From positions 1 through 51,452 of the forward strand of contig JAFYUS010000029.1 in assembly GCA_017549505.1 (NCBI GenBank): 51,452 nt of DNA. Direction: 5' to 3'. Positions 1 through 51,452 of the stretch are shown in pieces. Position 1 is the stretch's first letter; each line of letters starts with the position of its first letter. The position numbers and the translations under genes are program-made. The notes beneath the pieces are model-generated. The model did not search any database, had not been told where the DNA came from, and saw only the letters and a list, made by a program, of their open reading frames with translations. This stretch comes from Bacteroidales bacterium (lineage in GTDB: Bacteria > Bacteroidota > Bacteroidia > Bacteroidales > UBA932).

Positions 1-24
1 AACGAACTTTCAAAGAAAATCCTT

Positions 25-32
25 TATCTTTG
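25..32 (+). promoter_or_regulatory. Bacteroidota -7 promoter box for the sigma/FecR/TonB operon
   Basis: The box TATCTTTG matches the Bacteroidota sigma consensus TAnnTTTG. It lies 22 bases before the ATG of the sigma gene. No good -33 TTTG is seen, although the window edge limits the view. Confidence 0.6.
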
Positions 33-54
33 TGACTCTAATAAGATAGAGAGC

Positions 55-573
55 ATGCCACAGCCAGACAATAACATAAACTTCGACGACCTGTTCCGCT
101 ACAACTACAGGCCTCTCTGTCTGTATGCTCTCCATTATCTTGGAGATGCCGATCTAGCAGAAGATTTCGTTCAGGAAAGTTATACTGCTCTTTGGGAGAA
201 ACTTCTGGAAGGTGCTCACGTTCTCAACCGTAAGTCCTATCTATATATGATGGTGCGTAACCGTTGTCTCGACCATCTCCGTAAGAAGGGCATTCCTACA
301 GAATCCCTCAAGCCATACGACACCTACGGAATCATCGACGATGACGACGCAAAGGAACGCTCGCAGACCGAGGCACGTATGTGGACGGCTATCGACAGCC
401 TTCCGGAAAAATGCCGCGAGGTCTTCATCATGAGCAAGCGAGACGGACTGAAGTATGAGGAGATTGCTGAAGAATTGGGACTGTCCGTCAATACCGTGAG
501 AAACCAGATCAGCAAGGCATTGAAAGTCCTGAAGGAAGGTGTACACAAACTTTATACATTCTTTTTCGCATAA
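55..573 (+). CDS. ECF RNA polymerase sigma factor, FecI-like
   Basis: This 172-residue protein has the two conserved sigma-70 regions of extracytoplasmic-function sigma factors. Region 2 is around residues 10-80 (FDDLFRYNYRPL, then AEDFVQESYTALWEK) and region 4 is a helix-turn-helix around residues 112-165 (LPEKCREVF, YEEIAEELGLS, TVRNQISKAL). The length is normal for the family. A FecR-type anti-sigma factor and a TonB receptor with an STN domain follow on the same strand, so it probably directs transcription of the receptor operon when substrate binding relieves FecR. The ATG is well placed behind a TAnnTTTG box. The role as FecI-type regulator is inferred from gene order; the substrate is unknown. 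Confidence 0.93.
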   Translation: MPQPDNNINFDDLFRYNYRPLCLYALHYLGDADLAEDFVQESYTALWEKLLEGAHVLNRKSYLYMMVRNRCLDHLRKKGIPTESLKPYDTYGIIDDDDAKERSQTEARMWTAIDSLPEKCREVFIMSKRDGLKYEEIAEELGLSVNTVRNQISKALKVLKEGVHKLYTFFFA

Positions 574-648
574 TTTTTCAAATCATATAGTACTATTTCA
601 AAACACTTCCGTCTTAATGTCGGATTAACGGAATCTTAGATCTTAATT

Positions 649-1446
649 ATGTCAGACTTTGAGGATAAACACCTGGACTTCGTACTGAAACATTATCAGG
701 ATGGCAAGTTCGACACTCAGAAGGCTATTCAGCGCTTCAATGAGGCTCACGGCATCGTCCGGAAACCTCGCAGAAGAGTATTGCCTTGGGTGTCAGGCAT
801 GGTGGCAGCTGCAGCTGCTGTGGTGCTTTGTGTGTTCCTCTTCCGTGGCAATGGACAGGAGATCCAGCTCATCGCCGGATCTGAAATCCAGGAATTTGTT
901 CTGCCTGACGGTTCTGAAGTAACCCTGGCTCCAGGATCACGATTGATCTACAGGAAGAAGTCTCCAAGAAGCACTCAGCTTGATGGTAAGGCTTACTTCG
1001 AAGTCGCTCGTGATGAAGCTGTACCGTTTGAAATAACATCGGACGGCACATTCGTAAGGGTGCTCGGAACAAAGTTCATGGTGGATGCAGCTTCGTCAGT
1101 CAAGGAAGTCTATGTAACTGAGGGAAAAGTTCTTTTCGCGAGGAACAAGAATGCCGAAGGTGTGATCCTTACAAAGGACATGCAGGCGACTCTTTCGCCT
1201 GACGAGAATATCCCGGTCATTGCAGTGGAGCCGGACGTCAACTCCATAGCTTGGCAGAGAGGATCATTCATCTTTGACAAGACTCCTCTTAAAGAGGTTC
1301 TTGAGGCTCTTTCAGAACACTATAGGGTATCGTTCGCGGCGACTGACCTTGACAAACAGCTCAGCGGAGAGTTCTATGCAGAAGACCTCGACCTTATCAT
1401 CAGCCTCATAGAGTCTGCACTGGATGTTCACATCGTCAAGAGATAA
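649..1446 (+). CDS. FecR-type anti-sigma factor with DUF4974
   Basis: A 265-residue inner-membrane anti-sigma factor. A short cytoplasmic N-terminus (residues 1-43) is followed by one membrane helix at about 45-66 (MVAAAAAVVLCVFLF), a periplasmic FecR domain (about 75-175, with LPDGSEVTLAPGSRL and GKAYFEVARDE), and a C-terminal DUF4974 module (about 200-265, FIFDKTPLKEVLEALSEHY). In this family the periplasmic part senses the STN domain of the partner receptor and the N-terminus holds the sigma factor. It lies 75 bases after the sigma gene and 20 bases before the receptor start. Family assignment is firm; pairing with these neighbours is inferred from order. Confidence 0.93.
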   Translation: MSDFEDKHLDFVLKHYQDGKFDTQKAIQRFNEAHGIVRKPRRRVLPWVSGMVAAAAAVVLCVFLFRGNGQEIQLIAGSEIQEFVLPDGSEVTLAPGSRLIYRKKSPRSTQLDGKAYFEVARDEAVPFEITSDGTFVRVLGTKFMVDAASSVKEVYVTEGKVLFARNKNAEGVILTKDMQATLSPDENIPVIAVEPDVNSIAWQRGSFIFDKTPLKEVLEALSEHYRVSFAATDLDKQLSGEFYAEDLDLIISLIESALDVHIVKR

Positions 1447-1466
1447 GATTCCCAAACGACTTGACA

Positions 1467-3884
1467 ATGAAGCACGTACTATTATTAATTACAACAACTC
1501 TCGCTATGGCATTCATTGCCATAGCCCCTGCTCGTGCGCAGCAGAGCAGGAGTCTCAAATCCGAGATGGAGGTCATCCACGAATCATTGGGGGTGAATTT
1601 CGTATATGACTCGGCAATCGAAATCGATGTGCCGTATTCGGGCAAACCGATGAAGGATGTCATCAATGCCAATAAGAAGGAACATTCTGTTCTTCTCGAA
1701 GAGTGTCTGCAGACCCTCTTCGCCGGCACAAACATCGAATACGAGATCATGAAGAAATACATAGTCCTTACGCGGGCAGACAAAAGAAAGAAACCCAAGG
1801 ATTATACCATCTTCATAGAAGAACAGCATGATACCATCGATGAGGCTGTGATCACAGCTCTTACTGATCCGAAGCGTAACCAGACCCAGACCGGACTCAA
1901 ACGCATAGACAGCAGCGACATCAATTCGGGTTTCGCCCTGTTCAGCACTCCGGATGTGATCAAGACACTCCAGATGATGCCGGGAGTAGCTTCCGGTACC
2001 GAACTTCTGTCAGGATTTTATGTCCATGGAGGAGACGGAAGCGACAATCTCTTTCTTATTGATGGCGTCCCCGTATATCAGGTCAGCCATCTTCTGGGAC
2101 TTTTTTCCTCCTTTAACTCCGATGTCATCGGCAACATGGATTTCTATAAGAGCGGATTTCCGGCACGCTATGGCTCCAAGATGTCATCGGTAGTGGATAT
2201 AACGACAAGGGATGGCGATTTCGAGGAATATCATGGCTTGTTCGGTATCGGCCTCATCGACGGACGCCTTCAGTATGAGGGACCGCTGGTCAAGGGCAAG
2301 ACTTCGTTCAATGTGGGATTACGAAGGACATGGACAGAGACGCTTACCGTGCCTTTCTTCGCTATCCTTAACAATATAAACAGCCCTGACAAGCACTTAG
2401 GACGATATGCCTTTACCGACCTTAACGCAAAGGTCACCCATAAGTTTGCTGAAGGAAACAGGCTTTCCGCCAATTTCTATACAGGACGTGACAAGTTCAA
2501 GATTCATACGGAGTATCCCAGGAGTTATTATGAGAATACTCCTGCAAAGGATATCATGGACGGCTCTTTGCTTTGGGGCAACGTATTGGGATCCTTGAAT
2601 TGGGATTATGAACCCTGCGAAGATATTTCAACCAGGACCATAGCATATTACAGCGGTTCCATTTCCGATCTTGGAGTCTTTGTCCAGGAGATAGACGAGC
2701 ATGCAAACAGCCGGAACACTGGAGAGTACAGTACTTCCAATGTCCACCATATAGGCCTGAAGCATGATGTGTACCATAAGGCGTCGAAGATGCATCTGCT
2801 GAGATATGGGGCTTCTCTTCAGTATCAGAAACATGCGCCGAGCGCTACAGCAAAGTCGGATATCAAGGAAGATGGTATGGTCTACAATAATATTGACTAT
2901 AAGGAATCCTTGAGATATCATACCTTCGAGGCTTCCATTTATGCTGAAGATGAAATCTCATTTACCGATGCTTTTTCTGTGAATGCCGGACTTCGATATG
3001 ACTTGTATTCATCAGCAGGCTCTACCTGGCATTCTCTGGAACCAAGAATTGCCCTCAGATATGCCTTCAACGACAAGTTCAGCGCCAAGGCTTCGTATAC
3101 TGAAATGAGCCAGCCTGTCCATCTGATTTCTTCAATCTACCTTGACCTTCCGACGAACTCGTGGCTTCCTTCGACTTCGAAGGTACGTCCATCACGTTCC
3201 AGAGAAGCAGCAGCCGGCATCTACATGAATCTTGCCCATAACATGCACCTGAATGTCGAAGGATATTACAAGCATATGTACAATCTCCTGGAGTATGCCG
3301 GTATTTACAATGTCTTCCCTCCGCTTGAAGACTGGGAAAGCAGTTACAAGATGGGAAACGGACGTTCGTGGGGAGGTGAAATAGATTTCGGATACGACAA
3401 CGGAAGGACTGAGGCCAATATTTATTACACACTGTCGTGGACTCAGCGCAAGTTCGATGATTTCCATCGCGGATGGTATCCCGACCGCAACGACAACAGG
3501 CATAAGCTTACGCTCATGGCAAAGCATAAGTTCGGAAAGCGCCTTGAAGCATACTGTGCATGGAACTGGCACAGCGGAAACAGGATCACCATAGCTTCCC
3601 ATTATACGGAAGGAAACGGGGGAGGTAGCGTATACGCACACCCGAATAATGTCAAGCTCCCTGATTATCACAGGCTTGATGTGGGACTGAATTTCGTGAA
3701 GACCACAAAGAGAGGAAATACTGCAATATGGAACATGAGCATCTATAATGCATATTGCAGGACAAATCCGATTTCGGCCTTTGAGGATATGAGAGTTCTT
3801 GATGACAGGGTATTTGCATATTATGGCCTGGCAGTCGGACTGATACCGATTGTGCCGACTTTCAGTTACACGCTTAAATTCTGA
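1467..3884 (+). CDS. TonB-dependent receptor with N-terminal STN signalling domain
   Basis: An 805-residue outer-membrane receptor. The ATG at 1467 is preferred to an in-frame TTG two codons earlier because it begins a clean signal peptide (MKHVLLLITT, cut after APARA, leaving Gln at the mature N-terminus). Residues about 30-105 form an STN domain (ESLGVNFVYDSAIEI, KYIVLTR), which signals to FecR. The plug lies around 140-255 (LQMMPGV, LFLIDGVPVYQ, KSGFPARYGSKMSSVVDI). The rest is a beta barrel ending in Phe (TLKF), as usual for outer-membrane proteins. There is no SusD partner; a DUF4249 lipoprotein follows instead. Uptake through TonB is expected, but the ligand cannot be read from the sequence. 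Confidence 0.93.
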   Translation: MKHVLLLITTTLAMAFIAIAPARAQQSRSLKSEMEVIHESLGVNFVYDSAIEIDVPYSGKPMKDVINANKKEHSVLLEECLQTLFAGTNIEYEIMKKYIVLTRADKRKKPKDYTIFIEEQHDTIDEAVITALTDPKRNQTQTGLKRIDSSDINSGFALFSTPDVIKTLQMMPGVASGTELLSGFYVHGGDGSDNLFLIDGVPVYQVSHLLGLFSSFNSDVIGNMDFYKSGFPARYGSKMSSVVDITTRDGDFEEYHGLFGIGLIDGRLQYEGPLVKGKTSFNVGLRRTWTETLTVPFFAILNNINSPDKHLGRYAFTDLNAKVTHKFAEGNRLSANFYTGRDKFKIHTEYPRSYYENTPAKDIMDGSLLWGNVLGSLNWDYEPCEDISTRTIAYYSGSISDLGVFVQEIDEHANSRNTGEYSTSNVHHIGLKHDVYHKASKMHLLRYGASLQYQKHAPSATAKSDIKEDGMVYNNIDYKESLRYHTFEASIYAEDEISFTDAFSVNAGLRYDLYSSAGSTWHSLEPRIALRYAFNDKFSAKASYTEMSQPVHLISSIYLDLPTNSWLPSTSKVRPSRSREAAAGIYMNLAHNMHLNVEGYYKHMYNLLEYAGIYNVFPPLEDWESSYKMGNGRSWGGEIDFGYDNGRTEANIYYTLSWTQRKFDDFHRGWYPDRNDNRHKLTLMAKHKFGKRLEAYCAWNWHSGNRITIASHYTEGNGGGSVYAHPNNVKLPDYHRLDVGLNFVKTTKRGNTAIWNMSIYNAYCRTNPISAFEDMRVLDDRVFAYYGLAVGLIPIVPTFSYTLKF

Positions 3885-3889
3885 GATAT

Positions 3890-4927
3890 ATGAAGATATT
3901 GATATATATACATATGCTGGCAGCTTCGCTTCTTGTCTTTTCGTGCACGAAGCCGTTTGACTTCGAATTCGAGGATGGTCCGGCCATTTTTCTGGAATCA
4001 TTCCCGGGAGTCGAAGATATGGTGGTATTTAACATCAAGCCTGCATACTCGTATTCCAATACAGCAGTCAGACCTGATTTCAATCCGGAAATCATCTTCA
4101 AGGTAAACGGAAAAGAAGTACCTGTGGTCTTGAATACTGGATTCTGTATGAGCAAGAAATATTTTGAAGATATGTATGTTGCCGACTATAAGCCACTCCC
4201 CGGTGATGAGATGACTATCGAGGTCTCGTCCGAAGGCTTCAGGTCCATATCTTCCCGCACCACGGTTCCATCCCCATTCCCGAGAAGGAATGTTGACTAC
4301 AAGCATGTAAACTTCGGTGGACGTGAATTGAATGTCATATCCGTAAAATTTCTCGACGATGAGCAGACAGACTGCGCATATGGTATGCAGATATATAAAG
4401 AAAGCCTCATCACAGACGATTCAGGAGTCCGGCAAAGCGTAACGGTATATGCCGGAGAGCAGCTTTCTTCCAATTTTGATTTTGCCCCTGCATCTATGGA
4501 TGGATTCCGCATCAATTTCAGCGGGTGGTATATTGATTCGGATTATTATTATGAGGATATTGCAGGATGGGATGACGACAGGTTTAACGGTGAAGAAGCA
4601 GAACTTTCAATGACGGTCCAAACTTCATACGGTTATGAGAGTTTCTACGAAAGGGAACAGAAAAACGGATATTTTGATGAAAATGATGTTTGGCAAGGTT
4701 TTTCAACCGAGCTTTACCACAACAAGCTGTTGCTCTATACGATGACAGAAGAATTTCATAATTATGCTGTCGCTCAAGAACTTATAGCCGAGAATGCCGG
4801 ATTCTTTGCCGGACTGGCCCCATCCAATTTCTGCTATACCAATATAGAAGGCGGATACGGAGCATTTGCAGGAATTTATTGTGTTGATACAGAATGGATA
4901 ACCAAGGAATTCATCGAAAACAACTGA
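3890..4927 (+). CDS. DUF4249-family lipoprotein, partner of the TonB receptor
   Basis: A 345-residue lipoprotein starting 5 bases after the receptor stop. The signal peptide ends in the lipobox LVFSC (Cys19) and is followed by an acidic stretch (DFEFEDG). The body resembles DUF4249, a family almost always found beside STN-type TonB receptors in Bacteroidota: an early IFLESF region, an Ig-like strand pattern with FKVNGKEVPV, and GDEMTIEVSSEGF followed by TTVP. It is probably an outer-membrane lipoprotein that helps the receptor, as SusD does for other receptors. This role is inferred; the family has no defined biochemical activity that I know of. Confidence 0.8.
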   Translation: MKILIYIHMLAASLLVFSCTKPFDFEFEDGPAIFLESFPGVEDMVVFNIKPAYSYSNTAVRPDFNPEIIFKVNGKEVPVVLNTGFCMSKKYFEDMYVADYKPLPGDEMTIEVSSEGFRSISSRTTVPSPFPRRNVDYKHVNFGGRELNVISVKFLDDEQTDCAYGMQIYKESLITDDSGVRQSVTVYAGEQLSSNFDFAPASMDGFRINFSGWYIDSDYYYEDIAGWDDDRFNGEEAELSMTVQTSYGYESFYEREQKNGYFDENDVWQGFSTELYHNKLLLYTMTEEFHNYAVAQELIAENAGFFAGLAPSNFCYTNIEGGYGAFAGIYCVDTEWITKEFIENN

Positions 4928-4932
4928 TTGTC

Positions 4933-5826
4933 ATGAAAAGAATAACAATTATATATATACTTGCGGCTATGCTTGTGCTTTTGAACGGATGCGAGTACCA
5001 CCCGTTGTACGACGGACAGAAATTATGTGTCTATGACAAGTACAGCGGAATTATTGAGACAGACGATAAGCACATCTATCTGCCTGAAGGTGACAAGCTC
5101 CCATACGTGCTTGAAATCTATGGGGGAGAGGGTAAAGACCATTCTATCGAAATTGCCGATCCGGACATGCTGGACTGGGAGTATGCGGGCAGCAAGGTGG
5201 TGAATCCTCCTATGATGGATTCAGAGGTCATACCTGCGACCATAAGCCTGTTCCCTCTCAAGAGGGGAGATACGACTCTGACTTTAAGGGACGATGATAC
5301 AGGAGAATCAATCTCTGTCCATGTCCATGTCTGTCAGGCATATCATGCCTTGGAGATTATTGACGGCCAGAGCCGTTTTGCGAAAGGGACTGTTTTCTCA
5401 TTCAGGTATGGTGGATCTGACAATGTCCTGATAATCGGACGCATGGGTGCGGACAACAGAGATGTTGAGATCATTGTGGAAGGAAGATATGAGTTTGTCT
5501 CTATAGAAGAACGACTGTTCATGGAAATCTGTTTCCCTGCAGATGAGTTCGGATTAATGGATCCTGATGGAACTGAACTTTTCAGAAGGTATGCCATACA
5601 GTTTAGCAGCGGTCAGTCATACAGTGCTGACCTGATGCTGGACCGTATGAATCTAGGCGTCATTTCTCCAGTCACCAAAGCCGTAAAGGACGATATCTCC
5701 TATGATGACTGGTTCCTTTTCCGCGATGTTACAGACTTTGACCTCTCTTCTCCGGAATGGCCGGAAGGACAACATTTCTATGTAGGCAACGCCTGGCTTA
5801 TTCCAGATGTTGCACTGAAGTATTGA
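4933..5826 (+). CDS. Uncharacterised lipoprotein of the FecI/TonB operon
   Basis: A 297-residue protein of no family I recognise. The start at 4933 is chosen because it gives a lipoprotein signal peptide (MKRITIIYILAAML, lipobox LLNGC, Cys20); the frame is open further upstream, but that would overlap the DUF4249 gene. The first half looks like Ig-type beta strands (ATISLFPLKRGDTTLTLRDDD, then SVHVHV). It begins 5 bases after the DUF4249 stop and closes the operon. Location in the cell envelope and a role accessory to the receptor are inferred from position only. No catalytic motif is visible. Confidence 0.75.
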   Translation: MKRITIIYILAAMLVLLNGCEYHPLYDGQKLCVYDKYSGIIETDDKHIYLPEGDKLPYVLEIYGGEGKDHSIEIADPDMLDWEYAGSKVVNPPMMDSEVIPATISLFPLKRGDTTLTLRDDDTGESISVHVHVCQAYHALEIIDGQSRFAKGTVFSFRYGGSDNVLIIGRMGADNRDVEIIVEGRYEFVSIEERLFMEICFPADEFGLMDPDGTELFRRYAIQFSSGQSYSADLMLDRMNLGVISPVTKAVKDDISYDDWFLFRDVTDFDLSSPEWPEGQHFYVGNAWLIPDVALKY

Positions 5827-5843
5827 ATGTTCTTCAGAAATAC

Positions 5844-6686
5844 TCAGAAGTCCCAGCCTAGGACAAATCGTACTGAAGCAATCGGATGTAGGTAGCAGTT
5901 TGTCTTCTGTTCGCTGACAAGTTCTGTTCTCTTGTAGTCTTCTTTCCATAATGGAGTCATCAGCAGAGTCCCTATTATCGCGCTGGCCACGTCTTTTATA
6001 CCCTCTCCCTTCTGTGTGTTATATATCCTGGTTGTGTATTCGTGACGTTGCATGAAGATGGTCAGATCCAGGTCGGCTCCGATATGAAAATGACGGCTTA
6101 ATGAATAATTGAACTGCATTCCTGCCTTGCATGCTGCAAGGATGCGTGAGAAATCCTCGCCTTCCTTGTCAGTTGCGGCAGGTTGTATCATCACTGCCTG
6201 TCTTTCAGCATCAGTTCCTTTCACCGGAGTCCTGTAATATCTGCTTTTCTCGAAAAGCATGTCTGTCATTCCGATACCTACGCGCGGACGTAGACTCCAT
6301 CTGTTGATGTCATATCTGTAGACACATCCTGCAAAGATGCCCGGGAATGAAAGTTCAGGAGTCGTCGCTCCTGTCTTGAACCAGTTGTACTTGTAGGTGC
6401 CGTTGTCCAGTGACTTGACTTTTCCGAAATATCTAGACCGTTTAACGGTATTGTATTCGTATTCACCTTCAATATAGGCCCCCCAATGCTCGGTGAAGAA
6501 TCTGGTGTATCGCAAAGATATGTCTGCGCCATTTGAGCGTATTGTTTTACCTGGATGCTCATTTATATTGACACTTGAGAATGTCATGCCGGAGCCGAAG
6601 TCAATCGTGTTCATTGTTGACTTCTTGTCTTGTCCATATATTGCTGTAATGCAGAATAAAAGGAGAATTGTCAGGGCGTTTTTCAT
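5844..6686 (-). CDS. Outer-membrane beta-barrel protein, function unknown
   Basis: A 280-residue exported protein. A type I signal peptide (MKNALTILLLFCITAIYG) precedes Gln at the predicted mature N-terminus. The mature chain has alternating amphipathic strands (SLRYTRFFTEHWGAYIEGEYEY, split by turns) and ends in an aromatic residue (VLGWDF), typical of outer-membrane barrels. A candidate promoter box reading TAATTTTG on this strand lies at 6719-6726, about 32 bases before the ATG. It faces away from rubrerythrin and is convergent with the lipoprotein gene, with 17 bases between them. The substrate or role is unknown; the barrel call is moderate. Confidence 0.75.
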   Translation of the reverse strand: MKNALTILLLFCITAIYGQDKKSTMNTIDFGSGMTFSSVNINEHPGKTIRSNGADISLRYTRFFTEHWGAYIEGEYEYNTVKRSRYFGKVKSLDNGTYKYNWFKTGATTPELSFPGIFAGCVYRYDINRWSLRPRVGIGMTDMLFEKSRYYRTPVKGTDAERQAVMIQPAATDKEGEDFSRILAACKAGMQFNYSLSRHFHIGADLDLTIFMQRHEYTTRIYNTQKGEGIKDVASAIIGTLLMTPLWKEDYKRTELVSEQKTNCYLHPIASVRFVLGWDF

Positions 6687-6738
6687 AAAATTTCAGTTTA
6701 TTTTAATTTGGAATATTTCAAAATTAAAAATAAAGTAT

Positions 6739-6746
6739 TATCTTTG
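6739..6746 (+). promoter_or_regulatory. -7 promoter box for rubrerythrin
   Basis: TATCTTTG matches TAnnTTTG, with a TTTC at 6716-6719 exactly 19 bases upstream as a -33 element. The rubrerythrin ATG is 58 bases downstream, so the leader is A-rich and about 50 bases long. Confidence 0.7.
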
Positions 6747-6804
6747 CATCAGTAAAGTTAGATAAAATTGAAAATAAAAGCAAACAATTAAAAAATAAGT
6801 AAAT

Positions 6805-7380
6805 ATGAAAAGCGTAAAAGGAACAAGAACAGAACAGAATCTTCTCAAGTCATTTGCAGGCGAGAGCCAGGCAAGATCCCGTTACACATTCTTTGCAGAA
6901 GTTGCAAGAAAGGAAGGCTATGAGCAGATAGCAGGTGTATTCATGGAGACAGCGGAGCAGGAGAGGGAACATGCAAAGAGATTCTTCGGCTTCCTCGAAG
7001 GTGGTATGGTCGAGATTACAGCAACATATCCTGCAGGTGTCGTAGGAACTACTCCGGAGAACCTTCTTGCTGCTGCACAGGGTGAAAATGAGGAATGGGA
7101 TGTACTTTACAAGGAGTTCGCTGAAGTAGCTGCCGAAGAAGGCTTCCCAGCAATCGCTGCAACTTTCAGGAACATCGCCAAGGTGGAGGCCGAGCACGAG
7201 CGCCGTTATCTTAAGCTCCTTAGCCGTCTGAGCGACGGTGATTTCTTCAAGAGAGACGGAAAGATCTGGTGGCAGTGCCGTAACTGCGGCTACATCGTGG
7301 AAGCAGAAGCAGCCCCTAAGGCATGTCCTGCATGTCTCTTCCCTCAGGCATTCTTTGAGCCGATGAAGGAAAACTACTAG
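6805..7380 (+). CDS. rbr: Rubrerythrin
   Basis: A 191-residue non-haem iron protein that reduces hydrogen peroxide in anaerobes. The ferritin-like di-iron domain (residues 1-145) carries the paired Glu/ExxH ligands (AEQEREHAKRF and KVEAEHERRYL). The C-terminal rubredoxin-like domain has two CxxC knuckles (CRNCGY at about 158 and CPACLF at about 174). Length and domain order are those of classical rubrerythrin. The gene stands alone between its own promoter and a terminator. It suggests oxygen- or peroxide-stress defence in an anaerobic host cell. Confidence 0.97.
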   Translation: MKSVKGTRTEQNLLKSFAGESQARSRYTFFAEVARKEGYEQIAGVFMETAEQEREHAKRFFGFLEGGMVEITATYPAGVVGTTPENLLAAAQGENEEWDVLYKEFAEVAAEEGFPAIAATFRNIAKVEAEHERRYLKLLSRLSDGDFFKRDGKIWWQCRNCGYIVEAEAAPKACPACLFPQAFFEPMKENY

Positions 7381-7405
7381 ATTAAGGAAAACTGCCGATA
7401 ATAAA

Positions 7406-7437
7406 GTCCGCCCTCCGAATCACTTCGAGGGGCGGAC
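7406..7437. terminator. Hairpin between convergent rbr and pspC genes
   Basis: GTCCGCCC and GGGCGGAC form an outer stem, with nearly complementary inner arms and the loop TCAC. It lies 25 bases after the rbr stop and 68 bases before the pspC stop. The T-tract is poor (AAATTTCG), so it may slow or end transcription from either side. Confidence 0.6.
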
Positions 7438-7504
7438 AAATTTCGTTCAATATTTATGTCTAACAACTAAATTCGATTCTTGAAATTGCATAAACTGTGC
7501 CAGA

Positions 7505-8548
7505 TCATATAAAGAATCCCGGAATAGCCTCAGCCATCATCTTGAAGAAGTATGCGGCTGTTACAAACAGGCTGATTACCCATGCGATGAAGATGACCAG
7601 ACCCGGTCTCCATGATGGCGTCTTGAGGTCGAACAGGAGAATGATGGCATTGTAGATGCCCCATACGGCTACAAGTCCTATGTTGACCAGTATAAGTATC
7701 CATGTCGTGTTGAAACTTGAGAACATGTTGAAGATGAACTGATCGCCTTCGTCAAGGACCGTCCATTCCATCATCTCATGGAATATGATGGATGGGAATG
7801 ACGGGAGAATCACGCATGTGAACATGACTCCCAGACCGAACAGAAGAAGAAGGATACCTAGGAAGACTCCTCCGGCGCGTCTGAATGTCTGTCCTGCAGG
7901 GGATTGCGCTGCTTCCCTTACTTCTGTCCTGAAGTCAAAGTCACTCGACCTGTAGCCGTCGAGACTCGTAGGCTTTCCTTTCATCTCACGTTTCTGTTCG
8001 TCCGTCCTTGCGGCGGGCATTGAAATCCAAAGGCATATGTATGCAATCATCGGGAAGATGAAATACGGACCGTCTCCGTCATTGACCATCCAGACGAAGG
8101 ATATGAAAAATATTATCACGAACGCCAGTCTGACCAAGGCCTTGTCCAGTCCGAAATATGTTCCCAGTCCGGAACATACTCCTCCGAACACCTTCTCGTC
8201 GATGTTTCTATATAGCCTTTTGGTCTTCCAGCTTTTCTTCTGCTCATCCTTGACTGCCGATGGACTTGCCGGCGCCGGATCTGTATCGTCCTGAGCCAGT
8301 TCCTTCGGGTTGCCGATACGTGTCTTTATATCCCGGACCATGGTCATGTCCACTACCATGCCGCTGATGCATTTCTCCCTGAGGAGTTCTGCAATACGTT
8401 CCTCTATGTCAGCAGTTATCTCTTCTGCATTTGCATCTGCACGGAATGCTTCTCTGATGTCGTTGAGGTATGTACCTAGCTCAGCATATGCATCGGTTTC
8501 TATCGTGAATGCGTATCCTGCCAGACTTATGTTTTCTGTTGTCTTCAT
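7505..8548 (-). CDS. PspC-domain membrane protein (long form)
   Basis: A 347-residue inner-membrane protein. Residues 1-75 form a soluble module found in Bacteroidota PspC proteins (ETDAYAELGTYLNDI, DIEERIAELLREK). A PspC domain at about 108-175 has the family hallmark VFGGVCSGLGTYFGLD followed by a membrane helix. Three more membrane segments follow at about 225-250, 280-305 and 320-342. Its ATG overlaps the padR stop by one base, so the two are translationally coupled. PspC proteins belong to envelope-stress systems; the exact role here is unknown. The N-terminal module is shared with the short PspC protein at 8910-9473, which suggests duplication. Confidence 0.88.
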   Translation of the reverse strand: MKTTENISLAGYAFTIETDAYAELGTYLNDIREAFRADANAEEITADIEERIAELLREKCISGMVVDMTMVRDIKTRIGNPKELAQDDTDPAPASPSAVKDEQKKSWKTKRLYRNIDEKVFGGVCSGLGTYFGLDKALVRLAFVIIFFISFVWMVNDGDGPYFIFPMIAYICLWISMPAARTDEQKREMKGKPTSLDGYRSSDFDFRTEVREAAQSPAGQTFRRAGGVFLGILLLLFGLGVMFTCVILPSFPSIIFHEMMEWTVLDEGDQFIFNMFSSFNTTWILILVNIGLVAVWGIYNAIILLFDLKTPSWRPGLVIFIAWVISLFVTAAYFFKMMAEAIPGFFI

Positions 8549-8907
8549 TATCTGAGGTTATGCTTTGAAACGTTTCTTATGATTTCTATTCCTCGAGCAA
8601 GTTCATCCCATGCCGAATCAAGTCCGTCAAGCTGCTGCCTTCCGAAATCTGTAATCATGTAGTACTTGCGAGGTGGTCCTTGCGGAGACTCCTCCCAACG
8701 GTAGTTGAGGAGTCCCAGCTTCTTCAGACGGATCAGCAGAGGATAGATGGTTCCTTCGGCTACGATTATGTTCACATCCTTCATCTTCTGTATGATGGAC
8801 GATGCATATTCGTCTCCTCCTGCAAGAATCAGAAGTATGCTGTATTCCAGCACACCTCGTCTCATCTGCGTCCTGTTGTTCTCGATTATTTCGGTGTTTA
8901 TGTCCAT
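8548..8907 (-). CDS. PadR-family transcriptional regulator
   Basis: A 119-residue winged-helix regulator. The start at 8907 (MDINTEIIENN) is chosen because it follows the upstream pspC stop by two bases; the frame is open further upstream but would overlap that gene. The PadR core is clear (RRGVLEYSILLILAGG, EGTIYPLLIRLKKLGLL, GPPRKYYMITDFGRQQL). It sits between two PspC genes in a tightly packed operon. PadR regulators of this kind usually repress their own operon. The palindrome at 9555-9573 near the operon promoter is a candidate operator. The inducing signal is unknown. Confidence 0.93.
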   Translation of the reverse strand: MDINTEIIENNRTQMRRGVLEYSILLILAGGDEYASSIIQKMKDVNIIVAEGTIYPLLIRLKKLGLLNYRWEESPQGPPRKYYMITDFGRQQLDGLDSAWDELARGIEIIRNVSKHNLR

Positions 8908-8909
8908 GA

Positions 8910-9473
8910 TCACTGTCCCTTGGTGAATCTTCTGATGTTCTCTGCATTCGCAGGTATGCCTCTGAGTTCGCATTTCTCGGCTGCAGTCGTCGCTTCAGGC
9001 GCGGCAATCCAGATCACGAGATAGATCCAGAAACCGGCTGAACCGCATATGAGGGCAACCAGGAAGATGACCCTTATAAGAGTCACGTCGACTCCTAGAA
9101 AGAGGGCCAGACCTGAACATACTCCTGCAATCTTCTTTCCGTCAGGGTCCCTGAACAGTTTTCTTGCCGGGTTATCGCCACCAGTCGCGGCGGTGCCGTC
9201 GCTTCGCGACTCCGTCGCCTTATATCCTTGCGGATATCCCAGCTGCCCCACGACTTCCTGCGCCATCCTCATGTCCACGACCTCTCTTCCGCCGAGCCTG
9301 CTCTTGAGCAGGTCGGCTATCCTGCCTTCAAGCTCATCCATCACGTCTGAGCTTGATATACTTGAATCCAATGCCGCCTTGAAATCCTCAAGGTATTGGT
9401 CAAGTGTCTGGTAAGCATCCTCGTCAATAGTGAAACTGCATCCTCCGATTGCCACGTTGATTGTCTTTTTCAT
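8910..9473 (-). CDS. PspC-domain membrane protein (short form)
   Basis: A 187-residue protein and first gene of the PspC-PadR-PspC operon. The N-terminal module (EDAYQTLDQYLEDFKAAL, DVMDELEGRIADLLK) is paralogous to that of the long PspC protein. A linker (about residues 85-103) leads to a PspC domain (KKIAGVCSGLALFLGVD) and a membrane helix (LIRVIFLVALICGSAGFWIYL). The linker DNA at about 9188-9218 is a nested palindrome (GTCGC/GCGAC inside GGCG/CGCC) encoding SRSDGTAATGG, a low-complexity stretch that may be a small insertion. Envelope-stress function is inferred from the family. Confidence 0.88.
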   Translation of the reverse strand: MKKTINVAIGGCSFTIDEDAYQTLDQYLEDFKAALDSSISSSDVMDELEGRIADLLKSRLGGREVVDMRMAQEVVGQLGYPQGYKATESRSDGTAATGGDNPARKLFRDPDGKKIAGVCSGLALFLGVDVTLIRVIFLVALICGSAGFWIYLVIWIAAPEATTAAEKCELRGIPANAENIRRFTKGQ

Positions 9474-9532
9474 GATGTCTATCTGTTAAATGTTTGTGAT
9501 TGTTCTTATGCAATAATTATTCTATGGTACTG

Positions 9533-9540
9533 CAAAGATA
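9533..9540 (-). promoter_or_regulatory. -7 promoter box for the pspC-padR-pspC operon
   Basis: On the minus strand the sequence reads TATCTTTG, 59 bases before the first pspC ATG. The palindrome at 9555-9573 lies 14-33 bases upstream, over the expected -33 region. Confidence 0.65.
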
Positions 9541-9554
9541 TATAAATTTTTGAA

Positions 9555-9573
9555 TACCTTGCAACACAAGGTA
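9555..9573. promoter_or_regulatory. Candidate PadR operator palindrome
   Basis: A perfect palindrome, TACCTTG - CAACA - CAAGGTA. It would cover the -33 region of the pspC/padR promoter and also lies 48 bases upstream of the sigma-like gene on the other strand. An operon encoding a PadR regulator with such a palindrome at its promoter suggests autorepression; binding is inferred. Confidence 0.5.
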
Positions 9574-9621
9574 CTGAAATTTCGGAATCATTTTTGTTTG
9601 GTGCGACTGAAACGATCGATT

Positions 9622-10305
9622 ATGGACCCTTTGGACAGATATGCAAGGTTGAAGGACAGGAGTGACATCGCATTGATCAAGGATGTCTCCTATGGAAATA
9701 TGGATGCTTTTGATGAATTGATGAACAGATATCTGGACCTTGTATCAAGGACATCGTTCCGGATATTATGTGACAGAAGAGACAGTGAACATGTTACAGT
9801 CAGTGTCTTCCTTTCGCTTTGGCATGAGGTACTTGATTACGACGACCGTTTCACGGTCGGGGAGTGGCTTCTGCGCAAGACATGCATCAATGCCAGAATA
9901 CGGATCATGAGAAGACGCGTCCTCAGGGTCTTCGGAATCATCAATGATGTATTTGTAAATGTTTCTCCTGTGGCTGAGAATGAGGATGACTATGTCACCA
10001 AACAGGCATGGGAGCTTCATTGCAGGGCTGTGTCTCATATGACCCCTCTTCAGGCTGCCGTATATGCAATGTGTGTTCTGGAAGAAATGTCTGTTGAAAA
10101 AGCGGCGTTCATTACAGGACTGACCCGCTTCAGAATCGGTCTGGCACTGGAGAGGGCGGAAGACAAGGTCAGAAACCGCCTGAAGGATTATGACAAGGAA
10201 ACAGACTATGAAAGATACAACGGTTTTCTACGTAAGGTGTCTGACAGTCTTACCGACTATGGCAGGCTGAGACATGAGATACTGTTACAGCTCGGAATAA
10301 AATAA
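9622..10305 (+). CDS. Sigma-70-like (ECF-type) protein, orphan
   Basis: A 227-residue protein. The ATG at 9622 is preferred; an in-frame ATG at 9550 would place the coding start in the operator/promoter region. Region 2-like sequence spans residues 14-95 (DVSYGNMDAFDELMNRYLDLV, SVFLSLWHEV, LLRKTCINARIRIMRR). A region 4-like helix-turn-helix is at about 145-195 (TPLQAAVYAMCVLEEMSV, FITGLTRFRIGLALERAEDK). The match to sigma factors is clear in layout but weaker than for the sigma at the start of the window. No anti-sigma gene is next to it; a porin follows with its own promoter box. It could be a divergent sigma factor or a sigma-derived regulator. Confidence 0.65.
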   Translation: MDPLDRYARLKDRSDIALIKDVSYGNMDAFDELMNRYLDLVSRTSFRILCDRRDSEHVTVSVFLSLWHEVLDYDDRFTVGEWLLRKTCINARIRIMRRRVLRVFGIINDVFVNVSPVAENEDDYVTKQAWELHCRAVSHMTPLQAAVYAMCVLEEMSVEKAAFITGLTRFRIGLALERAEDKVRNRLKDYDKETDYERYNGFLRKVSDSLTDYGRLRHEILLQLGIK

Positions 10306-10311
10306 ATTTCT

Positions 10312-10319
10312 TATATTTG
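10312..10319 (+). promoter_or_regulatory. -7 promoter box for the porin gene
   Basis: TATATTTG lies 20 bases before the porin ATG and directly after the sigma-like gene, so the porin probably has its own transcript. Confidence 0.65.
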
Positions 10320-10339
10320 CCCGTATAATTGATACGGAT

Positions 10340-11437
10340 ATGAGAAAACTATTGTTGGCAATCGCCTTTATACTTCCTCTTGCAGCAGCAGCGCAGGAAA
10401 CAGCTTCATTACCGGATGTGACCCTCGAACTCGAGACATCAACCAACATGAATTTCGTGGAAGATGAATTCGAGCAGATGGATTTCAAAGTGAACAGGAT
10501 GCGTTTCGGAGTGCAGGGCGGTCTCGGCGATAACCTGTCATACCATTTCAGGACTACATTCCATAAGAATTCAGATGTCTTTTCTGTAGACAATATGGCA
10601 AGATCGATAGAACTGGCGAAGATCTCCTGGACACCGAACGAAAAATGGGATTTCTCAGCTGGAAAGATGTTCGTTGTTCACGGTGGATATGAAAACTATG
10701 TGAATGTCCTCCTTGTAAGGGAGTTCACGGATTTCAACAGTTGCATCGAAGTCTATCAGACGGGTGTTCAGGGTACGTATCATGCATCCGATGACCACCA
10801 GTTCACTCTTCAGATTGTAAACAACAGGGCAGAATCCGATAGCCAGTTATATGCTGCTGGCCTTCCGGAAGGAATCCGGTCTGCAAAGATACCTATGATG
10901 GGAACATTCAACTGGGACGGCTTCTTTGCCGACAGGGCTGTACGTCTGATGTATTCGACTTCAATCTCTCAAGTTGCCCAGGATAAATACATGTATTATT
11001 TCACTGCCGGCAATATATACGAGAAAGGACCGGTACTCGCATACTTTGATATCATGTATTCACGCTCACAGGTCGACAAGGCTCAAAGAATATCTTCACG
11101 CACTAGTCTGGCACCTACTGCTCAGAATGTCGAGTATCTGACTCTTATTGCAGATTTTGAATATCAGTTCACACCGAACTGGAATGCATATGTGAAAGGT
11201 GCATATGAGACGTCGAACATCTACAAGGACAACGGTATATACAAGAAAGGGCATTACCTTACTTCGTGGAATGCCCAGGCTTGTGTAGAATGGTTCCCTT
11301 TTACAAAGGAGAAAGGACTCAAGGTATATCTGCACTACGTATACAAAGGAAATGAAGTTGAGAATTCCTTGATGACAGTATTGCCGGATACACAGCGTGT
11401 ATCTTTAGGTCTTACCTATTCGATTCCTGTATTATAG
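10340..11437 (+). CDS. Phosphate-selective porin (OprO/OprP-like) family outer-membrane protein
   Basis: A 365-residue outer-membrane beta-barrel protein with a type I signal peptide (MRKLLLAIAFILPLAAAA, Gln next). The barrel has features of the OprO/OprP-like family: FKVNRMRFGVQGGLGDNLSY near the N-terminus, the segment FSAGKMFVVHGGYE, a VQGTYH strand, and many alternating strands to the C-terminus (GLTYSIPVL). The specificity for phosphate is not implied; many relatives in Bacteroidota are generic anion or polyphosphate porins or unknown. Its 3' end overlaps the convergent yicC gene by six bases. Confidence 0.75.
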   Translation: MRKLLLAIAFILPLAAAAQETASLPDVTLELETSTNMNFVEDEFEQMDFKVNRMRFGVQGGLGDNLSYHFRTTFHKNSDVFSVDNMARSIELAKISWTPNEKWDFSAGKMFVVHGGYENYVNVLLVREFTDFNSCIEVYQTGVQGTYHASDDHQFTLQIVNNRAESDSQLYAAGLPEGIRSAKIPMMGTFNWDGFFADRAVRLMYSTSISQVAQDKYMYYFTAGNIYEKGPVLAYFDIMYSRSQVDKAQRISSRTSLAPTAQNVEYLTLIADFEYQFTPNWNAYVKGAYETSNIYKDNGIYKKGHYLTSWNAQACVEWFPFTKEKGLKVYLHYVYKGNEVENSLMTVLPDTQRVSLGLTYSIPVL

Positions 11438-12319
11438 GATATTGAGACTCTGTTCCTTGATCTTCTCAAGTTCATCCTTCATCTTCACTACAATCTTCTG
11501 GATCTCTGTGTGATTTGCCTTTGAACCTGTAGTGTTGATTTCGCGTCCCATCTCCTGGGCGATGAAGCCGAGCTTCTTGCCCGGATCAGGCTCGTTTGCG
11601 ATAGTGTCAAGGAAATATCTGCAGTGCTGGCGGAGACGTACCTTCTCCTCATTGATGTCGAGCTTCTCGATGTAGAATATCATCTCCTGCTCAAGACGGC
11701 TCTGGTCGGGCTCTGCCTTAAGTTCTGCAAAACGGCTCAAAATTTTTTCTCTGATCGCATCAGTACGTTCAGTTTCATACTGTTCGATCTGCTTTGAGTA
11801 TGCCATGATGTTCTCCACCTTCTCTGTGACGTCCTTATAGAGAACTTCTCCTTCCTGGGAGCGGAATGCGTTGATGTTTGCCAGCGCCTCGTCGATGCAG
11901 GCCTCTACGACAGGCCAGTTTTCGTCTGTGATCACATCCTGCTTCTTGGCATCCATCACTTCAGGCATTCTGAGGATCATTGCAAGAAGGTCGTTAGGAT
12001 TCTGGTTCCAGAGATTATGTGCACCAAGCCTGCTTCCAAGCTCTGCCACCTGCTGGTAGTACTCCATGGCAAGTTCCATGTTGATCTTCTTGGCGCTGTC
12101 GGCGGCGTTAGGCTCGAAAGTAACGAAGAAGTCGATGTTGCCACGTGTCAGTTCCGCTGCAATCTTCTGACGTACAGCCATTTCCTTGTCTTTAGGGAGC
12201 ATGGATGTCTTGATGCTGATGTCAGCTGTCTTGCCGTTAAGAGAACGTACCTCTACAGTGATCTTTCCTGTCTCGAGCAAAGCCTCTGCCTTGCCGTATC
12301 CTGTCATTGACTTTATCAT
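11432..12319 (-). CDS. yicC: YicC/YloC-family endoribonuclease
   Basis: A 295-residue cytoplasmic protein with both YicC domains. The N-terminus has the hallmark MIKSMTGYGKAE and VEVRSLNGK, and the C-terminal DUF1732 part has IEKLDINEEKVRLRQHCRYF and KKLGFIAQEMGREINTTGSK. Members are endoribonucleases implicated in RNA turnover. Length is standard. A promoter box lies at 12348-12355, overlapping the stop of the upstream GNAT gene, so it can be transcribed separately or together with it. Confidence 0.93.
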   Translation of the reverse strand: MIKSMTGYGKAEALLETGKITVEVRSLNGKTADISIKTSMLPKDKEMAVRQKIAAELTRGNIDFFVTFEPNAADSAKKINMELAMEYYQQVAELGSRLGAHNLWNQNPNDLLAMILRMPEVMDAKKQDVITDENWPVVEACIDEALANINAFRSQEGEVLYKDVTEKVENIMAYSKQIEQYETERTDAIREKILSRFAELKAEPDQSRLEQEMIFYIEKLDINEEKVRLRQHCRYFLDTIANEPDPGKKLGFIAQEMGREINTTGSKANHTEIQKIVVKMKDELEKIKEQSLNIL

Positions 12320-12347
12320 GGTATTATTGTTTTCGTATTTGAGAACG

Positions 12348-12355
12348 CAAAGTTA
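12348..12355 (-). promoter_or_regulatory. -7 promoter box for yicC
   Basis: The minus strand reads TAACTTTG, 28 bases before the yicC ATG. It overlaps the stop codon of the preceding GNAT gene. Confidence 0.55.
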
Positions 12356-12835
12356 TAAATTTTTCTGATATGCCTCACGTGGGTCTCCGTTGGCAAGAAG
12401 AATGACGCCGCAACGGCTGAATCCGTATTTGCGGAGGATGTGGTGCATTATGACGTTGTCCTTATGGGTATCGATGCGTATGCATGAAGTCTGAGTGAAC
12501 CCCCAGTCAAGGAACCTGCGTGCCACATCATGCCCCGGTTCAGCTACAGCGATACGGTGGATGACGAAATATGGGCCGTCATCCGGCCATTCACCGTCAT
12601 GTATGACGGAATAGGTCGGATCCGGTCCAGGAATGAAAGCCATCGTTCCGATGATGCTTTCATTGCATGACATGACCATGCATACCCCGTTTTCAATGTC
12701 ATTCCGTACAATGTCTTCCGACGGATAGCTGTCGTTCCACTGGTTCATGTTCCCGCTTGCGCGCATGATCTCCCGCGCCTTACGGAAAATCTCCATCAGC
12801 GCAGGTATATCTTCGTATGTGGCTTTTCTTATCAT
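12353..12835 (-). CDS. GNAT-family N-acetyltransferase
   Basis: A 160-residue acetyltransferase. The start at 12835 (MIRKATYEDIPALMEIF) is chosen because it is the typical GNAT opening; the frame runs on upstream but would overlap glnS on the other strand. Motif A (FVIHRIAVAEPGHDVARRFLD, split here as VIHRIAV then the acyl-CoA loop) and the C-terminal region (CIRIDTHKDNVIMHHIL, KYGFSRCG) are present. The substrate is unknown. A TACCTTTG promoter box ends only 6 bases before the ATG, which implies a nearly leaderless transcript. Confidence 0.88.
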   Translation of the reverse strand: MIRKATYEDIPALMEIFRKAREIMRASGNMNQWNDSYPSEDIVRNDIENGVCMVMSCNESIIGTMAFIPGPDPTYSVIHDGEWPDDGPYFVIHRIAVAEPGHDVARRFLDWGFTQTSCIRIDTHKDNVIMHHILRKYGFSRCGVILLANGDPREAYQKNL

Positions 12836-12841
12836 AGAATC

Positions 12842-12849
12842 CAAAGGTA
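12842..12849 (-). promoter_or_regulatory. -7 promoter box very close to the GNAT start codon
   Basis: The minus strand reads TACCTTTG with 6 bases between the final G and the ATG. Transcription would start within a few bases of the start codon. Confidence 0.55.
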
Positions 12850-12883
12850 GCAAGTATTTGGTGGAACTATACCAAATTTTCTG

Positions 12884-12891
12884 TATATTTG
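12884..12891 (+). promoter_or_regulatory. -7 promoter box for glnS
   Basis: TATATTTG is 34 bases before the glnS ATG, divergent from the GNAT promoter. A TTTG at 12857-12860 is somewhat too far upstream (23 bases) for an ideal -33 box. Confidence 0.6.
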
Positions 12892-12925
12892 CCCGATTAT
12901 TTGCAAATATATTATTCCCAAAGAT

Positions 12926-14596
12926 ATGGAAGAGGTAAACAAGGAAGTCGTTGAGACCAGAAATCTCAACTTTTTGGAGGAGATCATCGAGGCTGATCTC
13001 GCCAGCGGCAAGTGTGAATCGGTAATGACCCGTTTCCCGCCTGAGCCAAACGGATACCTTCACATCGGACATGCGAAGAGTATCTGCATCAATTTCGGAC
13101 TCGCAAAGAAATACGGCGGAAAGACAAATCTCCGCTTCGACGATACAAACCCTGTAAAGGAGGATACCGAGTATGTAGACTCAATCAAGGAGGATATCAA
13201 ATGGCTCGGTTTCGAGTGGGAGAACGAGCGTTATGCTTCCGACTACTTCGACCAGCTCTATGAGTGGGCTGAAGAACTTATCAGGAAGGGTCTTGCATAC
13301 GTTGACGACCAGACTCAGGAGGAAATCCGTGCAGGCCGTGGTACTGTACAGGTACCTGGAACAGAGAGCCCGTACCGTAACAGAAGCGTTGAGGAAAACC
13401 TCCAGCTTTTCCGTGATATGAAGGCAGGAAAGTATGCAGATGGTGAGAAGGTTCTCCGTGCAAAGATTGACATGGCCCACCCTAACATGCTTTTCCGTGA
13501 CCCTCTTCTTTACCGTATCATCCACGCACACCACCACCGTACAGGTGACAAGTGGTGCATCTATCCGATGTACGACTATGCTCACGGTCAGTCAGACAGT
13601 ATCGAGAACATCACACACTCTATCTGTACCCTCGAGTTCGACGTTCACCGTCCGCTTTATGACTGGTTCATCGAGAAGCTAGGCATCTTCCCTTCGCATC
13701 AGTATGAGTTCGCAAGACTCAACCTTACATATACAGTGATGTCTAAGCGCAAGCTTCTCGAACTTGTGAAGAACAACTTCGTAAGCGGTTGGGATGATCC
13801 ACGTATGCCGACCATCTGCGGTATCCGCCGTCGCGGTTACACTCCTGAGTCAATGCGTATGTTTGCAGAGAAGGTGGGAGTTGCAAAGCGCGAGCAGCTT
13901 ATTGACCTCCAGCTCATGGAATGGTGTGTACGTCAGGACCTCAATGAGCGTTCAAACAGATACATGGTAGTTCAGGATCCTGTGAAGTTGACCATCACAA
14001 ACTGGGAACCAGGCAAGGTGGAGTGGTTCGATGCACCTCTCAACCCGGCAGACCCTGAAGGACCGTCACGTAAGGTTCCTTTCACCGGCGAGGTATACAT
14101 CGAGAGAAACGACTTCATGGAAGAACCTCCAAAGAAGTATTTCCGTCTCAAGCCTGACGGAGAGGTTCGTCTCAAGTACACATACATCATCAAGTGCCAG
14201 GAAGTCGTAAAGGATGCCGAGGGCAACATCGTAGAGATCAAGTGTACATACGATCCTACTTCAAAGCCGGGAGCAGGCGAGTGGCGTTCTGTCAAGGGTA
14301 CCATCCACTGGGTGTCTACAGAACATGCAAAGGAAATCGAGCTCAGACTTTACGACAAGCTCTTTACAGAGGCGCAGATGGGTCAGATTCCAGAGGGAGA
14401 AGACTACAAGAACTACCTCAATCCTGAGTCTCTCGTCGTTGCCAAGGGTTATGCAGAGCCAGCACTCCTCGAAGACAATTCAGGTATCGCAGTTCAGTTC
14501 GAGCGCGTAGGCTACTTCTTCAAGGACTACGACAGCACTCCTGACCACTTCGTGTTCAACAAGACTACAGCTCTTAAGGACAGCTTCAAGTTCTAG
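12926..14596 (+). CDS. glnS: Glutaminyl-tRNA synthetase
   Basis: A 556-residue class I aminoacyl-tRNA synthetase that charges tRNA-Gln with glutamine. It has the N-terminal ATP motif PPEPNGYLHIGHAKS (HIGH at about residues 47-50), the fold motif FDDTNPVKED, the tRNA-contact region IHAHHHRTGDKWCIYPMYD and the second ATP signature VMSKRKL. The C-terminal anticodon-binding beta-barrel domains follow. Length equals that of standard bacterial GlnRS and there is no YqeY extension. The high use of CGT, CTC and GAC codons suggests strong expression. A long palindromic repeat starts 5 bases after the stop. Confidence 0.98.
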   Translation: MEEVNKEVVETRNLNFLEEIIEADLASGKCESVMTRFPPEPNGYLHIGHAKSICINFGLAKKYGGKTNLRFDDTNPVKEDTEYVDSIKEDIKWLGFEWENERYASDYFDQLYEWAEELIRKGLAYVDDQTQEEIRAGRGTVQVPGTESPYRNRSVEENLQLFRDMKAGKYADGEKVLRAKIDMAHPNMLFRDPLLYRIIHAHHHRTGDKWCIYPMYDYAHGQSDSIENITHSICTLEFDVHRPLYDWFIEKLGIFPSHQYEFARLNLTYTVMSKRKLLELVKNNFVSGWDDPRMPTICGIRRRGYTPESMRMFAEKVGVAKREQLIDLQLMEWCVRQDLNERSNRYMVVQDPVKLTITNWEPGKVEWFDAPLNPADPEGPSRKVPFTGEVYIERNDFMEEPPKKYFRLKPDGEVRLKYTYIIKCQEVVKDAEGNIVEIKCTYDPTSKPGAGEWRSVKGTIHWVSTEHAKEIELRLYDKLFTEAQMGQIPEGEDYKNYLNPESLVVAKGYAEPALLEDNSGIAVQFERVGYFFKDYDSTPDHFVFNKTTALKDSFKF

Positions 14597-14600
14597 GAAA

Positions 14601-14702
14601 AACAAACAGAAGCCCCGCAATTCATACGATCCTCCCCACTCCGTGGGTCCCTTCCCTTTTCGGGAGCCAATGTCGTATCGAATTGCGGGGCTTCTGTTTG
14701 TT
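14601..14702. repeat. Palindromic nested-hairpin element, copy A
   Basis: Two perfect 23-base arms (14601-14623 and 14680-14702, AACAAACAGAAG.../...CTTCTGTTTGTT) are extended by a further six paired bases (ATACGA/TCGTAT) with one bulged base. Inside is a C-rich core with two small hairpins: CCCAC-TCC-GTGGG and TCCC-TTTTC-GGGA, ending AGCCAATG. It lies between the convergent glnS and dsbD genes, where it can act as a two-way terminator. The inner design matches copies B (46120-46218) and C (49720-49826); the outer arms do not. Confidence 0.85.
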
Positions 14703-14707
14703 CAGGT

Positions 14708-14738
14708 CCGTCTTGCTCGATGCTTCGCTCGATGACGG
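14708..14738. repeat. Small hairpin with duplicated GCTCGATG
   Basis: CCGTC and GACGG bracket two copies of GCTCGATG separated by CTTC. A T-rich stretch (GGTTTTTATTTG) follows on the plus strand. It may serve as a second terminator for glnS. The GCTTCGCTCGATGAC wording resembles the interspersed repeat seen in SurE, but identity is partial. Confidence 0.4.
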
Positions 14739-14761
14739 GCTGTCGGTTTTTATTTGGGGGG

Positions 14762-16681
14762 CTATCTCGCTTTGTAAGCGTCGATACCGCTGTTAAGGAA
14801 CTTGATGAAGTTTTCGACTGAAAGGTCGTAACTGTGGGTTGGAACGAGGATTTCGCCGTCAGGGGAGAGGAGAACGTAGTTTGGCTGGGCATTCACGTTG
14901 AATCTCTCACGTGCGATGTATGAGTTTACTCGTCCAAGGTCCTTGTATACCTTTCCTGTCTGGGCGTCAGTGACCCAATCCTCTTCAGGAAGCTTGTGCT
15001 TGTCGTCTACGTACAATGCAACGATTACATACTCATTGCGAAGGATGTCAAGAGCAGCAGGATCGCTCCATACTCTCTGCTCCATTTCGCGGCAGTTAAC
15101 ACAAGCATGTCCTGTCACGTCCACAAATACAGGCTTTCCGGCCTCTTTAGCTGCCTCAAGTCCCTGCTCCAGATCAAAGTATCCTTCGAGGTTGTGTGGC
15201 AGGTGGAGGAAGTCATATTTCTTACCTTCTGCCTGTACCGGAGCCTCATCAGTTGTGATAACGTGAGATGTGGCGCCAGGTGCAAGTACATAATCCTGAG
15301 TAGAGATTGGAGGAAGGTAGCCTGAAAGACCGCTGAGAGGTGCTCCCCACATACCTGGTACCATGTATACCACGAATGAGAATACTACGATTGCAAGAGA
15401 CAGTCTTGTCACAGAAATATGCGGAACATCGTCGTCGTGTGCGAACTTGAGCTTGCCGAGAAGATAGAATCCGAGGAGTGTGAATACTACAATCCAGATT
15501 GCAAGATAGATCTCCCTGTCAAGAAGTCCCCAATGGTAAGTCTGGTCAGCCATGCTGAGGAACTTGAATCCGAGTGCAACTTCGATGAATCCCATGACAA
15601 CCTTTACGGTATTCAACCATCCGCCGCCGCTCTTCTTGAGATCCTTCAGAAGCGACGGGAAGAATGCGAGAAGTGTGAACGGAAGGGCGAATGCTACAGA
15701 GAATGCAAGCATTGTAACGATAGGAATCCACCATGCACCGTTGCTTGATGTTGCCTGGATAAGGACATTTCCTACGATCGGACCTGTACATGAGAATGAA
15801 ACAAGTACAAGGGTAAGCGCCATGAAGAATACTCCTGCAAGACCCTTCTTGTCAGATCCCTTGTCACTCTTGTTGACGAGCGACTGAGGAAGAGTGATTT
15901 CGAATGCTCCGAAGAATGAGGCTGCAAACACCATGAAGATTATGAAGAACAGGATGTTCGGCAGCCAGTGGGTTGCAATCCAGTTGAAGATGTCTGCAGT
16001 TACTGACTCTCCTCCGATGATACGTGTTATAACGATGAGAAGAGCGATCGGGAGAGTGTAGAGGAGTACGATGAAAAGACCGTACATGCCGGCCTTGAAG
16101 CGTCCCTGTGCTACAGACTCGGATCCCTTGAGGAAGAATGATACCGTCATCGGCACCATAGGGAACACGCAAGGAGTCAGAAGCATTGCAAATCCCCAGA
16201 GGATGGCCTGAAGGATAAGTCCCCATGGGAAGGCTGTCTTCTGTTTTGCTCCCGCTGCAGTCACTTCGAAGTCATAGTATTCTGCCTTACATGCACCTCC
16301 GGTACATGCGTTTGTGAAGATGGTACCTGTCACCACTGCTTTACCGACTGTTACCTTCACATCCTGTGCTATGACTATCTCATTGTAATAGTGGCGTGCA
16401 GGATCTCCGAATTCATCGGTTTCTTCAACAGGAGTGCTCAGTTCATAAGGTTCTCCTACGAATTCTCCTCCTTCGATAGCAAGGTCCTGGAATTCGGTAG
16501 CAGAAAACTCATCGGTGAGAGTATAGGTATGGTAACCTTCTGCAATCTTACCGGTAAAGACGATAGTTGTCTTGTTACCTTCGCCAGCCTCGACATGTGA
16601 TGACCATGTGACGAGCTGACCCTGCGCAAAAGCCGCGAGACTTAAAAGAGACGCGGCTAAAACTGTTATAAATTTTCTCAT
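14762..16681 (-). CDS. dsbD: Thiol:disulfide interchange protein DsbD
   Basis: A 639-residue inner-membrane protein that carries electrons from cytoplasmic thioredoxin to periplasmic thiol proteins. A signal peptide (MRKFITVLAASLLSLAAFA, then Gln) leads to an N-terminal sensing domain with a Cys pair (ACTGGACKAEYYDF). About eight membrane helices carry the two redox cysteines (LTPCVFPMVPMT and SFSCTGPIVGN). The C-terminal thioredoxin domain has CVNC (about residue 529). All six catalytic cysteines are present. It lies 9 bases after rny and probably shares its transcript; the 3' side is closed by copy A and the small hairpin. Confidence 0.95.
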   Translation of the reverse strand: MRKFITVLAASLLSLAAFAQGQLVTWSSHVEAGEGNKTTIVFTGKIAEGYHTYTLTDEFSATEFQDLAIEGGEFVGEPYELSTPVEETDEFGDPARHYYNEIVIAQDVKVTVGKAVVTGTIFTNACTGGACKAEYYDFEVTAAGAKQKTAFPWGLILQAILWGFAMLLTPCVFPMVPMTVSFFLKGSESVAQGRFKAGMYGLFIVLLYTLPIALLIVITRIIGGESVTADIFNWIATHWLPNILFFIIFMVFAASFFGAFEITLPQSLVNKSDKGSDKKGLAGVFFMALTLVLVSFSCTGPIVGNVLIQATSSNGAWWIPIVTMLAFSVAFALPFTLLAFFPSLLKDLKKSGGGWLNTVKVVMGFIEVALGFKFLSMADQTYHWGLLDREIYLAIWIVVFTLLGFYLLGKLKFAHDDDVPHISVTRLSLAIVVFSFVVYMVPGMWGAPLSGLSGYLPPISTQDYVLAPGATSHVITTDEAPVQAEGKKYDFLHLPHNLEGYFDLEQGLEAAKEAGKPVFVDVTGHACVNCREMEQRVWSDPAALDILRNEYVIVALYVDDKHKLPEEDWVTDAQTGKVYKDLGRVNSYIARERFNVNAQPNYVLLSPDGEILVPTHSYDLSVENFIKFLNSGIDAYKAR

Positions 16682-16690
16682 AAAATGATG

Positions 16691-18235
16691 TTATTTGGCA
16701 AATGCTACTGATCTGGTTTCGCGAATCACAGTGATCTTGACCTGTCCTGGATAAACCATCTCTTCCTGAATCTTTCTTGCGATTTCAGTTGACAATGTTT
16801 CTGCATCCTGGTCTGTGACCTGATCTGCTCCTACGATGACGCGGAGTTCGCGGCCTGCCTGGATAGCGTATGTCTTTGTTACGCCAGGGTATGACTGAGC
16901 GATGTTCTCCATGTCCTTGAGCCTCTTGATGTATGATTCGATCACCTCACGACGTGCTCCCGGACGAGCTCCTGAAATTGCGTCACCGACGAGAACGAGA
17001 GGTGCGATGATTGAAGTCATCTCGACCTCTTCGTGGTGTGAACCGATGGCATTGCAGATCTCCGGCTTTTCCTTGTACTTCTCGGCGAGTTTCATACCGA
17101 GGATTGCATGTGGAAGTTCCGGATCTTCGTCTGAAACCTTTCCTATATCGTGGAGGAGTCCGGCACGTTTTGCGATCTTAGGGTTAAGACCAAGCTCGGA
17201 AGCCATTGTTGCACAGATGTTTGCAACTTCGCGAGCGTGCTGGAGGAGGTTCTGACCGTATGATGAACGGTACTTCATTCTACCGATAAGCTTTACAAGC
17301 TCGATATGCATGCCATGGATTCCGAGGTCGATACATGTCCTCTTACCTGTCTCCATGATCTCGTCCTCAAGCTGCTTCTGTACCTTTGCGACTACTTCCT
17401 CGATACGTGCAGGGTGGATACGGCCGTCTATTACGAGCTGGTGGAGAGCAAGTCTTGCAACCTCCCTTCTTACCGGGTCGAATGCCGAAAGGAGAATTGC
17501 CTCCGGAGTGTCGTCTACAACGATTTCAACTCCTGTGGCTGCCTCGAGAGCGCGGATGTTACGTCCTTCGCGTCCGATGATACGTCCCTTGATTTCGTCG
17601 CTTTCGATATGGAATACAGTCACGGCGTTTTCGATAGCTGTTTCCGAAGCTGTTCTCTGGATTGTGTTGATCACGATACGTTTAGCTTCCTTGCTTGCGG
17701 TAAGACGTGCCTCGTCCATGACATCGTTGATGTATGACTGAGCCTGTGTCCTGGCTTCTGCCTTCATGCTTTCCATGAGGTGGTTCTTGGCCTCGGCGGC
17801 TGTAAGACCGGCGATCTCTTCGATCTGTCTGATGGCGTCCTGACGGAGCTTTTCATATTCTTCAGACTTTCTTGTAGCGATCTCTACCTGTGCCTTGAGG
17901 TTTTCCCTGATTGCGTCAGCTTCCTTGTTCTTGCGTCCAAGTTCTGCGTTCTGCTGGTTAAGGCTGTTTTCCTTCTGCTTCAGACGCGCTTCTACATCAT
18001 TGATGTGCTTGTTCTTTTCGTTGATGTACTGCTCATGTTCGCTCTTGAGCTGGAGGAACTTCTCCTTAGCCTGGAAAATCTTTTCCTTCTTGATTGCCTC
18101 CGCTTCGATCTCTGCCTTGCGGATGATCTCTTCTTTCTGACCTTTAAGGAGTATCCTGCGGATCAGTATGTAGGCTGTCAGCGCTACGACAGCGCTTGAT
18201 ATGCCGACTAAAATTAAAAGTACTGCAGTGTTCAT
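16691..18235 (-). CDS. rny: Ribonuclease Y
   Basis: A 514-residue membrane-anchored endoribonuclease that starts mRNA decay. The start at 18235 gives the expected N-terminal membrane helix ([20 protein letters not shown]); the open frame upstream runs back through the 6S RNA region and is not coding. A long charged coiled coil (about residues 30-200) is followed by a KH domain ([19 protein letters not shown]) and an HD domain with the metal-binding HD pair in [12 protein letters not shown]. The length is usual. It follows the zapA-6S RNA locus, an order also seen in other Bacteroidales as far as I recall. Confidence 0.96.
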
Positions 18236-18263
18236 ATGTATGTATATGGTTTTAGTTTCCACA

Positions 18264-18462
18264 AAAAAATGACCAGCCGTTTCCTGGAAGCGACTGGTCA
18301 GGTTATTCAATAAAAAGCCGTTAGCCGGTTTGTCAGAAAATCTTAAAGAATAAGATTTAGGCTCCGGAAAGTCGGTTCTGAAATCCTCCGTCCCGCAAAT
18401 GCGGAATCCCCATACGGGTAACATAGGTCCGTCATCCCCATCCGAGTAGGCCTGGTTACATT
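18264..18462 (-). ncRNA. ssrS: Candidate 6S RNA (Bacteroidales type)
   Basis: This 250-base gap between zapA and rny has no convincing reading frame of its own, although an rny-frame extension crosses it. On the minus strand it contains several short complementary segments, an AAATCTTA/TAAGATTT hairpin and a closing strong terminator. 6S RNA, which mimics an open promoter and binds RNA polymerase, commonly follows zapA, and a Bacteroidales form is known. The call rests mainly on gene order and lack of coding; I could not check a covariance model, and both ends are approximate. Confidence 0.5.
18271..18299 (-). terminator. Intrinsic terminator of the 6S RNA candidate
   Basis: A nine-base stem (GACCAGTCG/CGGCTGGTC read on the minus strand, one G-T pair) is followed by seven T. 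It separates the RNA from rny. Confidence 0.8.
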
Positions 18463-18491
18463 ATTAATGTTGATTTCAGCAAAAAATGTAA

Positions 18492-18788
18492 CTAACGGCT
18501 GTTTTTATCAATATTTTCAAGATATCCTTCTAACTCTTTAGCGAGCATTGCTTCGTTTTCCACGAGTTCCTTCATCTGCCTGTTAATGGTAATATTAGAC
18601 ATGCAGGTATTGAGGGCAACGAAGGAGAGTATTTCTACCAGTCCCTTTCCCGGATACTTCTCCTGATATTTAGCCACCATCCTGTTGATGTCGTCAGCAG
18701 CCTTCCTTATCACTTCCTCATGTTCAGGCGAGTTCACTTTGAGAGGATAGTTCCGGTCTGCAAGCTTAATGTTTATGCTCTGTGCCAT
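18492..18788 (-). CDS. zapA: Cell division protein ZapA
   Basis: A 98-residue cytoplasmic protein that bundles FtsZ filaments at the division site. It shows the ZapA pattern: a short N-terminal strand region (INIKLADRNYPLKV), then EEVIRKAADDINRMV, and a C-terminal coiled coil (NRQMKELVENEAMLAKEL). The length is typical. It begins one base after the stop of a small coiled-coil gene, which suggests joint translation. The 6S RNA candidate follows. Confidence 0.93.
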   Translation of the reverse strand: MAQSINIKLADRNYPLKVNSPEHEEVIRKAADDINRMVAKYQEKYPGKGLVEILSFVALNTCMSNITINRQMKELVENEAMLAKELEGYLENIDKNSR

Positions 18789-18789
18789 A

Positions 18790-19062
18790 TTATCCCTCCA
18801 ATAGCGTTATACACCTGTCGATTTCCTTCATCAGGCTGTTTATCTTCTTCCTTGCTTCAGGACTTCCTTCGCTTCCTGCCTTGAATGCTTCCGCGAGTTT
18901 CAGGTTATCAATCTGTCTTTCTAACTCTGTTATCTGCTTCCTGTAGGTCTCATTCTGGGCCTGAGCCTTATCCAACGCGTCCTGGAGTCTGATACGCTCC
19001 ATTCTTTCCGCTTCGTACGCAGCAATCAGTCGCTTTATTTTCTGCTTTACAGTATCAAGCAT
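18790..19062 (-). CDS. Small coiled-coil protein encoded upstream of zapA
   Basis: A 90-residue protein of no named family that I can assign. The start at 19062 (MLDTVKQKIKRLI) is preferred to one 8 codons upstream. Residues 5-60 form an almost unbroken charged heptad pattern (AAYEAERMERIRLQDAL, then ITELERQIDNL). It is directly coupled to zapA. A small coiled-coil protein made with ZapA recalls ZapB, which joins ZapA to form the division scaffold, but I see no sequence proof of homology. The function as a ZapA partner is an inference. Confidence 0.8.
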   Translation of the reverse strand: MLDTVKQKIKRLIAAYEAERMERIRLQDALDKAQAQNETYRKQITELERQIDNLKLAEAFKAGSEGSPEARKKINSLMKEIDRCITLLEG

Positions 19063-19100
19063 TTTTATCCAAATTAAACCTACCATGCAAAAATAACAAA

Positions 19101-19142
19101 CTGCTTTGATTTCTCAAAATATAAATGAGAAAATCAAAGCAG
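19101..19142 (-). terminator. Terminator of the 2-oxoacid oxidoreductase operon
   Basis: CTGCTTTGATTTCTCA at 19101-19116 pairs with TGAGAAAATCAAAGCAG at 19126-19142 with one bulge. On the minus strand a T-rich tail follows. It separates the operon from the coiled-coil/zapA transcription unit, whose candidate -7 box (TATTTTTG, minus strand) is at 19088-19095. Confidence 0.75.
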
Positions 19143-19162
19143 TCAGGTCTATTTTGTAGCTT

Positions 19163-19705
19163 TTAGAGCTCCTCTACAGCCTCCATGCCTTCCTCGATAG
19201 CCTTTTTGTTAAGCGCGATGAGGTCGGCATAACGTGCAGGGATGCATTTTGCAAGTCCCTTGTCTATGTTCTCGAATGAAACGATAGGCTTCATCTTGAG
19301 ATATGCTCCCATGACAGCCATGTTGTATACCTTCGAGTTTCCGACCTGTGCGGCAACGTTGATGGCGTCGATCCTGCACACCTTTATATCGGTTCTTGTC
19401 GGAGGGTTGATGATGCCATTAGGATCGTAGATGAGGAGACCGCCTGGCTTTACGGTGCTCTCGAACTTGTCGAGTGACTGCTGGTTAAGTATGATGGCCG
19501 TGTCGTATTTTGTCACGATAGGGGAGCTGATCTTCCTGTCGCTTACGATCACGCATACGTTGGCTGTACCTCCGCGCATCTCCGGACCGTATGACGGCAT
19601 CCATGTCACCTCCATGTCCTGCATGATGGCGCAATACGCCAGGATCTTTCCCATCGAGAGGACACCCTGTCCTCCGAATCCTGCAATGATTATCTCTTCC
19701 TTCAT
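19163..19705 (-). CDS. 2-oxoacid:ferredoxin oxidoreductase, gamma subunit
   Basis: A 180-residue subunit of an anaerobic 2-oxoacid:ferredoxin oxidoreductase. The N-terminal GFGGQGVLSMGKILA motif and the segment MPSYGPEMRGGTANVCVIVSD, read in parts, are diagnostic of the gamma domain. It is last in a four-gene operon with delta, alpha and beta subunits. The enzyme turns a 2-oxoacid and CoA into acyl-CoA, CO2 and reduced ferredoxin. In Bacteroidota this gene set is usually named for 2-oxoisovalerate (Vor) or 2-oxoglutarate (Kor); the substrate cannot be fixed from the sequence alone. Confidence 0.93.
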   Translation of the reverse strand: MKEEIIIAGFGGQGVLSMGKILAYCAIMQDMEVTWMPSYGPEMRGGTANVCVIVSDRKISSPIVTKYDTAIILNQQSLDKFESTVKPGGLLIYDPNGIINPPTRTDIKVCRIDAINVAAQVGNSKVYNMAVMGAYLKMKPIVSFENIDKGLAKCIPARYADLIALNKKAIEEGMEAVEEL

Positions 19706-19707
19706 GA

Positions 19708-20481
19708 TTACTCCTGTTTTAAAACGTCCTTGATGTCTCCGAGCGGATATTTAGGGAACATGTTCTCTACCATCCACTTGTTTGCCGCTGTAGGGCTCAT
19801 CTTCCATCCTGAGTTGCAGGTCGCAACGATCTCTACGAATGAAAGGCCGATGCCCTTCTGGCTGTATTCGAATGCCTTGCGGATCGCGTTCTTTGCCTTG
19901 CGGGCTGCGAGTGCGGTGTGAACCGACTGTCTTGTGATGTACGCAGTACCGTCGAGCTGGGCGATCATCGGCGCAAGTACGAGCGGGAATCCGTTTAGTT
20001 TCGCATCACGTCCGTAAGGAGTGGTGGCTGTCTTCATTCCAAGGAGTGTGGTAGGGGCCATCTGACCACCTGTCATACCATAGATACCGTTGTTGATGAA
20101 GATCACCACGATGTTCTCGCCGCGGCTGCATGCGTGGATGATTTCTGCAGTACCGATTGATGCGAGGTCACCGTCTCCCTGATATGTGAATACGTATTTT
20201 TCAGGGTTGAGACGCTTGGTCGCTGTCGCGAGCGCCGGTGCGCGTCCGTGAGCTGCCTGCTGCCAGTCAACGTTGAGATAGTTATATGCGAATACCGAGC
20301 ATCCTACAGGGCTGATCGCGATGGTCTCTTCCTGGATGCCCATCTCCTCGATCACCTCTGCGATGAGTTTATGAACGGTTCCGTGAGAACATCCCGGGCA
20401 ATAGTGCATTACATTGTCAGTCAGAAGCGCGCTCTTCTTATAGACGATGTTCTCTGGTTTCTTGATATCTTCTATATTCAT
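19708..20481 (-). CDS. 2-oxoacid:ferredoxin oxidoreductase, beta subunit (thiamine diphosphate binding)
   Basis: A 257-residue subunit. It has the CPGCSHG cluster near residue 30 and the thiamine diphosphate motif GDGDLASIGTAEIIHA leading to VVIFINNGIYGMTGGQMAPTT, split across the cofactor loop. This is the catalytic half that binds the cofactor. The gene ends two bases before the gamma subunit and starts 8 bases after alpha. Length and motifs are normal for the separate beta subunit of Kor/Vor enzymes. Confidence 0.95.
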   Translation of the reverse strand: MNIEDIKKPENIVYKKSALLTDNVMHYCPGCSHGTVHKLIAEVIEEMGIQEETIAISPVGCSVFAYNYLNVDWQQAAHGRAPALATATKRLNPEKYVFTYQGDGDLASIGTAEIIHACSRGENIVVIFINNGIYGMTGGQMAPTTLLGMKTATTPYGRDAKLNGFPLVLAPMIAQLDGTAYITRQSVHTALAARKAKNAIRKAFEYSQKGIGLSFVEIVATCNSGWKMSPTAANKWMVENMFPKYPLGDIKDVLKQE

Positions 20482-20489
20482 GTCTTTCC

Positions 20490-21572
20490 TTATTTCAGAT
20501 TGTTGAACTTCTTGAACGCTTCTGCAATTTCATCAGGAGTGTAGATGATACCTCCCTGTCTTCCGTAGAAACCTACCGGACATGCTCCGTTAACTGCAAG
20601 TCTTACGTCGTCTACCATCTGACCGAGATTGAGCTCTATGCTCATCATGCTCTTTACCTGAGACGAAAGCTCCTGAAGTCTCTTTGTAGGGAACGGGAAG
20701 AGAGTGACCGGTCTGAGGAGACCTGCCTTTATGCCTTCCTCACGAAGCTGGTCTACGACAGCTTCGCAGATGCGTGCGGAGCATCCGAACGCCACGAACA
20801 GGTATTCCGCATCTTCAGTCTGGTATTCCTCATATTTTACTTCGTTTTCCTTGATCACCTCGTACTTTGCTGCAAGCTTCTGGTTGAATCTTTCCTGAAC
20901 GTCAGATTCGAGGGCGAGGGAAGTGATCACATTGTACGGTCTGTCTGCTGTCTTTCCGGTTGTTGCCCATGGAGCGACCTTGATGAGTTCCTCCTTGGTC
21001 ATGCGAGGCTTTTCCGGACGAAGCTCCACCTTTTCCATCATCTGTCCTACGATACCGTCTGCAAGGATGATGACAGGAGTACGATACTTGAATGCGAGGT
21101 CGAATCCCCAGTCCACGAAGTCATACATATCCTGTGCTGACGCCGGTGCAAGTACGATTGCATTGTAGTCTCCGTGTCCGCCACCCTTGACGCACTGGTT
21201 GTAGTCGCTCTGGCTAGGCTGGATTGTTCCGAGACCAGGACCACCGCGCTGACAGTTGACCACTACGCATGGGAGCTCAGCTCCTGCGAGGTAGCTGAGG
21301 CCTTCGCACATGAGGCTGATTCCGGGCGAGCTTGAAGATGTCATGACTTTCTTTCCGCAGCACGCACCTCCGTAAACCATGTTGATGGATGATGTTTCGC
21401 TCTCGGCCTGAAGAACGACCATACCTGTTGTAAGCCATGGCCTTTCCTTCATCAGGGTCTCCATGACTTCAGACTGCGGAGTGATAGGATATCCGAAGTA
21501 TCCGTCCGCACCGTTGCGAATCGCCGATATGGCAATCGCTTCGTTTCCTTTCATCAAAATTTTCTCTGCCAT
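20490..21572 (-). CDS. 2-oxoacid:ferredoxin oxidoreductase, alpha subunit (VorB/KorA type)
   Basis: A 360-residue subunit with the pyrimidine-binding domain of the family (NEAIAISAIRNGADGYFGYPITPQSE, in part) and the conserved segment SSSSPGISLMCEGLSYLAGAELP, in part. The C-terminal transketolase-like domain (EYLFVAFGCSARICEAVVDQL) is complete. In Bacteroidota such proteins are often annotated as 3-methyl-2-oxobutanoate dehydrogenase subunit VorB. It starts 5 bases after the ferredoxin-like subunit. Substrate choice between branched-chain 2-oxoacids and 2-oxoglutarate is open. Confidence 0.94.
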   Translation of the reverse strand: MAEKILMKGNEAIAISAIRNGADGYFGYPITPQSEVMETLMKERPWLTTGMVVLQAESETSSINMVYGGACCGKKVMTSSSSPGISLMCEGLSYLAGAELPCVVVNCQRGGPGLGTIQPSQSDYNQCVKGGGHGDYNAIVLAPASAQDMYDFVDWGFDLAFKYRTPVIILADGIVGQMMEKVELRPEKPRMTKEELIKVAPWATTGKTADRPYNVITSLALESDVQERFNQKLAAKYEVIKENEVKYEEYQTEDAEYLFVAFGCSARICEAVVDQLREEGIKAGLLRPVTLFPFPTKRLQELSSQVKSMMSIELNLGQMVDDVRLAVNGACPVGFYGRQGGIIYTPDEIAEAFKKFNNLK

Positions 21573-21577
21573 ATCTT

Positions 21578-21796
21578 CTAGATCTTTACTCTGTAAACTG
21601 TGATTACCGAATCAGGGCAGACTACTGCACAGTTTGAACATCCGATGCATGCGTCTCCCACCATCTCGGCATAATGATAACCCTTGCTGTTGACCATCTT
21701 AGCGAGTTCGATGCTCTTGGTCGGACAGTTCTCTACACATACTCCGCAGCCTTTGCATTTCTGTGTGTCGACTTCGATTGCTCCTTTGAATGCCAT
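21578..21796 (-). CDS. 2-oxoacid oxidoreductase delta subunit, 2[4Fe-4S] ferredoxin
   Basis: A 72-residue ferredoxin-like subunit with two full cluster motifs: CKGCGVCVENCP (about residues 13-24) and CIGCSNCAVVCP (about 51-62). It is the first gene of the operon and passes electrons from the thiamine centre to external ferredoxin. No clear TAnnTTTG box is seen directly upstream. Confidence 0.95.
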   Translation of the reverse strand: MAFKGAIEVDTQKCKGCGVCVENCPTKSIELAKMVNSKGYHYAEMVGDACIGCSNCAVVCPDSVITVYRVKI

Positions 21797-21934
21797 TATA
21801 GTATGATTTTAGTGTGTTATTTGCTGTTGATTCAAAAATCAAGTAAATATAAGGCTTTTTGGGCATATTTTCAAATAATGTTGTCAAAATTCTTAAAACT
21901 TATTCCGGCTATGTTGTTTGTCGGAAAAATTATA

Positions 21935-21942
21935 TAACTTTG
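21935..21942 (+). promoter_or_regulatory. -7 promoter box for the deaminase/phosphorylase operon
   Basis: TAACTTTG lies 22 bases before the ATG at 21965. A TTG at 21914-21916 is 18 bases upstream of it. Confidence 0.6.
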
Positions 21943-21964
21943 AAAACTTTAAACATAAGTGCAT

Positions 21965-23236
21965 ATGGGGAAGATATTGCTGAAAAATATTGTGAAAGAG
22001 GGCGTTGAGTCGGATATCCTCATTGACGGTAATCTGATTGCCGAAGTAGTTCCTGCCCATGCAGGAGGCTGTTCCGATGATATGTGCGAAGGGGTATGTG
22101 TCGTTGACTGCAAGGGCAAGACAGCGGTTCCCGGATTTGTGAACATGCATACTCATGCAGGCATGTCAATGATGCGTGGAATCGGAGAAGACATAGCATT
22201 CCATGAATGGCTGGACAGAATCTGGCAGGTTGAGTCGAAGATAGATGACGAGTGGGTATACCATGCTACCAAGGTTGCCTGTCTGGAGATGATAAAGACA
22301 GGAACCACTACCTTCAATGACCATTACTGGCATATGCCGATGGCTCATAAGGCTGCAGTGGAATTTGGTCTGCGTCCTGTCCTCTCATATGTGTTCCTTG
22401 ACCGTAACGACCCGCAGGAATCAGAGCGCCAGAAGATCCAGTGCGAGGAAATGTACCGCGAGTCCCTTACTTGGAACGACCAATCTGTCTTTGCAATAGC
22501 CATCCATGCCATTTATTCCGTGCGCGAGGAGATGATTCTATGGGCGACGGAGTACGCCCGCAAGCATGGACTGAAGATACATATACATGTGTCAGAGACG
22601 CGAAAGGAAGTCGAGGACTGCATGGCTCAGCATGGCGGGATGTCTCCGGTGGAATACCTTGACAGTCTTGGAGTTCTGGGACCGGATGTCATTGCGGCCC
22701 ATACATTGTGGCTTTCAGAGAATGATGTGCGTATCCTGGGCGAAAGAAAGGTTAACTGCGTACATAATGTGAATTCGAACCTTAAGCTTGCGTCAGGATA
22801 TAAGTTCCTCTATAATGAACTGAGGGATGCAGGTGCAAATATCTGTCTCGGTACAGACGGCTGCGCGTCGTCAAACAATCTTGATATGCTCGAGACAATG
22901 AAGACATCTGCGATGATCCAGAAGGCATGGCGCGACGATCCGTCGGCCATGCCTCTGAGCGAGATCATGGAGATGGCCACCGCCAATGCCGGTGTGGCTT
23001 TGGGATTGAATATCGGAAAGATAGAAAAGGGAGCCTTGGCTGATATCCTGATTGTCGATACGGATAATTACAACTTCCTGTCTCCGGGTTCTTTCGAGGC
23101 CAATCTCATATATTCCGCACATTCCGACTGTATAGATTCAGTCATATGCAACGGAGAATTCATAATGAGGAACAGGGTAGTCCCTGGCGAGAAGGATATT
23201 CTAGCACAAGCGAAGAAGGTGTTGTCGAAACTGTAA
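21965..23236 (+). CDS. Amidohydrolase, S-adenosylhomocysteine/5'-methylthioadenosine deaminase type
   Basis: A 423-residue metal-dependent deaminase of the amidohydrolase superfamily. The ATG at 21965 is preferred to a GTG two codons earlier. Metal ligands are visible: HTHAGMSMMRG near residue 62, HIHVSETRKE near 205, the His in AAHTLWL, and the Asp in CLGTDGCASSNN. The order matches the MtaD subfamily, which deaminates S-adenosylhomocysteine, methylthioadenosine or related adenosines. A purine nucleoside phosphorylase starts 11 bases downstream, which fits deamination followed by base release. Other deaminase substrates (guanine, chlorotriazine relatives) are less likely. Confidence 0.88.
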   Translation: MGKILLKNIVKEGVESDILIDGNLIAEVVPAHAGGCSDDMCEGVCVVDCKGKTAVPGFVNMHTHAGMSMMRGIGEDIAFHEWLDRIWQVESKIDDEWVYHATKVACLEMIKTGTTTFNDHYWHMPMAHKAAVEFGLRPVLSYVFLDRNDPQESERQKIQCEEMYRESLTWNDQSVFAIAIHAIYSVREEMILWATEYARKHGLKIHIHVSETRKEVEDCMAQHGGMSPVEYLDSLGVLGPDVIAAHTLWLSENDVRILGERKVNCVHNVNSNLKLASGYKFLYNELRDAGANICLGTDGCASSNNLDMLETMKTSAMIQKAWRDDPSAMPLSEIMEMATANAGVALGLNIGKIEKGALADILIVDTDNYNFLSPGSFEANLIYSAHSDCIDSVICNGEFIMRNRVVPGEKDILAQAKKVLSKL

Positions 23237-23247
23237 AGATTTAAACT

Positions 23248-24075
23248 ATGGATCCAAGAGTTGAAAAGATCATGAAGGCTGCAGAGTACATCGCAGCCAG
23301 ACTGGATGGAAAGAAGCCGTTTGCCGGCATCGTATTAGGCAGCGGTCTAGGCAAACTTGCTGACAAGATAGAGAACCCGATAATAATCCCATACAGGGAA
23401 ATCCCCGGATTTCCTGTGTCTACAGCGGTGGGACACAAGGGAAACTTCATTGCTGGAGAGCTTGGCGGCAAATTCGTCGTTGCAATGCAGGGACGTTTCC
23501 ATTATTACGAAGGATATTCGATGGAACTGGTTACCCTTCCTATCAGAGTCATGAAGGTGCTCGGCATACAGTATCTCTTTGTCTCAAATGCTGCCGGAGG
23601 TGTGAATTATGATTTCAAGGTAGGTGACCTCATGGTGATCACTGACCATATCAGCCATCTTCCGAACCCTCTCATAGGACCTAACATGGATGAGTTCGGG
23701 CCTCGTTTCCCTGATATGACACGTCCATATGACAAACAGTTGAGAATGAGAGCGTTCGAGATAGCTGCCGGACTAGGATACGAACTCAAGAGCGGTGTCT
23801 ATTTCGCCAGTACAGGTCCTACTTATGAAACCCCTGCAGAGTATAAGTACTACAGGCTCATAGGCGCTGACGCTGTCGGCATGTCGACAATTCCTGAAGT
23901 GATCGTCGCAAGACATTCGTCAATTCCTGTATTCGGAGTTTCAGTAATCACAAACGAGGCTCATGACGACTATGCTGATGATTATGTCAACGATGGTGAT
24001 GACGTAGTTGTTGCTGCAAACGCCGCTGCAGACAAGATGACAGCTATCTTTACAAAGATAATCGCATCTCTCTGA
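23248..24075 (+). CDS. punA: Purine nucleoside phosphorylase (trimeric type)
   Basis: A 275-residue phosphorylase that splits inosine/guanosine-type nucleosides with phosphate. Signatures are IVLGSGLG, the phosphate region [21 protein letters not shown], and the purine site [15 protein letters not shown] with VITN near the C-terminus. Glu of YETPAE and Asn of VITN are the base-recognition residues of the 6-oxopurine class. It follows the deaminase gene closely, so the pair could process S-inosylhomocysteine or methylthioinosine as well as normal nucleosides; that specificity is inferred. Confidence 0.95.
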
Positions 24076-24085
24076 TCTGTAATTT

Positions 24086-24168
24086 AAAAGAACAAATAAG
24101 GCCGTTTCTGTGCTTTTGAACCTGTTTTTATGGGTCAAAAGAACAAAAACGGCCTTTATTGTGCTTTT
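24086..24168. terminator. Two-part hairpin between convergent punA and nadE
   Basis: A 22-base imperfect inverted repeat (24086-24107 and 24147-24168, core AAGGCCGTTT/AAACGGCCTT) encloses a second one (GCTTTTGAACC/GGGTCAAAAG). The words AAAAGAACAAA and TGTGCTTTTGAA each occur twice as direct repeats. T-runs on both strands fit a bidirectional terminator. Confidence 0.7.
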
Positions 24169-24176
24169 GAAACTGT

Positions 24177-26078
24177 CTATTGTATGTCTGAGGAGAACAA
24201 GGTGCTCCATGCGTCTGACGGCATGTCCCAGTCGCCTCTCGGAGAGAGGCCGACTGATCCGACCTTAGGTCCGTCAGGGAGGCATGAACGCTTGAACTGC
24301 TGGTTGAAGAACCTTCTCATGAAGGTCTTGAGCCATTTGCGGATCGTATCGTTGTCATATGTGCCTTCGAATGCCTTGCGGGCAAGGAACATGATCTTTG
24401 ACGGGGTATATCCGAAACGGATGAAGTTATAAAGGAAGAAGTCATGGAGCTCATACGGGCCGACAAGATCTTCCGTAACCTGCTGTATCTCACCTGATTC
24501 GCTTGCTGGGAGAAGTTCCGGACTGATAGGGGTGTCCACAATGTCCAGAAGTATTGACGACAGGTCTTCGAATCTGTTGTATGTCGCCCATCTTACAAGG
24601 CTGCGTACCAAGGTCTTAGGCACTCCTGCGTTTACTCCGTACATCGACATGTGGTCTCCGTTGTAGGTCGCCCATCCCAAAGCAAGTTCGGAAAGATCTC
24701 CTGTTCCGACTACAAGACCGTTGGTCTGGTTTGCGACGTCCATCAGAATCTGTGTCCTCTCGCGGGCCTGAGAGTTCTCGAATGTTACATCCGTAACACT
24801 CTTGTCGTGACCAAGGTCCTTGAAATGCTGGTCGCAAGCGGCTGCAATCGATATCTCCCTGGAAGTGATGCCCAGACCTTCCATGAGGTCGGTAGCATTG
24901 TTCTTTGTACGTGATGTCGTGCCATATCCTGGCATGGTCACTCCGATGATCCTTTCACGTGACCATCCGAGCTTGTCGAACGCCATGGCGACGACAAGGA
25001 GAGCGAGAGTGCTGTCGAGACCTCCGGAAATGCCAAGGACCGCTGTCTGACAGTTGATGTGTCTTAGTCTTGTAGCCAGACCTGTCACCTGTATTTCAAA
25101 TATCTCCCTGCATCTATAGTCCATTTCGGATTCAGGTGAGAACGGATGCGGTTCTATCCTTCTGTGGAGTTCCGCCTCAAAGTCGGTGCAGGAGGCGTCT
25201 CCGACATATATTCTTGTATAAGATGCGTCAAGATTGCCGGTTTTGCCTCTTCTGAGATTTTCAAGCTTTTCGATGTCTATGTCGGCAGTTATGAGGGATG
25301 GACTGATGCTGAACCTTTCATTCTGCGAGAGGAGTTCGCCGTTTTCCCATATGGCAGCGGCTCCTGCATGGACATGGTCTCTGGTGGATTCTCCGAATCC
25401 CGCAGAGACATGGATATAGGCTGTCGATGTGCCGGCAGTATGCTGCCTGAGACGGTCCGACCTGTATCTGTCCGTCATGAGTATCTCATATTCGGCTGAT
25501 GGGTGTGCAATGATGTGTACTCCGGACATTGCATGCCTTGATGACGGAGGTATCGGGGCCCAAAGGTCCTCTCCGGTCTCCACCGCAAATACCGCCTCTC
25601 CGATCTTGAACTGGAGGTTCGGTGATATGGTGCACTTCTGACCTGCATATCTGATCTCCCATACTTGATTTCCGTGAAGAAAATCGTTGCCCGAAGAGAA
25701 TGTACGATGCTCGTCTGCAGACAGATATGTCTTTGGGACAATGCCTTTGATCTCACCTGCAGTCATCACTATGCTGCAGTTGTACAGGCGTCCGCCGTAT
25801 GGGACCGGTGCACCCACAACTGCTGTCATGTCCGTCTGTCTGCATGCTTCGGCGATTCTGGCTACGCCTTCTTCTGCCCCTTTTATAAGCAGGCTCTGCC
25901 TGAACAGGTCACCGCATGTGGCTCCTGTAACGCAAAGCTCAGGGAATACAACGAGCGATGTACGGCTTTCCTTTGCCTTGCCGATCAGGTTACATATTTC
26001 TTCGGCGTTGTATATTGTGTCGGCGACCTTTACTGCCGGCACGGCAGCTGCCGTGCGTATGAATCCGTAATTCTTCAT
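24177..26078 (-). CDS. nadE: NAD+ synthetase, glutamine-dependent architecture but glutaminase Cys replaced
   Basis: A 633-residue two-domain enzyme of the last NAD step. The N-terminal nitrilase-like domain keeps the catalytic Glu47 (VVFPELCVTG) and Lys116 (VPKTYLS), but where relatives have the nucleophile in ICEDLW this one reads TGEDLW, with Gly169 in the Cys place. The Glu-Lys spacing (69) equals that of the Mycobacterium tuberculosis enzyme, so the alignment is secure. The usual LANLSASN stretch is also altered (IAHPSAEYEI). The C-terminal synthetase domain is intact (GISGGLDSTLAL, GTGDLSELALGWATYNGDH). It probably works with free ammonia. A separate glutaminase partner is not in this window. 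Confidence 0.93.
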   Translation of the reverse strand: MKNYGFIRTAAAVPAVKVADTIYNAEEICNLIGKAKESRTSLVVFPELCVTGATCGDLFRQSLLIKGAEEGVARIAEACRQTDMTAVVGAPVPYGGRLYNCSIVMTAGEIKGIVPKTYLSADEHRTFSSGNDFLHGNQVWEIRYAGQKCTISPNLQFKIGEAVFAVETGEDLWAPIPPSSRHAMSGVHIIAHPSAEYEILMTDRYRSDRLRQHTAGTSTAYIHVSAGFGESTRDHVHAGAAAIWENGELLSQNERFSISPSLITADIDIEKLENLRRGKTGNLDASYTRIYVGDASCTDFEAELHRRIEPHPFSPESEMDYRCREIFEIQVTGLATRLRHINCQTAVLGISGGLDSTLALLVVAMAFDKLGWSRERIIGVTMPGYGTTSRTKNNATDLMEGLGITSREISIAAACDQHFKDLGHDKSVTDVTFENSQARERTQILMDVANQTNGLVVGTGDLSELALGWATYNGDHMSMYGVNAGVPKTLVRSLVRWATYNRFEDLSSILLDIVDTPISPELLPASESGEIQQVTEDLVGPYELHDFFLYNFIRFGYTPSKIMFLARKAFEGTYDNDTIRKWLKTFMRRFFNQQFKRSCLPDGPKVGSVGLSPRGDWDMPSDAWSTLFSSDIQ

Positions 26079-26103
26079 ATTGTCAACATGTCATTAAATG
26101 ACA

Positions 26104-26128
26104 AAAGGATGACCGCAAGCCATCCTTT
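26104..26128 (-). terminator. Terminator after the DUF3276 gene
   Basis: AAAGGATG and CATCCTTT form an eight-base stem followed on the minus strand by TTTTGTCATTT. It lies 18 bases after the DUF3276 stop and 25 bases before nadE. Confidence 0.65.
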
Positions 26129-26146
26129 CCTCATATCTGTGATTCA

Positions 26147-26485
26147 TTAAAGTTCTTCAAATTCGACATCGGCGAAACCACCGCCTGCAGGACGGCCTTC
26201 ATCTTTCAGACAATTGGCCCTGATGTATTTGATCACTTCCTCAAGACCTTCTGTAAACTTCTCGAAATCCTCCTTGTAAAGGAAGATCTTGTGCTTGTCA
26301 TAGGCAAAATGACCGTTGTTGTCTACCCTGCGCTTGCTTTCTGTGATCGTCAGGTAGAAGTCGTTGCCTTTGGTAGCCTTGACGTCAAAAAAGTATGTAC
26401 GCTTTCCTGCTCTTACAGGTTTTGAATAAATGTCTTCACCTGAACGCTCATGAGCATTTGCTCCATCATAATCCTCACTATACAT
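26147..26485 (-). CDS. DUF3276 (PUR-alpha-like) nucleic-acid-binding protein
   Basis: A 112-residue protein of a family almost confined to Bacteroidota and spirochaetes. The central part forms one PUR repeat-like unit (KRTYFFDVKATKGNDFYLTI, split, then HKIFLYKEDFEKFTEGL). Structures of relatives resemble eukaryotic PUR-alpha and bind single-stranded nucleic acid. A promoter box (TAACTTTG, minus strand, 26513-26520) lies 27 bases before the ATG. It is divergent from nusB. Physiological role unknown. Confidence 0.88.
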   Translation of the reverse strand: MYSEDYDGANAHERSGEDIYSKPVRAGKRTYFFDVKATKGNDFYLTITESKRRVDNNGHFAYDKHKIFLYKEDFEKFTEGLEEVIKYIRANCLKDEGRPAGGGFADVEFEEL

Positions 26486-26512
26486 ATCTTGTCTTTTTTA
26501 AGTAAATCTTTA

Positions 26513-26551
26513 CAAAGTTAGGGATTTTTCTGAAAAATGAATGTATCTTTG
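26513..26551. promoter_or_regulatory. Divergent promoter boxes for DUF3276 (-) and nusB (+)
   Basis: The minus strand reads TAACTTTG at 26513-26520. The plus strand reads TATCTTTG at 26544-26551, 21 bases before the nusB ATG. Confidence 0.65.
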
Positions 26552-26572
26552 CATAAAATTTCGACTAAAAAT

Positions 26573-27532
26573 ATGCTCAACAGAAGAATTTTAAGGATAA
26601 AGGCTTTTAAGGTGCTGTACAGCAATGTGTTATCGGGAAATATGTCCCTTTCTCAGGCTGAAGTCATGCTTGATCAGGCATGCGAGGCGACCAGAGACCT
26701 TTACATCTATATGCTTGGTATCGTCTCTCCTCTCACCAGGATCGCGCGTGAAAGGATCGAGGCTGCAAAAGGAAAGTTCAATCCTACCGAAGAAGAGCGC
26801 AACCCTAACATGAAGTTCGCGGACAATGCTCTTGCACGCCTTCTTGATGAGGATGCGGACTTCCAGAAGGTGTTCAACAAGAAGAAGTATTCATGGCTTC
26901 CTTATGATCTTCTCATCAAGAAGATAATGACCTCGGTAGCATCCAAGGATTACTATGCCGCATATATGGCATCTGAAGAAAGGTCTCTTGCAGAGGACTG
27001 CAAGCTTTTCATAAGGATTTTCGAAGAGGAATTTGTCGACAGTGTGGAGCTTGAACAGATTCTCGAAGAGAAGTCACTTTATTGGAACAGTGACCTTGCA
27101 TATGCCCTGACATGGTGCTGCAAGACTTTCAAGAGTCTTGCGAAAGGAGAAAACTGGTCACTCCTTCCGCTTTACAACAGCGAACTGCTCAAGGGTGATG
27201 ATGTGGAAAGCGACAAGTATTTCGTAAGAAAGCTCCTTCAGGCTTCCTTCGCAGGATATGAAAAGTATTCGGCAATGGTTGCGGAGTCTGTTGTAGGCTG
27301 GGAGAAGGAAAGACTTTTCTCTACAGACGTGGTTCTTATCGTCATGGGACTTGCTGAGGTAGTGACATTCCCGACGATACCTGTCAAGGTCACCATCAAT
27401 GAGTATGTGGAGCTTTCGAAGTTCTTCGGTACTCCTAAGAGCCGCTCGTTCGTTAACGGACTTCTTGACCGTCTTGTCCAGAACCTCGTCAATGAAGGTC
27501 TTGTCAAGAAAGACGGCAAGGGACTGCTCTAG
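26573..27532 (+). CDS. nusB: Transcription antitermination factor NusB (long Bacteroidota form)
   Basis: A 319-residue protein. The ATG at 26573 (MLNRRILRIKAFKVLYS) is preferred; an in-frame ATG at 26537 lies upstream of the promoter box. The N-terminal part is the RNA-binding start of NusB, and the C-terminal 130 residues carry the family core (ELLKGDDVESDKYF, VLIVMGLAEVVTFPTIPVKVTINEYVELSKFF, split, and KSRSFVNGLLDRL). The central extension is usual in this phylum. NusB acts with NusE on rRNA boxA. It opens a seven-gene operon. Confidence 0.93.
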   Translation: MLNRRILRIKAFKVLYSNVLSGNMSLSQAEVMLDQACEATRDLYIYMLGIVSPLTRIARERIEAAKGKFNPTEEERNPNMKFADNALARLLDEDADFQKVFNKKKYSWLPYDLLIKKIMTSVASKDYYAAYMASEERSLAEDCKLFIRIFEEEFVDSVELEQILEEKSLYWNSDLAYALTWCCKTFKSLAKGENWSLLPLYNSELLKGDDVESDKYFVRKLLQASFAGYEKYSAMVAESVVGWEKERLFSTDVVLIVMGLAEVVTFPTIPVKVTINEYVELSKFFGTPKSRSFVNGLLDRLVQNLVNEGLVKKDGKGLL

Positions 27533-27574
27533 CACGGCAGTTGATTACAGATGAAATCAATAATTTAAATCTTA

Positions 27575-27889
27575 ATGAATATGTTTACACTTTTACAGAC
27601 AGCAGCGCCGGCACAGGGTAGCGGATTATCTATGTGGATCATGCTTGCGCTGATCTTTATCGTGATGTGGTTCTTCATGATCCGTCCGCAGAGAAAGCAG
27701 CAGAAGGAGATGGAGAATTTCCGTAACTCCCTCAAGAACGGTGACAAGGTGGTTACAATCGGCGGTATCTATGGTACAATTGCCGAGGTAAAGGATAATT
27801 ACGTGCTCCTGGAAGTGGACAAGGATGTGAAGATCCGTGTCAACAAGCAGGCTATCCAGAAGGACTATACAGATCCTGCAAGACAGTAG
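27575..27889 (+). CDS. yajC: Preprotein translocase subunit YajC
   Basis: A 104-residue membrane protein of the Sec accessory complex. One membrane helix (MWIMLALIFIVMWFFMI region, about residues 20-38) is followed by the signature RPQRKQQKEMENF and KNGDKVVTIGGIYGTI. Start may be either of two ATGs two codons apart. It is second in the nusB operon and 16 bases before the ybbR-like gene. Confidence 0.95.
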   Translation: MNMFTLLQTAAPAQGSGLSMWIMLALIFIVMWFFMIRPQRKQQKEMENFRNSLKNGDKVVTIGGIYGTIAEVKDNYVLLEVDKDVKIRVNKQAIQKDYTDPARQ

Positions 27890-27905
27890 TACATCACCGA
27901 AAGAT

Positions 27906-28880
27906 ATGAAGGGGCTGTTTCATAGGCTACTTAAGTCTTTGGGTTTCAGCGGGAGAGATTGGGCAGTGCTGCTGCTTGCTCTCCTGTTGGCTTTTAGTAT
28001 ATGGCTCATTCATAATCTTTCCTTGAAGTACAATGAATTCCTGACTGTTCCGGTAGTTGCGCAATGCAGCATAGACGGACACTCGGACATATCTTCCAAC
28101 AGCTGTCAGGTAACTGCAAGATGCCGTACCACAGGATATAATATCATAAAACATGGACTGGTCGGATCAAGACGTACGCGGACTGTAGGATTCAAGCCGG
28201 AGACTGTAAGGCATAAGAAGGACGATGTCTATTATGTGACAGCATCGGACCTGCAGGAATACTCGCATGTCATGTATGGAGATGATGTGACTGTGGAATA
28301 TTTCGGTTCTGATACATTGTTCTTTACCTTCCCTTCCGTAACGCATGTGAAGGTACCCGTACATCCAGTATACTCGTTTTCGTACAAGGATCAGTATACG
28401 AATGTAGGTGAACTGACGGTAAGACCGGATTCTGTAACACTGTACGGAGAACTGAGTGCACTCAGGAATATCGACCGCGTATATACGAAGCCTCTGAAGA
28501 AAGCGGAATTGGATTCGGATATCCGTGGTGTGATAGGTCTGGAACCGGTGTCCAAGGCCCGTTTCTCTACCGATGAAGTGGAGTATTCCCTTGAAGTTTC
28601 GCGATATGTCGAGATAAGGGGAGAGGTAAAGTTGAGTACCCGTAATGTCCCTTCAGACAAGGCTATGGTCCTTCTTCCGTCCAAGGTTGAGGCTGTCCTG
28701 AAGTGCCATTTCCCTCATAACGGCAACCCTTTGGAATCTCTCGACCTTTATGTTGATTATGATGACTTCGTCAGGACTGTAAGCGGTAAATGTCCGGTAA
28801 GGTCAGGTGCACTTCCTGCCAGCGTCATAAGTCATGACCTCGAACCGTTTTATGTTGAATGTATTGTAAGGGACGAGTGA
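27906..28880 (+). CDS. YbbR-domain protein
   Basis: A 324-residue membrane-anchored protein. The ATG at 27906 (MKGLFHRLLKSLGF) is chosen over an upstream one that overlaps yajC. One N-terminal membrane helix (WAVLLLALLLAFSIWLIHNL) precedes extracytoplasmic YbbR-type beta repeats (FLTVPVVAQC, ELTVRPDSVTLYGELSALRNID). In Firmicutes YbbR (CdaR) regulates the c-di-AMP cyclase; no cyclase gene is adjacent here, so that role is not shown. Its TGA overlaps the coaE ATG. Confidence 0.88.
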   Translation: MKGLFHRLLKSLGFSGRDWAVLLLALLLAFSIWLIHNLSLKYNEFLTVPVVAQCSIDGHSDISSNSCQVTARCRTTGYNIIKHGLVGSRRTRTVGFKPETVRHKKDDVYYVTASDLQEYSHVMYGDDVTVEYFGSDTLFFTFPSVTHVKVPVHPVYSFSYKDQYTNVGELTVRPDSVTLYGELSALRNIDRVYTKPLKKAELDSDIRGVIGLEPVSKARFSTDEVEYSLEVSRYVEIRGEVKLSTRNVPSDKAMVLLPSKVEAVLKCHFPHNGNPLESLDLYVDYDDFVRTVSGKCPVRSGALPASVISHDLEPFYVECIVRDE

Positions 28881-29488
28881 TGGAGATACTGGTGATTACC
28901 GGCGGAATTGGAAGCGGAAAATCTGAAGTCTGCAGGATTCTTCAGGAGTTATACGGGTGCGGTGTATATAACGCCGATGAACGTGTCAAACTCCTGTATG
29001 ACATCCATCCGACTTTGTTGGATAATATTGAAAAGCTTACCGGCGAGAGTCTTCGCGACGATGACGGACGTTTTGTCCCTTCCAGGCTTTCGGAAAGGAT
29101 ATTTGCTGACAGAAAGATACTTCTTGATGTTGAAGCTCTTGTTTTTCCCGCATTGATCGAAGATTTCAGCACATGGGCGAAGAACTATGAAGATGACCGC
29201 TTTGTCGTATTCGAATCGGCAACGATTCTTGAAAAGCCTGAACTGGCTGGATTCGGAGATAAAGTCATTCTAGTAGATTCTTTGTTCGAGACCAGGCTGG
29301 AAAGGGCATGCAAGAGGAATTCCGTGCCACGGGAGAGCGTATATGCCAGAATGATGAATCAGAAGATGATGAACGGCATATCGTGCGGAGAGATAGAACC
29401 TGAGGTTGATGCTGTCATACATAATCTGGGGACTTTGTCTGACTTGAAATACTGCGTCATCCGGACTATAAAGGAATTATATGGTTAA
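28880..29488 (+). CDS. coaE: Dephospho-CoA kinase
   Basis: A 202-residue kinase for the last step of coenzyme A synthesis. The P-loop GGIGSGKS starts at residue 8; NADERVK and the lid/CoA region (VFPALIEDFSTW, ILVDSLFETRLERACKR) follow. The protein is somewhat divergent from the classical pattern but complete. The start overlaps the ybbR stop by one base, so translation is coupled. Confidence is high from motif and length. Confidence 0.88.
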   Translation: MEILVITGGIGSGKSEVCRILQELYGCGVYNADERVKLLYDIHPTLLDNIEKLTGESLRDDDGRFVPSRLSERIFADRKILLDVEALVFPALIEDFSTWAKNYEDDRFVVFESATILEKPELAGFGDKVILVDSLFETRLERACKRNSVPRESVYARMMNQKMMNGISCGEIEPEVDAVIHNLGTLSDLKYCVIRTIKELYG

Positions 29489-29515
29489 TTATAAATAAAT
29501 TAAATACTTTTTAAA

Positions 29516-29941
29516 ATGAAAACCGATCTTTCAAAGATTCTGGCGATTTCAGGCCAGAGCGGACTTTATCTTTATATTTCACAGGCAAGAAACGGTGCTA
29601 TCGTTGAGGCTCTTTCTGACAAGAAGAGGACCAGCGTGAGCATGACAAGCAAGATCACATCTCTTGCAGACATCTCTATCTATACTGATGATGAAGAAGT
29701 CAAGCTTCAGGATGTGTTCCTCAGCATGAAGGAGGTTCTCGGCGATGCAGATGCCCCTTCTTCAAAGTCATCTGCAGATGAGCTCAAGGCTCTCTTTGAG
29801 AAGGCTCTTCCTGCATATGACCGTGACCGTTTCTATGTGTCACATATGAAGAAGGTTGTGGACTGGTACAACAACCTCAAGAAGTATGCTTCCCTCGATT
29901 TCGTGAATCCTGAGGAAGAGACTGAGGAAAGCGCTGAGTAA
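29516..29941 (+). CDS. DUF5606-family protein
   Basis: A 141-residue cytoplasmic protein of a small Bacteroidota family. The opening LSKILAISGQSGLYLYISQ and the segment SLADISIYTDDEEVKLQDVF, read in parts, are typical. The C-terminus is acidic (EEETEESAE). It sits between coaE and rimO with a 27-base gap before it. The function is unknown. Confidence 0.85.
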   Translation: MKTDLSKILAISGQSGLYLYISQARNGAIVEALSDKKRTSVSMTSKITSLADISIYTDDEEVKLQDVFLSMKEVLGDADAPSSKSSADELKALFEKALPAYDRDRFYVSHMKKVVDWYNNLKKYASLDFVNPEEETEESAE

Positions 29942-29944
29942 TCC

Positions 29945-31267
29945 ATGAAGATGAAACTTCAGACGGTCACCTTGGGCTGTTCAAAGAACAAGGTGGATAC
30001 AGAACATATCCTTTCCCATGTGGAGGATCTCTACGAGATCGTTCCTGAGGGAGAGGATATTCCCGTTGATGTCATACTCCTGAACACATGCGGTTTCATC
30101 GGTGATGCAAAGGAGGAATCCGTACAGGCTGTACTTGAAGCCGTGGATAAGAAGAAAAGGGGAGAAGCCGATAAGGTAATCGTATTCGGCTGTCTTTCTC
30201 AGAGATACGCAGACGAACTTCCTGAGCTGATACCTGAGGTGGACGGATGGTTCGGAGCCAGGGATTTCGATCCTGTGATAAGGGCACTTGGTGCAGAACC
30301 TGATCCTGAGAAGAGAAATCACAGATATCTTACAACACCTTCCCATTATGCATACCTCAAGATTTCAGAGGGATGCGACAGAAGGTGCTCTTATTGTGCA
30401 ATTCCTTTCATCAGGGGAGCACATAAGTCGGTTCCTATGGAAGACCTTGTGGCAGAGGCTTCAAGGCTTGCTGACAATGGAGTAAAGGAACTTATAATCA
30501 TTGCTCAGGACACGACATTCTACGGACTGGACCTTTACCGCCGCCGTGCCCTTGCCGAGCTGCTCCAGAAACTTTCCGAGGTTGATGGTATCGAGTGGAT
30601 CAGGATCCATTATTCATATCCGGCATCATTCCCGGAAGATGTCCTCGATCAGATGGCGGACAATCCGAAAGTCTGCCGCTATATGGATATACCTCTGCAG
30701 CATATATCTGACAAGGTACTTGACAACATGCACCGTCATGTGACCGGTGCATGGACCAGAGAACTTATCGGAAAGATGCGTGAGAGGGTACCTGGTGTGG
30801 TGCTCCGTACAACAATGATTGTCGGACATCCGGGAGAAGGCAAGAGAGACTTCAATGAGTTGATGGACTTTGTTCGCGAAGCCCGTTTCGAAAGGCTTGG
30901 AGCATTCAAGTACTCGGAAGAGGAAGGTACATATGGTGCTGAGAATTTCAAGGACAGCATCTCGGCACGCGTGAAGCAGGAACGTCTTGATGAACTTATG
31001 ACTCTTCAGAGCGATATTTCGCTTTCGTTCAATCAGTCCCGTGTCGGTACTCTCGAAAAGGTCATCGTAGATGATTTCGTTGATGGGGTTTTCGTATGTA
31101 GAAGTGAATTTGAAAGTCCTGAGGTAGATGGCGAGATTCTTGTCAAGCCTGATTGCGAAGTGATCGGTGATGTCGACCCATATTCACTCATAGGTGAATT
31201 CATGACTGTCCGTGTGACCGGTGCAGATGAATATGACCTTATTGCCGAACCTGTAGAAATTCTTTAG
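29945..31267 (+). CDS. rimO: Ribosomal protein S12 methylthiotransferase RimO
   Basis: A 440-residue radical-SAM enzyme that methylthiolates an aspartate of ribosomal protein S12. The N-terminal MTTase domain has its three cluster cysteines (TLGCSKNK, NTCGFIGDAKEES, FGCLSQRY). The radical-SAM motif is CDRRCSYC (about residue 140) and the C-terminal TRAM domain is present (about 370-440). Two ATGs two codons apart are possible starts. It follows DUF5606 by three bases. Confidence 0.96.
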   Translation: MKMKLQTVTLGCSKNKVDTEHILSHVEDLYEIVPEGEDIPVDVILLNTCGFIGDAKEESVQAVLEAVDKKKRGEADKVIVFGCLSQRYADELPELIPEVDGWFGARDFDPVIRALGAEPDPEKRNHRYLTTPSHYAYLKISEGCDRRCSYCAIPFIRGAHKSVPMEDLVAEASRLADNGVKELIIIAQDTTFYGLDLYRRRALAELLQKLSEVDGIEWIRIHYSYPASFPEDVLDQMADNPKVCRYMDIPLQHISDKVLDNMHRHVTGAWTRELIGKMRERVPGVVLRTTMIVGHPGEGKRDFNELMDFVREARFERLGAFKYSEEEGTYGAENFKDSISARVKQERLDELMTLQSDISLSFNQSRVGTLEKVIVDDFVDGVFVCRSEFESPEVDGEILVKPDCEVIGDVDPYSLIGEFMTVRVTGADEYDLIAEPVEIL

Positions 31268-31279
31268 AAGATATAGAAG

Positions 31280-32209
31280 ATGAAGAAGATTCTGTCCATA
31301 ACATTCATTGCATTCATGATTGCATCATGTTCCCCTGTGCGTCATGCAATCCACCTGGAAATGAGGTATCCGTCAAAGTCCGGTATTGAATTGACCGGCA
31401 AGAACATAGCTGTTGTCCATCTGGAAAACGATAATCCTCTCGGCAATGTTCTTGGAGAGGGTATAGCAGATGGTCTCGCATATGCTCTGGAGAATGATTA
31501 TGGAACAGGCGAAGGTTCAGTAGGCATCTACAGGATGCGTGTTACACGTGGCGGAGATTACAGGTCAAAGGATACGCTGATGAATCTTCTGATCGATACC
31601 GGTTCGGATGTCGTCTTTCTGCTTGATACTTTGGCAACCGGGGAAATGACTATGGGAGGTCCTTCAGCAGTAGCATCACCGTCATCTGCAGATTCATCTT
31701 ATCTAAGTAGCGGAACCCTTCCGTTCAAGATGGGGTTGTATTGTTTCGATGCCATGAACAAGGATGAGAAAGTCTATACTTTCACAGGAAGCAGTACTGC
31801 AGTTCCTTTCGCATATTCTGACGGACGTCAGGACTCAGAGACAATAAGGAAAAGAGCGGAAGAATCTCTTGTAGAACTTGGTTTTGAGGCAGGTAACACG
31901 ATTTCGTCCAATTTCAAGTCGCAGTGGAAATACGAACAGTATTCCGTTGTATATTTCGAGACCCAGCCGTGGTACAAGGCGATGGAATATGCAGACAGGT
32001 ATGCATGGAAGGATGCTATGGACATCTGGCTCGAATTGTTGGATACGAATGACAGGCTGAAAAGGTCATGCGCAGCATACAATCTTGCGTTGGCGTCGTA
32101 TATGCTTGGAGATTACGATCTTGCTTCCAAATGGCTTGACCGGTCAGATAAAGATAACAAGCTTCCGATGTCCGACACTCTTCGTAAAAGGATAGAGGGC
32201 AGAAAATAA
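31280..32209 (+). CDS. Lipoprotein, probably DUF6340 family
   Basis: A 309-residue lipoprotein (MKKILSITFIAFM, lipobox IASC, Cys17). The middle part is Rossmann-like with an LDTL motif (VVFLLDTLATGEM), and the C-terminal third is helical with one TPR-like repeat (AYNLALASYMLGDYDLASKWLDRS). This resembles Bacteroidota proteins called DUF6340, though I could not test it. It is last in the nusB operon and is followed by a terminator. Role unknown. Confidence 0.72.
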   Translation: MKKILSITFIAFMIASCSPVRHAIHLEMRYPSKSGIELTGKNIAVVHLENDNPLGNVLGEGIADGLAYALENDYGTGEGSVGIYRMRVTRGGDYRSKDTLMNLLIDTGSDVVFLLDTLATGEMTMGGPSAVASPSSADSSYLSSGTLPFKMGLYCFDAMNKDEKVYTFTGSSTAVPFAYSDGRQDSETIRKRAEESLVELGFEAGNTISSNFKSQWKYEQYSVVYFETQPWYKAMEYADRYAWKDAMDIWLELLDTNDRLKRSCAAYNLALASYMLGDYDLASKWLDRSDKDNKLPMSDTLRKRIEGRK

Positions 32210-32213
32210 CGGA

Positions 32214-32237
32214 AAAGGGTTCCTTGCGGAGCCCTTT
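32214..32237. terminator. Terminator between the nusB operon and the acyltransferase gene
   Basis: AAAGGGTTCC-TTGC-GGAGCCCTTT forms a ten-base stem with one G-T pair. T-rich sequence follows on the plus strand (ATTTCTTTTTTG). It overlaps the stop of the convergent acyltransferase gene. Confidence 0.75.
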
Positions 32238-33318
32238 ATTTCTTTTTTGTCTGTCTTTTCTTCTTGCGGTTTTTCAAGGTTTCGGAAATCTTTTCCTGGA
32301 CCTGATCTCTTTTCTGAGCTATCCTCATCTTGAGGTCTTCTCCCATGTTCTCTACAAACAGAGGGAATCTGACTCTCATTCTCTTGATCTTTTCTTCGAT
32401 GTATGAGTCTATATGTCTGGCCTTCTTTGCTTCATAGATTTCATCGAAGGTTATGAGGATACATGTTTCTTCAGCTTCGCTGAATTCATGGTTGATGCCT
32501 CCTCCGAATGTTCTCATGGTAGGGGAGAGGCTCATGTATGAATTTACAAGAGGCGGGATGTTCTCTCCGAGCCTGCGGACTTCCGCATTGAGACACTTGT
32601 AGTCATCCTTGAAGTCATCCTCTTTAAGGATGCTGTCCATGTAAGACCTGTCTGTCTCGATTCTTAGCGGATCCACAGGGGTTACCAGCTTTTCCTTGTC
32701 TTCAAAGTGCTTGAAGAGGAAGTGCTGGATAAGGTCACGGGCCTGTCGGTTGAATTCAGGATACATCGTCATCTTTCCGAAGAAATACTTCATCGCAGGA
32801 TTTATGATGCATAACGCTCCGAGACCGTCCCACAGGTTATCAAGGGCGAAAAGACCCTTTGCTCCTGCCTTGCTGCTCTGATATTCCGGCGAAACGAAAC
32901 TTCTTCCCAATTCGATCGTATAGGGAAGGTAATCCTTTATGAATCTGTCGGAGAAATGGAACATGTGAGAAGTGGCCAGAAGCGGCTGTCCGTCTTCTCC
33001 CAGCTTGATATCCGGTCCCAATATGTATCTGTAGCCACCTAAGATCCTCTCTGCATCGGGATCCCAAACGATGAGCTGCTGGTATGGGTTCTCCATAGTG
33101 TCGAACTCATCGATATCCATGGAAAGACCGCTTCCGCCTCCGGAATCGCGGAATGCTTCTTCGCGAAGTCGGCCGATCTCTCTCATCACGTTAGGAGCAT
33201 CATGATGGTTGATCACATAGATTTCGTTATGACTCTTGTTGGTGTCCCTGAGCTTTTTGTTAGGTGTAAGTTCTGCCTTAATGAGTTCAAGACTTACAGG
33301 GGCGATAATAGGTTCCAT
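32236..33318 (-). CDS. OlsB/GlsB-like N-acyltransferase (GNAT fold)
   Basis: A 360-residue protein of the hemolysin/OlsB acyltransferase family. Typical parts are EIGRLREEAFRDSGGGSG, the conserved DEFD, VWDPDAERILGGYRYILG, and IELGRSFVSPEYQ. In Bacteroides a homologue (GlsB) acylates glycine with a 3-hydroxy fatty acid, giving commendamide and, with the PlsC-like GlsA, glycine lipids. No PlsC-like gene is adjacent here, so the product may remain a single-chain lipoamino acid or the partner lies elsewhere. The C-terminal tail is very basic (KNRKKKRQTKKK). It follows DUF1846 by 33 bases. Substrate is inferred. Confidence 0.75.
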   Translation of the reverse strand: MEPIIAPVSLELIKAELTPNKKLRDTNKSHNEIYVINHHDAPNVMREIGRLREEAFRDSGGGSGLSMDIDEFDTMENPYQQLIVWDPDAERILGGYRYILGPDIKLGEDGQPLLATSHMFHFSDRFIKDYLPYTIELGRSFVSPEYQSSKAGAKGLFALDNLWDGLGALCIINPAMKYFFGKMTMYPEFNRQARDLIQHFLFKHFEDKEKLVTPVDPLRIETDRSYMDSILKEDDFKDDYKCLNAEVRRLGENIPPLVNSYMSLSPTMRTFGGGINHEFSEAEETCILITFDEIYEAKKARHIDSYIEEKIKRMRVRFPLFVENMGEDLKMRIAQKRDQVQEKISETLKNRKKKRQTKKK

Positions 33319-33351
33319 TGCTTTAGGCTTAGTTCACGTTTTCAGACTGTT

Positions 33352-34818
33352 CTACTCTATCTTCTTGACAGGGTCGCAGGTAAGTCCTACTCCAAGCTTC
33401 TTGAAGACCTTGTGGTCCACTTCGCTCAACATTACTGTTGAATGTACCTGACATCCTTCGAGTTTAGGAAGCTGATCGAGTGCCTTTCGGCAATTTTCGT
33501 CAGTTATGCTGAGGATGGAGATTGCTACAAGCACTTCGTCAGTGTGAAGACGAGGGTTGTGACCGTGGAGATATTCGACCTTTGTCTTCTGGATAGGGGC
33601 GATCATTTCTTCCGGTATGAGCTTTACATGATGAGGGATTTCTGCAAGGTGTTTCAATGCATTGACTATCAGCGCAGCACTAGGCCCGAGCAGAGAACTT
33701 GTACGGGAAGTGATGATTGTTCCGTCCTGGAGTTCGATTGCGGCAGTTGCAACTCCGGAAAGTTCCTTTCTTGCGTGGGCTGCCACTGTTGTCCTGCGGT
33801 ATTCGGTAGTAAGTTTCGCCTGCTTCAGGATAAGGGCTATCTTGTTGACCTCATTCTCATTGTTTCCCTTTTCTGCAAGATTGCAGAGGGCATAGTAATA
33901 TCTTCTTATTATCTCCTCTCTGGCTGCATTGCAGCATGCGTCTTCGTCGCACATGCAGAAACCTATCATGTTCACACCCATGTCGGTAGGAGACTTGTAC
34001 GGACTTTCTCCGTATATACCCTCGAAGAGTGCGTTAAGTACAGGGAATATCTCGATGTCACGGTTGTAGCTGGATGCGATTGTTCCGTATGCCTCGAGAT
34101 GGAACGGGTCGATCATGTTGACATCATTGAGGTCAGCCGTAGCTGCCTCATATGCCATGTTTACCGGATGCTTCAAAGGCAGATTCCACACAGGGAATGT
34201 CTCGAACTTGGCATATCCGGCCTTGATCTGTCGCTTGTTTTCATGATAGAGCTGGCTCAGGCATACCGCCATCTTTCCGCTTCCCGGACCTGGAGCCGTA
34301 ACAACTACGAGAGGACGGGAAGTCTCGACATAGTCGTTCTTTCCGAATCCTTCGTCAGAATCGATCAGAGCGACATTGTTAGGATATCCTTCGATCGTAT
34401 AGTGGTAGTAGACCTTGATTCCCTTCCTTTCCAGACGTTTCCTATAGGCGTCTGCGCTGGACTGACCGTTATAGTGGGTCATGACAACGCTGCTGACATA
34501 GAATCCCACCTTTTCGAATTCTCCCTTGAGACGAAGCACGTCTTCGTCGTATGTGATGCCAAGGTCACCGCGGACCTTGTTCTTTTCGATATCCTTCGAA
34601 CTGATGACGATGATGATTTCAGCCTCGTCCTTCAGCTGTTTGAGCATGTCAAGCTTGCTGTCAGGCTTGAAGCCCGGCAGCACGCGGCTGGCATGGTTAT
34701 CGTCGAATAATTTACCTCCGAACTCGAGGTAAAGCTTGTCTCCGAACTGAGCGATGCGCTTCTTGATCTGTTCGGACTGTATCTTAAGATACCTTTCGTT
34801 GTCAAATCCCGTTTTCAT
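33352..34818 (-). CDS. DUF1846-family protein
   Basis: A 488-residue cytoplasmic protein of the DUF1846 family. The start at 34818 (MKTGFDNERYL) is preferred, as an upstream ATG lies behind the promoter box. Family features include YLEFGGKLFDD, a P-loop-like segment VVTAPGPGSGKMAVCLSQLYHE, in part, and FCMCDEDACCNAAREEI. The promoter box is only 8 bases before the ATG. Function is not established in the family as far as I know; it leads a two-gene unit with the acyltransferase. Confidence 0.9.
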   Translation of the reverse strand: MKTGFDNERYLKIQSEQIKKRIAQFGDKLYLEFGGKLFDDNHASRVLPGFKPDSKLDMLKQLKDEAEIIIVISSKDIEKNKVRGDLGITYDEDVLRLKGEFEKVGFYVSSVVMTHYNGQSSADAYRKRLERKGIKVYYHYTIEGYPNNVALIDSDEGFGKNDYVETSRPLVVVTAPGPGSGKMAVCLSQLYHENKRQIKAGYAKFETFPVWNLPLKHPVNMAYEAATADLNDVNMIDPFHLEAYGTIASSYNRDIEIFPVLNALFEGIYGESPYKSPTDMGVNMIGFCMCDEDACCNAAREEIIRRYYYALCNLAEKGNNENEVNKIALILKQAKLTTEYRRTTVAAHARKELSGVATAAIELQDGTIITSRTSSLLGPSAALIVNALKHLAEIPHHVKLIPEEMIAPIQKTKVEYLHGHNPRLHTDEVLVAISILSITDENCRKALDQLPKLEGCQVHSTVMLSEVDHKVFKKLGVGLTCDPVKKIE

Positions 34819-34826
34819 ACGGGATA

Positions 34827-34834
34827 CAAAGATA
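34827..34834 (-). promoter_or_regulatory. -7 promoter box very close to the DUF1846 start codon
   Basis: The minus strand reads TATCTTTG, with 8 bases between its G and the ATG. A TTG about 20 bases upstream can serve as -33. The leader would be at most a few bases. Confidence 0.6.
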
Positions 34835-34876
34835 ACAAATATGCCATTGTTCTGCAAGTGTGAAATTCAAAAAAAA

Positions 34877-34897
34877 GGGTTGGCGGAAAGCCAACCC
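34877..34897 (-). terminator. Intrinsic terminator of RNase P RNA
   Basis: GGGTTGGC-loop-GCCAACCC, an eight-base perfect stem, is followed on the minus strand by a run of eight T. Confidence 0.88.
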
Positions 34898-34903
34898 TTT
34901 GTG

Positions 34904-35402
34904 CAATAGGTAGAACCGTAAGCCGGTTTCTGTTTTATCCTGTCATTTATCTTCTCGATCTACCCCCCGGAAAAGGACGGGCAGCCCTTTTGTCCTTGCG
35001 GACTCTCCGGTATACATGATCTTTCTGGTCCTGGTGCCGTCACCGCCATATGTCGCCATACGACGTCGTGAGCTCTTGCCTCGCGGTTTCACCCTTGCCC
35101 TTGCGGGCGGTTTGTTTTCTGTTACGGCATTCATAAGATTACTCCCATCTGTGCTTTCCACAGCAGGTCGCCCTATCCAGTCCGGACTTTCCTCTGAGTC
35201 GTCCGACTCAGAGGAAACTGTCTACCCCCAGTCGCCGTTGGCGACAGCCCCGAGGGGCATACGGTCTTCACTTCGTTCAGACCGGCGACCTTTTGTCCTT
35301 ACGTCTTTTTCAAAGACACGGACCCAGTCGCGACGGCTGAAGCCGTCCGGGTAACAGCAGACTCTAAGTCGACTTGAATCAGCGACAAGTCATTCTACCT
35401 AT
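34904..35402 (-). ncRNA. rnpB: RNase P RNA (type A) with enlarged 5' domain
   Basis: The minus strand carries conserved RNase P RNA blocks in order: GAGGAAAGTCCGGACT (35179-35194), AACAGAAAACAAACCGCC, AAGGGTGAAA with GGCAAGAGCTCAC, and near the end GTAGATCGAGAAGATAAATG and AGAAACCGGCTTACGG. The two ends pair as P1 (AGGTAGAA/TTCTACCT). A terminator follows. The RNA is near 500 bases instead of the usual 350-400. Nearly all the excess lies 5' of GAGGAAAG, where about 208 bases occur instead of the roughly 60 in E. coli; this stretch is a series of hairpins (for example CCTCTGAGTC/GACTCAGAGG, GTCGCC/GGCGAC, GACGGC/GCCGTC). It processes tRNA 5' ends. The gap holds no protein gene. Confidence 0.93.
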
Positions 35403-35413
35403 ATTTCAATGAA

Positions 35414-36670
35414 CTATCTGTAACCGAGCTCGTGCTCGATTCTCTCATTTTCTCTGTTCAGTCGTTCCACCTCTCTTCTGAGAGCCGGTGTTATGTCTTC
35501 GCAATGCTTGTGGCACTGCATTGATTTCGAATACATGCGGCCGATGCAGAAGTTGCTGTGGGTACAGCCGCTGCAGTGGTTCTCGTCTGCCTGCATCTTG
35601 TTTACGAAATCCGTGTCTTCCAGCACAGCGCGTCCCATCTGGACCATAGGGAATCCCTTTTCCAGAACCTCGTCAGCACTCTTCCTGTCAACCACTCCTC
35701 CTACATATACAAACGGGAAGTCCGGCATGGCTTCGCGGAATTTCAGAGCGTCTTCCATGAAGAAGAGCTTCTTGAACGGAACTGTAGGAGCTACAAGTTT
35801 TCCTGCAAGAGATACGCCTGCCTTGAGCCACCATTTGCTCCAAGGAAAGTAATGTACGATAGTCTTCACCGGAAACTGTCCGCGCATCACGTACTGTGGA
35901 TGTCTGCTTACAAATCCTCCCGAAAGAACTATTGCCTCTACTCCCAGATTCCTCAATTCCTTTGCAACTTCTATGAGTTCGTCAGTTTCCTGGCCACCCT
36001 TGAATCCGTCTCTGGTATTAAGTTTTGCAAATATAGCAACTTTATCTTTACCTGCAGCTACCGCCTTGCTTACGCACATCTTCATGAACCTCATTCGGTT
36101 CTCGAGACTTCCTCCGAATTCGTCTCTCCTCCTGTTCGTGTATGGCGAGAGGAACTGGGAAATCAGATACCCGTGTCCGGCGTGGATCTCGATAGCATCG
36201 AATCCTGCTTCAACCGCCAGCTCAACGGCTTTTCCGTATGCGTCGGCAACTTCATTCATCTGCTCCATGTTCATCTTCTGGACGAAAGTAGGGGAATAGA
36301 GGTTGAAACCTCTGCTTGCTCCGTATGGCATGCAGCCGCAGATGCTCCTGTGCGACATGTTGCCGCAATGTCCGAGCTGGATGGACGCTTTTGCGCCTTC
36401 GGCGTGGATCGCGTCTGTCAGTGCCTTGAGTTCCGGAACGATCTCCTCACGCATCCAAAGCTGGTTCTCGAACGAGAGTCCGCTCCTGCATACTGCGGCA
36501 TAAGCGACAGTCGTCATGCCGATGCCGCCGCGTGCGACGGCGGTATGATAATCGAACAGTTCCTTCGAAGGTCGCTGTCCGGGGCACATGGCCTCGAAGG
36601 CAGCAGATCTGATCGTGCGGTTCTTCAGTTCGATAGGTCCGATCTTATATGGTGTAAATAACTCGTTCAT
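35414..36670 (-). CDS. NADH:flavin oxidoreductase (old yellow enzyme family) with iron-sulfur motif
   Basis: A 418-residue FMN enzyme. The TIM barrel has the OYE features ELKNRTIRSA near the N-terminus, ASIQLGHCGN, EIHAGHGYLISQFLSPYTN with RRDEFGGSLENRMRF, and the FMN phosphate site MVQMGRAVLEDTDFV. A C-terminal cysteine set (CSGCTHSNFC, then CHKHC) suits a [4Fe-4S] cluster, as in 2,4-dienoyl-CoA reductase and the Bai reductases. The third C-terminal domain of those long enzymes is absent. Its ATG coincides with the stop of the SRD5A-like gene (shared base 36670), so the two are coupled; a shared enone substrate is inferred. Confidence 0.9.
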   Translation of the reverse strand: MNELFTPYKIGPIELKNRTIRSAAFEAMCPGQRPSKELFDYHTAVARGGIGMTTVAYAAVCRSGLSFENQLWMREEIVPELKALTDAIHAEGAKASIQLGHCGNMSHRSICGCMPYGASRGFNLYSPTFVQKMNMEQMNEVADAYGKAVELAVEAGFDAIEIHAGHGYLISQFLSPYTNRRRDEFGGSLENRMRFMKMCVSKAVAAGKDKVAIFAKLNTRDGFKGGQETDELIEVAKELRNLGVEAIVLSGGFVSRHPQYVMRGQFPVKTIVHYFPWSKWWLKAGVSLAGKLVAPTVPFKKLFFMEDALKFREAMPDFPFVYVGGVVDRKSADEVLEKGFPMVQMGRAVLEDTDFVNKMQADENHCSGCTHSNFCIGRMYSKSMQCHKHCEDITPALRREVERLNRENERIEHELGYR

Positions 36671-37449
36671 TACCAGATGAATGGAATTATATGCTTCTTG
36701 TTCAGCTTCTTATATTCCTCTCCGAACTCCTGCTCGTACTTCTCGGTCAGCGCCTTGGCGCGGGGACCGAGGTTTGCGAATGTCCACGCGGCGAAGAGTG
36801 CTCCGGCTGGAGACCAGGTCAGTATGGCGTATCCGATCCATTCGGTCAATTCTCCGAAGTAGTTCGCTGATGTGACGTATTTATAGAAACCCTTGCGAGG
36901 GATATAATGCTTTGTGTCTCCGGGCTTGCGGAGGGTACGGATGACGTGGTCAGAGTGCAGGTTAATTGCCATTCCTGCAAAGAACACTATCGTTCCGATG
37001 ATGAACTGAGGGCTTGTCAGCCATCCCGGACCATACATGCCTGCAGGTGCCTCACCATAAAGCCATCCACCTATCAGGTATGCGTTCAATGTATTGAACA
37101 CCAGTCCCATGAGCATGATGGCAACCGGCATCTTGCTTTTACCGCGCATCATAAGAGGGAAGATGAATGACCTCTGGAAATAGTGCAGGAGATAGAATCC
37201 TGCCATTATGTACAGCACCGCCTTGGAATTGCCTGTATCCACTCCCGAAAGTGCAAATCTTACCGTGTAATACAGGAGGAAGATGAAGGCCGGAGCTTCC
37301 ATTATGATCCATGCAGTCCTGTTGTTTATCTTAGGACCCCAGTTGGATGCTGAAAGGTATCCGTATCCTGCCTTGAAGAAGAACAAGGCGATGAATACGA
37401 TGACAGCCATTACAGCCATGCATGTCATTATGATGTAGTATGTGCTCAT
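36670..37449 (-). CDS. 3-oxo-5-alpha-steroid 4-dehydrogenase (SRD5A)-like membrane reductase
   Basis: A 259-residue polytopic membrane protein, equal in length to human SRD5A1. About six to seven membrane helices are seen. Conserved C-terminal parts are LRKPGDTKHYIPRKGFYKYV, the motif ANYFGELTEW with downstream GYAIL, and NLGPRAKALTEKYEQEF ending in IPFIW. The family reduces the delta-4 double bond of 3-oxosteroids or related enones with NAD(P)H. A promoter box (TAAATTTG, minus strand, 37472-37479) lies 22 bases before the ATG. It is coupled to an OYE flavoenzyme. A steroid substrate is plausible but not shown. Confidence 0.87.
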   Translation of the reverse strand: MSTYYIIMTCMAVMAVIVFIALFFFKAGYGYLSASNWGPKINNRTAWIIMEAPAFIFLLYYTVRFALSGVDTGNSKAVLYIMAGFYLLHYFQRSFIFPLMMRGKSKMPVAIMLMGLVFNTLNAYLIGGWLYGEAPAGMYGPGWLTSPQFIIGTIVFFAGMAINLHSDHVIRTLRKPGDTKHYIPRKGFYKYVTSANYFGELTEWIGYAILTWSPAGALFAAWTFANLGPRAKALTEKYEQEFGEEYKKLNKKHIIPFIW

Positions 37450-37471
37450 TTTCCGTAGCCGAAATATCCTG

Positions 37472-37517
37472 CAAATTTAACATTATTTTCTCAATATGTA
37501 TTTTTTGACTACTTTTG
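37472..37517. promoter_or_regulatory. Divergent promoter boxes for the SRD5A-like operon (-) and glutaminyl cyclase (+)
   Basis: The minus strand reads TAAATTTG at 37472-37479. The plus strand has TACTTTTG at 37510-37517 with TTTC at 37487-37490 exactly 19 bases upstream. Confidence 0.65.
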
Positions 37518-37537
37518 TGCCATATTATGCGCCGTTT

Positions 37538-38293
37538 ATGAGAATGCTGACTGTAATAATGATGTCTCTGCTCCTTCTTTCCTGCTCGGAAGCGAAGGTG
37601 CGCGAGTATGCTCTGGAGGTCGTTGCAGAGTATCCTCATGATACGGAATCATACACCCAGGGACTTTTCTTCCATGAGGGTCAGATCTATGAAAGTACTG
37701 GAGTCCATGGTAAGTCCACATTCAGAAAAGTGGACATGGAGACAGGAAAGCCCCTGAAGAGGCTTGACTTCGACAAGAAATACTTCGTGGAGGGTTCTGT
37801 GGTATTCGGAGACAATCTTTATATCCTTACATGGGAGACGAAGACAGCATTCATATATGATGCAGCGACATTGGAATACAAGTCGACATGGAAATATCCG
37901 CGCGAAGGCTGGGGCATAACCACTGATGGAAAGCAGCTGATAGCCTCTGACGGCTCTGCGAACCTGTTCTTCATGAACGGTCAGTTCGCCTTGGACCGCA
38001 AGCAGCTGGTCACTCTCAATGACCGTCCGGTAAGGTGGCTCAACGAACTGGAATATATTGACGACAAGGTATGGGCCAATGTCTATACCACCGATGAGAT
38101 AGTGATAATCAATCCTAAGAACGGAAAGGTTGAAGGTGTGATAGACTGCAGGGGACTTCTTCCAAAGAGCCTGCATGGTCCTGATACCGATGTCCTTAAC
38201 GGAATTGCATACAATCCTCAGACAAAGAAGATTTATCTTACAGGAAAGAACTGGCCGAAACTTTATGAGGTCCGTCTGATTGAAAAGAAATAG
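37538..38293 (+). CDS. Glutaminyl-peptide cyclotransferase lipoprotein
   Basis: A 251-residue lipoprotein (MRMLTVIMMSLLLL, Cys16 in LLSC). The start at 37538 is preferred because the upstream ATG lies before the promoter box. The body is the beta-propeller of plant/bacterial-type glutamine cyclotransferases: PHDTESYTQGLFF, YESTGVHGKS, KYFVEGSVVFGDNLYILTWE in parts, GWGITTDGKQLIASDGS, and LNGIAYNPQTKKIYLTGKNW. The enzyme converts N-terminal Gln of exported proteins to pyroglutamate. Several exported proteins in this window are predicted to begin with Gln after signal cleavage. Confidence 0.92.
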   Translation: MRMLTVIMMSLLLLSCSEAKVREYALEVVAEYPHDTESYTQGLFFHEGQIYESTGVHGKSTFRKVDMETGKPLKRLDFDKKYFVEGSVVFGDNLYILTWETKTAFIYDAATLEYKSTWKYPREGWGITTDGKQLIASDGSANLFFMNGQFALDRKQLVTLNDRPVRWLNELEYIDDKVWANVYTTDEIVIINPKNGKVEGVIDCRGLLPKSLHGPDTDVLNGIAYNPQTKKIYLTGKNWPKLYEVRLIEKK

Positions 38294-38314
38294 TAGCCGG
38301 CATTGCCGGTCATG

Positions 38315-38403
38315 AAATACTTGCAGGGGTGTCCGGACTGATCCGGGCTGAGATCATACCCATGAACCTGATCCGGATAATGCCGGCGTAGGGAAGCATA
38401 ATC
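38315..38403 (+). promoter_or_regulatory. TPP riboswitch (THI element)
   Basis: The thiamine diphosphate aptamer is recognisable by its conserved blocks in order: CAGGGGTG, GGGCTGAGAT (CTGAGAT at 38348-38354), ACCC (38358-38361), GAACCTGATCCGG (38364-38376), AATGCCGGCGTAGGGAA. It is 40-50 bases upstream of a TonB receptor gene and is followed by a 6-base hairpin (GTACGC/GCGTAC) and a terminator-like hairpin, so thiamine diphosphate should turn the receptor off. Confidence 0.95.
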
Positions 38404-38426
38404 TCATGTACGCGTCATGCGTACCC

Positions 38427-38463
38427 CCTTGCATTAATGTGGCAACATTATGCGAGGTTTTTT
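38427..38463 (+). terminator. Riboswitch expression platform: terminator overlapping the receptor start codon
   Basis: CCTTGCATTAATGT (38427-38440) pairs with ACATTATGCGAGG (38445-38457) with one bulge around loop GGCA, and six T follow. The receptor ATG (38450-38452) lies inside the 3' arm, so the same hairpin could stop transcription and hide the start codon. Confidence 0.7.
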
Positions 38464-40753
38464 GTTTATTGCAGCGCTGAGCGCGCTGATCCCTTTTTCC
38501 GCACAAGGTGCGGGAAAAGAAGCGACTTCTCCAGATACGGAGAAGGTCGAGAAACTCGACAGTGTCGTAGTTTCTTCTTCACGTGCAGGCAAGGATACGC
38601 CTGTAACCTACACGATGGTCGGAAAGGAAACCTTAAGGCGTTCCAATCCGCTTAATTCCCTTCCTATGAATCTGGCCCTTCAGCCTTCTGTAGTATCTGT
38701 AAATGAAGGCGGTACAGGACTGGGTTATTCCAAGATGACTGTGCGCGGTTCAAAGGGTTCGCAGATAAATGTGACTCTCAACGGCATCACGCTCAACGAT
38801 GCAGAGTCGCAGGAAGTGTTCTGGGTGAACATTCCGGCACTCTCGTCCATGATTTCAAGTGTCCAGCTTCAGCGCGGGCTTGGTACATCCGCTAACGGTG
38901 CGGGAGCCTTTGGCGCGAGCATCAACATGAGCACAGCTTCTGTCGGTGCAGAACCGTTCGCCACAGCGGAAATGTCGCTTGGTTCATATGGAACATATAT
39001 CGGTTCGTTCGCTGCAGGCAGCGGTCTGCTCAAATCCGGTCTGTATTTCAATGCGGCATATTCTCGAGGTCTGACCGACGGTTATATACGTAATGCCTAT
39101 GCTGACGTTCAGTCAGCCATGGCTGTACTGGGATGGATCAATGAGAGGAATTCCTTGCGTCTGACATGGCTCATGGGCGACCAGAGGACGGGAATCACAT
39201 GGGAAGGCATCAGTCTCGAACAATATGAGTCAGACCGCAGATATAATCCTGCAGGAGAGTACTATGACCAGTTCGGAAATGTGCATTATTATGACAATGA
39301 GACAGATAATTATGCACAGAACCATCTTCAGCTGAACTACACACGCTCGTTTACCGACCGTCTTGCATGGAGCACGACCTTCAATTATACCCGTGGAGAC
39401 GGCTACTACGAAAACTACAAGGCAGGGAAGTCCTTTTCCAAATATCTGATGGCGGATCCTGTCATTGACGGTGTGCAGTATGACGAGGGAGATTTCATAA
39501 CCAAGGAGGCCTTGGCAAATGATTACTATGTGCTGAATACCGATCTCCGATATTCTTCCGACCGTCTGAAACTGACTGGAGGACTGAACCTTTCACGCTA
39601 TGATGGAGACCATATCGGTTCAGTCCTGTGGAGCAACGTTTTAGGAGATTCGTTCGATTATGACAGCCACGACTGGTATCTCAACAGGGGTCTCAAGCAT
39701 GAAGCAGGTGCTTTCCTTCGTGGTGAACTGCTTTGCGGTGAAAGACTGAATGTGTTTGCGGATCTCCAATACAGGGGCGTCTGGCTTGATATGTCGGGAC
39801 CGGAGGATGACGGAGTGCTCCTTGACCATAAGGACAACTGGCAGTTCTTCAATCCGCGCGCAGGTCTTTCATATCGTTGGAGCCCTTCATCACGCGTCTA
39901 TGCGTCAGCGGCCCTGGGACATCGTGAGCCGGGAAGAAGCGACATTAAGGAACTTATTCTTGATGCGAACAAGGCCGCTTCTGCAGGGGTTGCCGGAAGG
40001 GGCATCGACATCCGTCCGGAAAAGATGCTGGATATCGAGGCCGGCTATGAGTATGCTTCCGAGAAACTATCGTTGTCAGCGAACATGTATCTTATGGAGT
40101 ATTGGGACATGCTTCTCGAGACCGGTAAACTTACGGATGTAGGTTATGCCATCAAGGAGAATGTTCCTCGTTCATGGCGACGTGGAATCGAGCTGACTGC
40201 TGCATGGCAGGCTCTTCGATGGCTTCAGGTTGGAGGTAATATGGCATTGTCTACCAATAAGATACGAAATTATACCGCATATTATGAGAAGTATGACAAC
40301 ATGAATGATTGGAACTATCTTGGACAGCACCAGGTTGAGTTTGAGAATACGGATATCCTGATGTCACCGTCGCTTGTGGGTATGGCGTCGATGACCCTCC
40401 GTCCGTTCGTCTCTTCAGCCGGCTCGTTGAATTCCGCTTATCTCACATGGAATGGCAAATATGTCGGAAAGCAGTATTACGACAATACAATGTCTGACGA
40501 CCGTTCGATCCCTTCATATTTCACTGCAGACCTGTCTGTCGGATATGAAGTCCCTGTTTCCAGACATCCTGAACGTGACGAAGGATCATTATCCTTCTCA
40601 TTCCACGTCCACAACCTCTTCAACCGCATGTATTATGCGGATGCATGGTTGTGGCGTGCATATTTCCAGCAGGAAGACGCCTATTACTCTGAAGTCGGAA
40701 TCTATCCGCAGGCTCCTCTGAACATGATGTTCAAGGTTACATGGAACTTCTGA
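38450..40753 (+). CDS. TonB-dependent receptor under TPP riboswitch control (probable thiamine or precursor uptake)
   Basis: A 767-residue outer-membrane receptor. Signal peptide: MRGFLFIAALSALIPFSAQG. The plug spans about residues 35-165 (LDSVVVSSSRAGKDTPVTYT in parts, LALQPSV, GLGYSKMTVRGSKGSQINVTLNGI in parts, VQLQRGLGTSANG); the barrel ends KVTWNF. There is no STN domain and no DUF4249 partner. The upstream riboswitch implies that the ligand is thiamine or a thiamine precursor; no thi gene is adjacent. Residues about 705-713 (RHPERDEGS) are encoded by a copy of an interspersed repeat, apparently a small in-frame insertion in a loop. Confidence 0.93.
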   Translation: MRGFLFIAALSALIPFSAQGAGKEATSPDTEKVEKLDSVVVSSSRAGKDTPVTYTMVGKETLRRSNPLNSLPMNLALQPSVVSVNEGGTGLGYSKMTVRGSKGSQINVTLNGITLNDAESQEVFWVNIPALSSMISSVQLQRGLGTSANGAGAFGASINMSTASVGAEPFATAEMSLGSYGTYIGSFAAGSGLLKSGLYFNAAYSRGLTDGYIRNAYADVQSAMAVLGWINERNSLRLTWLMGDQRTGITWEGISLEQYESDRRYNPAGEYYDQFGNVHYYDNETDNYAQNHLQLNYTRSFTDRLAWSTTFNYTRGDGYYENYKAGKSFSKYLMADPVIDGVQYDEGDFITKEALANDYYVLNTDLRYSSDRLKLTGGLNLSRYDGDHIGSVLWSNVLGDSFDYDSHDWYLNRGLKHEAGAFLRGELLCGERLNVFADLQYRGVWLDMSGPEDDGVLLDHKDNWQFFNPRAGLSYRWSPSSRVYASAALGHREPGRSDIKELILDANKAASAGVAGRGIDIRPEKMLDIEAGYEYASEKLSLSANMYLMEYWDMLLETGKLTDVGYAIKENVPRSWRRGIELTAAWQALRWLQVGGNMALSTNKIRNYTAYYEKYDNMNDWNYLGQHQVEFENTDILMSPSLVGMASMTLRPFVSSAGSLNSAYLTWNGKYVGKQYYDNTMSDDRSIPSYFTADLSVGYEVPVSRHPERDEGSLSFSFHVHNLFNRMYYADAWLWRAYFQQEDAYYSEVGIYPQAPLNMMFKVTWNF
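40565..40587 (+). repeat. Interspersed repeat copy inside the TonB receptor gene
   Basis: The sequence starts CATCCTGAACG and ends CGAAGGATC, encoding RHPERDEGS. It matches the repeat at 49987-50011 (minus strand) at about 20 of 25 positions. Confidence 0.65.
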
Positions 40754-40795
40754 TTTTGTGTGATATGTAACACCTTGAATGTTAGTGTATTATGA

Positions 40796-40829
40796 AAAGT
40801 GCGTGCTGCCAAAGGGGAGCACGCACTTT
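40796..40829. terminator. Hairpin after the TPP-regulated receptor
   Basis: AAAGTGCGTGCT and AGCACGCACTTT form a perfect 12-base stem with a 10-base loop. It lies between convergent genes and can act on both strands. Confidence 0.75.
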
Positions 40830-40869
40830 CTGTAAGTTCTTGTTTTATAGGATGTTATGTTTTACGGGG

Positions 40870-41451
40870 TTATGACAATGTCTTTCTGCCGGTGCGGCTG
40901 AGGTCGACCTTGTGGAATTTGTAGCCGAGACGCTTGAGCTGCAGGGCCGCACCTATGCGGAACATCACCTGCACCGTGCGGGCGAATATATGGAATGCCT
41001 TGACGGTCTGAGCTTCGATGTGCTCATGCTGGATGAAGGTGGTAGCCTTCTGCGCGCAGCATAGAAGTATGTTCATTATCTGCTTTGCCTCTACAGAGTC
41101 AAGCTTGAGGGAGAGGATGTTCTGGACGATGAACTCATCCATGTCGTCGAAGCCACGCGGGCCGTGGAGGGTTTCATATTTCGCTCCATGGTGACGTCCC
41201 CAGTCCTCGTCCCACCACTGTGCTGCTGCCATTCCGGCATAGCCGGCACATGCGATGGCGAATTCAGGATAGCTGTTGACTTCAGGCAGAGCCTCTGCTA
41301 TGTATTCCGGTGCCCATTCCTTCCATTTCTGGTCTATGTCCTCTGATGCGAGAAGTTCTCCGTCAAGCATGCCGAGGCTGGTGCACATTCTGAGCATCTC
41401 CCTCAGGAGATTCTCTTCGTAGGTTTCGTAGTATTTTGCGTTTTCTTCCAT
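40870..41451 (-). CDS. Conserved hypothetical protein
   Basis: A 193-residue cytoplasmic protein of no family I can name. The start at 41451 (MEENAKYYETYEENLL) is chosen because an in-frame upstream ATG would lie before the promoter box. It looks all-helical, with a Trp-rich acidic middle (EFAIACAGYAGMAAAQWWDEDWG), a His-rich patch (FIQHEHIEAQTVKAFHIF) and a basic C-terminus. No signal peptide or membrane helix is clear. The TACCTTTG box is 8 bases before the ATG. A terminated small transcript lies directly upstream. Function unknown. Confidence 0.75.
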   Translation of the reverse strand: MEENAKYYETYEENLLREMLRMCTSLGMLDGELLASEDIDQKWKEWAPEYIAEALPEVNSYPEFAIACAGYAGMAAAQWWDEDWGRHHGAKYETLHGPRGFDDMDEFIVQNILSLKLDSVEAKQIMNILLCCAQKATTFIQHEHIEAQTVKAFHIFARTVQVMFRIGAALQLKRLGYKFHKVDLSRTGRKTLS

Positions 41452-41459
41452 AATGGCTG

Positions 41460-41467
41460 CAAAGGTA
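41460..41467 (-). promoter_or_regulatory. -7 promoter box very close to a start codon
   Basis: The minus strand reads TACCTTTG, immediately after the small-RNA terminator and 8 bases before the ATG at 41451. Confidence 0.6.
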
Positions 41468-41472
41468 AGTAA

Positions 41473-41592
41473 AAAATCCCGCATCACTGCGGGATTTTCT
41501 GGTTAGTTAGTAGTGTAGTGTATTCCCTTTTGGGATGATTAATTATTAGTGGTTAGAAACGTCTAGTGGACATAAAATTGTTATGTCGGATG
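41473..41592 (-). ncRNA. Candidate small RNA or leader transcript between trmD and the hypothetical gene
   Basis: On the minus strand a promoter box (TAAATTTG, 41593-41600) with a TTG 19 bases upstream leads into about 110 bases that end in a strong intrinsic terminator (AAAATCCCGC/GCGGGATTTT, 41473-41498, then T). The stretch holds one 6-codon frame with ATG (MSTRRF, stop) at about 41554-41574 and a CCC-AAAA-GGG mini-hairpin, but no larger gene. It may be a free small RNA or a leader with an attenuator. Expression is inferred. Confidence 0.45.
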
Positions 41593-41600
41593 CAAATTTA
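41593..41600 (-). promoter_or_regulatory. -7 promoter box for the small-RNA candidate
   Basis: The minus strand reads TAAATTTG with TTG at 41620-41622, spacing 19 bases, a good match to Bacteroidota promoters. Confidence 0.55.
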
Positions 41601-41616
41601 GGTAAAAAATCTTAAG

Positions 41617-41634
41617 TAACAACCCTTGCTGTTA
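41617..41634 (-). terminator. Terminator of trmD
   Basis: On the minus strand TAACAGC-AAGG-GTTGTTA forms a seven-base stem (one G-T pair), followed after a few bases by TTTTTT. It lies 8 bases after the trmD stop. Confidence 0.6.
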
Positions 41635-41642
41635 AAAAAATG

Positions 41643-42323
41643 TTACAAATCTTTCAATAAATGCGGTCTGAGGCGCTTTGTGCGCTCGATTGCCTGTTCA
41701 TCCTGCCATTCACGGATGAGTTTCGGGTTGCCGCTCAGGAGTACATCAGGCACTCTCCATCCGTTGAATTCAGCAGGCCTTGTATAGATCGGCGGCGATA
41801 CGAGGCCATCCTGGAAGCTGTCGCTCAGAGCGGATGTCTCGTCACTGATTGCACCTGGTATCAGTCTGATGATGGAGTCTGCCAGAATCGCAGCGGGAAG
41901 TTCACCTCCGCTGAGGACATAGTCTCCGCAGGAAATCTCCCTGGTGACAAGATACTCGCGGATGCGGTGGTCTATGCCTTTATAATGGCCGCAGAGGATA
42001 ATGATGTTCTCGCAGAGGGATAATTCATTCGAGATGTTCTGATTGAGTATCTCGCCGTCAGGAGACATGTAGATGACTTCATCATACTCTCTTTCTGACT
42101 TGAGTTCCTCGATCATCTTGTATACCGGCTCGAGCATAAGGACCATGCCGGCGTCTCCGCCGTAGCTGTAGTCGTCGACCTGCTGGCGTGGGCCTTTGCC
42201 GTATTTCCTGAGGTTGTGAACGTGGATTTCTACCAGTCCTTTTGCTATTGCACGTCCTACTATAGAGTGGCTTAACGGACTCTCCAGCAATTCCGGAACT
42301 ACTGTAAGTATATCTATTCTCAT
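41643..42323 (-). CDS. trmD: tRNA (guanine-37-N1)-methyltransferase
   Basis: A 226-residue SPOUT-class enzyme that makes m1G37 in tRNAs and prevents frameshifting. The start at 42323 ([13 protein letters not shown]) is the family start. Motifs: [15 protein letters not shown], the deep-knot [13 protein letters not shown] and [16 protein letters not shown], and the C-terminal helical domain with RPHLL. A promoter box (TATTTTTG, minus strand, 42355-42362) lies 31 bases upstream. The gene stands alone instead of in the rpsP-rimM-rplS order of many bacteria. Confidence 0.96.
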
Positions 42324-42396
42324 GTCAATTTGTTTCAAATGTATCTTTACTTTGCAAAAATAGTATTTTGATGTGAGTTTTACTAAAAAATATGGT

Positions 42397-42404
42397 TATA
42401 TTTG
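42397..42404 (+). promoter_or_regulatory. -7 promoter box for the DUF349-yidC operon
   Basis: TATATTTG lies 41 bases before the DUF349 gene ATG. It is divergent from the trmD promoter. Confidence 0.6.
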
Positions 42405-42445
42405 CAAGATGTTATAATAAATTATAAACCAATAACTCCATTATT

Positions 42446-44251
42446 ATGAGTGAACTGATCAACCCTGACATCGAAATGATGCCAGATGTACCGGAGAGTG
42501 TTGAGAGCGTCATCGAGGAGGCTGTCCAGCCTGCTGTCAATTACTCAGAAAAGAACCTCGCAGAACTTGTCAAGTTGCTTGAAGAGCTTGTGCAGAATGA
42601 GGAAAGAATGAAGTTGTATAAGGAAGTCGAGGCTATCAAGGCCGCCTTCTACAAGAGACTTCAGAAGGAAAAGTCAGATGCAGGTCTTGTGTCTGCAGAA
42701 GTTGCCGAACCTTCAGATGAGATGGTTGAAGCAGACGTTGAAGCTGCAGAGACCGTTGAGGTGAGTGACGATCCTTTTGTGGAGATTGAGCGTGGCTTCA
42801 AGGAAATATATAACAGATACAGAAAGGAGCGTGCCGAGTACAACAGGCAGCTCGAGCAGGAGAGGGAGCAGAATCTTGCGATGAAGGAAGCGGTGATCGC
42901 TGACCTTAAGGCGCTTCTCGAGAAACAGGAGGACGTGAATGCCACATTCCCTGCATTCCGTGAAATCCAGAACAGATGGAGAGCCATCGGTCCTGTACCG
43001 GCCCAGAACTACAGGAATATCAACGAAACATATCAGCTCTATGTCGAGCAGTTCTACGATATGGTGAAGATCAACAGGGAACTCCGTGACCTTGATTTCA
43101 AGAAGAACCTTGAGGCAAAGGAACTGCTCTGCGAGCAGGCTGAGAAACAGGCGGAGAATCCGAATGTGGTCGAGGCTTTCCGTGAACTTCAGAAGCTCCA
43201 TGAACAGTGGAAGGAGTACGGACCTGTTGCAAAGGAATACAGAGAACAGATCTGGGAAAGATTCAAGGCGGCTACCGCAGTCATAAACAAGAAGTATCAG
43301 GCATATTTCGAAGGACTGAAGGAACAGCAGGCTGAAAATCTTGCAAGGAAGACGGCTCTTTGCGAGAAGGTTGAGGAGATCGCTGAAAGAGAAGTTACTG
43401 ACTCTAATCAGTGGAATGCATTCTCAAAGGAGATCGAAGAGATTCAGAAGGAGTGGAGGACCATCGGTTTTGCTTCCAGAAAGGACAACCAGAGGATATA
43501 TGACCGTTTCCGTGCCGCATGTGACAAGTTCTATGCGCGCAAGCGTGACTTCTATAACGACTACAAGGAAGGCATAAACAGAAACCTTGAAAGAAAGATC
43601 GCTCTTTGTGAGGCTGCCGAGGCTCTTGCGACAAGCACAGACTGGAAGAAGGCTACTGACCAGTTCATCGCTCTCCAGAAGCAGTGGAAGGAGATCGGAC
43701 CGGTTCCTAGAAAGAAGTCAGAGCAGCTCTGGAAGAGATTCCGTGCCGCATGTGACGCTTTCTTCGCGGAGAGGGACAAGCATGCCAAGCCGGAGAATGA
43801 CTTCTACGGAAATCTCAAGGCAAAGCAGCGTCTTATCGAAGAGATCAAGGCATATGTACTTACAGGAGATGAAGTTGCTGATGCCGAGGCAATGAAGGAT
43901 TTCCAGACCAGATGGCAGGCAATCGGATTCGTTCCGTTCAAGGAGAAGGATAATATAGCTCAGGCATATAAGGCTGCACTTCAGGAGAAGTTCCCTGTTA
44001 AGGATCGTAACCAGCGCAGAGGACGCGGAGCACGTCCTCAGCTCTCTGAGAAGGACAGGCTTATCCAGAAGTACAACCAGCTCGAGCAGGATATCGTTAC
44101 ATATGAGAACAACATAGGTTTCTTCTCTATGTCAAGAAATTCTGAGCCGCTTATCAGGCAGATGCAGGAGAGAATAGCTGCGGCCAAGGCAGAACTTAAG
44201 GCTCTCGAGCAGCAGATCAGGGATCTTGAGGCTGCTGAAGAACAGGAATAA
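42446..44251 (+). CDS. DUF349-repeat coiled-coil protein
   Basis: A 601-residue acidic, helical protein with about five DUF349 repeats. Each repeat centres on a W-x-x-IGPVP-like turn: NRWRAIGPVPAQN, EQWKEYGPVAKEY, KEWRTIGFASRKD, KQWKEIGPVPRKK and TRWQAIGFVPFKE. A Pro/Glu-rich N-terminus (about 1-110) and a C-terminal coiled coil flank them. The function of the family in Bacteroidota is not known to me. It lies 17 bases before yidC and likely shares its transcript. Confidence 0.9.
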   Translation: MSELINPDIEMMPDVPESVESVIEEAVQPAVNYSEKNLAELVKLLEELVQNEERMKLYKEVEAIKAAFYKRLQKEKSDAGLVSAEVAEPSDEMVEADVEAAETVEVSDDPFVEIERGFKEIYNRYRKERAEYNRQLEQEREQNLAMKEAVIADLKALLEKQEDVNATFPAFREIQNRWRAIGPVPAQNYRNINETYQLYVEQFYDMVKINRELRDLDFKKNLEAKELLCEQAEKQAENPNVVEAFRELQKLHEQWKEYGPVAKEYREQIWERFKAATAVINKKYQAYFEGLKEQQAENLARKTALCEKVEEIAEREVTDSNQWNAFSKEIEEIQKEWRTIGFASRKDNQRIYDRFRAACDKFYARKRDFYNDYKEGINRNLERKIALCEAAEALATSTDWKKATDQFIALQKQWKEIGPVPRKKSEQLWKRFRAACDAFFAERDKHAKPENDFYGNLKAKQRLIEEIKAYVLTGDEVADAEAMKDFQTRWQAIGFVPFKEKDNIAQAYKAALQEKFPVKDRNQRRGRGARPQLSEKDRLIQKYNQLEQDIVTYENNIGFFSMSRNSEPLIRQMQERIAAAKAELKALEQQIRDLEAAEEQE

Positions 44252-44268
44252 CAATTTAATAAATACTG

Positions 44269-46119
44269 ATGAATAAGAGTAATTTGATCGGTTTTGTACT
44301 GATCGGAGTAATCATGTTCGGATTCTCCTGGTATCAGTCAAGACAGTATAGAGAACAGATGGAAGCCCAGGCACAGCTGGATTCCATCGCAAGAGTCGAG
44401 CAGATGGCTGCGATGGCCATGGACTCTTTGAACCAGGCGGAAGGGAAAGACACGCAGGGTGTCAAGGTTATGACGATGCCTGCATACAAGGACAGCATGC
44501 TTACAGAGGCAAGACTTGCATCTGAGGGTATCTACAAGCTTTCCAATGACAAGGTAGAGATTGAATTCACAACACGTGGTGCACAGCCATATTCAGTGAA
44601 GATCAATGACTACATGACATATGACAGCACAGCACTTTATCTCGTAAAGCCGGGATACAGCGAGTATGGAGTGACCGTATTTGCCGGTGAGAATGTCAAT
44701 ACGAAGGATTTTGTGTTCCAGGTTGCCGAGCATACAGACTCTACCATCGTGATGCGACTTCCTTTCTCTAACGGAGGATATATCCAGCAGAGATACGCCC
44801 TTGAGAGCGACGGATACATGGTCCGGAACGAACTTTCGTTCGTTGGTCTGGGCAATGTCATTCCCCGCAACGTTTCGATGGTTGATGTAGACTGGTCGCT
44901 TATCGTTCCAAGACTTGAGAAAGGCTTCAAGAACGAGATGCAGTACTCGAAACTTAACTACTACTTCTCAGGTGACAAGAAACCGGAGATTCTCGGAAGA
45001 GGACGTGACGGAAGCAAGAGGATAGATACCAAGATGAAATGGTTCGCTTTCCAGCAGCAGTTCTTCTCGGCGATCATGACTTCAAAGAGCGAGTTTGCTT
45101 CCGCAGACCTTGGTGTGGATTTCTATTCTGAAGAAGAGTACAAGTCAGAAGGCAAGCTCATGGCATGTACCGCCAAGCTCAGGTCAGATTTTCAGGCGGG
45201 CTCCGACAATATCGTGATTCCATACGAGTTCTACTTCGGTCCTAACGACTACAAGACCCTTAAAAGCTATGATCAGAAATATGAGAAGGTCGTAGCCCTT
45301 GGAGGATGGCTTGTGGCGTGGTTCAGCAGACTTATCATCATTCCTACATTTGACTTCCTTGGAAGATTCATCAGCAACTATGGACTTATTATCCTTCTGA
45401 TGACTATCTTCATCAAGCTGCTGATCTCTCCATTGACCATCAAGTCTTACAAGTCTTCCGCTAAGATGCAGGTGATCAAGCCTGAGATGGACAAGATCAA
45501 TGCGAAGTATCCTAATGAGAAGGATGCGATGAAGAAGCAGCAGGCTACTATGGACCTGTATCAGAAGGCAGGTATCAGTCCTATGGGCGGATGTCTTCCT
45601 ATGCTCCTTCAGATGCCTATCCTCTTTGCGATGTTCCGTTTCTTCCCTGCATCCATCGAGCTCCGTCAGCAGAAGTTCCTTTGGGCGGATGACCTCAGTG
45701 CATATGACTCGATCTGGGACTTTGGAGTGAATATTCCGCTTCTTGGCGATCACTTGTCGCTTTTCGCCCTTCTGATGGCTTTGACGATGTTCTTCTATTC
45801 GAAGATGACATCGGGTCAGATGTCTGACGACCCGAATATGGCGGGAATGAAGTTCATGAGCGTATGGCTCATGCCTATCATGATGTTCTTCATCTGTAAC
45901 AACCTTTCGGCTGCCCTCAGCTACTACTACCTTCTTTCAAACATCATCACCATGATCATGACATGGTATATCCGTAAGTACGTCGTTACCGAGGATAAGG
46001 TGCGTGCAGAGATGGTGCTGAATGCCAACAAGCCTAAGAAGAAGTCAACTTGGCAGCAGAGGCTTGAAGAGGCGCAGAAGATGCAGGAGCAGATGCAGAA
46101 ACAGCAGAAGCGCAAGTAA
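44269..46119 (+). CDS. yidC: Membrane protein insertase YidC
   Basis: A 616-residue inner-membrane insertase with the Gram-negative layout. An N-terminal membrane helix (LIGFVLIGVIMFGFSWY) is followed by a large periplasmic domain (about 60-350) and the conserved five-helix core, with LLISPLTIKSYKSSAKMQ, the GGCLPMLLQMPILFAMFR loop and helices through MIMTWYIRKY. The C-terminus is basic (EQMQKQQKRK). A palindromic element begins one base after the stop and can end transcription. Confidence 0.97.
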   Translation: MNKSNLIGFVLIGVIMFGFSWYQSRQYREQMEAQAQLDSIARVEQMAAMAMDSLNQAEGKDTQGVKVMTMPAYKDSMLTEARLASEGIYKLSNDKVEIEFTTRGAQPYSVKINDYMTYDSTALYLVKPGYSEYGVTVFAGENVNTKDFVFQVAEHTDSTIVMRLPFSNGGYIQQRYALESDGYMVRNELSFVGLGNVIPRNVSMVDVDWSLIVPRLEKGFKNEMQYSKLNYYFSGDKKPEILGRGRDGSKRIDTKMKWFAFQQQFFSAIMTSKSEFASADLGVDFYSEEEYKSEGKLMACTAKLRSDFQAGSDNIVIPYEFYFGPNDYKTLKSYDQKYEKVVALGGWLVAWFSRLIIIPTFDFLGRFISNYGLIILLMTIFIKLLISPLTIKSYKSSAKMQVIKPEMDKINAKYPNEKDAMKKQQATMDLYQKAGISPMGGCLPMLLQMPILFAMFRFFPASIELRQQKFLWADDLSAYDSIWDFGVNIPLLGDHLSLFALLMALTMFFYSKMTSGQMSDDPNMAGMKFMSVWLMPIMMFFICNNLSAALSYYYLLSNIITMIMTWYIRKYVVTEDKVRAEMVLNANKPKKKSTWQQRLEEAQKMQEQMQKQQKRK

Positions 46120-46218
46120 TTTTTATTGGCAAAGTGTTACGAAGACCCCCGCCTGCCTTTCGGCAGGCACCCCCTAGCCGGGGGTGGCATGTCTTCTCCA
46201 CACAAATGCCAATAAAAA
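46120..46218 (+). repeat. Palindromic nested-hairpin element, copy B
   Basis: Perfect 12-base arms (TTTTTATTGGCA at 46120-46131, TGCCAATAAAAA at 46207-46218) and inner GAAGAC/GTCTTC pairs enclose a core with two hairpins: GCCTGCC-TTTC-GGCAGGC and ACCCCC-TAGCC-GGGGGT, ending GGCATG. Together they fold as a three-way junction. The core follows the plan of copies A and C. The T-rich 3' arm of the outer stem on the minus strand and its place after yidC suggest terminator use; the remaining 80 bases to yggS show no box of the TAnnTTTG type. Confidence 0.85.
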
Positions 46219-46300
46219 TATTTACCTGACAATTGACTTATCTACATATCTGTCCTGATCTGTGGATAGATTGACGCGAAAGAGAGTTAATTCATTGGAT

Positions 46301-47002
46301 ATGATTAATGAGGTAATTCAGAGATTACATAGGGAACTGCCAGCAACTGTAAAGTTGGTGGCAGTTTCTAAATTTCACCCTTTTGAAGCTATAGAAGAGG
46401 CGTATCAGGCAGGACAGAGGGCCTTCGGCGAGAGCCGCCCTCAGGAGCTCCTGGCCAAGGTGAAACGCCTTGAAGAGGTCCGTGCAGAAAGAGGGGAACC
46501 TGACTATATGTCTGATATTGAGTGGCATTTCATAGGTCATCTTCAGACAAATAAGCTGAAGATGGTACTTCCGTATGTGTCGTTGGTACAGTCCGTAGAT
46601 TCAGTCCGTCTTCTGGAGGCTATCGACAAGTGGGGAGCCGCTAACGGTATGGTCATAAATGTCCTTCTGGAATGCCATATAGCTGCAGAAGAGTCAAAGC
46701 AGGGTTTTTCTGAAGAGGAACTGACAGACCTTCTGTCATCTGATATGCATTATAAGAACGTCAGGATATGCGGTCTGATGGGTATGGCGACCTTTACCGA
46801 GGATGAGGCCCTGATATGCTCTGATTTCCAGAGACTTCTTGATATGCAGCAGATCCTGCATGACTGGATAGGGGAGAGCGCTAATGTTCATGCCGGCTGC
46901 AATGAGCTGTCCATGGGTATGTCAGACGACTATCCCACCGCTGTGGCGATGGGATCTACTATCGTCCGTATCGGATCAATGATATTCGGGGAACGTCGTT
47001 AA
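46301..47002 (+). CDS. yggS: YggS/PLPBP-family pyridoxal-phosphate-binding protein
   Basis: A 233-residue PLP-binding protein that helps vitamin B6 and amino-acid homeostasis. The ATG at 46301 (MINEVIQRLHREL) is preferred to an in-frame GTG 13 codons earlier. The PLP lysine is in LVAVSKFHP, and RAFGESRPQEL, EWHFIGHLQTNK, and ELSMGMSDDYPTAVAMGSTIVRIGS (in parts) are family signatures. The usual ENY/GEN word is here GES. The 3' end overlaps the convergent metallo-beta-lactamase-fold gene by four bases. Confidence 0.94.
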   Translation: MINEVIQRLHRELPATVKLVAVSKFHPFEAIEEAYQAGQRAFGESRPQELLAKVKRLEEVRAERGEPDYMSDIEWHFIGHLQTNKLKMVLPYVSLVQSVDSVRLLEAIDKWGAANGMVINVLLECHIAAEESKQGFSEEELTDLLSSDMHYKNVRICGLMGMATFTEDEALICSDFQRLLDMQQILHDWIGESANVHAGCNELSMGMSDDYPTAVAMGSTIVRIGSMIFGERR

Positions 47003-48687
47003 TTATTATAACGTATATATACGCCATGGTCGTATATGTACCATTTAAGGCCGGAAGCCTCGTTTGGAATGCCTTTGCGTTTTCCTGACAGGACCTCTTC
47101 GGCCATTTCCTTTTCATCCAGAATACGCTGAAGAGTTTCAGGGTTGCCTTGATAATGTCCCGGATACAGTTTATCGATGCCGTAAGTCTGCATGTACTCG
47201 GCTGTACGTGTATTTGTATTTATCAGGTCGTTGAGAGTTCCGGCAAAAAGCAGAAGATTGGTCGAACCGAACGAGTCCCCGCTGAATCCGTAATGACGTT
47301 CCTTGTCGATGAATGTTGTCGATCCTAAGGTGTGACCCGGAGTAAAGAGTACTTCGATCAGGCGACCTCCCAAATCTATGGTTTCTCCGTCAGAAAGATA
47401 TCTGACACTTCCTTCATAAGAATTGTTCCTGCCTATCATCACCGTGTCACCAGGGTTGATCCAGACTTCCGGGTAACAGCCGATTCCACCTGCGTGATCA
47501 CTATGCACATGAGTGAGCGCAAGCATTACAGGCTTGTCGGTAAGTGTGGATACAGCCTTGTCAAGATTGGGCATGATAGTTCCGGCGTCAATGAGCAGGG
47601 CTCGTTCTTCGCCTTCGATGACATATACAGACTCATTGTAGACATGGTGCCCGTTTCCTACCCATGTGTGCTCATCAATCTGACGGAATACTATATCCTC
47701 GTCGCGATAAATGAATTTTTCCGGGCATATGTTGCGGAACTGCTCCGCTTGTGATTCGTTCCATACTACGATTGCGCTTCCATGACGGAAATATGTGTCC
47801 AGAACCGGATGGTCGAGGCCGGAAGGCTCTCTATATGCTGTTCCACTTTCCATCTTATCCAGAAGTTCCTTCATGTCATGCAGATACTGCATTCCCAATT
47901 CTTTCTTCTTCAGTTCCGGAAACCAATCCTTTTGCCAATAATGACCTCCGTATATACGCAGCTTGCCGGTGTTGACTCCGTTATCCGGATTTTCCAGCCA
48001 TGCGATCAGGTGAGGTACAGCGGAAACATATCTGTAGAAACTTTCCTGATTGAAAATCCATACTCCATGTCCTGATCCGATAGCGTCGCCGGTAAAGAGG
48101 ATGTCATGTCCTTTGATATAAAATACCATCGAGCCGTCAGTGTGTCCCGGTACGGCAATGGATTCGACTTCAATTCCTCCAAGGTCAAATACATCACCTT
48201 CGTTTATGAAACTGTAACTTGCTTCAGAGTAATTGCTTACTAGTGAAGCAAAGTCAGTCTCCGGTAGCGCGAACTGCACATTCGGATCGTTTATGTATGC
48301 ATGGAGCATTCCGACATGATCTCCGTGATTGTGTGTGAAGGTTATTGTGAGTTTCTTACCTTCAGTACGTTCTGCAACAAGCTGACGCAAAGACTCAGAA
48401 GCATTGTCTGCCCATTTGATGTCGTTTGACAAGTCAATGAGCAGCGCTTCTTCCTTTCCGACAATCAGGTACATGTCAGAACAGTTGTTGAAGTGAGTGA
48501 TCCTGCCTTCTGCATCAAAGCTTTCTCCCGCCGGGTTGGTAGAGTTGTAGTCCTGGATGTGATAGACGTTCTTCTCTATGACGGAAACTGTATAAGGACC
48601 GACTTCCACGTCCTTTACATTTGCTGTACATGTGGCGAAGCAGACGACTGCCAGAATCGCTGCTGCTCTGATCAAAGTCTTGTGCAT
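46999..48687 (-). CDS. Exported protein with two metallo-beta-lactamase-fold domains
   Basis: A 562-residue exported protein. A hydrophobic N-terminus (LIRAAAILAVVCFATC) is a signal peptide, possibly a lipoprotein type. Two full MBL domains follow. Domain 1 has HNHGDH (about residues 119-124), PGHTDGS, FTGDAIGS and YGGHYWQ. Domain 2 has HVHSDH, PGHTLGS, FSGDSFGS and YPGHYQG. Both keep the metal-binding His/Asp set, so both may be active. Such a tandem within one chain is uncommon. The substrate is unknown; a periplasmic hydrolase is inferred. It is last in the surE-lpxB unit, 10 bases after lpxB. Confidence 0.87.
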   Translation of the reverse strand: MHKTLIRAAAILAVVCFATCTANVKDVEVGPYTVSVIEKNVYHIQDYNSTNPAGESFDAEGRITHFNNCSDMYLIVGKEEALLIDLSNDIKWADNASESLRQLVAERTEGKKLTITFTHNHGDHVGMLHAYINDPNVQFALPETDFASLVSNYSEASYSFINEGDVFDLGGIEVESIAVPGHTDGSMVFYIKGHDILFTGDAIGSGHGVWIFNQESFYRYVSAVPHLIAWLENPDNGVNTGKLRIYGGHYWQKDWFPELKKKELGMQYLHDMKELLDKMESGTAYREPSGLDHPVLDTYFRHGSAIVVWNESQAEQFRNICPEKFIYRDEDIVFRQIDEHTWVGNGHHVYNESVYVIEGEERALLIDAGTIMPNLDKAVSTLTDKPVMLALTHVHSDHAGGIGCYPEVWINPGDTVMIGRNNSYEGSVRYLSDGETIDLGGRLIEVLFTPGHTLGSTTFIDKERHYGFSGDSFGSTNLLLFAGTLNDLINTNTRTAEYMQTYGIDKLYPGHYQGNPETLQRILDEKEMAEEVLSGKRKGIPNEASGLKWYIYDHGVYIRYNN

Positions 48688-48697
48688 ATGTGGTATT

Positions 48698-49969
48698 TTA
48701 TTTAGTGATTTCTTCTATCATTGCCTTGGCGACGGCGTCAGAGGCTCCTGAACCACCTAGAGCGGCGCGGATATCAGCGTAGTCGTCAAGCATCCTGTTT
48801 CTTCGGTCCTCGTTCTCGATAAGTTCCCTTATCTCTTTCACCAAGGCATCGGCGTTGCATTCTTTCTGGATGAATTCCTTGAATGCAAGCTTGTCGATTA
48901 TGAGGTTGCCGAGGCTGATGTACCTTATCTTGACAATCTTTCTTGCTATCCAATAGGTGAGGGGATTGGTGATATATCCTACAACCTGTGGTGTGCCGAA
49001 GAGTGCTGTCTCAAGGGATGCCGTTCCGGAGTTGACTATTGCCGCTTCTGCATTACGTATTATCGACTGTGTCTCTCCGAAGAGGACCTTGATGTATCGT
49101 TTGTTATCTTCAGTCAGCCAAGGTTCATAATCGGCCATGCTGCGGGCTGGGGCACCAGCAACGAGGAACTGATACTCAGAATACTCCGGAATCTGACGCA
49201 TCTTTGATGCGAATTCAGTCAGTACGGGCATCATTGTGCTTATTTCAGGCTTTCTAGAACCGGCAAGCATTGCTATGAAAGGCTTGTTCTCCAGTCCTGT
49301 CCTGACGAAGAAGTCTTCCCTTGTTTCATTCATCGCCCTTGAACAGTCTACAGCATCTACAAGAGGATTTCCTTTATATATGTAACTGATCCCTTTCGAG
49401 TCGAAGTATGGCTTTTCAAACGGGAAGACTATGAAGAGCTTGTCAACATATGCCTTGAGTTTCTTTATACGTCCTTCGCGTGAAGCCCAGACTTTTGGAG
49501 CGATGTAGTAAAATACTTTGAATCCTGCATTGTGGGCAAATTCTGCAATCTTGAAGTTGAATCCCGGGTAGTCGATCAGAATCACAACATCAGGTTTCCA
49601 TTCAAGTATGTCCTTCTTGCAGAATGATACATTCCCCAGAAGTTTGCGGGCCTTGGCGACTACTTCCACGAATCCCATTACCGCACCGTCCTTATAATGC
49701 CGTACCAGTCCGGAATTCCGGCCGACGGCAGGGGTGTTGAAAACAACCCCTCCCACGCCTTCGGCGCGGGCCCCTCCCCCTGCGGCCAGGGGGGTAGCAC
49801 GGTTTTCAACACCCCTGCCGCCGGCCTCCAGGTCCTGCCAGGCGCTGAGCATGAGGTCGCCGCCCCAGAAGCGGATTTCCGCTTCGGGGTCTTCGGCGTA
49901 TATGCCTTTCATCAGATTTGAGCCGTGGAGGTCGCCCGAAGCTTCTCCTGCTATGATGTAGTAACGCAT
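48698..49969 (-). CDS. lpxB: Lipid-A-disaccharide synthase with an in-frame insertion
   Basis: A 423-residue peripheral membrane glycosyltransferase that joins UDP-2,3-diacylglucosamine and lipid X in lipid A synthesis. The N-terminus IIAGEASGDLHGSNLM, the segments VVILIDYPGFNFKIAEF and VFYYIAPKVWASREGRIKKL, and the C-terminal IVNSGTASLETALFGTPQVV with GNLIIDK are typical. Relatives have about 380 residues. Here about 46 residues (42-87), rich in Gly, Ala and Arg, stand between GGDLM and LVRHYKDGAVMGF, where relatives have about six. This stretch is encoded by palindromic element C. The frame is open throughout, so the gene may still work. Confidence 0.93.
   Translation of the reverse strand: MRYYIIAGEASGDLHGSNLMKGIYAEDPEAEIRFWGGDLMLSAWQDLEAGGRGVENRATPLAAGGGARAEGVGGVVFNTPAVGRNSGLVRHYKDGAVMGFVEVVAKARKLLGNVSFCKKDILEWKPDVVILIDYPGFNFKIAEFAHNAGFKVFYYIAPKVWASREGRIKKLKAYVDKLFIVFPFEKPYFDSKGISYIYKGNPLVDAVDCSRAMNETREDFFVRTGLENKPFIAMLAGSRKPEISTMMPVLTEFASKMRQIPEYSEYQFLVAGAPARSMADYEPWLTEDNKRYIKVLFGETQSIIRNAEAAIVNSGTASLETALFGTPQVVGYITNPLTYWIARKIVKIRYISLGNLIIDKLAFKEFIQKECNADALVKEIRELIENEDRRNRMLDDYADIRAALGGSGASDAVAKAMIEEITK
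49720..49826. repeat. Palindromic nested-hairpin element, copy C, inside lpxB
   Basis: Near-perfect 25-base arms (49720-49744 and 49802-49826, one mismatch, inner ends GTGTTGAAAAC and GTTTTCAACAC) enclose a 57-base C-rich/G-rich core with hairpins ACGCC-TTC-GGCG(C) and CCCCCTG-CGGC-CAGGGGG, ending GGTAGCACG. Core layout equals copies A and B. It lies in the plus orientation, antisense to lpxB, and keeps the lpxB frame open. Confidence 0.88.
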
Positions 49970-49981
49970 GATGATTCTTTG

Positions 49982-50836
49982 TTAAAGATCCTTCACTTCG
50001 TTCAGGATGACAGAAATGCCGTTCAGGATGACAGAAATGCGTCTGCACTCTTCGTAGTCGGTGCAGTCGACGTTATGGGCTACGATGCTGATGTAGCCGT
50101 CTGCAACGATCCTGTGGTCTGCGTCATCTGTATTGCGAGGGTCGTCGATGAATTCTCCTACCATCATGTACAGGTCTTCGCCCTCCTCCAGCACAGGATT
50201 TGAACTCTGTCCCAGAAGCTCAGGAGTTATGCCATACTTCCTGTAATGCTCTACATCCCATTCCTTGAATTCCTTTATCCATTTGCCGAGCCCCTGGTAT
50301 CCTGTCCTGATACCTTTTATCTGATCTGCCGGGATGTCGGGAAAGTTTACATTATAGTATACGCCATGTTTCTGCGGGAGATCGGCCATCAGTTTCCTGA
50401 AGATGTCACCGAAATATTGTGAGACGCCGCTGAAATCGGCATCCGGATGGAGGGTGTCAAGTGATACTCCTATCGCAGGGATGCCGTTAAGCGCTGCCTC
50501 TTCTGCAGCTCCCAGCGTACCGGAATAACATGATGCCGTCGATGCGTTCGAACCATGGTTGATGCCTGATACGACCACGTCTGGGAAGTTGTCAAGAAAC
50601 ATTGTATTGAGACCGAACTTTACACAGCTTGCTGGCGTTGCATCCACGTAATGCCAGCCGTCTCCAAGGTCTTTGTGTGCTATCTGTTTGAATCCGAGAG
50701 AAACTGCCATGGACATGCCTGACTGGTGGTGTTTCGGGGCGATTACAGTGACTTCGCCGAACTCTTTCATGATTTCTACAAGGGCCTTGATACCCTTTGC
50801 CTGATATCCGTCGTCGTTGGTAATAAGAATGCGCAT
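49982..50836 (-). CDS. surE: 5'/3'-nucleotidase SurE with repeat-derived C-terminal tail
   Basis: A 284-residue metal-dependent nucleotidase acting on nucleoside monophosphates. The N-terminal MRILITNDDGYQAKGI carries the metal-binding Asp pair, and VVSGINHGSNASTASCYSGTLGAA (in parts) and FNVNFPD-like VNFPDIPA are conserved. Relatives end near residue 260. The last 20 residues, RRISVILNGISVILNEVKDL, come from an interspersed repeat with a 21-base tandem duplication. A promoter box (TATATTTG, minus strand, 50858-50865) is 21 bases before the ATG. lpxB follows after 12 bases. Confidence 0.95.
   Translation of the reverse strand: MRILITNDDGYQAKGIKALVEIMKEFGEVTVIAPKHHQSGMSMAVSLGFKQIAHKDLGDGWHYVDATPASCVKFGLNTMFLDNFPDVVVSGINHGSNASTASCYSGTLGAAEEAALNGIPAIGVSLDTLHPDADFSGVSQYFGDIFRKLMADLPQKHGVYYNVNFPDIPADQIKGIRTGYQGLGKWIKEFKEWDVEHYRKYGITPELLGQSSNPVLEEGEDLYMMVGEFIDDPRNTDDADHRIVADGYISIVAHNVDCTDYEECRRISVILNGISVILNEVKDL
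49987..50040 (-). repeat. Interspersed repeat with 21-base tandem duplication at the surE 3' end
   Basis: On the minus strand the unit reads GTCATCCTGAACGAAGTG then AAGGATC (50011 to 49987). The neighbouring 21 bases (50000-50020, GTTCAGGATGACAGAAATGC on the plus strand) are repeated at 50021-50040. This class of short palindrome-like repeat is familiar from many genomes, where it is often seen read as CHPERSEG or VILxEAKDL peptides. Confidence 0.75.
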
Positions 50837-50857
50837 TTTTGTAACAATAATTTATTA

Positions 50858-50896
50858 CAAATATAGTCATATTATTCATAAATTTTTCTAAATTTG
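50858..50896. promoter_or_regulatory. Divergent promoter boxes for surE (-) and gap (+)
   Basis: The minus strand reads TATATTTG at 50858-50865. The plus strand reads TAAATTTG at 50889-50896, 77 bases before the gap ATG, giving an A/T-rich leader that contains a GTAGA/TCTAC mini-hairpin. Confidence 0.6.
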
Positions 50897-50961
50897 CAAT
50901 CGATTTTGTAGAACTAGGTCTACATCAACCATTTGACAATTTAAAGTATAACTTTATATAA

Positions 50962-51452
<491 letters not shown>

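Follow-up and report, generated by a model that had tools for sequence, protein, structure and literature searches.

A dispersed repeat core with mostly site-private palindromic arms, carried in frame by lpxB and other conserved genes in a Bacteroidales genus and its family

The lpxB gene in the 51,452-nucleotide stretch of Bacteroidales DNA analysed here (contig JAFYUS010000029.1; hereafter the window) carries in frame one copy of a repeat family that is dispersed through the genus and the family of the host. Each copy has self-complementary arms that mostly differ from locus to locus, and copies lie in open frames of many genes whose empty sites can be found in relatives. At individual sites we observe mirrored changes in the two arms, cores that point in opposite directions although their arms are homologous, and one palindrome newly formed on the relic of a core. 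The explanation that we favour, to which we give a probability of about 0.6, is that a short mobile core acquires its arms by fold-back template switching, which would build them at each site from the host flank. That fold-back template switching is the cause, and that one arm is of host origin, is what we infer from these patterns.

An earlier note, written from the letters of the window, had described a 107-base palindrome with 25-base arms and one mismatch around a double-hairpin core, placed in frame inside lpxB instead of a loop of about six residues, and our analysis bears this description out. The palindrome occupies positions 49720-49826 (107 bp; Table 1), inside the span of 49709-49846 that had been claimed for it, which proved too wide by a few codons. 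Its 25-nt arms are 96% complementary and are separated by 57 nt; assuming equal base frequencies, such an inverted repeat has a chance of about 7e-14 per position and spacing and of less than 1e-6 for the window (200 spacings). Folded as RNA, the element forms an arm stem that carries two hairpins, with z = -4.6 and 0 of 200 shuffles as stable. The lpxB frame continues through it for 423 codons without an internal stop, and the protein scores 229 bits against NCBIfam TIGR00215 (lpxB; cut-off 190). Between the motifs GGDLM and LVRHYKDG the window protein has 47 residues, where relatives L016 (QSVGGE), L027 and L031 have 6; these are the empty sites that an alignment of related LpxB proteins had been proposed to reveal. 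By sequence, the insert is an unaligned stretch facing residues 44-58 of E. coli LpxB 5W8S.

Table 1. Positions of the lpxB palindrome, its parts and other family members in the window
Feature	Position	Strand	Description
lpxB, lipid-A-disaccharide synthase	48698..49969	-	423 aa, frame open through the element
Outer arm 1 of lpxB palindrome	49720..49744	+	Locus-specific; inner 5 nt AAAAC are the family end motif
Conserved core of lpxB palindrome, subfamily 1	49745..49801	+	AACCCCTCCC...GGGGGGTAGCACG; part common to other loci
Core hairpin 1 of lpxB palindrome	49752..49770	+	Stem and loop differ among copies
Core hairpin 2 of lpxB palindrome	49776..49793	+	CCCCCTGCGGCCAGGGGG; kept in subfamily 1
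Outer arm 2 of lpxB palindrome	49802..49826	+	Complementary to arm 1, one mismatch
Second, diverged family member	14601..14702	+	Perfect 23-bp arms 14601-14623 / 14680-14702 of other sequence; 56-nt core
Possible weak third member	46120..46218	+	E = 0.021; imperfect arms by eye; just past an apparent TAA stop

An assembly artefact is an unlikely source of the lpxB palindrome, because the relatives L009 and L010, assembled from other animals, hold a diverged version at the same place in the gene, and nine more relatives hold the core in the same loop in one orientation or the other. Among the relatives read, the length of this loop ranges from 6 to 66 residues. None of the 12 core-bearing lpxB loops breaks the frame. 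The earlier note had supposed one insertion event, which does not agree with the lpxB tree: among its 37 sequences, orientation A (7 rows) requires 6 changes, 4 of them forced by supported branches, and orientation B (5 rows) requires 4, of which 3 are forced, so that the loop underwent repeated gain, loss or flipping. Neither orientation clustered on this tree clearly above shuffled labels. L024, the sister of L012, was considered as a site that had never held the insertion of L012; we rejected this, as L012 and L013 appear to share that insertion and L024 reads as a deletion product. The lpxB cores of L013, L021 and L069 are 33-42 nt longer than that of the window copy and contain one more inner hairpin within hairpin 1, which looks like a small second palindrome inserted into the first. 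A separate case is the Bacteroidaceae lpxB L071, which contains two in-frame copies (385-530 and 811-960) of another palindromic repeat (NTRPPLTPPQGEDGPSGG..), with arms that look alike in both copies.

We built a covariance model of the element, R1, after aligning 11 copies; the alignment has an outer stem of 22 pairs, and 24 of the 35 consensus pairs show changes on both sides. At E≤1, R1 has 24 matches in the genome of the window. Within the genus, matches at E≤0.001 are present in 41 of 61 genomes, the window's own genome counted, and 376 matches were summed across the 61. Genome G006, without a match in this count, gave one weak match under the filters of a 16-genome scan. In the family, with the genus counted, matches occur in 31 of 119 genomes and in 10 of 25 genera, and none was found in the 16 genomes of other families of the order. 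The earlier reading of a mobile element, in frame in an essential gene and comparable in that respect to the Rickettsia palindromic elements (RPE), is supported: the repeat is dispersed and of mobile type.

The site-specific arms are not only a selection effect of the structure model, since copies found by plain BLAST also possess them. A 151-base lpxB query against its own genome retrieved copies that match the middle of the query and not its arms, and all distinct copies found in this way away from contig ends (C11, C13, C63 and C23) have their own inverted repeats of 24-27 bp, unrelated to one another in sequence. A further copy recurs with its flanks at contig ends (C1, C40, C52 and, by its letters, C47); the arm script returned no arms for it, though by eye one can make out an outer inverted repeat. 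An insertion sequence at the contig ends C1, C52 and C47 was considered and set aside, as inspection by eye revealed no transposase among the ORFs there.

The core common to these loci is approximately 50-80 nt long and consists of two G+C-rich hairpins, with ends of the form ..RAAAC-core-GTTTY... There are at least three core subfamilies, which read AACCCCTCCC..GGGGTAGCACG (subfamily 1), TAAATCCCTCCC..GGGCGGCCACG (subfamily 2) and GTCGCTTCGCGACCCCTCCC..GGGTGGCCATG (subfamily 3). The second member in the window lies in a terminator-like place between convergent ORFs (stop at 14596, end at 14762); the ORF ending at 14596 is presumably glnS-like, a name given by eye. A family of this kind appears to be undescribed in the open-licence literature that was searched.

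The frame stays open through copies in lpxB, miaA, truB, aroE, aroK and the gene of an M20-family peptidase (ArgE/DapE-like), as well as in genes for an amidohydrolase (hutI-like), a DAP epimerase, a riboflavin kinase/FAD synthetase, Methyltransf_4 and SpoU methyltransferases, radical SAM proteins and others. The names hutI, dapF, ribF, trmB, ArgE/DapE-like and glnS were assigned by eye and are not model names. Pfam gave a match for 19 of 20 such ORFs, not always across the insert, and some ORFs with the element near one end may be spurious. Counting only frames with at least 40 codons on each side, copies of subfamily 1 lie in frames in 16 of 19 cases, those of subfamily 3 in 16 of 25, and those of subfamily 2 in 6 of 22; subfamily 1, several of whose frames are without stops, may suit coding DNA. 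Both orientations of the core are open in at least one frame, encoding NRATPLAAGGG..VGGVV in one and NNPSH..GPSPCGQGGSTV in the other. In lpxB, truB, aroE, miaA and the M20 gene, copies occupy the same loop in several species. The miaA of G023 (L233) has two element-like inserts in succession, which make a 92-residue loop in an open frame, and the miaA loop of L229 and L231 seems to hold inserts of other repeats (e.g. GATTCCCGGTCAGGCCGGGAATGAC), so that this loop may be used by repeats of different kinds. The window has a further in-frame fusion of a repeat with a gene at 49999-50040, where a tandem 21-bp repeat (CGTTCAGGATGACAGAAATGC) supplies the C-terminal codons, with the tail NGISVILNGISVILNEVKDL, of ORF 49982-50836, which by eye we take to be surE.

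We compared arms within and between copies in 72 elements. This set was drawn from 93 loci (L105-L197), 80 with arms and 13 without, less 2 duplicates and 6 copies that were motif-less or low-scoring. At positions 5-22 from the core the two arms of an element are on average 96% complementary (42 of 72 perfectly so), a figure that is an upper estimate because both the arm finder and R1 favour palindromic copies. The control between loci, which is not so favoured, gave a mean match of 31% with a maximum of 0.94 over 2556 pairs. For 20 loci of other genera the corresponding values were 99% within an element and a mean of 31% and a maximum of 1.0 across loci. Terminal inverted repeats common to all copies were absent from the 72 elements and from these 20 loci, and no direct repeat that could be a target-site duplication was evident in the loci read by eye. 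Arms range from 13 to 43 nt in length. They are well conserved only over the four to five bases next to the core (RAAC/GTTY or AACC/GGTT), beyond which there are weak common preferences, G-rich at 17-24 nt.

Arms differ even beside the same core. In 23 pairs with a core identity of at least 95%, mean arm identity is 0.39, compared with 0.29 for the least similar cores. Two copies in G007 with identical 62-nt cores have arms that are 56% alike by position, and among the core-identical L165 and L169 and the near-identical L173 of one genome the arms are 28-56% alike. What is common to the loci is therefore the core, and mostly not the arms, and the earlier view of the whole palindrome as the moving unit has to be given up. 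Some copies do share arms: in G128 the four copies L358-L361 have a common arm consensus and the pairs L353/L354 and L356/L357 share theirs, and truB L296, L298 and L300 have common arms, probably by descent. From such copies, and from the one that recurs with its flanks at contig ends, it follows that arms can be carried along by the core or can mirror a target preference.

In most of the insertions that could be measured, one arm resembles pre-existing gene sequence, of which the other looks like an inverted copy. We compared the net gain in length with empty loops for 13 measurable insertions; left out were all lpxB copies (the loop is too variable), truB L295 (the motif was misread), miaA L233 and L237, and truB L298 and L300, which are the same insertion as L296. 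The empty loops were read by a motif search that left many fetched homologues unmatched, and only the matched ones were counted. The gain is nearer to the core plus one arm in 9 of the 13 and nearer to the whole palindrome in 4, namely the M20 peptidase of G007, truB of G023, miaA of G031 and miaA of G025, which is close to undecided and whose arm was bounded by eye at 33 nt (the script gave 24 with a longer core).

Two genes illustrate the pattern. The M20 peptidase has a loop, running from NDD[GA] to EEE, that is exactly 28 aa long in all 11 empty homologues read (30 loci fetched, 14 read) and 59, 65 and 56 aa long in three homologues with the element. The right arm, in gene orientation, continues in G000 and G055 into the conserved ..P..NL stretch (SPAAANL and TPINL with the element, LPVNL or LPINL otherwise), so that the right arm seems to be the older one and the left arm an addition. 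For aroE it is the right arm that appears to be new: the left arm encodes W-L-W-E-V-A-E-G-L-K, W-L-C-E-V-A-E-G-M-K or W-L-S-G-A-V-Q-G-L-E, and is host-like when set beside the empty counterparts W-L-E-E-V (G000) and W-I-Q-E-F-F-D-G (G038). The two nearest aroE empties, 25 and 26 aa, were the only ones used; those of more distant members range from 21 to 63 aa. Left arms of lpxB copies of type B start at conserved Val-aromatic codons (GGTCTGG or GGTCTAT) that the right arm mirrors, and in L033, where GGTCTAT replaces GGTCTGG, the right arm mirrors the change. A rule that would place the host arm 5' of AACCCC in every copy holds for lpxB type B, for L069 versus L026 and for the M20 peptidase of G000, but fails for the M20 peptidase of G055 and for aroE of G025; the host arm has no consistent relation to core orientation.

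Once present, the two arms change together. Of 68 left-arm differences between copies at the same site, 47 are mirrored in the right arm with Watson-Crick pairs kept in both species, in a count from 11 same-site comparisons of which some share L011 or L319 and some may involve separate insertions. In truB, L297 and L301 have recognisably the same arms around cores in opposite directions, and in aroE of G025 and G031 the core is likewise in opposite orientation with the same arms at the same place. Almost nothing of the core is left in the truB relic L293, yet this relic contains a perfect palindrome of 20 bp, which starts with the core end CCCCTCC and extends into the flank; this suggests that arms can arise without a whole element. 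Arm homogenisation and spacer inversion at one site, by which template-switch hairpins are recognised, are both present here. According to published accounts, template switching homogenises the arms of inverted repeats and inverts their spacers (PMC8604942), and can create hairpins in one step (PMC8794818).

The sequence of events that we propose would begin with a short core that spread through the genus and family. At landing or soon after, the replicating strand would fold back on the core, primed by its complementary AAAC/GTTT ends, copy 10-40 nt of neighbouring host DNA and return to its template. The outcome would be host flank, core and an inverted copy of the host flank, that is, a long palindrome with arms private to the site. 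Later template switches would rewrite one arm from the other and at times flip the core, and the copies that keep the frame would survive in loops of conserved proteins. Template switching would thus be one process to explain the co-evolving arms, the core flips and the L293 relic, and selection on RNA would not be needed. Against it stand the four net gains nearer to the whole palindrome, the copies with shared arms, and the slight climb of mean arm identity with core identity, from 0.29 to 0.39. As we found no near-identical genome pairs with and without a fresh insertion, creation of the arms at insertion and their later growth are inseparable. The stricter proposition, that each insertion of the core makes an inverted duplication of 10-40 nt of target, that every copy would thus have a palindrome fitted to its site, that essential enzymes tolerate such in-frame copies time and again at the same loops, and that this amounts to a new mode of DNA insertion, we regard as tentative and on balance doubtful.

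As the mover of the core, an IS200-like and RAYT-like Y1 transposase is the best lead, and at this stage a lead only. Y1_Tnp (Pfam PF01797) is found at E≤0.001 in 46 of the 61 genus genomes, above its cut-off in 43. The element and the gene are both present in 38 genomes and both absent from 12, with the element alone in 3 and the gene alone in 8 (Fisher p = 2e-5); they agree in 50 of 61, and Y1 is present in 38 of the 41 element-bearing genomes. DDE_Tnp_1, as a control, shows no association (15/41 versus 6/20, p = 0.78). On a 30-genome LpxB tree, 28 genomes are concordant, and joint absence requires at least four changes on supported branches. Genome incompleteness could add to this pattern of co-occurrence. 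HUH-like and Y..NNP motifs occur in an ORF at 16 of 30 Y1 loci (12 distinct genes), and four of the Y1 proteins score 37-41 bits against NCBIfam REP_Tyr_transpos, under the cut-off of 80. Such an enzyme might itself make the arms, if it joined the single-stranded core to a 3' target end and the fold-back then primed copying of the target, with an inverted target duplication at every insertion. The unrelated arms beside identical cores fit generation at insertion of this sort. However, R1 has no match within about 1.5-2 kb of Y1 at any of the 30 loci (26 distinct genes; 4 loci repeat a gene), the discordant genomes include both kinds, though many of the assemblies are incomplete, and the relic L293 carries new arms although its core is no longer whole. 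We know of no HUH reaction that yields inverted target duplications, and we regard this route to the arms as unlikely.

The other accounts seem to us less probable again. A MITE or RPE-like element of the ordinary kind, in which terminal inverted repeats are conserved and the arms have drifted yet stayed self-complementary, would explain the weak common arm preferences, the shared arms in G128, the real mirrored drift at one site (47/68) and the four of 13 net gains that lie near the whole palindrome; it is hard to reconcile with the divergent arms of the core-identical L165 and L169 in one genome, with host codons in one arm and with the nine gains that one arm fits better, and we consider it improbable. 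Selection of the palindrome as an mRNA structure, for regulation, bypass or removal of the stretch, would suit the strong fold and the two-sided changes in 24 of 35 pairs; the small lpxB set also leans to GU on the coding strand (GU 6, AC 3, other 1), and on the core strand of 74 elements the arm mismatches are AC 29, GU 12 and other 20, an asymmetry that is unexplained. But the same cores recur in unrelated genes and between genes, and the coding strand of 44 in-ORF copies shows no excess of GU (GU 10, AC 13, other 12). Moreover, no Rfam family exceeded threshold, the best matches of the window copy being far below gathering scores at a permissive threshold and four other loci giving none above the gathering threshold at curated thresholds, and the 12 core-bearing lpxB loops stay in frame, which bypass or splicing would not need. 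Such selection is in our judgement very improbable. Insertion of the core into palindromes that already existed could point to L014, an lpxB palindrome without a core, which is equally readable as core loss; given that the empty M20 loops and the nearest aroE empties are ordinary short coding sequence, we see hardly any likelihood in it.

In the literature consulted, palindromic repeats in frame are described chiefly from Rickettsia, and their origin is unsettled. The RPE, which have a counterpart in Wolbachia, are reported as palindromic repeats of about 105-150 bp that are tolerated in frame in many unrelated conserved genes (PMC2229807, PMC10969869), as is the present family in lpxB, the M20 peptidase, miaA, truB, aroE, aroK and others. 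The RPE have terminal inverted repeats of their own, tabulated as 12 bp contiguous (PMC2229807), whereas here a core is shared, the arms are mostly site-specific and the phylum differs. A whole element conserved to its ends was not seen, the arms being 31% alike on average with the exceptions in G128; this separation from the RPE is one of description. REP/REPIN sequences and their RAYT genes resemble the family in their small hairpin repeats and in the RAYT-like Y1 gene that co-occurs with it. Genes of the TnpA-REP subclass 2.6 (Bacteroidetes) are described as having on their flanks atypical secondary structures that also occur as copies elsewhere (PMC6006769), and intragenic REPs have been reported (PMC3733652). 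By comparison, in the present family GTAG stands beside hairpin 2 in subfamily 1 only and is absent from subfamilies 2 and 3, the 30 Y1 loci have no R1 match as flanking repeats, and the arms are not conserved.

Correction of quasi-palindromes is similar in the homogenisation of arms and inversion of spacers in coding DNA (PMC8604942) and in perfect hairpins made in one event (PMC8794818). It differs in scale: the inverted spacers given in that account have 2-5 bp changed, with arms >9 bp (PMC8604942), while the present arms of 13-43 bp surround a dispersed core of 50-80 nt at many sites per genome. Long perfect inverted repeats in functional genes are also described from mitochondria of Nematomorpha (PMC6649704); there both arms encode conserved protein, and the passages on these palindromes mention no shared mobile core (PMC6649704). 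Judged by its sequences, the family appears to be a variant of the protein-coding palindromic repeat in which a dispersed conserved core has a palindrome apparently made from local DNA.

The covariation of the arms carries a warning, in that it resembles strong evidence for a conserved RNA and can be explained by copying between arms without selection on RNA. The family offers hundreds of natural copies, some with empty orthologous sites, from which one can trace in steps how coding palindromes are born, grow, flip and disappear. If the arms are made from the target, then either an apparently undescribed insertion chemistry is at work or template switching is a strong force in the shaping of bacterial proteins.
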